Shown: positions 1 to 40,498 of the stretch, one piece after another
Layout: each line of letters opens with the position of its first letter
Position numbering within the stretch: the stretch's first letter is position 1
Assembly: GCA_017475745.1 (NCBI GenBank)
Contig: JAFVEZ010000037.1
Coordinates: 1-40,498 of the forward strand
Length of the DNA: 40,498 nucleotides
Source of the DNA: Selenomonadaceae bacterium
Lineage (GTDB): Bacteria > Bacillota > Negativicutes > Selenomonadales > Selenomonadaceae
Reading direction: 5' to 3'
The notes under the pieces: generated by a model
Told to the model about the DNA's origin: nothing
The model's input: only the letters and a program-made list of their open reading frames with translations
The model's database searches: none
Position numbers and translations under genes: made by a program

Positions 1-226
1 GGATATGATCCGGACAACACTCAGCTTCGATTATTTCTACCTTTTTCCTCTCGCACAGGGTTCTAAGTATTTTACCAATATCAACTCGCAACTGTCGATA
101 AATTACTTGTCTACGATACGTTGGAGCAAAGACGATATGGTATTTACATCTCCACTTACTATGTGATAAACTTTGCATATCACTCAATAACAAAACACCC
201 TTCGTTACAGTGTGCTTGTCAGGCAT
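1..226 (-). CDS. tnpA: IS200/IS605-family transposase TnpA (partial, cut by window edge)
   Basis: This is the N-terminal 75 codons of a small Y1 HUH transposase of the IS200 group, read on the minus strand and running off the left edge. The translation contains the family signature KWRCKYHIVFAPTYRRQVIY, then DIGKILRTLCERKKVEIIEA, and stops at CCPDHI, where the first half of the metal-binding HUH motif (usually PDHVH) begins. Family members are about 130-155 residues, so roughly half is visible. Two starts are possible: ATG at 226 and ATG at 178 (MQSLSHSKW). The second gives the usual family N-terminus, but neither has a convincing Shine-Dalgarno site. Whether the element is intact, or carries a tnpB, cannot be seen. 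Confidence 0.9.
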   Translation of the reverse strand, partial: MPDKHTVTKGVLLLSDMQSLSHSKWRCKYHIVFAPTYRRQVIYRQLRVDIGKILRTLCERKKVEIIEAECCPDHI

Positions 227-275
227 ACTTATTGTAACACAGGAGGTTTTTATTAATCATAAGAATTTTTAATAT

Positions 276-294
276 CCCCCAGTTGAACTGGGGG
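276..294. repeat. Subterminal palindrome of the IS end
   Basis: CCCCCAGTTGAACTGGGGG forms an 8-bp perfect stem with a 3-base loop. It sits upstream of tnpA where IS200/IS605 elements carry the hairpin bound by TnpA. On the plus strand it is followed by TTTT, so it could also act as a terminator protecting tnpA from outside transcription, as known for IS200. Confidence 0.7.
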
Positions 295-320
295 TTTTAT
301 CTTGCCTATTCGTCGACAAT

Positions 321-361
321 AAATAGCTGTGGAACTAAAGTCACTTACTCCACAGCTATTT
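321..361 (-). terminator. Intrinsic terminator after the FliK-like gene
   Basis: A 13-bp perfect inverted repeat (AAATAGCTGTGGA at 321-333 with TCCACAGCTATTT at 349-361) lies 40 bases past the stop codon of the minus-strand gene at 401. Both flanks are A/T rich, so it may work in both directions. It closes the rbgA-rnhB-fliK-like transcript. Confidence 0.75.
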
Positions 362-400
362 TAATTAAATATATCATTGACGTAATCAAAGACTACACTC

Positions 401-2803
401 TCACGCCTCACTCAACATCTTCTCACCAACGCTGCCGATCCTCACTTCACCAACATTCAATTCAGTATCTTTGAGTTTCTCTTTGAGACTTGGAATATAA
501 GTGCGGAACTCGTTGGCGACTGACCGCTCTGAGAAGTAAAAGCGCATATCAAGCTGGTTATTCTCATACATTCTGAAGGTAAGCTCAACCGCTCCAATGT
601 AATCGGTGAGAACGCATATCCTCAACCAAGTCTCTTTCTTATCTTCGCCTGTGTCCTTGTCCTTTGCATTCTCGTCATAGACATGCAAGTAAGTCGGATA
701 TGAAGAGTCATTATCGCCGACATAGAGTGGCATCATCATTTGGAGTGAACGATTATTCTGAGCTGCATTCTGTACGGAAGAGTTCTCGCCGCCCATTGAT
801 TGTCGCATTGCGTTTGCAAATTCTGCAACATCTCGACCGGCCCGCTTAAAAGCCTTGGCAGAGAGTTTAGAGGTCAACGGCGCCATATCACAAAGCTGCA
901 TAAAAGCCCAGAGCCTTGGAAGGTCAGGAAGCTTCTGTTGGACTGCTGCCTGTTGGACGGTTATTGGGACATTCTGCTGGCAAAGACGCAAAAGGTTTTG
1001 GAGATGACGCGCTTCGCCTTCAGTCAGATGATCTTGATTGTTGTTTATAAAGTTTTGCAGCGTGTTTGTATCTCGTTCAGTGATATTCTGATTCCTCATA
1101 AGTAGCTGTGCAATGTCCTGCATTGTATCCATAGTCTGAGGAGTATTCTGGAGTGGTTGCTTCAAGAGTACAGTCTTGGCAGCTTGAAGATCTGCCTTGA
1201 GCTGTTGTTGACGAACCAAGAAGTCATCACCCTGCTCTAGGCGATCGAGTTGAGCTTGTAACTTCTGTGAGAAGAGTTGCTGTTGACCCTGCAAGCTGTT
1301 AGGATTGTTGAAATCTTGCTGAGGTTGAGCAGTTTGTCCTTGCTGTTGTTGACTGGTCTGCTGTGCTTGTTGATAAGGCTGTTGAGTTTGATTTGCCTGC
1401 AATGGTTGTCCTTGCTCTTGAATCTGAGACTGCGATTGATTCATTACTTGAGACTGTTGGTTAGGCTGTCCCTGTTGATTAATCTGTTGGAATTTCCCTT
1501 GATTTTGCATCTGTGGTTGAGTTTGATTAAATGCCTGCTGCTGCCCTTGCTGATTCTGTGCTTGAGGTTGCTGATTCATTTGTTGAGGTTGTGTCTGCTC
1601 CTGCATAGGAGACTGTGGCTGATTCAGTGTTTGACTTTGTCCTTGTTGGTTTGTCGCTTGAGGTTGCTGACCAGATTGACCTTGCTGATTAACTTGCTGG
1701 AACTGCCCTTGATTCTGCATTTGCGGCTGAGTTTGAGCTTGACTCATCTGTTGTGACTGGTTAGCCACCTGTGACTGCCCTTGCTGATTCTGTGCTTGAG
1801 GTTGTTGATTCATTTGTTGAGGTTGTGTCTGCTCCTGCATAGGAGACTGTGGCTGATTCAGTGTTTGACTTTGTCCTTGTTGATTTGTCGCTTGAGGTTG
1901 CTGACCAGATTGACCTTGCTGATTAACTTGCTGGAACTGCCCCTGATTCTGCATTTGTGCTTGAGATTGATTTGCCTGCTGTTGCTGCTGAGATTGATTG
2001 GTTTGTTGCCCTGCTGACTGCTGCGCTCTTAGATTCCCAAACATTGACTGCAAGAACTGTCTAGCTTGAGATTGTGCTGCCTGTCTCTGGAGCTGTCCTT
2101 GATCTTTACCCTCAGCATTTGAACTTTGACCTGTCTCAGCGGGTCTGGGCATAAAATACTTAACGAGCTGTTTGAGAAAGCCCATACTATCGCTCTCTTG
2201 TGCCGTTGAAGTAGAGGTCTGATCGGCACTGCTGGCCGACAAAGCTGAGAGAATAGCATAGAGCTGCTGCGGAAGTTGTTCAGCGGTCTTGGAATCAATA
2301 AGCTCAAAGGCGGCCTTTGAGAGAAGTACCGGCTCCAAGGCGCTACCACCCTCTTCACTGATTATCAACGATTTGAAGTTCTTCAGTAACAATTCCATTT
2401 GATCGCTTAGTTCCATTGAGAAGCCCTTTTCAGCAAGAGCACCGATTTGACTGAGCATACGAGCAAAGACTGAAAGTTGCTCCATTGAGAATCGCTGACT
2501 TTCAAGTGTAGAGCCAATGCCCTGCGACAGTGTGGATTCCATAGAAAAAGCCTGCTGCAAGACGTTTTTGACAACTTGACTAACTTCGTCCGGCAGGCGC
2601 TCCATATTGAGTTTCTCGTTTGTGGATATTTTAGAAAGCACACCCGCCATATCATCAATGGCAGTTTTGATAGCAACATTAGTCTGAGGTTTAAAACCAG
2701 AGCCAGAGCCGCCATCTTCTTTGCGTTGGATACCATCAGTTGTGCCTGTTCTCTGTGGCTGATTTACAGGTCTAATGCCTATTGCTCCTGCTTCCATTGG
2801 CAT
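401..2803 (-). CDS. Gln-rich FliK/YlqG-like flagellar hook-length control protein
   Basis: An 800-residue protein with a helical N-terminal part (about 1-230), a very Gln/Asn-rich low-complexity middle (about 240-520), and a folded C-terminal part (about 560-800). The end of that part, with VELTFRMYENNQLDMRFYFS and IPSLKEKLKDTELNVGEVRI, resembles the FliK C-terminal domain. Order and strand match Bacillus ylqF-rnhB-ylqG, whose third gene is a FliK-like protein. FliK proteins measure hook length and switch export specificity; YlqG-type members are less understood. The ATG at 2803 is preceded by AAGGAAG about 10 bases upstream. The middle contains a near-exact 78-codon duplication, listed separately. 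It could instead be a general FliK-fold protein without a flagellar role. Confidence 0.75.
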   Translation of the reverse strand: MPMEAGAIGIRPVNQPQRTGTTDGIQRKEDGGSGSGFKPQTNVAIKTAIDDMAGVLSKISTNEKLNMERLPDEVSQVVKNVLQQAFSMESTLSQGIGSTLESQRFSMEQLSVFARMLSQIGALAEKGFSMELSDQMELLLKNFKSLIISEEGGSALEPVLLSKAAFELIDSKTAEQLPQQLYAILSALSASSADQTSTSTAQESDSMGFLKQLVKYFMPRPAETGQSSNAEGKDQGQLQRQAAQSQARQFLQSMFGNLRAQQSAGQQTNQSQQQQQANQSQAQMQNQGQFQQVNQQGQSGQQPQATNQQGQSQTLNQPQSPMQEQTQPQQMNQQPQAQNQQGQSQVANQSQQMSQAQTQPQMQNQGQFQQVNQQGQSGQQPQATNQQGQSQTLNQPQSPMQEQTQPQQMNQQPQAQNQQGQQQAFNQTQPQMQNQGKFQQINQQGQPNQQSQVMNQSQSQIQEQGQPLQANQTQQPYQQAQQTSQQQQGQTAQPQQDFNNPNSLQGQQQLFSQKLQAQLDRLEQGDDFLVRQQQLKADLQAAKTVLLKQPLQNTPQTMDTMQDIAQLLMRNQNITERDTNTLQNFINNNQDHLTEGEARHLQNLLRLCQQNVPITVQQAAVQQKLPDLPRLWAFMQLCDMAPLTSKLSAKAFKRAGRDVAEFANAMRQSMGGENSSVQNAAQNNRSLQMMMPLYVGDNDSSYPTYLHVYDENAKDKDTGEDKKETWLRICVLTDYIGAVELTFRMYENNQLDMRFYFSERSVANEFRTYIPSLKEKLKDTELNVGEVRIGSVGEKMLSEA
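1541..1722. repeat. Internal direct repeat in the FliK-like gene, copy A
   Basis: A 182-base unit repeated at 1775-1956. By eye only three substitutions separate the copies. The offset is 234 bases, exactly 78 codons, so the reading frame is kept. It encodes a Gln-rich segment that includes MQNQGQFQQVNQQGQSGQQP. Confidence 0.9.
1775..1956. repeat. Internal direct repeat in the FliK-like gene, copy B
   Basis: Second copy of the 182-base unit at 1541-1722 (same orientation, 234-base offset). A third, strongly diverged protein-level copy (MQNQGKFQQINQQGQPNQQS) lies nearer the C-terminus, at about 1425-1510. This suggests repeated expansion of the linker. Confidence 0.9.
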
Positions 2804-2848
2804 ATCTTTGTCACTTCCTTATCCTTGGATTTCCGAAATATTATATAA

Positions 2849-3541
2849 TCACGTTAATGTAATTTGATTTGACAGCATGCTCTTCACAGGTTCAAAACTC
2901 CTGCGGTGGAGTTCACATGCTCCGAATTTGTGAATAGCTTCAAGATGCAGTTTTGTCCCATAACCGCGATTGTGAGCAAATCCATATTCAGGATACTGCA
3001 AATCCCAAACGTCAGTCATGCGATCTCTAGTTACCTTGGCTATTATTGAAGCAGCAGCTATTGAAGCGGAAAGAGCATCACCGTGGATTATGGAGCGCGT
3101 CTCAATAGGATCGTCAAACTTAACCTTCATTGCATCAGTAAGTACAAAATCAGGCTGAATCGGTAATGACTTAATCGCTTGATACATTCCACTCAAAGTA
3201 GCTTGATAGATATTATCGCGATCAATCTGTTCAATCTCAACACAAACTGCGCTATAGGAAACAGCTTTTTCTATTATTTCGTCGTAGAGTCTTTCGCGAA
3301 TTTTGTGAGACAGCTTCTTGGAATCGTTGAGATGATCTATAAAGATATTTGGCGGCAGTATTACAGCAGCGACAACCATAGGACCTGCAAGTGATCCGCG
3401 TCCTGCCTCGTCAACTCCAGCAATCAGATTAAAACCTTGTCGTCTTGCTTCGTCCTCATATTCATAGAGCTTACTGACTCTGGCAATCTCATTATTGAGC
3501 TTCTCCAGTGCCTTCTGCTCCTTTATCTGTTTTATCGTCAT
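2849..3541 (-). CDS. rnhB: Ribonuclease HII
   Basis: A 230-residue enzyme that nicks RNA embedded in DNA, including single ribonucleotides. The signature GVDEAGRGSLAGP (Asp44, Glu45) gives the first two metal ligands of the DEDD active site. Further motifs are FVLTDAMKV (third Asp), HGDALSASIAAASIIAKVTRD and YPEYGFAHNRGYGT. Length fits the family once a roughly 40-residue N-terminal helical extension is allowed for. The ATG at 3541 has only a weak upstream purine stretch. It sits 29 bases downstream of rbgA and 45 bases upstream of the FliK-like gene, so the three probably form one transcript. Confidence 0.97.
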   Translation of the reverse strand: MTIKQIKEQKALEKLNNEIARVSKLYEYEDEARRQGFNLIAGVDEAGRGSLAGPMVVAAVILPPNIFIDHLNDSKKLSHKIRERLYDEIIEKAVSYSAVCVEIEQIDRDNIYQATLSGMYQAIKSLPIQPDFVLTDAMKVKFDDPIETRSIIHGDALSASIAAASIIAKVTRDRMTDVWDLQYPEYGFAHNRGYGTKLHLEAIHKFGACELHRRSFEPVKSMLSNQITLT

Positions 3542-3570
3542 TTTAACATCATTTCTTTAACATTATTTGA

Positions 3571-4437
3571 TTAGTCCAGCGTTACTCTGCCGAGTTTGCC
3601 ATTTCTAAATTCATTTAAAACTAGTCTTTGAGCTTTTTCTAAATCTACTATGCCGCCCTTGCGAATACAGCCGCGTTTCTTGCCTATAATCTCAAGTAAT
3701 TCGCCGCCACTTTGATTCAGTGGTAAAGTGAGCTTAAATCTCTCCGCAAGACTTTGACTGTAACTTGCAGCTAATGTCTCCAGAAGTTTGCAGACAACTA
3801 TTTCAAGATCGTGTATTTCGTCACTGATTGCATAAGTCCATGAAAGTTTCATTGCAGCTTCTGGGTCCTCAAACTTCGGCCAGAGTATACCAGGTGTATC
3901 GAGGAGATCGAGACCGTTGTCAATCTTAATCCACTGCTTGGCACGGGTTACACCAGGGCGATTTTCGATCTTGGTATGATTGACGCCAGCGAGTCTATTT
4001 ATGAGTGAAGACTTACCAACGTTAGGTATACCGATAATCATTGCACGTGCAGAACGTGGCTTGGCACCGTGAGAAGTGAGCTTGTGCGTCTTGGGTTCGG
4101 CAAGAGATTTAGCCGCTGCAATCAACGTCTTAATACCTGCACCTTTAACGGTATCAACAGCAACCGCTGATATTCCCTCTTCACGAAATTTATCAATCCA
4201 ATCTTGAGTTGCCTTACTATCAGCTAGATCAGCCTTGCAAAGAGCAAACAGTCGCGGCTTGTCATTTAGAATATCTTTGAGCATTGGATTTTGACTACTG
4301 AGAGGTATTCGCGCGTCGAGGACTTCTATCACAATGTCAACGAGTTTTAAATTTTCCTCAATAAGCCGCTGTGCCTTCTTCATGTGACCTGGGAACCATT
4401 GAAGCTGCGGCAAGTTTTGATTGTCTGTATCTGTCAT
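3571..4437 (-). CDS. rbgA: Ribosome biogenesis GTPase RbgA/YlqF
   Basis: A circularly permuted GTPase needed for late 50S subunit assembly. It starts with the family motif LQWFPGHMKKAQRL. The G motifs come in permuted order: G4 as LCKADLAD (Cys where Asn is usual), then the P-loop GIPNVGKSSLIN, then DTPGILWP, followed by an RNA-binding C-terminal helical domain. I place the start at ATG 4437 (288 residues) because AAGGAGTG lies at 4443-4450. The ATG seven codons upstream overlaps a TATAAT box and has no ribosome site. First gene of a three-gene unit with rnhB. Confidence 0.95.
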   Translation of the reverse strand: MTDTDNQNLPQLQWFPGHMKKAQRLIEENLKLVDIVIEVLDARIPLSSQNPMLKDILNDKPRLFALCKADLADSKATQDWIDKFREEGISAVAVDTVKGAGIKTLIAAAKSLAEPKTHKLTSHGAKPRSARAMIIGIPNVGKSSLINRLAGVNHTKIENRPGVTRAKQWIKIDNGLDLLDTPGILWPKFEDPEAAMKLSWTYAISDEIHDLEIVVCKLLETLAASYSQSLAERFKLTLPLNQSGGELLEIIGKKRGCIRKGGIVDLEKAQRLVLNEFRNGKLGRVTLD

Positions 4438-4456
4438 CTTTTCACTCCTTGAAGGC

Positions 4457-4465
4457 ATTATATCA
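4457..4465 (-). promoter_or_regulatory. Extended -10 promoter of rbgA
   Basis: TGATATAAT on the minus strand is a full extended -10 element; no good -35 box is present. Transcription would start around 4450, giving a very short leader that begins at or just inside the Shine-Dalgarno site of rbgA. This supports the shorter rbgA start. Confidence 0.6.
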
Positions 4466-4526
4466 CAAATATCATTCTTTGACGATAGTTAAGGAATATT
4501 TTTTATAAATGCTTAAGATGAAAATA

Positions 4527-4557
4527 AAAGACGATTCTCTGTGAGAATATCGTCTTT
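4527..4557 (-). terminator. Intrinsic terminator after folK-folA
   Basis: AAAGACGAT pairs with ATCGTCTTT (9 bp), with an inner TCTC/GAGA helix. On the minus strand it is followed by TTTTATTTTC, a fair U-tract. It ends transcription of the minus-strand genes that stop at 4575, ahead of the rbgA promoter. Confidence 0.75.
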
Positions 4558-4574
4558 CACCAATCATATTTCAT

Positions 4575-5504
4575 TTAGATTTTCCTGCGATAGTGTTTAA
4601 ATTTAAATCCAGATCCTTGATCTATTGAGTCACAAATGAACTCCTCAAAGTTGTTGAGATTCGGGAAATAAGTATCTGCTCTCTTTGATTCGTCAACAAC
4701 TGTTAAGTAAATCTCCGAAGCATAAGGAATCAGTTGACGGTAAACCTCACCGCCACCAATCACGAAGATAGATGTGATTGATCGACCTAGCAACAGATTA
4801 TAGAGATCATCAAGACTGTTGGCAACTTCCAATCCGCCAATGAAATCAACTCTTCGCGACAAGACTATATTTCGGCGATTGTCCAAAGGTTTGCCAATAG
4901 ATTCAAAGGTTTTACGTCCCATTACGACGGTATGATTTATTGTCAACTCACGAAATCTCTTCAAATCCTCGTCAATGTGGAACAGAAGTTTATCGTTAAG
5001 ACCAAGCCCGAAGTTGTTGTCAACACAGGCAATCAACTTTAAATTGAAGTCAACAAGACAACCTTTAACTTTGGTAACCTTATCACCGTGCAGTTGATAT
5101 TCCTCGCCACTAACTTCACTGAGCGGAATTAGTACAAAGTCACGCTGAAACATATATGGATGAGGTAGTTTGAGACGTTCTGTGTCCATTGTGATGCCGT
5201 CAATACTCAATATGTCAATATCAATAGTCCTTGCGCCCCAATGTTCTTTGCGAACCCGCCCAAGTTTATGCTCAATAGCTTGGAGAGAGTCCAAGAGCTG
5301 CAATGGCTGAAGGTCAGTTTCGATTTTGACGGCAGCATTGATATAGTTAGGCTGATTTTCAACGCCCCAAGGCTCAGTCTCATAGAAGTGTGATATGCTC
5401 AATAAATTTACTCCACCAATCTGTGCAATCAATTCAACAGCTTGACGGAGATTTTTTCTTTTATCGCCAAGATTGGCTCCAATTCCCAAATAACAGATAA
5501 TCAT
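4575..5504 (-). CDS. Bifunctional FolK (HPPK) - dihydrofolate reductase fusion
   Basis: A 309-residue fusion of two folate enzymes. Residues 1-150 are 6-hydroxymethyl-7,8-dihydropterin pyrophosphokinase: GIGANLGDKRKNL, then the ETEPWG loop, and the signature GARTIDIDIL. Residues from about 156 to the end are dihydrofolate reductase: LIACVDNNFGLGLNDKL, the EDLKRFRELT helix with the catalytic acid, VVMGRKTFESIGKPL, and FVIGGGEVYRQLIPYASEIYLT. In the usual LPW segment Trp is replaced by Phe (LLFH). The enzymes catalyse the pyrophosphorylation before dihydropteroate synthesis and the final reduction to tetrahydrofolate. Its ATG overlaps the stop of the upstream lipoprotein gene by 4 bases. No folP or folE is nearby. 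Confidence 0.93.
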   Translation of the reverse strand: MIICYLGIGANLGDKRKNLRQAVELIAQIGGVNLLSISHFYETEPWGVENQPNYINAAVKIETDLQPLQLLDSLQAIEHKLGRVRKEHWGARTIDIDILSIDGITMDTERLKLPHPYMFQRDFVLIPLSEVSGEEYQLHGDKVTKVKGCLVDFNLKLIACVDNNFGLGLNDKLLFHIDEDLKRFRELTINHTVVMGRKTFESIGKPLDNRRNIVLSRRVDFIGGLEVANSLDDLYNLLLGRSITSIFVIGGGEVYRQLIPYASEIYLTVVDESKRADTYFPNLNNFEEFICDSIDQGSGFKFKHYRRKI

Positions 5505-6442
5505 TTCAATTTAGGATAAACCAACTTTGCCATTGTCTCGACAGCTTCAGGATAGCGCAGACCCGGACTCAACAGGAATAAATCCTGCGGCAAGTAGTAG
5601 AGTTTACCATTTTTGATAGCGCCGATTGACTTCCAGGCAGGATTAGTATCAATGTTATGCTGCATATTTTTCTTGATCTCTTCAATTTTGCCCATTGAGG
5701 TCACAAAGATTATTTCGGGATTTTGCTCCGCAAGTGTCTCAAGACTGTAAGGCGCAGCATCTGGATTGCCTTCAAGTGGTGTCATTCCTGCAGCGACATT
5801 CTCCCAACCGAACATCTTAACTATATTTCCAGCAATACTGCCCTCAAGCTGAACGCTCAAACCCTGCGCGGTACTGTGAAGTATTGCCACTCTATGCTTA
5901 TCTTTGGGCATTTTGTCGATAGTAGTTTTTATCTTGCTGTCCATGTCGTCAATGATCTGCTTGCTCTTGTCGGGATTCTCGGTAAGTTCACCAAAGATCG
6001 TCAACTCATTCTTTACGCTGGCATAGCTCTTCATGTCTAGCACTAGAGCGAGAATATTGTTTTCTTCGAGAATTTCAAGTAATTTTTCATTCATGCCCTT
6101 ATTGACGATGACAAGATCCGGTCTACAAAGTATAATTTTTTCCGGATTGACGGCGTATACTTGACCTATGCTAGTAATGTTCTTTGCCCAATCCGGCATC
6201 TGAGTCTTGGAATCAGGACGGCCGACAACAGTGCCACCAACAGCGTGAAGCGGTTCCAAAAATGAAGCTGAAGTGACAACTATGCGCTCTGGCTTCTTCT
6301 CAAAAACCACGTCGCGGCCGGCGTCATCAGTAATAAAGTTGAAGATTTCCCGCTTTGTGGTGGTCTCATTTAACTCTTCTTCACAACCTGCAATCAGCAG
6401 AGCAAAGATCAAAGTTAATATAATTGCAAATTGTTTTTTCAC
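5501..6442 (-). CDS. ABC transporter substrate-binding lipoprotein (BtuF/FhuD/heme type)
   Basis: A 313-residue lipoprotein with the signal MKKQFAIILTLIFALLIAGC; Cys20 is the lipidation site. The mature part is a class III periplasmic binding protein: TDDAGRDVVFEKKPERIVV near the start, then GQVYAVNPEKIILCRPDLVIV and NPAWKSIGAIKNGKLYYLP. The family binds cobalamin, siderophores or heme; the ligand here cannot be told. The start is GTG at 6442 with GAGAGGAA upstream. No permease or ATPase gene is adjacent, so it must borrow a transporter encoded elsewhere. Translational overlap with folK-folA suggests co-expression. Confidence 0.9.
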   Translation of the reverse strand: MKKQFAIILTLIFALLIAGCEEELNETTTKREIFNFITDDAGRDVVFEKKPERIVVTSASFLEPLHAVGGTVVGRPDSKTQMPDWAKNITSIGQVYAVNPEKIILCRPDLVIVNKGMNEKLLEILEENNILALVLDMKSYASVKNELTIFGELTENPDKSKQIIDDMDSKIKTTIDKMPKDKHRVAILHSTAQGLSVQLEGSIAGNIVKMFGWENVAAGMTPLEGNPDAAPYSLETLAEQNPEIIFVTSMGKIEEIKKNMQHNIDTNPAWKSIGAIKNGKLYYLPQDLFLLSPGLRYPEAVETMAKLVYPKLK

Positions 6443-6528
6443 AATAAATTCCTCTCAAAGAATTATTAATCTGCAAACAGCAAGACTTAGTTTTTTAAGA
6501 ACAGCTTACCGACTACTATTTACAGTAG

Positions 6529-7683
6529 TTACTTTCTCTCCAGCTTTCTTCTGGTCATCTCCTGGACAAGCTCAATAGCACCTCTGCCAAGCCCTGTCTC
6601 ACGTGCAATATCTTCAACCGACATACCTTCAAGCAACATATCTTTGATTTTAGCGGTATTATTGATGGGTGCCGGTGGTTTATTTGTATCTCTTGCTGAG
6701 ACCGTTCTGTCAGTTGTCGAAGTAGACGACACTGTCCGTCTGGTCTCAATCTTAACGGGCTCGGTGGAATTGACGACAGCGGCGGCACGTTGACTGGAAC
6801 GCGAAGACACGATAATAGAGCGCCTGTCCGGTACAGCAGGAACTCTGACTTCTGCTTTTACCTCATTTTCGGATTTTTCCATTGACTTCTCAAGCACCTT
6901 GGCAAAATCCCTTGGCTCTGCCTTTGAAGACTCAGAGCTAACCTTCTCAAGTGCTGCCTTCATTTCAGCTTTGTCCATCTTCTTGGGTTTGGGTGTTTCC
7001 GGTACAGTTGCCTTTGTCTTAACAGGCTCGCTCGCTTCTGTCGGTTCTTCTGTTGTAGATTTAGGTACAGCAGGAGCTACAGGTGTAGAAGTAGCTACAT
7101 TCTGACGACTCGACAGAATTGGCGGCGGTGAAATCGGTGAGGGTACATTTGGCAGCGGTGATGTCATCATTGGAGGGTTAATCATTGAGGACATCATAGA
7201 TGGTGTCATCAATGGCTGCGTTGTTGGCATAGAAGACAGAGAGGACATTGGCATCATCGTAGACTGCATTTGCATTGGAGACTGCATTGTCATTGTAATT
7301 CTCTTTTCGGCTGCTTCAAGTTTTCGCTGCAATTCTTCTACGGTATCGCTTGCTTCTTCCAGCTTCGTCAAGAGGTCTCTTATCTCCGTTGACTGCCCTT
7401 CGCTTCGTTTCAAGAGTTTCTTGAGTTCAGCGACACGCCCTTCAAGGATTGTTCTATTCTTTTCTGAATCATCAAGTAAATCTTCTAAGCCTGATACTTG
7501 ATTTTCCATTCTGCTGATAACTTCGTTTGCTGTCTTCTCAAGTTCTTGTTTTAACTTGCCGGTGGTCTCCTCGACTTCACGTCGTTCTTCCACTTTCTGT
7601 TGGCGTTTCTTGCCTTGATTCCAAACGACAAATATCATCACTGCACCAACTGCTATCAGCAGTGTCATAACTTCTGTAATCAT
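6529..7683 (-). CDS. Membrane-anchored coiled-coil protein with C-terminal helix-turn-helix (SwrB/YlxL-like)
   Basis: 384 residues with one N-terminal transmembrane segment (about 4-20, MTLLIAVGAVMIFVVW), a long coiled coil (about 25-135), a Pro/Met/Ser/Thr-rich linker (about 135-320), and a small helix-turn-helix at the C-terminus: IKDMLLEGMSVEDIARETGL then GRGAIELVQEM. Bacillus SwrB (YlxL), a motility protein at the end of the fla/che operon, has the same architecture, as do DUF6115-type proteins. The assignment rests on architecture and the C-terminal motif, not on overall identity. It lies 19 bases downstream of the 107-codon gene and shares its promoter. The direct target of the terminal motif is unknown. 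Confidence 0.65.
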   Translation of the reverse strand: MITEVMTLLIAVGAVMIFVVWNQGKKRQQKVEERREVEETTGKLKQELEKTANEVISRMENQVSGLEDLLDDSEKNRTILEGRVAELKKLLKRSEGQSTEIRDLLTKLEEASDTVEELQRKLEAAEKRITMTMQSPMQMQSTMMPMSSLSSMPTTQPLMTPSMMSSMINPPMMTSPLPNVPSPISPPPILSSRQNVATSTPVAPAVPKSTTEEPTEASEPVKTKATVPETPKPKKMDKAEMKAALEKVSSESSKAEPRDFAKVLEKSMEKSENEVKAEVRVPAVPDRRSIIVSSRSSQRAAAVVNSTEPVKIETRRTVSSTSTTDRTVSARDTNKPPAPINNTAKIKDMLLEGMSVEDIARETGLGRGAIELVQEMTRRKLERK

Positions 7684-7702
7684 TTCTTAATTGTCACAAC
7701 CA

Positions 7703-8026
7703 TTACAAAGATATATCAAGATGGCGACCACGAGAAGGATCAATCGCAAACTTTTCCTTAGGCTGATTTTGCTGAGGATTGCGTCCTTTTGCATTTCTCT
7801 GATAACCACCGCCTCTGCCCTGACGTTCTGGATCGTCTTTGACGGTACCACCCTCAGGGTTGTCTTTATTTTGAACTTGCTTTTGCTTCAGTTCGTCTTC
7901 TTGCTTCTGTTTCAATGCTTCAAAGTCTTGCTGCAAATTATTGGCATGATTTAAGTTGTGCTGCACATTACTTGCCTCATTTGCAGTCGGATAAACCATC
8001 TGCATACTTACAGGCGTAATATCCAT
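7703..8026 (-). CDS. Small hydrophilic protein of unknown function
   Basis: 107 residues, highly charged and Gln/Asn-rich, with no signal peptide or membrane segment. A central predicted helix (about 28-52, LQQDFEALKQKQEDELKQKQ) is followed by a Gly/Arg/Gln-rich stretch and a distinctive C-terminus, FAIDPSRGRHLDISL. I do not recognise the family. The start is taken as ATG 8026, nine bases after GGAGGTG (8034-8040); an in-frame TTG one codon earlier is possible. It is the first gene behind the consensus promoter at 8118-8146 and is followed closely by the SwrB-like gene, so a motility-associated role is a guess from context. Confidence 0.7.
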   Translation of the reverse strand: MDITPVSMQMVYPTANEASNVQHNLNHANNLQQDFEALKQKQEDELKQKQVQNKDNPEGGTVKDDPERQGRGGGYQRNAKGRNPQQNQPKEKFAIDPSRGRHLDISL

Positions 8027-8117
8027 CAAAAGACACCTCCGATTTTAGTAGTTAGTTTTCAATGGTCAGCAGATAGTATGAGTGAATACCGACTGCAACC
8101 TGCTATCCGCTAGTTGA

Positions 8118-8146
8118 ATTATATATGCTTATTGTATTCGTGTCAA
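8118..8146 (-). promoter_or_regulatory. Consensus sigma-A promoter for the 107-codon and SwrB-like genes
   Basis: TTGACA (8141-8146), 17-base spacer, TATAAT (8118-8123) on the minus strand: a full match to the housekeeping consensus. The -35 box overlaps the end of dhaL. The leader of about 80 bases contains a 7-bp stem, CGGATAG with CTATCTG. Confidence 0.85.
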
Positions 8147-8775
8147 ACTAATTTGTTATCTTTGAGGAATTGACAAAATGTACGGAAGATTATCATTGAG
8201 GAGACAGCACCCGGATCCTCAAATCCTATGCTTCGTTCTCCGATATAGCTGGCACGACCTCTCTTGGCAGCAATAGTCTTTGTAAATTCAACACCCTCAC
8301 GTGCTGCCGTCAAGGCATCATCTAAAACCTCATCTATAGATTTATCTTTAGTTTTATCGGCTTGCAGGCTCTCATATATCGGAATTAGGGTATCAAGCAT
8401 TGTCTTGTCACCCTTCTTGGCATGCCCGCGCCTTTGAATACCTGCAATCGCCGTCTCAAAGAACTTTGCCAAGGTCTCAGCATCAAGATTAGAGTTTTCA
8501 TCTAAAGTCTTGGAAGCTTCGACGAAGCCTGTGCCATAGAGTGGGCCGGCAGCTCCTCCGACATTCATTATGATCGCTTGTCCGACGGCATTACACAAAA
8601 CACCAGCGTTTAAGTCATTATCATCAAGTTCCTCAATCGCTTCTAAAACTGCCGTCGCACCTCTAGCCATATTTAAACCATGATCGCCATCGCCTATCTT
8701 GGTGTCTAACATTGTCAAATGATTCTTTTCGGCAATTATAGCATTTGCAACAAATTTAACCGTTTCTTTTAACAA
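8143..8775 (-). CDS. dhaL: Dihydroxyacetone kinase ADP-binding subunit DhaL
   Basis: A 210-residue helical-barrel nucleotide-binding subunit. Motifs: TKIGDGDHGLNMARG (the Asp residues chelate Mg-nucleotide), NVGGAAGPLYGTGF, RRGHAKKGDKTMLDTL, and KRGRASYIGERSIGFEDPGA. In PTS-dependent systems DhaL works with DhaK (which binds dihydroxyacetone) and DhaM. Neither is next to it here, so it may act with partners elsewhere or on another substrate. The start is TTG at 8775, chosen because AAAGGAGG lies at 8783-8790. It appears to be a single-gene unit. Confidence 0.92.
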   Translation of the reverse strand: MLKETVKFVANAIIAEKNHLTMLDTKIGDGDHGLNMARGATAVLEAIEELDDNDLNAGVLCNAVGQAIIMNVGGAAGPLYGTGFVEASKTLDENSNLDAETLAKFFETAIAGIQRRGHAKKGDKTMLDTLIPIYESLQADKTKDKSIDEVLDDALTAAREGVEFTKTIAAKRGRASYIGERSIGFEDPGAVSSMIIFRTFCQFLKDNKLV

Positions 8776-8871
8776 TTTCGTTTCCTCCTTTGTAATTTAG
8801 TCGTTGTTGTTATATTCTATCATATGGACTTATATTCCTGCAGAGAAAACACATGTATATTTGTCAAAGTC

Positions 8872-8900
8872 TTGAAAAAGGTTATCAAGTTTAGTATAAT
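8872..8900 (+). promoter_or_regulatory. Sigma-A promoter of the sensor-kinase operon
   Basis: TTGAAA (8872-8877), 17-base spacer, TATAAT (8895-8900), about 26 bases before the GTG start at 8933. It is the only clear promoter ahead of the five closely spaced genes running to 18211. Confidence 0.85.
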
Positions 8901-8932
8901 AATTACAATTCATATATAGTTGAGGTGGTATA

Positions 8933-10045
8933 GTGCAAATAAATTCAAATAAAAGATGGTTGAGAGCCTTATTTATTTTGGGTGGTCTGATAATAGTAGC
9001 AATCGTTTGCGTTTTGTCCTTTGCCTTTGATGTATCAGTAGAGGATAAGAACCAAGAGCGAATCGGATTGCTTTTAATTGATAGTAATAATAACGAGGAA
9101 TGGAAGAAAATTCAATATAACAGCCTAAAAGAAGTGTGCTATGAAATTGGTGCAGTGCTTCTCGATAGACAAAGTGTTACAGAAAACGCCGTAAACTTTA
9201 AATTAATGATCTCTGAACTTGTAAATGAAGGCGCCAAGATGATATTTGTCACCACTCCGACTAATACTCTTCCAAGAGAATATTTTGCAGAAGAATATCC
9301 AAATGTTGATTTTGCAACCAATTCTGTTGATTATAGAGAAAAGAATTTAACACCTTACCTAGTTAGAATGTATCAAGGTCGTTGGTTGTCTGGAATACTC
9401 GCCGGAATGAAAACTAAAACCAACGTCATAGGTTATGTGGCTTCATTACCTGATTCTTTGATAAATCTTGAGATAAATGCCTTTGCCTTAGGTGTGCAAA
9501 GGGTAAATCCAAATGCCGAAGTTATCGTAATGTGGACGGGTGATTGGAATAATGCAGAAATAGAGGAAGAGCATACCAAGCGCCTTGTGAATGAAGCAAA
9601 TGCTGATATCATCACCTATCATCAAAATGATAGAACCGTAGCAGATACGGCAGAAGCTCTTAATGTGGATTTTATCGGATATAATGATAATCTTGAAGGT
9701 TACTCGGAACACCGTCTCACCTCAGTCGTGTGTCGTTGGGATATCTACTATCGAGATATTATCAATAGATATCTCAAAGGTGAACTGAATCATAACAACG
9801 ATCGTTGGCTTGATATAAATAGCGGTAGTGTTGTACTCACTAATTATTCTGATCTTGTTACACCAGAAATGCACAACAAGGTTGAAAGTTTGCGACAAGA
9901 ACTCCTTCAAGGTAATAATATATTTTCTGGCGATATATATGACAATGAAGGTGTTCAACATTGTGCAGATGGTGAGACTATAAGTGACAAAGCTCTCCTC
10001 TTTAGGACAAACTGGCTTGTGAGAGGAGTTAAGGTTCTTGAATAA
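8933..10045 (+). CDS. Membrane-anchored BMP-family (PnrA-like) binding protein, probable sensor
   Basis: 370 residues. One N-terminal transmembrane helix (about 11-31, [20 protein letters not shown]) has no lipobox Cys, and is followed by a class I periplasmic-binding-protein fold of the basic membrane protein type: [75 protein letters not shown] proteins usually bind nucleosides or autoinducer-like ligands for ABC import. Here there is no transporter; the gene overlaps a histidine kinase by 8 bases, so ligand sensing for the kinases is inferred. The start is GTG with GAGGTGG four bases upstream. The stable membrane anchor also suggests a sensor rather than a freely moving binding protein. 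Confidence 0.82.
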
Positions 10046-12944
10046 ATTGAAGCAAAAATTAAAGTATCACGGCATATCAATGCGTACCTTCTATAACTTT
10101 CTAATGTTGCTATTGTGTCTGCTGGCATTTGCATTGCTGATGCAATATAAGATGACTAAACTTCTAAACAATGCATTGGAGCAACAGCTTATTCGTCAAA
10201 CTGCCAACCTCTCAATGATGGCGGAAGAGCGAGTTGACAAAACCTTTGAAAATTTAGAGTATTTAGCGAAGCACATTGAGGAGAGTCCTTCTGTCCTACC
10301 TGATTTAATGAAGCGTCTCAATGCTGCTAAAGCTGAATTTAAGGTTCGCGGAATTTTAATAGGTATAATTGATTCAAACGGTAAAGCCATTCAAGGTGAA
10401 GGATTGAGCCACTCTGATTTTAAGAACTTATATATGTCATTCCGTGGCCACAGAGTCATTGACTATTGCTCTGGCAAGGGTCTCTTATTTGCTTGTCCAA
10501 TCTATAATGGCAATAATATTCGATATGTCATTTACCGACTCTATGAAGAGCGCGTTCTGTTTGATAATTTCGGACTTGAAGAGTATGATTCCGCCAGCCA
10601 TATCCTAATTCAGAACAGTGTAGGAGAAGTTGTAGTGCCTTATCGCGGATATAATAAGAAGGATAAGGACTTTTTTGCAGATCACGTGATTGCCGAGGAC
10701 TTTTACAAAGTTCGCGATAAGCTCAAGTACAAAAAGGCAGCATCAACTTACTCAGAGGGCTCAAAAGGTAAATACTTCATATTTGGTTCAAATTTACCTA
10801 AAACCGATCTGAAGATTATGGGCTATGTACCTTGGCAGGCGGTAGGTAAAAGTATAGAAAAGGCAAATGCATTGATATTTATAGTCAATAGCCTTCTAGC
10901 ATTACTCTTTTTCGTAGTGAGTGCCTATCTCTTGTTGTTAAACGAAAAGGCTAAACTCACCGATATACTCAGTGTTGAGAAGACCGAAGCGGATCAAGCA
11001 AATCAAGCCAAATCTGCCTTCTTGGCCAATATGAGTCATGAGATTCGCACGCCGATTAACGCCGTCATCGGCATGAATGAGATGATTCTTCGCGAATGTA
11101 AGGACGCAACGATAATCAAGTATGCCCAAAATGCACACGCCGCTTCAGAATCACTACTGTCATTAATCAACGACATACTTGACTTCAGCAAGATAGAGAG
11201 CGGCAAGATGGAACTTGTAGAGGAAATTTATCGCCTTGATGATCTCGTCAAGAATCTCGTCAACATGATAAAACCACGTGCTGACAAGAAGGATTTAGCC
11301 TTCGAGGTTAAGGTTGATGATAGTATACCCAATGAGTTGTACGGTGATTCTGTGAGACTTCGCCAAATTGTTGTAAACTTCTTAACCAATGCCGTGAAGT
11401 ATACCAAGGTTGGTAGTGTTGTATTCAGTGTCAGCAAAGAAGATCGTGGCAGTACTGAGATCATCTTGAAGTTTAGCATTAAGGATACTGGAATTGGTAT
11501 TCGTGAAGAAGACAAACAGAAGTTGTTTACGGACTTCCAGCGCTTCGACTCCAAGAAGAACAAGAACATTGAGGGCACTGGTCTCGGCCTTGCTATTACT
11601 TATAGACTCGTCAACATGATGGACGGCTGGATTCAAGTTGAGAGCGTGTATGGCGAAGGATCAAACTTCATAGTGATGATACCTCAAAAGGTTATGGGTA
11701 CGGAGCTAGTAGGTAACTTTGCAGAGAAGTTGAACACTTTGACCGAAAAGCCCAAAGAGTATAAAGTCAGCTTTATTGCGCCAGAAGCTAAGATTCTAGT
11801 CGTTGATGACAATGAAATGAACTTGCTAGTTGCAACGAGTCTGTTAAAGTCAACACAAATTCAAGTTGACACGGCAATGAGCGGAATGTCTGCCCTCAAG
11901 AAAATGGCGGAGAAGCAGTATGACTTAATCTTAATGGATCAAATGATGCCAAGTCTCGACGGTATCCAGACACTCAAACTCTCTAAGGACATGGAAGAAA
12001 ATAAATCTCTAAATGCTCCAATGATAGTTTTGACGGCAAATGCAATCTCCGGTGCAAAGGAGATGTTCATTAAAGAAGGATTTACCAATTACCTAAGCAA
12101 GCCGATTGACGTTGCTGCCCTTGAGAAGATGTTGATGGACTATCTACCGATTGAAAAGATTAAGGCACCGGATAGTACTCAGCAGGTGGCAGACAGCAAC
12201 AAGCTTGCGGCGGATAGTGTTCAGCAGGCAGAGAACGGTGGAGAGGAATATAAGTATCTGAATACCACTATGGGATTGCAGTACAGTGCCGGAATGGACG
12301 ATATGTATCGCAATATCTTAGAAATGTTCTGCAAGCTCAAGGACGACAAGAAGGCTAAAATCCAGGAAGCTTTCGATAGTGGAGATTGGAATAGTTACAC
12401 TACCTTTGTACATGCTTTGAAGTCAACTTCGCTGTCAATCGGTGGAGAGCAGACCTCAGAACTTGCCAAGCAGCTTGAGGAATCTGGTAAAATATTAATA
12501 GCTAAATCAACCTCAGAATTGGACAAGCAACAGGCTGAAGAATATATCAAGACCCACAATGCCGAAGCAATGGACCTTTACGACAAACTTGTTGAAGAGG
12601 GTAGAAGGTATCTAAATTTAAAGGTAGAAGATAATATTCAGCCGACAACAGAGTCGACAGAAGATATAATTCAGCAGTCGTCAGTTGATGACGAAGAGCA
12701 AATCAAAGATGATTCCGATTTGGAATTTATGATAAATCTTCAAGAAGCTTTCGAGAGTGAAGACTGGGCAAAGTATTCTTCGTTGCTGCAAGGAATTACA
12801 CAGGACTTTGACGAACTTAAACAAATCAAGATGCTCTGCCAAATGATAACCTCAGACCTCACAACCGATGAGGAGAAGTCAGAGGCAATTAAGTATATCA
12901 AGGAACATCATAATGATATTATAGAAGCGGTGGCGAAAGAGTAA
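10038..12944 (+). CDS. Hybrid histidine kinase: HisKA-HATPase-REC-HPt plus degenerate HPt-like repeat
   Basis: 968 residues. TM1 (about 17-37) and TM2 (about 278-300) flank an extracytoplasmic sensor region of about 240 residues. Then come HisKA with phospho-His334 in [15 protein letters not shown], HATPase_c ([26 protein letters not shown]), a receiver with phospho-Asp634 in LILMDQMMP, and an HPt domain with His792 in [11 protein letters not shown]-terminal segment from about 895 ([20 protein letters not shown]) mirrors the HPt helix but has Gln918 in place of His. The start is TTG at 10038, ten bases after GGAG and overlapping the BMP gene. It should autophosphorylate and pass phosphate through its own REC and HPt to a response regulator. 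Confidence 0.93.
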
Positions 12945-12946
12945 CT

Positions 12947-15865
12947 ATGTTCAGACTACTGAAAAAAGGCACAAAGTCAGATTTCTACGTAATTGCGGTG
13001 ATTGTCCTGTTGTGTCTCTTTAGGACTACCCTGTCACTATATTTGGAATTGGACAACTACCAGCAAATAGTTCTCAATGCACTGATCAGCGTGATGATAC
13101 TGGTAATAGTCTTATTCACACTGAAGAAGAAGATAACAAATCAGCAGGAGCTCAACACGAAAGAAAATCTCCTCAATGGTCTGCTGGCAGAGAGTCGTCA
13201 AACTCTCAAGGTGATTATCAGTGTCGCTCAAGATAACCAAGTCAAAGAGCCGGCAATGCAGCTCAGTGAAATGATTGACAACATAAGGACATTCAATACC
13301 GTCGAGACGGTAAGCGTCAATCGACCTGAGGAGCTGCTGAAGAGGTCGCGTCTCAATAAGCGATTGCGATTGGGTATTGTTGCTATCCTTGTTGTGCTGA
13401 TGCTTGGCAGTCTCGCTGTCTATGTCGGCACGACGTTTGAGCTCATTGAAAGCCAGATGTATCGTGCTATTGATCTCTCTGATAATGAGGCAGTTGCCAA
13501 GCTCCTCGGCAAGGGCAGCTATACTTTCCGCGTTGATGAGAGCGGTGCTATCCTTGATCACCCAAACAGTGACTACAATTCTAAAAACATCAAGCAGACC
13601 GAATATTTGGAGTCGTACCAAACTGGCACCACAACTTTTATCACCGATTACACCGATAGTTACTGTGTATGTTTGAGTAAAAAGGACCCTGCCACCGGTT
13701 ATCGCACTGTGGTGGTGACAAGTTGGTGGACTATGTACGGCAGCAGTCTGTTGTTGGGAGTTATCATCTTCTTGATTTTCCTGCTATGTATTATTGTTGT
13801 TGATATTTTCATTGATCGTCTCTTTGACTGGCAGGATTCCGTCAACAGTCAACTTGAAAAGGCGATTGATGATGCAGTCGCAGCTGGAAAGGCAAAATCT
13901 CAATTCTTCGCGCAAATGTCACACGAGATCAGAACGCCTATCAATGCCGTCATTGGTATGAACGAGATGATTCTTCGTGAGTGCAGAGATGCTGCTATCA
14001 TCAAATATGCTCAAAATGCTCACGCCGCGTCGGAAGCTCTCTTGTCGTTGATTAATGATATTCTTGACTTCAGTAAACTCGAATCTGAGAAGATGGAACT
14101 CGTTGAAGAGACTTACCAACTTGATGATCTCATTAGGAATCTCATCAACATGATAAAATTCCGTGCCGAAAAGAAAAGTCTTGACTTTCGAGTGAATGTG
14201 AACGAAAATATACCTAACGAACTTTTTGGCGATTCGACGAGAATACGTCAAGTCGTTGTAAACTTTTTGACAAATGCCGTCAAATATACCAAAGTCGGTG
14301 GCGTACTGTTTACTGTTGATATGGAATTAGGTATTGATGATGATGGAGCGAAACGCCAACAAGGAGAGGTGCTTTTAAAATTCAGCGTCAAAGACAGCGG
14401 TATAGGTATTCGTGATGAGGATAAATCCAAACTCTTCAAGGACTTTGAGCGCTTCGATGCCAAGAAGAACAAGAACATTGAAGGCACGGGTCTCGGTCTT
14501 GCAATTACTGCCAAATTAGTAAAAATGATGCGCGGCAAGATTGAGGTTGAAAGCGTTTATGGTGAAGGTTCAACCTTTACCGTGCTGGTACCTCAGAAGG
14601 TTATAGGTAGAAAAGGTGTTGGCAGATTTGAGGAAAAGGTAAAGGCAGAAAAGCCTAAGACAGACGCTTATAGAGTTAGCTTCGTTGCGCCTAATGCCAA
14701 AATTCTTGTCGTAGATGACAATGAGATGAATCTACTTGTTGCAACAAGTCTACTAAAGGCAACACAGATACAAGTTGATACTGCTATGAGCGGAATGTCT
14801 GCACTCAAAAAGATGGCTGAGAAAAAGTATGATGTGATATTTCTTGATCAAATGATGCCTAGCTTGGACGGTGTGCAGACATTGCACCTTGCCAAAGACA
14901 TGAAAGAAAACAAGTCGCCGGACGCTCCGATGATAGCACTGACAGCAAATGCTGTCTCCGGTGCAAGAGAGATGTTCTTGAAAGAGGGCTTCAACGATTA
15001 TCTCAGCAAGCCGATTGATGCCGTCGCTCTTGAGAAGATGCTTGCAGAGTATCTGCCTAAGAACTTGCTTCAAGAACCACCTGAAGAAGGTGAAGCGATC
15101 GTATCTACGCCAGCCGCTAACTACTCGCCGCCACCACCTGCTTATAATACTCCAGTGCCGAGTTCTCCGGCAACTGCCGACTACTCTTTGCTGAATCCTG
15201 CTCTGGGTTTGCAGTACAGTGCCGGTATGGAAGATATGTATCGCAACGTTTTGGAGATGTTCTGCAAACTCAAAGATGAGAAGAAGGCGAAGATTCAAGC
15301 GGCCTTTGACAGTAAGAATTGGAATGATTATACCACCTTCGTCCATGCTCTTAAGTCTACCTCGCTGTCAATCGGCAGTCAGAAAACATCAGAACTTGCC
15401 AAAAAGCTTGAGGAATCAGGTAAAATCTTGATAGCGAAATCACCTTCAGAACTCGATAAACAGCAAGCGGAAGAGTTCATCACTAATCATCACGCTGAAG
15501 CAATGGAACTTTACGATAAACTTGTTGAAGAAGGTCGACAATATCTTGGTGGAGGAGCCGCTTCCGCGATGACAAGTACTATTAAGGTTAAAGCTGAGTC
15601 CATTCCTGCGGAACCGAATGCCGAAGATGAGGAAGATGATTCTGATCTTGAGCTGCTATTGGGGCTGCAAAATGCCTTTGAGAGCGAAGATTGGGCAAAG
15701 TACGCCGAAGCGATTCAAGCTATTAGCGATACCGATAACGCCACCTTCAAACAGGTTAATATGGCTTGCAAGATGGTTACTTCTGACCTTACTTCTGATG
15801 AAGAAAAAGTTGAGGCTGTCAAATACATTAAAGATAATCACTCCAAAATAATGGAGATGCTGTAA
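12947..15865 (+). CDS. Second hybrid histidine kinase, paralogue of the preceding gene
   Basis: 972 residues, starting 2 bases after the previous stop. The cytoplasmic core is nearly parallel to the upstream kinase (HisKA His326 in [15 protein letters not shown], receiver Asp634 in [11 protein letters not shown], HPt His800 in FVHALKSTS), but the input part is different. It has four transmembrane segments (about 13-31, 39-60, 140-160, 265-290) with a short extracytoplasmic loop (161-263) that may be a small Cache-like fold. A Pro-rich linker (PPPPAYNTPVPSSPA) joins REC to HPt. The C-terminal repeat [20 protein letters not shown] has Gln924 at the His position, as in the first kinase. It is an apparent tandem duplication with exchanged sensor domains. 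Confidence 0.93.
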   Translation: MFRLLKKGTKSDFYVIAVIVLLCLFRTTLSLYLELDNYQQIVLNALISVMILVIVLFTLKKKITNQQELNTKENLLNGLLAESRQTLKVIISVAQDNQVKEPAMQLSEMIDNIRTFNTVETVSVNRPEELLKRSRLNKRLRLGIVAILVVLMLGSLAVYVGTTFELIESQMYRAIDLSDNEAVAKLLGKGSYTFRVDESGAILDHPNSDYNSKNIKQTEYLESYQTGTTTFITDYTDSYCVCLSKKDPATGYRTVVVTSWWTMYGSSLLLGVIIFLIFLLCIIVVDIFIDRLFDWQDSVNSQLEKAIDDAVAAGKAKSQFFAQMSHEIRTPINAVIGMNEMILRECRDAAIIKYAQNAHAASEALLSLINDILDFSKLESEKMELVEETYQLDDLIRNLINMIKFRAEKKSLDFRVNVNENIPNELFGDSTRIRQVVVNFLTNAVKYTKVGGVLFTVDMELGIDDDGAKRQQGEVLLKFSVKDSGIGIRDEDKSKLFKDFERFDAKKNKNIEGTGLGLAITAKLVKMMRGKIEVESVYGEGSTFTVLVPQKVIGRKGVGRFEEKVKAEKPKTDAYRVSFVAPNAKILVVDDNEMNLLVATSLLKATQIQVDTAMSGMSALKKMAEKKYDVIFLDQMMPSLDGVQTLHLAKDMKENKSPDAPMIALTANAVSGAREMFLKEGFNDYLSKPIDAVALEKMLAEYLPKNLLQEPPEEGEAIVSTPAANYSPPPPAYNTPVPSSPATADYSLLNPALGLQYSAGMEDMYRNVLEMFCKLKDEKKAKIQAAFDSKNWNDYTTFVHALKSTSLSIGSQKTSELAKKLEESGKILIAKSPSELDKQQAEEFITNHHAEAMELYDKLVEEGRQYLGGGAASAMTSTIKVKAESIPAEPNAEDEEDDSDLELLLGLQNAFESEDWAKYAEAIQAISDTDNATFKQVNMACKMVTSDLTSDEEKVEAVKYIKDNHSKIMEML

Positions 15866-15889
15866 TATTAAGTAATAAGGAGAATTGAT

Positions 15890-16663
15890 ATGTCCAACGA
15901 ACTTGAAGGCAATGTGATCCTCGTTATTGATGATGACGAAATCAATTTGCAAATGGCAAAGATGATACTTGAAAAGAAACTGCCTTGCCGCGTGATAACC
16001 TGTGATAACGGTATCCAGGGAATAGAAATCTTGAAGCGGCAATACGTCCGTCTCGTCTTGCTGGATATTGTTATGCCTTTCTTTGACGGTATTCAAACCC
16101 TCGAAAAGATTCGCGAAGACCCAAAACTCAAAAACATGCCGGTGATTATGCTAACCGCTTCGACTTCCAAGCAGCATATAGCCAAGGCCATACTTCATGG
16201 TGTCAAGGACTATGTTAAGAAACCTTTCATGCCTGATGAGCTGGTAGATCGAGTGAGCAAGAAGTTAGGACCTATTACTACCAATTCAAAACCGACTCTC
16301 CTGCTGATTGACGACAATGAAGCCAATCGAAAACGCACTCAGGCGGTACTTGAGAGTAGTTTACCTCACGAAGTAATAACGGCGGGTTCTGGTATTGATG
16401 GTATGGAGATTCTCCGCAAGCAGAAGGTCAATCTGGTAGTTGCGAATGCCGAGATGAGCTTTATCAACGGCTATAGGATTGTTGACTTTATGCAGGGCGA
16501 TGCTAATCTGAAGAAGATACCTGCATTCCTCATGGTCTCTTCAGATGATGCTGAGACTGTCCAAAAGGTCAAAGATTCCAACGCGAAGGGTTGTTTGAAA
16601 AAGCCTATTATGGACGCTACCACAATAGCACCGATCATTGAGTATCTAAAAGCGAAGAAGTGA
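15890..16663 (+). CDS. Stand-alone double-receiver protein (REC-REC), second receiver degenerate
   Basis: 257 residues made of two CheY-like domains and no output domain. REC1 (about 8-127) has the acidic pair IDDDE, phospho-Asp59 in VLLDIVMPFFDG, Thr89 in MLTAS and Lys111 in VKKPF, so it looks functional. REC2 (about 135-255) keeps the acidic pair LIDDNE, Ser in MVSSDD and Lys in LKKPI, but the acceptor site reads VVANAEMSFINGY, with Asn186 replacing Asp and Ser replacing the usual Pro. AAGGAG lies 11 bases before the ATG. Its position after two kinases with HPt domains makes REC1 the likely phosphate acceptor; output must go through protein contacts. Confidence 0.92.
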   Translation: MSNELEGNVILVIDDDEINLQMAKMILEKKLPCRVITCDNGIQGIEILKRQYVRLVLLDIVMPFFDGIQTLEKIREDPKLKNMPVIMLTASTSKQHIAKAILHGVKDYVKKPFMPDELVDRVSKKLGPITTNSKPTLLLIDDNEANRKRTQAVLESSLPHEVITAGSGIDGMEILRKQKVNLVVANAEMSFINGYRIVDFMQGDANLKKIPAFLMVSSDDAETVQKVKDSNAKGCLKKPIMDATTIAPIIEYLKAKK

Positions 16664-16681
16664 CATTTGGAGGAGATTAAG

Positions 16682-18211
16682 TTGAAATATATAAGTACAC
16701 GAAATAAAACATCAAAGGCACTGACTTCGGCTGAAGCAATCCTGCAGGGCCTTGCCGATGATGGTGGTTTGCTTGTGCCGGAGAGTATACCAAAAGTCAA
16801 GCCAAAGGACATAGCGGCACTCGTAAATATGAGATATGAAGATAGAGCAGTTGAGATACTGAAGCTTTTTCTGACAGACTACACCACCGATGAGCTTAAG
16901 GAATGTGCCGAGCTTGCCTATGATTGGTTTGATATACACGATCGCACACGCCTTGCCATAATCAGTAACAAGCCTGCAGATGCCAAGAAAATCGAAGCCA
17001 ACAAGAACAATGTTCGCGCTATACTTGAACTCTGGCACGGCCCAACGAGTGCATTTAAGGATATGGCATTACAGATGTTACCACAACTCATGCGAGTCGC
17101 CCTCAAGAAGACAGGTGAATCTCACAATATACTGATTCTTGTAGCGACGAGTGGCGATACTGGCAAGGCAGCGCTGGCTGGTTTTGCCGATGTGCCGCAG
17201 ACGAAGATAATGGTCTTCTATCCGGACGGTGGCGTGAGTAAAATTCAACGTTTACAAATGGTTACTCAGCATGGTAAGAACGTCAACGTAACTGCACTCA
17301 AGGGCAACTTCGACGATTGTCAAAACGGTGTCAAGAAGATATTCAACGATGAGGAGATCGCCAAGAAGCTTGAGAGTGCAAATGTAAAACTCTCTTCCGC
17401 CAACTCAATCAACTGGGGAAGACTCGTACCGCAGATTGTCTACTACTTCTCTGCCTATGCCGATCTCATTGATAACGAGGAGATCAACAATGGCGACCTT
17501 GTAAATATCACCGTTCCAACAGGTAACTTCGGAAATATCCTTGCCGCCTATTATGCCAAGCGAATGGGCTTGCCGGTGAACAAGCTAATCTGCGCTTCAA
17601 ATATCAACAATATCTTGACGGACTTCTTCAACACCGGTGTATATGACCGCAATCGCTCATTCTTCAAGACAATCACACCGTCAATGGATATTCTGATTAG
17701 CAGCAACCTGGAGCGCCTACTTTATCATGAGACTGGTGATCCGAGTTACATTAAGGATCTAATGGATAAGCTCAACACGACAGGCAAATATGAGATCAGC
17801 GCCGACCTCAAGAAGAAGCTGAGTAAGTTATTTTATGCTGATTATGCTGGAGAGAACGAGACTAAAGAGACGATCGGCCACATGTTGAAGGATATGAATT
17901 ATCTGATTGACACTCACACGGCAGTGGCAATGTCAGTTGCAAATAAGTACATTCAGAGCACCAAAGATACTAAGCCAATGATTATAGCTTCGACAGCGAG
18001 TGCTTACAAGTTCGCGCCTGCTGTGCTAACTGCAATCGGTGAGGATATAAGCAAGTTGGACGAGTTTGCTCAGTTGGATAAGCTCAACAAGATAAGCAAT
18101 GTTGCCATTCCACAGGGTCTTGCCGGTCTTAAGACAGCCGAAGTACTTCATACAGATGTCTGTGAGAGTGCTGAGATGGCAGAGAGAGTACTGACCTTCG
18201 CTAAGAAGTGA
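16682..18211 (+). CDS. thrC: Threonine synthase
   Basis: A 509-residue PLP enzyme converting O-phosphohomoserine to threonine. The N-terminus MKYISTRNKTSKALTSAEAI is the long-form type; PLP would be bound by Lys126 in HGPTSAFKDMALQML. Further motifs are LVATSGDTGKAALAGF and TVPTGNFGNILAAYYAKRMG. The start is TTG at 16682, chosen because GGAGGAG at 16669-16675 is six bases upstream and gives the standard N-terminus; the TTG five codons earlier lies on that site. It ends at a strong terminator and appears to be the last gene of the kinase operon, with only about 18 bases between. A functional link with the kinases is not obvious. Confidence 0.96.
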   Translation: MKYISTRNKTSKALTSAEAILQGLADDGGLLVPESIPKVKPKDIAALVNMRYEDRAVEILKLFLTDYTTDELKECAELAYDWFDIHDRTRLAIISNKPADAKKIEANKNNVRAILELWHGPTSAFKDMALQMLPQLMRVALKKTGESHNILILVATSGDTGKAALAGFADVPQTKIMVFYPDGGVSKIQRLQMVTQHGKNVNVTALKGNFDDCQNGVKKIFNDEEIAKKLESANVKLSSANSINWGRLVPQIVYYFSAYADLIDNEEINNGDLVNITVPTGNFGNILAAYYAKRMGLPVNKLICASNINNILTDFFNTGVYDRNRSFFKTITPSMDILISSNLERLLYHETGDPSYIKDLMDKLNTTGKYEISADLKKKLSKLFYADYAGENETKETIGHMLKDMNYLIDTHTAVAMSVANKYIQSTKDTKPMIIASTASAYKFAPAVLTAIGEDISKLDEFAQLDKLNKISNVAIPQGLAGLKTAEVLHTDVCESAEMAERVLTFAKK

Positions 18212-18228
18212 ATCAAGCAAAATAATAA

Positions 18229-18271
18229 ACCGTCATACAAAGTCATTTGACCTTGATGACGGTATTTTTTT
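18229..18271 (+). terminator. Intrinsic terminator between thrC and the BamE-like gene (probably bidirectional)
   Basis: ACCGTCAT (18229-18236) pairs with ATGACGGT (18256-18263), with inner CAA/TTG and GTC/GAC helices, followed by seven T on the plus strand. Read on the minus strand the hairpin is followed by TTTATTATTTTG, so it can also serve the convergent gene ending at 18283. Confidence 0.9.
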
Positions 18272-18282
18272 GAGATTATCTA

Positions 18283-18735
18283 TTAATCATTCTCTTCGCA
18301 TTTAATCTTAGTGATGATACCATTTCTAACTTTAAATTCCATCTTGTATTTCCTGTCAGAGCTGTAATACTCATACTCTTTTACATCATATGAATCTACT
18401 TCAAGTTTGTCGGCCTTTCCATAAGCCTTATTAAGAGCCTCTTCACTCATGCCGACGATTATGCCATCTGCTGTTGCAAATCCACCATCTTCGGTAACGA
18501 TTTCTTCAACGCGGCTATGACGATCATTAACTTCAATATAGAAGCCTCTATAAATCCATTTGTCACCCTCTGTTTGATGAGGTTCGCCATAAATATCTTT
18601 AACCTGGCTGACTTTCATACCCGGCTGGAGATCACCAAGTGTGACTTGGTCGGCACGTACAGTTGCAAAACTCACTGAAGTAATAGCCATAAGGGCGCCG
18701 CAAATCAGCGCTGACATCTTCTTGTTAATTTTCAA
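18283..18735 (-). CDS. Exported BamE/SmpA-like small protein
   Basis: 150 residues with a signal peptide (MKINKKMSALICGALMAITS, probable cleavage after VRA). The mature part holds two short units of the BamE/OmlA-like type: LGDLQPGMKVSQVKDIYGEP and GIIVGMSEEALNKAYGKADK. Each is a helix and hairpin of the kind that starts with a GM.x.V motif. BamE is part of the outer-membrane assembly machinery; this protein is not lipidated and may only share the fold. I choose the TTG at 18735 as start because GAGGAG (18745-18750) is nine bases upstream and it gives a proper signal peptide. It has its own promoter. Confidence 0.7.
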   Translation of the reverse strand: MKINKKMSALICGALMAITSVSFATVRADQVTLGDLQPGMKVSQVKDIYGEPHQTEGDKWIYRGFYIEVNDRHSRVEEIVTEDGGFATADGIIVGMSEEALNKAYGKADKLEVDSYDVKEYEYYSSDRKYKMEFKVRNGIITKIKCEEND

Positions 18736-18776
18736 AGTATACATCTCCTCAAATTTAATATGAGTTAATTTTAGAC

Positions 18777-18805
18777 ATTCTAACAAAAATTTTTGCATTT
18801 TGCAA
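18777..18805 (-). promoter_or_regulatory. Promoter of the BamE-like gene
   Basis: TTGCAA (18800-18805), 17-base spacer, TAGAAT (18777-18782) on the minus strand, in the gap after the aldo/keto reductase gene. Moderate match at both boxes with ideal spacing. Confidence 0.6.
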
Positions 18806-18826
18806 GCAAATTTTGAAAATATATGA

Positions 18827-19945
18827 CTAACTGTTGAAAGTATTGTGGACCTTGACTAACTCATCACGAATGTGAATATGTTGCGGGCAGACCTTCTCAC
18901 AGCGTCCACATTTAATGCAGTCACCAGCAGGATTGCGTCCGTGCATATTGACCAGCCAATTCTCTTGTTGTTTAGCTGTTTCCAAGTTGCCATACATTGT
19001 ATAGATATTCATAGCCGTAAACGATCCACTGATTCCAATCTCTTTCGGGCATACCTTTGCACAGTAGTTGCAGGTAGTACAAGGAATGATTGGAATTTTG
19101 GCAAGCTCTTCGCGTGCTTCTTCGATAACTGCCCTCTGAGCAATACTCAATTTATAGAAGTCCTTCATATAGGAGACGTTGTCGCGAAGTTGCTCAATCG
19201 TGCTCATTCCTGACAGCACAGTGATGAGTCCATCGAGACTGGCAGCAAATCTAACTGCCCAAGAAGCACAAGAAGATTCGGGTTCAGCTTCCTTGAGGAT
19301 ATTGGCGACTGCTTCCGGTGGATTGGCAAGCATACCACCTTTGACTGGCTCCATTATGATGACAGGCTTGTTGTGCTTACGTGCAACTTCATATACACCG
19401 CGCGACTGAATGGCAGGATTGTCCCAATCAGCATAGTTTATTTGAAGTTGTACAAACTCAGCCTCAGGGTGTTTGTTGAGGATTTCTTCAAGCTCTTCGG
19501 GTGTTGAATGGAAAGAAAAGCCGATATGTTTGATCTTACCCTCTGTTTTCTTCTCTTGAACGAATGACCACATATCAAAGTCATCAAAGAACTTCGTTCT
19601 GCCTTCACCAAGATTGTGCAGAAGGTAGAAGTCAAAGTAACCGGCACCTGTCCGTTCAAGTGAAGTCTCGAATTGAGCAATGGCGTCCTCACGAGTCTTA
19701 CAGTTTATCCAAGCTGCATTTTTAGTGGCGAGTTGGAACTTTTCACGCGGATAGCGCTCAATCAGAGCTTGGCGAATTGCTTCTTCACTACCTGGATAAG
19801 CCCAAGCGGTGTCAAAGTAAGTGAAGCCTGCGGCGAGGAACTCATCGACCATTTGTTTGACTTGCTCAATGTCAATTACTTCGTCGATCTTCGGCAGTCT
19901 CATCAGACCGAAGCCGAGCTTTTTAATGTTCTCTCCAAGATACAT
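18827..19945 (-). CDS. Aldo/keto reductase with C-terminal [4Fe-4S] ferredoxin-like domain
   Basis: 372 residues. The TIM-barrel aldo/keto reductase part (about 1-285) shows LGFGLMRLPK, FDTAWAYPGSEEAIRQAL with the catalytic Asp/Tyr, and DFYLLHNLG. The C-terminal part carries two Cys clusters, CTTCNYCAKVCPKEI and CIKCGRCEKVCPQHI, typical of binding two [4Fe-4S] clusters. Such proteins are common in anaerobes; substrates are mostly unknown. The start is ATG 19945 because AAGGAG (19956-19961) lies ten bases upstream; the longer frame would run into the upstream gene. It follows the GGDEF regulator by 46 bases and probably belongs to the same minus-strand unit. Confidence 0.92.
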   Translation of the reverse strand: MYLGENIKKLGFGLMRLPKIDEVIDIEQVKQMVDEFLAAGFTYFDTAWAYPGSEEAIRQALIERYPREKFQLATKNAAWINCKTREDAIAQFETSLERTGAGYFDFYLLHNLGEGRTKFFDDFDMWSFVQEKKTEGKIKHIGFSFHSTPEELEEILNKHPEAEFVQLQINYADWDNPAIQSRGVYEVARKHNKPVIIMEPVKGGMLANPPEAVANILKEAEPESSCASWAVRFAASLDGLITVLSGMSTIEQLRDNVSYMKDFYKLSIAQRAVIEEAREELAKIPIIPCTTCNYCAKVCPKEIGISGSFTAMNIYTMYGNLETAKQQENWLVNMHGRNPAGDCIKCGRCEKVCPQHIHIRDELVKVHNTFNS

Positions 19946-19991
19946 AATACACATGCTCCTTAAAATACATATTTCAAAGTTCTTTAAAGGT

Positions 19992-21272
19992 CTAATTGAT
20001 TGATTCAAACTCAAATTTTGGAGTGAAAAATCTCGCAAAAGGTGAAGATTGCCATATGGAATTGATCTTTTGCTCAATACCGTCACATTCTTCTATGTGA
20101 GTTTCAGGCATCAAAACCAAGAACTGCTTCTTGCCATTTTGAGTAACGCAATCACTCGGCTGCAAACTATTTAAAAGTAACTCACGGAATCTATCAAGCG
20201 CATCGGAGTTTTCTGTATTGAGGGTGATCTGCATAATTTGAACATCTCGCCTATAATTACGCACCAGTCGAACGAGCATACGATAAATTTCTTTGAAGCC
20301 ATTGATCTCAACAAAATATGCACTGTTGCCAATCATTCTTTCACCAAGAATCAGCTGCATGTCCAAAAGCTTTTTCCTGTCAGATTGATTAATATCTTCA
20401 CCACCATAGAATGAGCAACTATGTTTGCCAGCTTGTTTAGCTTCATATAATGCCCTGTCTGCTTTCTTGTACAAGATTGAAAAATCAGTTCCGTCACTAG
20501 GAATAAACACCGTACCCATAGATGCACCAAACGGAATATTTATATCTTTGCCTACGATTCCCTTGGCAGCGGCTGATATTTTCTCATTGAGGAAGGTTGA
20601 TTTATCCATCACCTTTGATTCATCTTGAATATCTTGGCAAAATACAATAAATACGTCTCCACCCATTCTTCCAGCTAAATCAGAAGCGTGAATGGTTTCC
20701 TTAATCAGTTCAGCGAAGCGAATTAATATTTTATCTCCAATATCGTGTCCATGCAGATCATTTATAAGTTTAAATGAATCGAGGTCGATTAACATCAAAG
20801 CGCCTGGGTGTTTTCGACAAGCTTCACTAATTTTTCGTTGAGCGGCAGTTTTATTTAAAAGTCCTGTCAAGGCGTCTATGTCGACAGCTTGTTTAAGACC
20901 GCGGATTTTATTTGAATTACGCAAGACATTTTGTATTCTGCGAATCAAAACATCTGCTTTGAAAGGTTTGTGAACATAGTCATCAACACCAATATCAAAT
21001 CCACGTCGTTCACTATCTGAATCTTCGTCTGCTGTCATAAAAACTATTGGCACCGGTTCCATATTTTTTTCTTGCAAGATACGATGGAGTTCAAATCCGT
21101 TCATTTCGGGCATCATTAAATCAGAAAGTACTAAATCCGGTTTTTCTGTCTCAAAAAGCTCTAAAGCTTCTTTACCTGATGATGCCGTGACAGTTTGAAA
21201 GTGTTTTGAAACTATCAACGATGCCAGTCTGAGCATAACGGGATCGTCATCGACTATCAAAACTTTTTGCAC
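19992..21272 (-). CDS. Response regulator REC-GGDEF with degenerate signature and extra C-terminal domain
   Basis: 426 residues. REC (1-120) has phospho-Asp51 in LVLSDLMMPEMNG and Lys102 in VHKPF. The GGDEF domain (about 130-295) has DALTGLLNKTAAQRKI and LIDLDSFKLINDLHGHDIGD, but the signature reads RMGGDVF (204-208): Val replaces the Glu normally needed for metal and catalysis. A further part (about 300-420), with FRELLLNSLQPSDCVTQNG and KKQFLVLMPET, resembles a second, eroded cyclase-like fold. It may therefore bind GTP or partners rather than make c-di-GMP. The start is GTG at 21272, six bases after GAGGTG. It lies 25 bases downstream of aroA. Confidence 0.88.
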   Translation of the reverse strand: MQKVLIVDDDPVMLRLASLIVSKHFQTVTASSGKEALELFETEKPDLVLSDLMMPEMNGFELHRILQEKNMEPVPIVFMTADEDSDSERRGFDIGVDDYVHKPFKADVLIRRIQNVLRNSNKIRGLKQAVDIDALTGLLNKTAAQRKISEACRKHPGALMLIDLDSFKLINDLHGHDIGDKILIRFAELIKETIHASDLAGRMGGDVFIVFCQDIQDESKVMDKSTFLNEKISAAAKGIVGKDINIPFGASMGTVFIPSDGTDFSILYKKADRALYEAKQAGKHSCSFYGGEDINQSDRKKLLDMQLILGERMIGNSAYFVEINGFKEIYRMLVRLVRNYRRDVQIMQITLNTENSDALDRFRELLLNSLQPSDCVTQNGKKQFLVLMPETHIEECDGIEQKINSIWQSSPFARFFTPKFEFESIN

Positions 21273-21297
21273 TCATAACACCTCGCTTAAAATAAGT

Positions 21298-22599
21298 TTA
21301 TTTATCCGCAATGACATCATAAAAAGTCGGATAGGAAATATTTACACAATCGGGATTGTCAATCTCAACGCCTTCAGCCGCTGCGCCGAAGACTGCAAGT
21401 GACATTGCCATTCTGTGGTCGTCATAGGTCTTGCTCTTAGCATAGTTGAATTTGTGACTACCGTGAATGATTAGGCTATCCTCAGTCGTCTCGAAGGCAC
21501 CCGCCGCGATCTTGTTGTACTCGTCGACGATAGCATTAAGTCTATCGGTCTCCTTAACACGCAACTCACCGACATCATTAATGACAGTATCACCTTCAGC
21601 AAAGGCAGCCGCTACAGCGATAATCGGTATCTCATCAATTAGTCGAGGTATCATCTCTCCGCCAAAGGTCGTGCCGTGCAGTTGACTTGACACAACGTGT
21701 ATATCCGCCGATCTCTCACCACCGCTGATTCTCTCGTTGATGTACTCAATCTTTGCACCCATATTCCGCATAACATCAATGATACCTGTTCGCGTCTCGT
21801 TGATTCCAACATTCTTGATTGTAACATTACTACCCTCAAGAATCGAAGCAAGCACAATCCAATAGGCAGCAGAACTTATGTCGCCCGGTACTTCGATTGA
21901 TTTAGGAGCGGTCACCTCACTAGCCGGAGTGACTCTTATCTCATTGCTAGATTTGTCAATCCTCACTCCGAATGCCGCCAACATCTTCTCAGTGTGATCT
22001 CTTGACGGATAAGGCTCCACAATAGTTGTCATGCCGTCAGCATAAAGACCCGCCAAGATGATTGCCGATTTAACCTGTGCGCTTGCCACCGGCATTTTGT
22101 AAGTTATACCTTTTAACCTTGACCCTTGCTCCTTGACCCTTGTCCCTATTATAGTTATCGGCAGATTCTTATTTTGATTGCGCCCAACGATATTGGCACC
22201 CATCATCGAGAGCGGTGTGATGACTCTACCCATCGGGCGCTGCCGAAGTGAGTTGTCGCCGGTGAAGGTCGTTACAAACTTCTGCGGTGACAGCAAACCA
22301 AGAAGCAGTCTCAATGTTGTGCCGGAGTTGCCAGCATCAAGTACATCATTAGGTTCTTTGAGACCGTGGAGACCTCTGCCAATTACTAATATGCGCGTCT
22401 CATGCTCCTCAATATCAACGCCCATGGCACGCATACAGGCAATAGTTGACAGACAATCCGCGCCTTTGAGGAAGTTTGTAACTTCAACAGGCGTGTTTCC
22501 GAGACTTGAAAGCATAATACTGCGATGTGATATGGACTTGTCACCAGGAATATCTATCTCACCGCGGAGACCGTGTGTCATCTTTGATATGAGTTTCAT
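21298..22599 (-). CDS. aroA: 3-phosphoshikimate 1-carboxyvinyltransferase (EPSP synthase)
   Basis: A 433-residue shikimate-pathway enzyme that joins shikimate-3-phosphate and phosphoenolpyruvate. It shows the class signatures GDKSISHRSIMLSSLG (substrate-binding Lys/Ser), LDAGNSGTTLRLLLGLL and RLKVKETDRL-like ELRVKETDRLNAI near the C-terminus; DEIPIIAVAAAFAEGDT contains the catalytic Asp. Length is normal. I choose ATG 22599 because GAGGAG lies seven bases upstream; the longer frame (to 22614) begins on that site and overlaps the upstream gene. It sits in a tight minus-strand series with the HAD phosphatase and the GGDEF regulator. Confidence 0.96.
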   Translation of the reverse strand: MKLISKMTHGLRGEIDIPGDKSISHRSIMLSSLGNTPVEVTNFLKGADCLSTIACMRAMGVDIEEHETRILVIGRGLHGLKEPNDVLDAGNSGTTLRLLLGLLSPQKFVTTFTGDNSLRQRPMGRVITPLSMMGANIVGRNQNKNLPITIIGTRVKEQGSRLKGITYKMPVASAQVKSAIILAGLYADGMTTIVEPYPSRDHTEKMLAAFGVRIDKSSNEIRVTPASEVTAPKSIEVPGDISSAAYWIVLASILEGSNVTIKNVGINETRTGIIDVMRNMGAKIEYINERISGGERSADIHVVSSQLHGTTFGGEMIPRLIDEIPIIAVAAAFAEGDTVINDVGELRVKETDRLNAIVDEYNKIAAGAFETTEDSLIIHGSHKFNYAKSKTYDDHRMAMSLAVFGAAAEGVEIDNPDCVNISYPTFYDVIADK

Positions 22600-22610
22600 A
22601 ATCAAGCTCC

Positions 22611-23414
22611 TCAACCAAACAGTTCTTCCAAGGTTGTCAACACGCCGTCAGCTTCATTTGAAGGACAGGTGTACTTTGCAGCGTCTTTGACATTTTGCGG
22701 TGCATTGTCAACAGCATAGCTCAAGCCGCAAAACTCTAACATTTCAATGTCATTGCCACCGTCACCAAATGCCACACACTGATCGGGTGTCAAGTTCCAG
22801 CGTTCAACAAGTCTCTTGATACCGGAAGCCTTGTGACAACCTTGAATTATTAAATCAATCGCGCCGTGTCCACTCGTTACAGGAATCAACATACCGTTGA
22901 GCTTCTCACGAAGTAGACCATAGTAGAAGTCAGTCTTCTCTTCTGGAACGAACTGGGCAAACTTCAAAAAACGGTCGTCAACCTTCTTGAGGTTATCAAC
23001 CCATTCGAGACGGTGATAGTAAATGCCCATAAGATCAAATGCTTCTTGTGACATACTGCCACGTTGAGCGTAGGCACTCTCTGCACCGCAGAGGAAGTTG
23101 TTAATCTCAGGATATTCGCTGCAAATATCAATGACGAAATCGACAGTTTCCCTTGGAACATCGGCAACAAATACTAAATCGGAATGATCCTTGACAAAGG
23201 CGCCGTTCTCCGCAACGAATGAGAGTTTGTCGTAATAATCCTCAAAGAAGTCACGAAGCTGATAATATTGATTGCCACTCGCCACGACAAAATTACAACC
23301 AGCCGCTTCCATCTTCGACAGTATCCTCTTGAAACGTAGCACATCATAAGTGTTGTCGCTATGCAAGAAAGTGCCGTCCATATCCGTCGCTACAAGTTTG
23401 ATTGACTTACTCAT
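22611..23414 (-). CDS. Cof-type HAD-superfamily phosphatase
   Basis: 267 residues. Motif I is VATDMDGTFLHSD (nucleophile and acid/base Asp), motif II is FVVASGNQ, and motifs III/IV are CHKASGIKRLVERW and FGDGGNDIEMLEF. A C2-type cap lies between. Cof/YidA-like enzymes dephosphorylate sugar phosphates, nucleotides or PLP; the substrate cannot be predicted. The start is taken as ATG 23414, with GAGGTAG about eight bases upstream; a GTG one codon earlier is possible. It starts 14 bases after the flavodoxin gene ends and is followed by aroA after 11 bases. Confidence 0.92.
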   Translation of the reverse strand: MSKSIKLVATDMDGTFLHSDNTYDVLRFKRILSKMEAAGCNFVVASGNQYYQLRDFFEDYYDKLSFVAENGAFVKDHSDLVFVADVPRETVDFVIDICSEYPEINNFLCGAESAYAQRGSMSQEAFDLMGIYYHRLEWVDNLKKVDDRFLKFAQFVPEEKTDFYYGLLREKLNGMLIPVTSGHGAIDLIIQGCHKASGIKRLVERWNLTPDQCVAFGDGGNDIEMLEFCGLSYAVDNAPQNVKDAAKYTCPSNEADGVLTTLEELFG

Positions 23415-23428
23415 CACGTACTACCTCA

Positions 23429-24082
23429 TCAAAATCCCAAGTTGCCAAGCCACTTCTTGACATCTTGACGTACTGCTTCGGGTTCTTCCTGGCAGCGCTT
23501 ACCTTGAAGACCAAGACCTTCGCGAATGGTTGCACCCTTAGCGAACTTAGGAATATTGACTTCTTTACCGGTCATATAGTCGCCAGCAGAGGTGCAGAAT
23601 GGAATAATAGTCTTGCCACTGAAGTCATAGCTCTCAAGGAACGTATAGACAGCCATAGGAAAGTCACTCCACCAAATCGGATAACCCAGGAAGATAGTGT
23701 CATATTTACTCATATCCTCAACCTTACCGACAATCTCAGGGCGAATATCGTCAGCGAGTTCCTGCTTTGCTAGTTCAGTACATTCTTGATAACTCTCAGG
23801 ATAAGGTTTAACGGTCTTTATCTCGAACATATCGGCACCTGTCGTCTCAGCAATCATCTCTGCCACTATACGAGTATTGCCCTTCTCGATCACACCAACT
23901 TGATAGTTTTCACCAGCACGTGAGAAGTAGGCAACCAAGATTTTACTGTCAGACTTTGCAGGAACAGTCTGTTGCTCAACCTTTTTGCTTGAATCGGATT
24001 TTGAGTTGTCGGGAGTCTCACCGCAAGCTGTGAACAACATCATTGTCATCATGGACAGAATCAATACAAATAACCTTTTCAT
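23429..24082 (-). CDS. Flavodoxin-domain lipoprotein
   Basis: 217 residues with a lipoprotein signal ending in MMLFTAC and a Ser/Lys-rich linker, then a flavodoxin fold (about 45-215): ILVAYFSRAGENYQVG gives the phosphate-binding loop for FMN, TIFLGYPIWWSDFPMAVYTF the isoalloxazine loop, and PFCTSAGDYMTG follows. This is the Flavodoxin_4 type seen outside the cytoplasmic membrane in anaerobes, a possible extracytoplasmic electron carrier or reductase. ATG 24082 is used; a TTG two codons earlier is in frame. Only weak AAGG precedes it. A strong GGAGGTG at about 24115-24121 has no matching start for this frame. It is the first gene behind the promoter at 24174-24202. Confidence 0.9.
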   Translation of the reverse strand: MKRLFVLILSMMTMMLFTACGETPDNSKSDSSKKVEQQTVPAKSDSKILVAYFSRAGENYQVGVIEKGNTRIVAEMIAETTGADMFEIKTVKPYPESYQECTELAKQELADDIRPEIVGKVEDMSKYDTIFLGYPIWWSDFPMAVYTFLESYDFSGKTIIPFCTSAGDYMTGKEVNIPKFAKGATIREGLGLQGKRCQEEPEAVRQDVKKWLGNLGF

Positions 24083-24173
24083 TTTCAACGCAACCTTATT
24101 AAAAGATGCGTCTTCACCTCCATTATTTAATGACTTTTGTCAAGTATTTATCTGATAGTTTATCTCCAGAGAA

Positions 24174-24202
24174 ATTTTACCATAACGAAGCTTACTTTTC
24201 AA
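24174..24202 (-). promoter_or_regulatory. Promoter of the flavodoxin-HAD-aroA unit
   Basis: TTGAAA (24197-24202), 17-base spacer ending in TGG, TAAAAT (24174-24179) on the minus strand, in the 170-base gap behind ftsE. It marks a new transcription unit where ftsX would be expected. Confidence 0.7.
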
Positions 24203-24257
24203 TATATAGTTGACTATCAATATCTTTGTAATTATTTCATACGGTGATGACAGATCG

Positions 24258-24932
24258 TCAGTAAGTGCCGCGGGCTTCGTCTCTGGTGATGTGTCCGTTT
24301 TCAATGGCAATGACACGTCTCTGCATGGCGTCAACTATTGCCTTGTCGTGTGTTGCCATGACAATGGTCGTGCCGACAGCATTAATTCGCTGGAATATGT
24401 CCATGATGTCCCAACTAGTCTCAGGATCGAGGTTGCCGGTTGGCTCATCAGCAATGACAATGGCAGGATCATTGACGATAGCTCTAGCAATGGCGACTCT
24501 CTGCTGTTCGCCGCCGCTGAGTTCTCCTGGAAAGTTCTTATACTTCTCTCTGAGACCGACAACATCAAGTACTGAATTGACCGTGCGCTGCATTAGCTTT
24601 CTTGGTGCCTCAATGACTTGCATTGCGAAGGCGATATTCTCATATACAGTCTTATCCGGAAGCAGTCGGTAATCTTGAAATATAACACCTAATTCGCGGC
24701 GCAGATAGGGAACTTCGCTGGATTTCATTTTGACGACATCTCTTCCATTGACGGTTATTTCGCCTGATGTCGGCAGTTCCTCACGCAAAAGTAACTTAAT
24801 GAAAGTTGACTTGCCGGCGCCGCTCTGCCCAACGAGGAAGACGAACTCGCCTTTATTAATATCTATGGTTGCATTCTCCAAGGCAACCACCTTGCTTGGG
24901 TAAATTTTGGTAACATCTTTCAAATGTATCAA
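24258..24932 (-). CDS. ftsE: Cell-division ABC ATPase FtsE, without adjacent ftsX
   Basis: 224 residues. Walker A is GQSGAGKSTFIKLLLREE, the Q-loop is LGVIFQDYRLLPDKTVYENI, the ABC signature is ELSGGEQQRVAIARAI, and Walker B is VIADEPTGNLDPETSWDIMD; the C-terminus RDEARGTY is typical of FtsE. FtsE with the membrane protein FtsX controls peptidoglycan hydrolases at the division site. The start is TTG 24932, six bases after the GAGGTGA region, matching the usual FtsE N-terminus. It follows the PHP phosphatase by 28 bases. No ftsX follows: the next gene is a flavodoxin with its own promoter. Confidence 0.95.
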   Translation of the reverse strand: MIHLKDVTKIYPSKVVALENATIDINKGEFVFLVGQSGAGKSTFIKLLLREELPTSGEITVNGRDVVKMKSSEVPYLRRELGVIFQDYRLLPDKTVYENIAFAMQVIEAPRKLMQRTVNSVLDVVGLREKYKNFPGELSGGEQQRVAIARAIVNDPAIVIADEPTGNLDPETSWDIMDIFQRINAVGTTIVMATHDKAIVDAMQRRVIAIENGHITRDEARGTY

Positions 24933-24959
24933 CAATCTCACCTCTATTAATTCCACTTG

Positions 24960-25808
24960 TTATCCTATATCAACTAATTTACCTTGGCGATTGTTAAAAG
25001 TAAGCATTTTGGAATAACCGAAACTTTTAACGTAGTTGATCGCTTCATCACAGAAACTGCCACAATCTTCAGGTTTGTGAGCGTCGGAAGAGATTATTAT
25101 TGGAAGTTCGTATTTGGCAGCGATCTTCATAAATTCAGGATAAGGTGATATCTCCTCGATTGGATAGCGATAACGTGTGCCGGTATTGACATCAATCGCC
25201 ATATTTGATGCTTTTAGTGCCTTGGCTACTCTCTCAAGGTATTCAGTTACATCAAATTCAGGTATGTTTTTGAAAAGACGAATATTAAACGGATGGCCAA
25301 GTACATCGTAGAGTTTAGCGGCAGCAAGTTTTTCGACTTCTTGAGTATACCATTCGTAAATCTCATAGAGATCGTGATTATTCCACTCAGATTTAATCTC
25401 TGAAGAATCATAAGCCCAACCGCGCAAGAAATGAACTGATCCGATTATATAGTCGAAGTTATAAGCAGCAAGAATCTTCTTGACGGCAGATTGATCCTGG
25501 AAGTTACAGACTTCAATTCCAGTCTTAACGTTGTGATTTTTCTTGAGTTTGGTCATAAAGTTAAAATAATCATTAAGAGTGTGCTTGAATTTGTTCTTCT
25601 TGAGCCACTTCTGCTGGAATGTACCGACAAAGGAGTCGTCTAAAATTAAATCATCATAATAGAGTTGTTGAAACTCTGGGAAAGTGTGCGAGTGTTCAGT
25701 TATTCCAATCTCATCAAGACCGCGACGCTCTGCAGCATCAAAGAAACCTTGTACCCATTTTTCGTCATAATCACCATATTCAAAATGCATGTGATAATCT
25801 ATCTTCAT
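24960..25808 (-). CDS. PHP-family histidinol-phosphatase
   Basis: 282 residues. The metal-binding motifs of the PHP fold are visible: DYHMHFEYGD, ITEHSHTFPE, TGIEVCNF, IIGSVHFLRG, DVLGHPFNI and IIISSDAHKPED. Proteins of this subgroup hydrolyse histidinol phosphate in histidine synthesis (HisK/HisJ type), although some act on other phosphates. I choose ATG 25808, nine bases from GGAGGTG (25818-25824); the TTG two codons earlier is too close to that site. It has no clear promoter of its own and lies just downstream of the structured RNA and its terminator. No other his gene is near. Confidence 0.85.
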   Translation of the reverse strand: MKIDYHMHFEYGDYDEKWVQGFFDAAERRGLDEIGITEHSHTFPEFQQLYYDDLILDDSFVGTFQQKWLKKNKFKHTLNDYFNFMTKLKKNHNVKTGIEVCNFQDQSAVKKILAAYNFDYIIGSVHFLRGWAYDSSEIKSEWNNHDLYEIYEWYTQEVEKLAAAKLYDVLGHPFNIRLFKNIPEFDVTEYLERVAKALKASNMAIDVNTGTRYRYPIEEISPYPEFMKIAAKYELPIIISSDAHKPEDCGSFCDEAINYVKSFGYSKMLTFNNRQGKLVDIG

Positions 25809-25878
25809 TATCAATTACACCTCCAAGATTTCACTTAATATCATACTTAATGATAAATCTGAAATACTAAATATCACA

Positions 25879-25911
25879 AAAGCCGCTGCACTTTCAAAGT
25901 ACAACGGCTTT
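25879..25911 (-). terminator. Intrinsic terminator of the structured RNA
   Basis: AAAGCCGTTGTACTTT pairs with AAGTGCAGCGGCTTT on the minus strand, a stem of about 15-16 bp completed by three G-U pairs (A-C mismatches on the plus strand), followed by TTTTGTGATATTT. It lies about 55 bases before the Shine-Dalgarno site of the PHP gene, so read-through would transcribe PHP-ftsE. Confidence 0.85.
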
Positions 25912-26143
25912 CACTTTGGATCTAAAAACACATTAAAACCTCTTTCCTAGACGACCGAGTAATGCCAATCATACCACATGACCCAGCCAAGCGACCCCTA
26001 TCGGTCAAGCCTGCACTGCAAGCAATCTATTTCGACATGCTTTAACATCTCCGTGGACTATTTTAACTTCAAAAGAAACATTTCGATCGTCTCAAAGACT
26101 TGCTTCACCCTGTTTCAATAGACATCACTCCCTAAACTAGGAT
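25879..26143 (-). ncRNA. Unrecognised structured RNA, about 265 nt, with own promoter and terminator
   Basis: The minus strand carries a promoter, a transcribed stretch with no open frame of note, and an intrinsic terminator. Three helices fit the minus strand only through G-U pairs: outer ATTGAAAC (26112-26119) with GTTTTAAT (25932-25939), long-range AGACGATCGA (26083-26092) with TCGGTCGTCT (25949-25958), and the terminator stem. Smaller elements are AAGCA/TGCTT and GACC-GATA-GGGGTC. The architecture, a long closing stem around a branched interior, suits a stand-alone ncRNA (6S-like is one option) or a regulatory leader of the PHP-ftsE genes downstream. It lacks the T-box AGGGTGGNACC element, the tmRNA and RNase P signatures, and the SRP core. 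The 5' end is inferred from the promoter. Confidence 0.65.
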
Positions 26144-26149
26144 ATATAA

Positions 26150-26178
26150 AATATAGCATATGCAATCACTTTTGTCAA
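26150..26178 (-). promoter_or_regulatory. Promoter of the structured RNA
   Basis: TTGACA (26173-26178), 17-base spacer, TATATT (26150-26155) on the minus strand. Predicted start near 26143. A perfect -35 and near-perfect -10 at ideal spacing. Confidence 0.85.
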
Positions 26179-26329
26179 GTGAATTTACAAAAAATTTTAA
26201 AAAATATTGTACATTTAAAATATCAAATTTTGAGTCCATGCTATCTGCATTTTTAAATTATCTTTCATCTGTATCATCAGTGTAATTGTAACCTTTTTTA
26301 AATTAGACAAAGAATTTTTTAACAAGCAT

Positions 26330-26358
26330 TTGACTTTTTGACTTTTTTGTGTTAATAT
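26330..26358 (+). promoter_or_regulatory. Promoter of clpB, with a leader hairpin
   Basis: TTGACT (26330-26335), 17-base spacer, TAATAT (26353-26358). The leader holds a small hairpin, GACGG (26365-26369) with CCGTC (26377-26381). No CIRCE or other known heat-shock operator is visible between promoter and start. The 150 bases between this promoter and that of the structured RNA are very AT-rich and otherwise featureless. Confidence 0.65.
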
Positions 26359-26423
26359 ACATTTGACGGCAGGAAACCGTCACTTAACGAAATTAATTTG
26401 ACATCTTGATTGGAGTGATATAT

Positions 26424-29039
26424 ATGGCAGGAGAAAAATATACCGCAAAGGCAGGCGCAGCAATTCAAGCAGCGCAGCAACTCGCAGCAATGAAATATCA
26501 TCAAGAATGGAACTCACTGCATTTAATGTCGGTACTATCAAAAGAGCCTGAAGGTTTACTTGCTACTATTTTTGACGATTGCAAGACGGACCTACCAATG
26601 CTCAAAGTCCGTCTCGAAAAGGAACTCAACAAAATGCCAAGCGTCAAAGGACAAGAACGCCTAACTATGGGCGTTGATATGGCGCGTGTTATCGGTAAGG
26701 CTAACGGATATGCAGCTTCCATGAAGGACGACTACATTAGCACCGAACACCTATTGCTGGCACTTGCTGTTGATGGTAGTAATGAGGTGCAATCAATCTG
26801 TCAAGAGTTCAAACTCACTAAGGACAATATCCAAAACTCGATAAAACAGAATCGTAAGCAGAATGTCAACAGCGATAATCCAGAGGAAAATTATCAAGCA
26901 CTTGCCAAGTACGGTAGAGACCTCACTAATGCTGCACGAACTGGCAAACTCGATCCAGTTATCGGGCGTGATGAGGAGATTCGTAGGACGATTGAGATAC
27001 TTTCACGTCGTACCAAGAACAATCCGGTACTGATTGGTGAGCCTGGTGTTGGCAAGACGGCCATCGTTGAAGGTTTGGCACGCCGCATTGTCGCCGGTGA
27101 TGTGCCTGAGTCGCTCAAGCATAAGGTATTGTATGCACTAGATATGGGCAGTCTAGTCGCTGGCGCCAAGTTCCGCGGTGAATTTGAAGAGCGTCTCAAA
27201 TCAGTCCTCAATGAGATTGCAAAGAGTGAAGGTCAGATATTGCTCTTCATTGATGAAGTCCACACGGTCGTTGGTGCTGGTGCCGCTGAGGGCGCAATGG
27301 ACGCAGGAAACATCTTGAAGCCTATGTTGGCACGCGGTGAGCTGCGCTGCATTGGTGCTACGACTCTCAATGAGTACCGTAAATATATTGAGAAGGATAC
27401 TGCCCTTGAGCGCCGCTTCCAGCCGGTTATGGTCGGTGAGCCAACGGTTGAAGACACTATATCAATTTTGCGTGGTCTCAAGGAGCGCTACGAAGTCCAT
27501 CACGGTGTAAGGATTCGCGATGCAGCGCTGGTAAGTGCAGCGACCTTGTCAGATCGCTACATCTCTGACAGATTCCTGCCAGATAAGGCGATTGACTTGG
27601 TTGATGAAGCAGCAGCGAAGTTGAGGACTGAGATTGAGTCACTACCTGCGCCGATTGATGAGATTCGTCGCAAGATTATGCAGTTAGAGATTGAAGAGCA
27701 AGCTCTCAAGAAAGAGACTGACGAAGCTTCCGTTGAGAAGTTGCAGAGAATAGCCGAGGAGAAGACCAAACTTCAAGAAGAAGAACGCAACCTCCGCGAG
27801 AAGTGGGAGGACGAGAAGCAGTCGATTATAAGAGTTCGCGAGGTCAAGAAAGAGATCGACGAGATCAACAATCAAATGGCGGCGGCGGAGCGTGCCTATG
27901 ACCTCAGTAAGCTGTCAGAGTTGAAGTATGGCAAGCTGCCGGAACTCCAGAGCAAACTTAAATCCATTGAAGCGGAGATTGCCAAGCAGTCCAAAGGTGA
28001 GAAGCTCCTAAAAGAAGAAGTCGGCGAAGAAGATATTGCCCGCGTTGTCAGTCGTTGGACGGGTATACCAGTTTCCAAGATGTTGACAGGTGAGCGTGAG
28101 AAGCTCTTACATCTTGAAGATACATTACATGAACGAGTTGTCGGTCAAGACGAAGCCGTCACTGCTGTCAGTGAAGCTATTCTCCGTGCGCGTGCTGGTA
28201 TTAAAGATCCAAATCGCCCTATAGGATCGTTTATCTTCCTTGGACCTACAGGCGTCGGCAAGACCGAACTGGCCAAGGCTCTTGCTGAAGCTCTCTTTGA
28301 TGATGAGCGCTCTATGATTCGCATTGATATGAGTGAGTATATGGAGAAACACACGGTAGCGCGTTTGATCGGAGCGCCTCCGGGTTATGTTGGTTACGAT
28401 GAAGGTGGACAGCTCACCGAAGCCGTTAGACGTAGACCTTACTGCGTGATTCTCCTTGATGAGATTGAGAAAGCCAACCGCGATATCTTTAATGTTTTAT
28501 TGCAAATCCTTGACGATGGGCGTTTGACTGACGGCAAAGGTCGCGTTGTCAATTTCAAGAATACTGTCATCATAATGACTAGCAATCTTGGATCGCAGGA
28601 GATATTGCAACGCGCGAAGATAGGTTTCATTACCAACAAAGACTTCGCCGAAGCCGAAAACGTCATTAAGGATATGCTCAAAGCGCAGTTCCGTCCAGAG
28701 TTTCTCAATCGCATTGACGACATCATTGTATTCAAGAGCTTGGCGAAGGAGCAAGTCAAAGAGATTGCTGATATTCTGCTGAAGAATTTGAGCGCGCGTC
28801 TCGATAAGCAAATCAAGATAAAACTTATTTGGACAGATGGAGCCATTGAAGCTCTTGCAAATCAAGGTTTTGATCCAAACTTCGGAGCGCGACCTCTGCG
28901 CCGTTTCCTGACACACACCGTTGAAACTTCCCTTTCCAAACTGATTATCTCCGGTGACATCAGAGAGAATGATATTGTACAAATAGACTATGATGGCACA
29001 AACTTCCTCTTTAAAAAGACACCCAATCTGACTAAATGA
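26424..29039 (+). CDS. clpB: ATP-dependent protein disaggregase ClpB
   Basis: An 871-residue Hsp100 chaperone that pulls proteins out of aggregates together with DnaK. It has a Clp N-domain repeat (about 1-150), AAA1 with Walker [16 protein letters not shown] (about 205) and [20 protein letters not shown], a coiled-coil M-domain (about 400-525, marking ClpB rather than ClpA/C), and AAA2 with [18 protein letters not shown] (about 607) and ILLDEIEKA. The C-terminal domain has [18 protein letters not shown] 26424 is chosen (GGAGTGA at 26412-26418); the in-frame TTG at 26406 lies before that site. It stands divergent from the structured RNA and has no terminator before the next promoter. Confidence 0.97.
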
Positions 29040-29046
29040 AAATCGG

Positions 29047-29075
29047 TTGACAAATATCAATGAATACTTTACAAT
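29047..29075 (+). promoter_or_regulatory. Promoter of the CAP-domain gene
   Basis: TTGACA (29047-29052), 17-base spacer, TACAAT (29070-29075), 8 bases after the clpB stop. It indicates separate transcription of the secreted protein gene. Confidence 0.8.
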
Positions 29076-29122
29076 AAAATCATCAGAAGCAATCAAACTA
29101 TTTGGTAAGGTGATAAAAGCAA

Positions 29123-29590
29123 ATGAGATATTTGTTCAAACAATTTGCAATAGCCGTCTTGATGGCGTCTATTTTTTTAACATCAACAACAGCAACTGTG
29201 TCAGCAATCACACGCGACGAGGCAGCAGTAGAGATTTTAAAATTAGTCAACATTGAGCGTGCCAAAGCTGGTTGTAAACCTTTGAAATTGTCAAAAGAAC
29301 TCTTCAGACCCGCCGCTATTCGCGCCCGAGAGATCAAAAAGGTATTTTCACATACTAGACCCAACGGCTTGCCCTTCAACAGCACCTTCTACGGCATAGA
29401 TTACAAAATCGTTGGTGAGAATATAGCGGCCGGTCAAACTTCTTGCGAAATGGTTATGCAGCAGTGGATGGACTCTCCGGGACACAGAGCTAATATTTTG
29501 AATAAGAAGTATAAATATCTCGGTATAGGTTACGTTTACGACAAGAATACTCGATATAAGCATTTTTGGGTACAGCACTTCAAAGGCTGA
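29123..29590 (+). CDS. Secreted CAP/SCP-domain protein (YkwD-like)
   Basis: 155 residues. The signal peptide MRYLFKQFAIAVLMASIFLT ends near TVSA. It is followed by one CAP domain: ILKLVNIERAKAGCKPLKLS, FSHTRPNGLPF, VGENIAAGQ, MQQWMDSPGHRANIL and YLGIGYVYDKN ending HFWVQHF. His in FSHTRP and in SPGHRA plus Glu in GENIA form the CAP cavity. The role of bacterial CAP proteins is mostly unknown; some bind lipids or metal, or occur on spores and cell walls. AAGGTG precedes the ATG by about ten bases. It is a single-gene unit with its own promoter and terminator. Confidence 0.9.
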   Translation: MRYLFKQFAIAVLMASIFLTSTTATVSAITRDEAAVEILKLVNIERAKAGCKPLKLSKELFRPAAIRAREIKKVFSHTRPNGLPFNSTFYGIDYKIVGENIAAGQTSCEMVMQQWMDSPGHRANILNKKYKYLGIGYVYDKNTRYKHFWVQHFKG

Positions 29591-29715
29591 ATTTAGTTGA
29601 AAGTGATTTAGATTTAGTTTCGATGACAAAATACAACGAAGTCGAGCAAAATATCCAATTAAAAAATCCGATTAAGGTCGATTTTAGCCGATAATTCGCC
29701 AAAAACCGATTTGTC

Positions 29716-29756
29716 AACGCAATTTTTGAGGTAATAACGTCAAATATTGCGTTTTT
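29716..29756 (+). terminator. Intrinsic terminator of the CAP-domain gene
   Basis: AACGCAAT (29716-29723) pairs with ATTGCGTT (29746-29753), with inner TTTGA/TCAAA, then a T-run. Confidence 0.8.
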
Positions 29757-29813
29757 ACTTTTGTTTGCTTGTAGTTTTGCTGATTTACATATGACAACAG
29801 GATATTTCGTACT

Positions 29814-29822
29814 TGTTATAAT
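29814..29822 (+). promoter_or_regulatory. Extended -10 promoter of nrdD
   Basis: TGTTATAAT with the TATAAT box at 29817-29822 is a complete extended -10 element about 130 bases before nrdD. No good -35 box is seen. The position relative to nrdD leaves a leader of about 120 bases. Confidence 0.5.
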
Positions 29823-29950
29823 TTGCCTGCTTTGCTAAACTGATTGCAAGATTTTAGTCGGTTGAGGGCAGCTACCTTCGTTAAACCGCTTGTTACAATG
29901 AAGGCAGACGACATCTTCAACCAAAAGTTTAAAGAAACGGAGTAATTGAA

Positions 29951-32143
29951 ATGAAGCTTAAGACGGTGACTAAAAGGTCGGGAACGACGGTTATTTATGA
30001 CAGAAACAAAATATTTAATGCCATAGCCGGAGCCAACCGAGATGCCACTACGCCAAAAGACCGCCTGCAGGCTTCGGACATCGACGCTGTGACCGGCGCC
30101 ATTGAATTTGCCATCTCTGATCGGGACAGTATCGGCGTTGAAGAGATCCAGGACGTTGTGGAGAAGAGTCTTATGGCACATGGTTTTTTTGATGTAGCTA
30201 AACAATATATTGTCTATCGTGAGAAGCACGCCCGTCGTCGTGAAGCTCAGAAGCGCTTGATGGACACTTATCGCGATATCTTCTTTGTCGATTCTAAGAG
30301 CGTAGATCTCAAGCGTGATAATGCTAACATTAACACCGACGCATCAATGGGTATCATGCTCAAGCTTGGTGCAGAAGGCGCAAAACATTTCGTTGACAAC
30401 TACGTCTTGCCGGAAGAATTTGCCATTGCAGATCACGAAAACTATATTCACATTCACGATAAGGACTTCTCATTGATAACCTTCAACTGCTGCCAAATTG
30501 ATCTATTAAAACTCTTCCACGGCGGTTTTTCGACAGGTCATGGCTTCTTGCGTGAGCCTAATTCCATTCGCTCTTATGCTTCACTTGCCTGTATTGCAAT
30601 TCAGAGTAATCAGAATGACATGTTCGGCGGGCAGTCAATCAATGCCTTCGACTATGCAATGGCTGAGGGTGTCCGCAAATCCTTCAAAAAGTCAGTTCTC
30701 TCTGAAATTAAGCGTGCTTCATTCTATTGTGGTGTCGACGAAGTTAATGTTGATGAGATTGACTTTGAGATTTGCAGATATGCCGAAAACGAAAATCCTG
30801 CCGCGGTTGCTCATTTATCTGAGGTTTTGGGCTTCGATGAGAAGTTAGCCAAAGCGGTTTACAGTGAAGCTTGTCGCGATGTTGAAGAAGAGACTCACCA
30901 GGCTATGGAAGCATTGATTCACAACTTCAACACTCTTCATTCTAGGGCAGGTGCACAGGTGCCTTTCAGCTCAATCAATTACGGTATGGATACTTCACCA
31001 GAGGGTCGTCTTGCAATTCGTGAGGTATTAAATGCGACTGAAGCAGGCCTTGGAAACGGTGAGACGCCTATCTTCCCGATTTCGGTCTTCCAACTCAAAA
31101 GCGGTGTCAATTACGACTTCAACGATCCGAATTACGATCTATTTCAACAGGCTTGCCGTGTGAGTGCAAAGAGACTGTTTCCAAACTTCGTCAATATAGA
31201 TGCGCCTTACAATCTGCAGTACTACAAGCCAGGTGACTATAATAGTTGCGTTGCCACAATGGGTTGCCGTACAAGGGTTATGAGTAATGTCAACGGTCCA
31301 GAGGAATCAGGCTCAAGAGGTAATTTCTCATTTGTTACGATCAATCTGCCGAAGCTGGCACTTGAAGCTAAAGGTGATGTTGATGTATTCTTTGAGCTGT
31401 TTGATAAATATATACAAATAAGTCACGATTATCTGCTCTTCCGTCTTAAAACTATTGAAGACAAGCACGTTTACAACTATCCATTCCTGATGGGACAAGG
31501 CGTATGGATGGGTAGCGACAAATTAAAGTTGACTGACGGTATTCGTGAGGTCTTAAAACATGCTTCACTCTCAATCGGCTTCTGTGGTCTTGCTGAGTGT
31601 CTGGTTGCCTTGATAGGTAAACACCACGGTCAAAGTGAGGAAGCACAAGAACTCGGCTTGAAGATAGTTGGACATCTCCGCGAGAGAACGGACAAATTCA
31701 CAGCCGAAGAGCATAAGAATTGGACTACCTTTGCCACACCTGCTGAGTCAACTGCCGGTCAGTTCCAGCGCTCCAATCGCAAGAAATACGGTAGAATCAA
31801 AGGTGTCACCGACCGCAACTATATGACTAATTCCAATCATGTGCCGGTCTACTACAAGATGAGCGTCATGAAGAAGATTGAAATTGAAGCTCCATATCAC
31901 GCTCTCTGCAATGCCGGACACATTGCCTATATCGAGATTGATGGTGACCCTGCCAAGAATCCTACGGCATTTGAAGCAGTCATTAGGGCAATGCATGACG
32001 CCAATATGGGTTACTTTAGCATAAATCACCCTGTCGACCGCGACCCAATATGCGGCTATACTGGAATCATCGAGAATGAGTGTCCTCATTGCCATCGCCG
32101 CGAAGTGACCGTCGGTAAATTTCACATCAATCGTTTACATTAA
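29951..32143 (+). CDS. nrdD: Anaerobic ribonucleoside-triphosphate reductase NrdD (C-terminal end unusually short)
   Basis: A 730-residue class III ribonucleotide reductase. It has an N-terminal ATP-cone (about 1-95, TKRSGTTVIYDRNKIFNAIA), then the 10-stranded barrel: FGGQSINAFDYAMAEGVRKS, RAGAQVPFSSINYGMDTSP, a CVATMGCRTRVMSN segment likely to bear the catalytic Cys, and SLSIGFCGLAECL. Near the end is a Cys-rich zinc-type site, DPICGYTGIIENECPHCH (698-715). In the family a glycyl-radical loop of the RxxGYL type normally follows this site; here the protein ends 16 residues later (KFHINRLH). Either the radical Gly is missing or the ICGYTG segment serves. GGAG lies eight bases before the ATG. 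No nrdG follows. Confidence 0.9.
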   Translation: MKLKTVTKRSGTTVIYDRNKIFNAIAGANRDATTPKDRLQASDIDAVTGAIEFAISDRDSIGVEEIQDVVEKSLMAHGFFDVAKQYIVYREKHARRREAQKRLMDTYRDIFFVDSKSVDLKRDNANINTDASMGIMLKLGAEGAKHFVDNYVLPEEFAIADHENYIHIHDKDFSLITFNCCQIDLLKLFHGGFSTGHGFLREPNSIRSYASLACIAIQSNQNDMFGGQSINAFDYAMAEGVRKSFKKSVLSEIKRASFYCGVDEVNVDEIDFEICRYAENENPAAVAHLSEVLGFDEKLAKAVYSEACRDVEEETHQAMEALIHNFNTLHSRAGAQVPFSSINYGMDTSPEGRLAIREVLNATEAGLGNGETPIFPISVFQLKSGVNYDFNDPNYDLFQQACRVSAKRLFPNFVNIDAPYNLQYYKPGDYNSCVATMGCRTRVMSNVNGPEESGSRGNFSFVTINLPKLALEAKGDVDVFFELFDKYIQISHDYLLFRLKTIEDKHVYNYPFLMGQGVWMGSDKLKLTDGIREVLKHASLSIGFCGLAECLVALIGKHHGQSEEAQELGLKIVGHLRERTDKFTAEEHKNWTTFATPAESTAGQFQRSNRKKYGRIKGVTDRNYMTNSNHVPVYYKMSVMKKIEIEAPYHALCNAGHIAYIEIDGDPAKNPTAFEAVIRAMHDANMGYFSINHPVDRDPICGYTGIIENECPHCHRREVTVGKFHINRLH

Positions 32144-32157
32144 TAATTGAAGAGACC

Positions 32158-32196
32158 AGAGTGAAGAGTGCGTCAAGCAGAAGCCCTCTTCACTCT
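32158..32196 (+). other. Intercistronic hairpin between nrdD and the maturase gene
   Basis: AGAGTGAAGAG (32158-32168) and CTCTTCACTCT (32186-32196) form a perfect 11-bp stem with a 17-base loop. No T-run follows, and the Shine-Dalgarno site AAGGAG begins eight bases later. It may stabilise or process the transcript, or lower transcription into the maturase gene. Confidence 0.7.
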
Positions 32197-32214
32197 TAAC
32201 TATAAGGAGTAACA

Positions 32215-33573
32215 ATGAACGCTATACACAAATTCAAACAGGGCAACGATTATATCCTGCTGGACATCAACAGTGGTGCTGTTCACCTCATTGATGAGAT
32301 GATATTCAACATTATGGATATCTTTGACGGCACCAATGATGCCGAGGTCATCGACAAATTTAGGTATCGTTATGATTCCTCTGAACTCTCTGAAGCTCTC
32401 GAAGAACTTCATGAACTTATTGATTCTGGTTATCTGTTTGCGCCCAATATTGATGTGCCGCCAACCTTTGCTCAAAAAGGTATAGTCAAGTCACTCTGCT
32501 TGATGGTTGCTCAAGATTGCAATCTACGTTGTAAATACTGCTTTGGTGACGGCGGCAGCTATGGTAATAAGCGTGCAGTTATGAGTGAGGAAGTTGGACG
32601 CCGCGCCGTTGACTTCATTATTGAGAACTCAAGGAACCGCCGTCACTGTGAGATTGACTTCTTCGGTGGTGAGCCACTCATCAACTTCAAAGTAGTCAAA
32701 GCTGTAACCGCATATGTTCGCCAACGTGAGCTTGAGACTGACAAAGTATTCAAACTGACATTGACGACCAATGGTATGCTTCTCAATGACGATACGATTA
32801 AGTGGCTTAACGACAATAATATATCTTTGGTGTTGAGTTTGGACGGACGCAAGGAAGTTCACGACGCCATGAGACCAGATTCGACGGGTCACGGCAGCTA
32901 TGATAGAGCGCTGAAGAACTTCAAGAGATTGGTTGATACTCGCAAAGGTGAGAACTACTATCTTCGCGGCACTTATACTAAGAATAACCTTGACTTCACT
33001 GCTGATGTTCTTGATCTCAATGACAAGGGCTTTGATATATTGAGTGTTGAACCTGTTGTGTTGAAAGACTCGCCACTTGGCTTCACTGAGACTGATCTGC
33101 CACGTATCAATGAAGAGTACGACAGATTGACTGCGGCTTATCTCAAAAGACAGCGTGAAGGCAAAGGTTTCTTCTTCTTTCACTTCAACATGGATTTGTC
33201 AAATGGTCCCTGTGTTGCCAAGAGATTGAGTGGTTGCGGTGCCGGTCACGAGTACTTCGCTGTTGATGTCAATGGTGATTTATATCCTTGTCATCAATTC
33301 GTCGGACGTGACAAATATAAGCTCGGTAGTGTCTTTAGCGGTGTTGATGATCCTCAAGGTTGGAGTGAGTATTTTCGTCAGTCTCATGTCCTCAATAAGC
33401 CCAAGTGTCGCGAATGTTGGGCAAGGTTCTTCTGCAGCGGCGGTTGTCACGCCAATGCTGATCTCTTCCACAACGATATAAGGGAACCCTACGAGATCGG
33501 TTGCGAAATACAAAAAAAGCGCTTAGAATGCGCCATATATGTACAAGCTCTGTTGATGACAGGTATTTCCTGA
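32215..33573 (+). CDS. SCIFF-type radical SAM/SPASM peptide maturase
   Basis: 452 residues. The N-terminal part, HKFKQGNDYILLDINSGAVH, is the leader-recognition-like start shared by maturases of SCIFF (six Cys in forty-five) peptides, such as CteB. The radical SAM cluster is CNLRCKYC (Cys102, 106, 109), followed by IDFFGGEPLINF and SLDGRKEVHDAMRP. The SPASM part has LSGCGAGHEYFAVDVNGDLY, PCHQFVG, CRECWARFFCSGGCHANAD and EIGCEIQKKRLECAI, giving two auxiliary [4Fe-4S] clusters. CteB-type enzymes form thioether links from Cys to a backbone alpha-carbon. AAGGAG precedes the ATG. Normally a SCIFF peptide gene lies just upstream; here nrdD does, with only 71 bases between. Confidence 0.88.
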   Translation: MNAIHKFKQGNDYILLDINSGAVHLIDEMIFNIMDIFDGTNDAEVIDKFRYRYDSSELSEALEELHELIDSGYLFAPNIDVPPTFAQKGIVKSLCLMVAQDCNLRCKYCFGDGGSYGNKRAVMSEEVGRRAVDFIIENSRNRRHCEIDFFGGEPLINFKVVKAVTAYVRQRELETDKVFKLTLTTNGMLLNDDTIKWLNDNNISLVLSLDGRKEVHDAMRPDSTGHGSYDRALKNFKRLVDTRKGENYYLRGTYTKNNLDFTADVLDLNDKGFDILSVEPVVLKDSPLGFTETDLPRINEEYDRLTAAYLKRQREGKGFFFFHFNMDLSNGPCVAKRLSGCGAGHEYFAVDVNGDLYPCHQFVGRDKYKLGSVFSGVDDPQGWSEYFRQSHVLNKPKCRECWARFFCSGGCHANADLFHNDIREPYEIGCEIQKKRLECAIYVQALLMTGIS

Positions 33574-33637
33574 CAGCTCCCAAGGCTAAAGTCTAGGGCT
33601 TTCAGTGCACTTTACGGTGATAATCACCACGAATAAA

Positions 33638-34441
33638 TCACCATGCTACTATAGCAATACCTTTATCTTCAGCAAATGTGACTGTATTTTCACGATCAAC
33701 CAATAAGGTTTTATCAGCTTCAATCGCTAACGCTGTCGCTCCAGCTTCGGCCATAACCTCAATGGTATGATAGCCAACAGTTGGAACATCAAAGCGATTA
33801 TCCTGATTGGGTTTGGAAACTTTTGCAACGACTGCACCACCATTGGCAAGCTGACCACCTCGAAGAATACAGGCATCTGTACCTTCAATAGCTTCAAGTG
33901 CCATGACTGCACGACTTTTGACTACTACTGTCTGCCCTATGTCAAGGCGTCCAAGCTCTTTGGCTATCATAAGACCAAATTCCATGTCAGCACGTTCTTC
34001 TGGTGTAGGTTCACGCTTGGTAATTGTTCCACGATGTGGCATCAATCTTCTAATTAGCGCTGTCTGATCGAAAGTTTCCATACCTTCCTTGGCGAGTTCA
34101 TTTACAAAAGCCATCATTATTGTATCATCGCTTCTATTTGGCAACGACATAATAAGCTGCAACATTCTTGCATCAGGTATTACGGCACCGGTAAACAACA
34201 ACTCTTTTGTAACCTTGCCTATCATTGTGATCTTGTGCAAATCTTTAGATTTAAGATAATTCAAGATTGCATCAAGCTGACCGACACTTATGCTTTGAAA
34301 ATCTGCCGAAAACTCAGCTATCTGAGGATCAGTTACTGGCAACAAACCAACTGCATAAACCTCATAGCCTAATTTTTTTGCAGCTCTTGCACATTCAACA
34401 GGCAGCCTTCCAGCACCTGCCAATATTCCAATCTTTTCCAT
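33638..34441 (-). CDS. lpxI: UDP-2,3-diacylglucosamine pyrophosphatase LpxI
   Basis: 267 residues of the LpxI (DUF1009) family, which cleaves UDP-2,3-diacylglucosamine to lipid X in lipid A synthesis where LpxH is absent. Recognisable parts are IGILAGAGRLPVECARAAKK at the N-terminus, KITMIGKVTKELLF, and the C-terminal catalytic region with MALEAIEGTDACILRGG, FDVPTVGYHTIEVM and AEAGATALAIEADKTLLVDR. Length is normal. Its presence is good evidence for an outer membrane with lipopolysaccharide. No other lpx gene is adjacent, which is unusual, as lpxI often sits in an lpx cluster. The Shine-Dalgarno site is weak. It is convergent with the maturase gene; the 64 bases between hold two small stems but no clear terminator. 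Confidence 0.93.
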   Translation of the reverse strand: MEKIGILAGAGRLPVECARAAKKLGYEVYAVGLLPVTDPQIAEFSADFQSISVGQLDAILNYLKSKDLHKITMIGKVTKELLFTGAVIPDARMLQLIMSLPNRSDDTIMMAFVNELAKEGMETFDQTALIRRLMPHRGTITKREPTPEERADMEFGLMIAKELGRLDIGQTVVVKSRAVMALEAIEGTDACILRGGQLANGGAVVAKVSKPNQDNRFDVPTVGYHTIEVMAEAGATALAIEADKTLLVDRENTVTFAEDKGIAIVAW

Positions 34442-34491
34442 AAACTTTTTTACTCTTTCTCTTCATTAATAATGTTATTAAAAGCACTTAT

Positions 34492-34520
34492 ATTTTATAA
34501 TTTTTAGATGATATTGTCAA
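34492..34520 (-). promoter_or_regulatory. Promoter of lpxI
   Basis: TTGACA (34515-34520), 17-base spacer, TAAAAT (34492-34497) on the minus strand, about 50 bases before the lpxI start. It is divergent from the oppA promoter, with about 63 bases between the two -35 boxes. Confidence 0.75.
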
Positions 34521-34597
34521 TGATAATTTTTGCATGAACAATGACCACCACAACTACCACTATTAATAATTACTAATTTTTCATTGACAAAAATCAC
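34517..34597 (-). CDS. Candidate 26-residue Cys/His-rich peptide (uncertain)
   Basis: A GTG-started frame with AGGAA just upstream encodes a peptide ending in NSGSCGGHCSCKNYH: three Cys and two His within 13 residues, metal-binding in look. The start region overlaps the oppA promoter on the other strand, and the stop codon overlaps the -35 box of lpxI, which argues against it being a gene. It is listed because it is the only Cys-rich short frame I found near the SCIFF-type maturase. Confidence 0.2.
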   Translation of the reverse strand: MIFVNEKLVIINSGSCGGHCSCKNYH

Positions 34598-34612
34598 ATT
34601 TTCCTATAATAT
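34584..34612 (+). promoter_or_regulatory. Promoter of the oligopeptide transporter operon
   Basis: TTGACA (34584-34589), 17-base spacer, TAATAT (34607-34612); an overlapping TATAAT at 34605-34610 has a 15-base spacer. A leader of about 110 bases follows, with a GGGGGAGGTG stretch (34645-34654), hairpin GAAAGCG/CGCTTTC (34654-34674) and hairpin CGCGAG/CTTGCG (34707-34721). Confidence 0.75.
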
Positions 34613-34727
34613 ATCTATGTTTTCAGAATAAATTTAGATTATATGGGGGAGGTGAAAGCGCAATCTTCGCTTTCTGTAAATTGCCTTGTTAAATGGGTAT
34701 TATGAACGCGAGTTTCTTGCGCTTGTG

Positions 34728-36374
34728 ATGAAGAAGATATTAGTTTTGATATTCTTTACTTTGATGTTATTAACGACTGCTTGCGGAAGTGATTCTTCCG
34801 ACGATAAATTAAAAGTGATGCTTGGATCGAATATAGTGTCCCTAGATACTGCACAAGCAACCGATGTTGCTTCTTTTGAGATGATCTCTAACTGCATTGA
34901 CGGTTTAATGCAACTAGACTCAAACGGTAAACCAATTCCTGCTATTGCTGAAAGTTTTGATGTCTCAGAGGACGGCAAGACTTACACCTTCCACCTGCGT
35001 GATGCAAAGTGGACTAACGGCGACGATGTAACTGCGGAGGATTTCGTCTTTGCTTGGCGCCGTCATTGCCAAAAAGCTGAGGAGTATGCCTATATATTCG
35101 GCTCAACCGTTGCCTGCGTGAAAAATGCCGACGACGTTATCAAAGGTGCCGATCCTTCCATATTGGGTGTCTCTGCACCTGATAGCAAGACTCTCATAGT
35201 CGAGCTAGATGCGCCTGTTCCATTCTTTCCGTCATTAATGAGTTTCCCGACCTTCTATCCAATCAACGAAAAGTTCTACAGTGCTCTTGAAAATGGCACT
35301 TACGGCACCAGCCCTGAGACCTTCCTGGCTAATGGTGCATTTTCTCTTTCAAGTTATGTACCCGGAGCTGCCAATATTCAACTCAAAAAGAATGATTCCT
35401 ACTGGAATGCTGCTAAAGTTTCAGTGAATGACTTACAATATCAAGTAGTCTCCTCTTCCGACAATGCTCTGACTGCTTTCAAAAATGGCAGCTTGAATGT
35501 TGTCGAAATCAGCGGCAACCAAGTTGAGCACGTCAAACAAAATGCCGAGTTGTCACAAAATCTCCAGATAGTCCCTACTGGCTTGCTGCAGTATATTTCC
35601 TTCAATCAAGACCCAAAGAACAATCACGCCGGTGCACTTGCTAATGCCAACCTTCGCCTTGCTATTTCCAATGCCATTGATCGTGAATCTCTGGTTGACA
35701 ACTACGTGATGGACGGCTCACAAGCGACATATACGGCTATACCGCGCCACTTTGCACCCAATGTAAAGACCGGCAAATACTTTGCCGAAGATCAGAAACA
35801 GTTTGCAGATTATGTCAGCTTCAATGTGGATAAAGCTCGTGAATATCTCGATAAGGCAAAGAAGGAACTTGGCAAGGATAACTTCCAATTTTATGTAATT
35901 TATGCCAATGACGGTGGCGACACGGTTGTGAAGGTCGTTCAAGCTATCAAATCACAAGTTGAAGAGAATTTACCCGGCGTTACCCTCAATCTTCAGCCAA
36001 TGCCTAAAGCTGAATACTTGGATCGTCTCACCAAGAACAGCTATGATATTGCGGTTACAAACTGGACGCCAGATTATGACGATCCAATGACTTTCCTCAC
36101 CCTGTGGACGACTGAAGGCTGCGTCATCGCCGAACACTGGAGCAATGCTGACTATGATAGAATCATTGCCGATTGCACGACCGGTGCTCTTGCTGCCGAT
36201 TATGATGCCCGCTGGAATGCTATGTACAATGCTGAAAAAATTCTTCTTGAGAACGCAGTAATTGCGCCGCTTTACACCGGTTCAAATGCAATGCTGATTT
36301 CAAACAACGTCAGCGGCATTGATTTCCATTCCGCTGGAGTCAATCGAGTATTTAAATCCGCAGCGGTCAAATAA
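34728..36374 (+). CDS. oppA: Oligopeptide ABC transporter substrate-binding lipoprotein (OppA/DppA type)
   Basis: 548 residues with lipoprotein signal MKKILVLIFFTLMLLTTAC (lipid-bearing Cys19) and a family-5 solute-binding fold: GKTYTFHLRDAKWTNGDDVT, AEDFVFAWRRH, AISNAIDRESLVDNYV, and VTNWTPDYDDPMTFL. It captures peptides outside the membrane for import. The start is ATG 34728, which gives a proper signal peptide, but no Shine-Dalgarno site is in reach. A small upstream frame (ATG 34702) ends TGATG on this start, so initiation may depend on coupling. It is the first gene of a five-gene operon encoding a whole importer. Confidence 0.93.
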   Translation: MKKILVLIFFTLMLLTTACGSDSSDDKLKVMLGSNIVSLDTAQATDVASFEMISNCIDGLMQLDSNGKPIPAIAESFDVSEDGKTYTFHLRDAKWTNGDDVTAEDFVFAWRRHCQKAEEYAYIFGSTVACVKNADDVIKGADPSILGVSAPDSKTLIVELDAPVPFFPSLMSFPTFYPINEKFYSALENGTYGTSPETFLANGAFSLSSYVPGAANIQLKKNDSYWNAAKVSVNDLQYQVVSSSDNALTAFKNGSLNVVEISGNQVEHVKQNAELSQNLQIVPTGLLQYISFNQDPKNNHAGALANANLRLAISNAIDRESLVDNYVMDGSQATYTAIPRHFAPNVKTGKYFAEDQKQFADYVSFNVDKAREYLDKAKKELGKDNFQFYVIYANDGGDTVVKVVQAIKSQVEENLPGVTLNLQPMPKAEYLDRLTKNSYDIAVTNWTPDYDDPMTFLTLWTTEGCVIAEHWSNADYDRIIADCTTGALAADYDARWNAMYNAEKILLENAVIAPLYTGSNAMLISNNVSGIDFHSAGVNRVFKSAAVK

Positions 36375-36375
36375 T

Positions 36376-37317
36376 ATGGCGAAATACATAACTAAAAGAA
36401 TTTTGATGTCAATTTTGACGCTATTTCTAATAATCTTCGTGCTGTTCGTTCTGATTAGGATAATGCCAGGTAATCCGTTTCCGGTTGAGCGAATGAGCGC
36501 GGAGATGATCTTGCAAAAACGCGCCGAATTGGGACTCGACAATCCAATTTTGGTTCAGTTTGCCGACTACATGTCAATTCTCTTGAGCGGTAGTTTCGGA
36601 AATGGCACTTCACTTTACAACGGCGCACCGATTAAACCTATACTTTTGACCTGTCTGGAAAATTCCTTCAAGATCGGTGTGCTGGCTATTTTCTTTGGAA
36701 CAGCGGCAGGACTTTTTATTGGAATCACTGCCGCTCTTCACCGCGGAAAGTTTCTTGACGGCTTCTGCACGGTTCTTTCAATACTTGGAGTCTGCATACC
36801 ATCTTATGTATTTATGATCTTCCTACAATATTTCTTCTCGTACAAGATACCATTCTTTCCGTACTTCTTCGATCCTTCACAGTTTATATTCTCGTCGATA
36901 ATGCCTTCATTGTCGTTGAGTTTGCTGTCAGTGTCAGTGATAGCGCGCTTCACTCGAAATGAAATGGTTGAAGTTATGAATAGTGATTACGTCAAGTTGG
37001 CGGAGTCAAAAGGCATTTATGGCTTCCAACTTATGCGGACACACGTCTTGAGAAATGCGTTAATCCCTGTTGTGACCGTCATTGCGCCTTTGGTAGTTGA
37101 TTTATTGACGGGTGCAATGGTAATCGAAAAAATTTATGGGATCAATGGCGTCGGCAAGCTGATGGTCGATGCCATTGCCGGTGAAGGTATAGATTATAAT
37201 TACGTTTTAGCACTTGGAATAGTGTTTTCCGCATTGTACATTGGCGCAATGCTGATACTTGACATTCTATATGGAATAATCGACCCACGCATAAGATTGG
37301 CGGCGAAGGAGAATTGA
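36376..37317 (+). CDS. oppB: Oligopeptide ABC transporter permease (OppB/DppB type)
   Basis: 313 residues with six predicted membrane segments. The N-terminus MAKYITKRILMSILTLFLII and the PGNPFPVERMS segment are typical of the B permease; the EAA-like coupling loop is VKLAESKGIYGFQLMRTHVL followed by RNALIPVVT. The ATG lies one base after the oppA stop, so translation is probably coupled; the longer frame from 36319 runs inside oppA and is rejected. It pairs with OppC to form the membrane channel. Confidence 0.94.
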   Translation: MAKYITKRILMSILTLFLIIFVLFVLIRIMPGNPFPVERMSAEMILQKRAELGLDNPILVQFADYMSILLSGSFGNGTSLYNGAPIKPILLTCLENSFKIGVLAIFFGTAAGLFIGITAALHRGKFLDGFCTVLSILGVCIPSYVFMIFLQYFFSYKIPFFPYFFDPSQFIFSSIMPSLSLSLLSVSVIARFTRNEMVEVMNSDYVKLAESKGIYGFQLMRTHVLRNALIPVVTVIAPLVVDLLTGAMVIEKIYGINGVGKLMVDAIAGEGIDYNYVLALGIVFSALYIGAMLILDILYGIIDPRIRLAAKEN

Positions 37318-37319
37318 GT

Positions 37320-38303
37320 ATGAAGACCTACACGCCGCAACAAGGCGACTTTGATTTTATTTCTGGACGAGATATAAACGTCGATTTAAATTTTGCTTCA
37401 CAAGGTTATTGGAAGGGTGTTGCCATTCACTTCATTCGCAACCGCTTTGCAATGACGGGTTTGCTGCTTGTCGGTGTCATAGTTTTATTTGCCGTTTTCG
37501 CTCCGATTGTGAGTTCATACAGCTATCAAGACATCATATCCGTGACCGATACGAACGGCAAGCAGATAGTTGCTAAGAGCTTGGCGCCCCAACTTGCTGG
37601 CGAAGGTCAAGGACTCTTTGCCGACAAGACTTTTATCTTCGGCACTGACGATATGGGCCGCGATCTTTGGACGAGGACCTGGCAGGGGGCGCGTGTTTCT
37701 TTGATAATTGCCTTTGTGGCGATTTTTATTGACATGCTCATTGGAATGAGCTACGGTCTGTTCTCAGGCTTCTTCGGCGGACTTATTGATAACGTTATGC
37801 AAAGATTTATTGAAATTATCGGTAGTATACCAACTCTCGTCATTATCTCTATTTTGGCAATCTTCATGGATAAAGGTATTGGACTTGTTATCGCTTCATT
37901 GTTGATAACTGAGTGGATTGGAATGAGTAAAATCGCGCGTGCAGAGTGTTTAAAACTTAAAGAGCGTGAATACGTCCTTGCAAGTAGAACACTCGGCGCA
38001 GGCAAGTTGCACATCATCTTTAAGCAAATTTTACCCAATACTATCGGACCTGTGATAACTCAAGTCATGTTTTCAATACCTGTCGCAATCTTTACAGAAG
38101 CCTTCTTGAGCTTTGTCGGCGTCGGTATCGTTCTACCTCAATGTTCAATCGGTTCACTGATTGAATCTGGATTCAATAATATCACAATCCTACCTTATCA
38201 AATCTTGCCGCCAATATTAGTATTGGCAATACTTATGCTTGGATTTAACTTGATCGGCGACGGTTTTCGTGAAGCTCTGTCTCCGAAATTGGAAGACATG
38301 TAG
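37320..38303 (+). CDS. oppC: Oligopeptide ABC transporter permease (OppC/DppC type)
   Basis: 327 residues. The N-terminal cytoplasmic part leads into a first membrane helix after FIRNRFAMTG. The family motif FGTDDMGRDLWTRTWQGARV follows, then the coupling loop REYVLASRTLGAGKLHIIFK with QILPNTIGPVI. ATG 37320 is chosen because AAGGAG (37306-37311) lies eight bases upstream; the oppB stop ends at 37317. It is the second channel subunit of the importer. Confidence 0.94.
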   Translation: MKTYTPQQGDFDFISGRDINVDLNFASQGYWKGVAIHFIRNRFAMTGLLLVGVIVLFAVFAPIVSSYSYQDIISVTDTNGKQIVAKSLAPQLAGEGQGLFADKTFIFGTDDMGRDLWTRTWQGARVSLIIAFVAIFIDMLIGMSYGLFSGFFGGLIDNVMQRFIEIIGSIPTLVIISILAIFMDKGIGLVIASLLITEWIGMSKIARAECLKLKEREYVLASRTLGAGKLHIIFKQILPNTIGPVITQVMFSIPVAIFTEAFLSFVGVGIVLPQCSIGSLIESGFNNITILPYQILPPILVLAILMLGFNLIGDGFREALSPKLEDM

Positions 38304-38312
38304 GAGAGTGCC

Positions 38313-39380
38313 ATGGAAAAAATCATTCTCTCGATAAGGAATCTTGACATCACCTTCCGTACGAATGCCGGCAATATTCATGCTATTCTCGGCATCAATG
38401 TCGACTTACCGCTTGGCAAAACCATTGCCATTGTCGGTGAGTCCGGCTCCGGTAAATCAGTCACGATGAAGGCAGTTACTGGTCTTTTAGATGATAACAG
38501 TGTTATCAATAGTGGTAGTATTATTTACCATTACGAAAGCAATGAGACTATTGATCTGCTGACTTTGACTAAAAAAGAACTGCGACAGAGAATTAACGGC
38601 CAACAAATAGCGATGGTGTTTCAAGACCCAATGACGAGTTTAGATCCAACAATGCAGATTGGCGACCAAATCATGGAAGGCATGTTTCTGCATAAGAAGA
38701 TTTCCAAATCTGAAGCACGTGACAAAGCTATTGAATTGTTAAATCTTGTTGGCATCATTGACGCAGAAAAGCGATTTAAAAACTATCCTCATCAGCTTTC
38801 TGGTGGAATGAGACAGCGTATTGTTATTGCGATTGCACTTGCCTGTGAGCCAAAGATTTTAATCTGTGATGAACCTACAACTGCGCTTGACGTGACTATA
38901 CAGGCAAGAATATTGGACTTGATAAAGGACATTCAATCAAAGATGGGTTTATCCGTCATTTACATTACTCATGATTTGGGTGTAGTTGCTAAGGTCGCAG
39001 ATTATGTTAATGTGATGTACGCCGGCAAGATTATCGAATACGGCACGGTTGATGAGATTTTCTACGATCCGCGTCACCCTTATACTTGGGGTTTGCTCTC
39101 TGCGATGCCTGACTTAGAAACTGATGATGATAGGCTTTATTCAATACCAGGCAGTCCACCAAATCTTCTGCACGAACCAAAGGGCGATGCTTTCGCTGCG
39201 AGGAATAAATTTGCAATGAAGATTGACGAAAAGGCAGAGCCACCAATGTTTAAAGTTTCAGATACTCATTATGCCGCAACCTGGCTTTTACACCCTGACG
39301 CTCCTAAAATTGAATTACCCCAGGAATTGAAGTTGAGATTGGAACGATCTAGAAAGGCGGCGCGTTTTAACAATGAATAA
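38313..39380 (+). CDS. oppD: Oligopeptide ABC transporter ATPase (OppD/DppD type)
   Basis: 355 residues. Walker A is GESGSGKSVTMKAVTGLL, the Q-loop region is MVFQDPMTSLDPTMQIGDQI, the signature is QLSGGMRQRIVIAIALA, and Walker B is LICDEPTTALDVTIQARILD; the D-type C-terminal extension includes HPYTWGLLSAMPDLE. Unlike many OppD/DppD proteins, the C-terminal part shows no clear four-Cys iron-sulfur motif. TAGGAGAG precedes the ATG. It overlaps oppF by 8 bases. Confidence 0.94.
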   Translation: MEKIILSIRNLDITFRTNAGNIHAILGINVDLPLGKTIAIVGESGSGKSVTMKAVTGLLDDNSVINSGSIIYHYESNETIDLLTLTKKELRQRINGQQIAMVFQDPMTSLDPTMQIGDQIMEGMFLHKKISKSEARDKAIELLNLVGIIDAEKRFKNYPHQLSGGMRQRIVIAIALACEPKILICDEPTTALDVTIQARILDLIKDIQSKMGLSVIYITHDLGVVAKVADYVNVMYAGKIIEYGTVDEIFYDPRHPYTWGLLSAMPDLETDDDRLYSIPGSPPNLLHEPKGDAFAARNKFAMKIDEKAEPPMFKVSDTHYAATWLLHPDAPKIELPQELKLRLERSRKAARFNNE

Positions 39381-40260
39381 TCCTTTGTTGAAGGTGAAAA
39401 ATCTTCGCCAATATTTCCAAATCTCTCGAAACTTCACAGTTAAGGCAGTCAATGGCGTGTCTTTTGAAATTTATCCTGGTGAGACTTACGGGCTTGTCGG
39501 TGAATCCGGTTCCGGCAAGACTACTATTGGGCGCAGCATAATTCGCCTTTACGATCCGACTGACGGAGAAATCATCTTCAATAACAAAAAAATTTCTGGC
39601 AACCTCGATAAAGAGTCTCATCAAATGCTCCGAAAAAATATGCAGATGATTTTCCAAGACCCTATGTCCAGCTTGAATCCACGCAAGAAAGTCAGTGACA
39701 TTATAGGTGAAGGGCTTGATATTCACAGACTTTATTCAAATATAAAAGAACGCAGCGAGATTATCAGCAGTATACTGCAAAAGGTTGGGCTTTCACCAGC
39801 GCACGCTGAAAGGTACCCTCAGCAGTTCTCTGGTGGTCAGCGACAGCGTATAGGTATTGCACGTGCTCTTGTAATGAATCCTAAATTGATAATTGCTGAT
39901 GAATGTATTTCCGCCCTTGATGTCTCGATCCAAGCGCAAGTGGTTAATTTAATGAAAGACATACAAGAGGAAACAAATTGCGCCTATCTCTTCATTGCCC
40001 ATGACTTGAGTATGGTCAAGTACATTTCTGATAGAATTGGTGTCTTGCACAAAGGCTGGTTAGTTGAGACAGGCACGGCGAAAGAAATTTTCTCAAATCC
40101 AATTCACCCTTATACAAAATCCCTGCTTTCTGCCGTTCCATATCCAAATCCTAAAATTGAAAGACAAAGGCAACTCGTAGTGTATGATTCGAGTGATGTA
40201 AATTACGAAAACAGCACTATTCAACAAATTACGGATACTCATTTTGTGATGACAAACTGA
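39373..40260 (+). CDS. oppF: Oligopeptide ABC transporter ATPase (OppF/DppF type)
   Basis: 295 residues, slightly short for the family. Walker A is GESGSGKTTIGRSIIRLYDP, then MIFQDPMSSLNPRKKVSDII, signature QFSGGQRQRIGIARALVMNP, and Walker B LIIADECISALDVSIQAQVV, with Cys where Pro is usual after DE. The C-terminal region has HPYTKSLLSAVPYPNPK. It forms the second nucleotide-binding subunit with OppD. The operon ends at a terminator directly downstream. Confidence 0.94.
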   Translation: MNNPLLKVKNLRQYFQISRNFTVKAVNGVSFEIYPGETYGLVGESGSGKTTIGRSIIRLYDPTDGEIIFNNKKISGNLDKESHQMLRKNMQMIFQDPMSSLNPRKKVSDIIGEGLDIHRLYSNIKERSEIISSILQKVGLSPAHAERYPQQFSGGQRQRIGIARALVMNPKLIIADECISALDVSIQAQVVNLMKDIQEETNCAYLFIAHDLSMVKYISDRIGVLHKGWLVETGTAKEIFSNPIHPYTKSLLSAVPYPNPKIERQRQLVVYDSSDVNYENSTIQQITDTHFVMTN

Positions 40261-40266
40261 TTTAAG

Positions 40267-40309
40267 AAGCTCTGCAAAATGCATAATCAATGCAACATGC
40301 AGAGCTTTT
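40267..40309 (+). terminator. Intrinsic terminator of the opp operon
   Basis: AAGCTCTGCA (40267-40276) pairs with TGCAGAGCTT (40298-40307), with an inner TGCAT/ATGCA helix, followed by TTTTC. It lies six bases after the oppF stop. Confidence 0.85.
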
Positions 40310-40360
40310 CTTAACGTTAAAACAGCCGCCACAACTGACGACTGATAATTTACAAATATT

Positions 40361-40436
40361 TGGCAGGGGCAGAAGGACTTGAACCCTCAACCAATGGTTT
40401 TGGAGACCACTACTCTACCAATTGAGCTATACCCCT
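40361..40436 (-). tRNA. tRNA-Trp (anticodon CCA)
   Basis: A 76-nt cloverleaf on the minus strand. The acceptor stem AGGGGTA/TGCCCCT, D-loop AATTGGTA, anticodon loop CTCCAAA (anticodon CCA) and T-loop TTCAAGT all fit. The discriminator is G73 and CCA is encoded, as in many Firmicutes. Three bases separate it from the tRNA-His gene upstream. Confidence 0.96.
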
Positions 40437-40439
40437 GAG

Positions 40440-40498
40440 TGGGGCGATTGGTGGGGATCGAACCCACGCATGCCGGAGCCACAATCCGGAGTGTTAAC
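40440..40498 (-). tRNA. tRNA-His (anticodon GTG), 5' part beyond window edge
   Basis: The 3' 59 bases of a tRNA on the minus strand. The anticodon stem CCGGA/TCCGG holds loop TTGTGGC (anticodon GTG); the T-arm is GTGGG/CCCAC with TTCGATC; C73 and encoded CCA follow. C73 is the special discriminator of tRNA-His. The acceptor 5' strand and D-arm lie outside the window. Confidence 0.94.

Follow-up and report, generated by a model that had tools for sequence, protein, structure and literature searches.

The question raised by this locus is whether an intergenic stretch upstream of a gene for a PHP-domain protein encodes an RNA of its own and, if so, of what kind. The window, that is, the whole stretch of DNA analysed, comprises 40,498 nt from a Selenomonadaceae bacterium (contig C49 of genome G000, which is 81% complete). 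The RNA gene lies on its minus strand at about 26143-25877, with a predicted transcript start near 26143 (minus) and a predicted length of approximately 265 nt. An earlier note on this DNA had taken it for an undescribed structured RNA, a claim that is upheld by homologues, covariation and the absence of Rfam matches. We conclude that it is a real, narrowly distributed and undescribed structured RNA with an unusual two-minigene layout and a putative regulatory function.

Promoter, fold and 3′ hairpin

The consensus promoter that had been read on the minus strand holds on inspection (Table 1), and TTGACA is found upstream of the RNA in all eight homologues; a strict promoter scan was positive in three of the five members scanned (the window's copy, L065 and L064) and negative in L097 and L096. 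The strand specificity of the fold was likewise corroborated. Folding of the minus strand gives -84.8 kcal/mol (z -4.10), with none of 200 shuffles equally stable, versus -43.4 kcal/mol (z -1.35) and 17 equally stable shuffles of 200 for the plus strand. The description of the 3′ hairpin as a strong terminator fared less well: the hairpin of the window passes the terminator scan, as does that of L097, but those of L065, L064 and L096 fail through short T-runs, so that, with one of four homologues passing, a strong terminator is only moderately supported.

Table 1. Predicted features of the RNA gene, in order of transcription (window coordinates)
Feature	Position	Strand	Details
Promoter	26150..26178	-	-35 TTGACA 26178-26173, 17 nt, -10 TATATT 26155-26150; 11/12 consensus bases, letters checked
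Shine-Dalgarno site 1	26128..26133	-	AGGGAG; predicted -10.6 kcal/mol (-10.6 to -14.3 in the eight members)
Mini-ORF 1 (ORF1)	26092..26118	-	TTG start, 8 codons, KQGEASL after start, TGA; translation
Covarying branched domain	25949..26091	-	Closing helix and two inner hairpins; both-sided changes, letters checked
Inner helix of branched domain	26056-26052 with 25978-25974	-	
Inner hairpins of branched domain	26042-26020 and 26014-25986	-	
Shine-Dalgarno site 2	25939..25945	-	AAAGAGG; predicted -10.4 kcal/mol (-9.9 to -12.9 in the eight members)
Mini-ORF 2 (ORF2)	25911..25931	-	GTG start, 6 codons, FLDPK after start, TGA; translation
3′ hairpin	25876..25914	-	Terminator-like, 15-pair helix; foot overlaps ORF2 stop codon; terminator scan

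Distribution and covariation

BLAST recovered three copies among 60 relatives, the window's copy included. A covariance model built from these three (R1) was applied to 66 genomes of the genus, 15 of which gave a match at E≤1 and eight of which carry a full-length copy (G000, G007, G031, G070, G087, G081, G008 and G064). From these eight members we built a further model (R2), along with a version that omits the hairpin (R3). In the 66 genus genomes, R2 scores the members at 284.7 to 111.2 bits and the next match at 29.7 bits, and the corresponding values for R3 are 243 to 95.6 bits and 21.9 bits; since both models were built from the members, their scores are high by construction, and it is the gap to the rest that is informative. 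Neither R2 over 189 genomes of the family (best other match, 38 bits) nor R1 over 250 genomes of the class (39 bits) yielded a new member. All searches over more than 40 genomes used strict filters, with first-look candidates scored in part, and most of the genomes are incomplete. Each member genome holds one full-length copy, and the distribution is patchy (8/66), a count that comes from genomes of which the majority are incomplete and from models of limited reach for very distant copies. A public genome collection scanned with an exact pattern gave five Selenomonadaceae MAG records (rumen, reticulum or deer), which would correspond to five of the members.

When R2 was run on 40 further loci from two pattern searches, three weak matches were obtained, the best of which (20.6 bits) is not a member; seven loci of the second pattern were inspected, and three of them lie within frames of more than 200 codons. 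The five weak matches outside the members that were aligned rest on the 3′ hairpin. Hairpins resembling it account for weak model matches across the family, and one of them, a terminator-like hairpin of the GAGCCGTTGCAG..CTGCAGCGGCTTTT type at another place in a member genome (L084:776-906, G007:C39), closely resembles the RNA's own. A phage, viral or plasmid origin was also considered and discarded: viral contigs contained no match to either of two exact patterns, and blastn against phages and plasmids was likewise negative.

Covariation in relatives had been named as a test of the structure. Across all eight members, both-sided changes occur in 33 of 72 pairs, versus 4-8 in slid controls and with 0/500 in shuffles; in the six closer members the figure is 9 of 72 (slid controls 1-4; 0/500 shuffles), and both sets of counts come from alignments fitted to the model, a bias in its favour. 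By helix, such changes in the eight members affect 10 of the 16 pairs of the closing helix, 5 of 10 in the second hairpin and 5 of 15 in the 3′ hairpin. Consistency is lowest in a two-pair helix, where 75% of cells are paired, and in the basal helices to which ORF1 contributes (87.5-89.4%).

Comparison with described RNA families

The search against Rfam that the earlier note had proposed turned up no known family. At the gathering threshold of Rfam 15, the RNA stretch has no match (the two matches in the window are tRNAs), five homologous loci have none either, and at E≤10 over 25800-26250 no match is credible, the best (E 1.2, 19.2 bits versus a cut-off of 55) falling on the plus strand. The suggestion that the RNA might be 6S RNA (RF00013) is rejected, since the same genome carries a separate 6S gene on another contig (G000:C22:31288-31467, 55.3 bits, cut-off 46.4); the 6S search was above the cut-off in 44 of 60 genus genomes, this one included. 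Like the present RNA, 6S RNA is a stand-alone structured RNA of similar size, but RF00013 has no match in 25800-26250 even at E≤10. In the literature searched, which includes PMC6429828 and PMC8708949 and a minority of subscription papers, the RNA is not described.

Two mini-ORFs at the feet of the structure

The claim that the stretch lacks a meaningful frame has to be abandoned, as each of the eight homologues carries two mini-ORFs preceded by strong predicted Shine-Dalgarno sites. Frames of 4-12 codons were scanned from every start codon, and upstream pairing was predicted with a standard 16S tail as a stand-in for the genome's own. In every member, two frames and no more reach -9.9 kcal/mol or better; this threshold was chosen post hoc as the value of the weakest member. 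Frames with weaker sites also occur (e.g., -8.5 in G000) and are not shared. The start codons of the mini-ORFs are mostly TTG or GTG. ORF1 has eight codons in seven members and nine in G064, and would encode MKQGEASL in G000, G007 and G031, MKQGEASH in G070, MKKGEASL in G087, MKQGESNS in G081 and, in the divergent pair, MTNEVTSF (G008) and MTKEVQIFR (G064). ORF2, counted from the strong-site start, has six codons throughout, and its peptide is not conserved (MFLDPK in G000, MNLDSN in G007, MKFVYK in G031, MKLFFY in G070, MELFPK in G087, MNSDSN in G081, MLSGKN in G008 and MLSEIK in G064). In G008 and G064, an in-frame upstream GTG with a weak site would extend ORF2 to nine codons. A further frame in the middle of the RNA appears by eye to be open in the G070 copy and is interrupted by stops in that of the window.

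Two such frames in one RNA are rare in controls. Among shuffled sequences of the four members tested, 27, 6, 7 and 12 per 1000 contained at least two, and 15 of 1342 tiles of the window contain at least one strong-site frame, the single tile with two being the RNA gene itself. As a further control, 6 of 58 region-strands of 6S RNA have at least one. After column shuffling, 1648 of 20000 alignments still had an unbroken ORF2 in every one of the six close members, so the conservation of ORF2 taken by itself is weak evidence.

Each frame keeps its start site, its length and the register of its stop, whereas the ORF2 peptide changes. Measured against helix starts set manually on the alignment, the end of the ORF1 stop falls between -2 and +1 nt of the branched domain's opening pair in all eight members, and the ORF2 stop starts within 0-1 nt of the pair that opens the 3′ hairpin. 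A layout descriptor, whose limits were fixed once the members were known, recovered seven of the eight members and nothing else from 204 loci (1.43 Mb, both strands, many overlapping), missing G008. At the level of predicted coding and structure, a covarying fold, two mini-ORFs and stop codons at the feet of the structures are thus common to the eight.

Genomic neighbourhood

The earlier note had weighed a stand-alone RNA against an attenuating leader. Five neighbourhoods are found among the eight members. The RNA precedes a PHP-domain protein (above the cut-off of a HisJ-family model) in G000 and G007, with FtsE also present in G000; it lies between a TPR protein and cydA in G031, between proB and lgt in G008, and between a flagellar rod-type gene and a glycosyltransferase gene in G064; and in G070, G081 and G087 it faces the end of a conserved gene next to metA, the same gene in all three. 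Because the flanking genes vary from genome to genome and, in three of eight, the next gene points towards the RNA, a stand-alone gene is favoured and the leader alternative loses ground. Control by read-through would be possible in the five other genomes, where a co-directional gene starts some 35-115 nt after the hairpin. No conserved or functionally linked downstream gene of the kind found with uORF leaders and attenuators was seen across the eight members. A general role as leader of the PHP/ftsE genes is rejected, as six of the eight genomes have the RNA at another place and BLAST finds it at 2 of 30 PHP loci, some of which end short upstream.

The gene beside metA in G070, G081 and G087 encodes a conserved 226-aa protein (L096:8180-8860, plus strand), which has no Pfam match and has relatives in 58 of 66 genus genomes. 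An empty-site comparison near metA was attempted, and the gene order there is too rearranged to be read.

Proposed mode of action and alternatives

Our preferred reading, held tentatively and with somewhat less than even confidence, is that this stand-alone RNA of about 265 nt belongs to a family that Rfam does not contain and that has a covarying domain between two mini-ORFs, and that it would act in trans as a regulator through the uptake of ribosomes. Ribosomes would initiate at both predicted Shine-Dalgarno sites; a ribosome finishing ORF1 would come up against the helix that closes the branched domain, and one finishing ORF2 against the 3′ hairpin. For ORF2, the position of the ribosome rather than the peptide would matter, since length and start are kept while the peptide varies. 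The output in trans might be exerted via the engaged ribosomes or via sequence exposed in their presence. It is the pair of tiny frames, each of which would halt a ribosome at the base of a fold, that points to a ribosome-based regulatory RNA. A bolder version, possible but doubtful, would make the RNA half message and half machine, a new bacterial class in which two minigenes dock ribosomes in a fixed register against two structures of a stand-alone RNA, which would thereby sense or govern how translation itself is running.

Constrained folding of the eight members was used to examine a switch in which translation of ORF1 frees site 2. In G000, G007 and G064, at least 98% of the predicted pairing of site 2 is with ORF1, and blocking ORF1 raises the accessibility of site 2 from 0.34 to 0.63, 0.34 to 0.75 and 0.28 to 0.80, respectively, and blocking a stretch inside the branched domain leaves it unraised. 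The result in G081 is partial (39% of the pairing; 0.39 to 0.58). For G031, G070, G087 and G008, folding lends the switch no support, and blocking ORF1 even lowers accessibility in G070 (0.61 to 0.24) and G087 (0.80 to 0.60). With modelled support in three members and partial support in one, such a switch is only partly supported and is not claimed here. A trap for rare-codon tRNAs is unsupported in the window's copy, all of whose codons reach at least 10 per thousand in 14 genes of the window.

One alternative is a ribosome-controlled transcription attenuator, in which ribosomes that translate first ORF1 and then ORF2 as far as the hairpin foot would block the terminator, so that transcription would continue into the next gene. 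The ORF2 stop within the foot of the terminator-like hairpin would suit it, as would the co-directional genes for the PHP protein (G000, G007), cydA (G031), lgt (G008) and the glycosyltransferase (G064). These genes are unrelated, however, cydA has its own promoter-like site after the RNA, and both the facing gene in G070, G081 and G087 and the scarcity of the RNA at PHP loci tell against this reading, which we consider unlikely. Another alternative is a conventional small RNA that acts in trans by pairing with target messages and whose mini-ORFs are no more than incidental runs of purines. It would agree with a stand-alone gene that has a promoter and a hairpin; the purine-rich sites might have other uses, and the column test for ORF2 is weak. 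Yet strong-site frames, their lengths and the stop-at-foot register are common to all members, the divergent G008 and G064 included, and the two-frame layout is rare in shuffles and tiles, which makes this explanation rather improbable.

Finally, the RNA could be a small message that works through its encoded peptides, the ORF1 octapeptide foremost. The octapeptide is identical in G000, G007 and G031 and one residue off in G070 and G087, but the nucleotides of the close members are conserved in any case, ORF1 differs in G081, G008 and G064, ORF2 peptides vary freely, and a message would not need the covarying domain. We regard this as very improbable, and continue with the ribosome-based regulatory RNA as the working interpretation.

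Comparison with known short-frame systems

Three described systems resemble the RNA in part. The first is the CreT small RNAs of CreTA modules, whose activity is reported to depend on a mini-ORF with its start codon and on a stem-loop or hairpin (PMC8501985, PMC10097628). The mini-ORF of the H. hubeiense toxin is given as six codons, a strong Shine-Dalgarno sequence is noted for H. hispanica and the Acinetobacter RNAs, and tandem rare codons in the mini-ORF are a trait of two haloarchaeal CreT groups. The likeness lies in a strong predicted ribosome site, a mini-ORF and an adjacent stable stem, which by prediction occur twice per member here. The present RNA differs in having two mini-ORFs and a branched covarying domain, in its mostly TTG or GTG starts and, in the window's copy, in lacking tandem rare codons. 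CreT RNAs lie in CRISPR-Cas surroundings together with a creA partner; no Cas domain that would indicate such a neighbourhood was found among the 16 neighbouring proteins scanned.

The odc1 motif is of the uORF type (PMC8632094): a predicted ribosome site is sequestered in a stem, a real gene is controlled, and an 11-residue peptide is conserved. Both RNAs tie a short frame to a covarying structure, but in the present RNA the second frame is six codons long, and the gene downstream is not conserved. Upstream of Salmonella mgtB, the short frame mgtQ overlaps alternative stem-loops by which a second ribosome site is either hidden or exposed (PMC8092293). A short frame linked to a second ribosome site would be the shared element, supported by folding in three of eight members here and partly in one; mgtQ, however, acts in cis on mgtB within an operon and is not a stand-alone RNA.

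If the ribosome-based reading is true, coding and structure would be fitted together to the exact nucleotide in this RNA family, without a downstream gene to regulate. Frames of 6-9 codons fall under the size that gene finders report, and structured-RNA searches (e.g., PMC8632094) class such cases with upstream ORFs; for both reasons, similar RNAs could be common and yet missed. As a descriptor, the placing of a stop codon at a structure's foot is simple and applicable to any genome.

Other features of the window

Several further features of the window deserve mention. A radical SAM/SPASM protein encoded at 32215-33573 (plus strand) scores 585.6 bits with the model for SCIFF peptide maturases (TIGR03974), above its cut-off of 425; its gene begins 71 nt after that for an anaerobic ribonucleotide reductase (29951-32143), with no precursor-peptide frame in the gap. 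An 800-aa ORF at 401-2803 (minus strand) has a long, repetitive, glutamine-rich middle. At 8933-16663 (plus strand), four ORFs appear by eye to encode a substrate-binding protein, two similar tandem hybrid histidine kinases and a double receiver protein.
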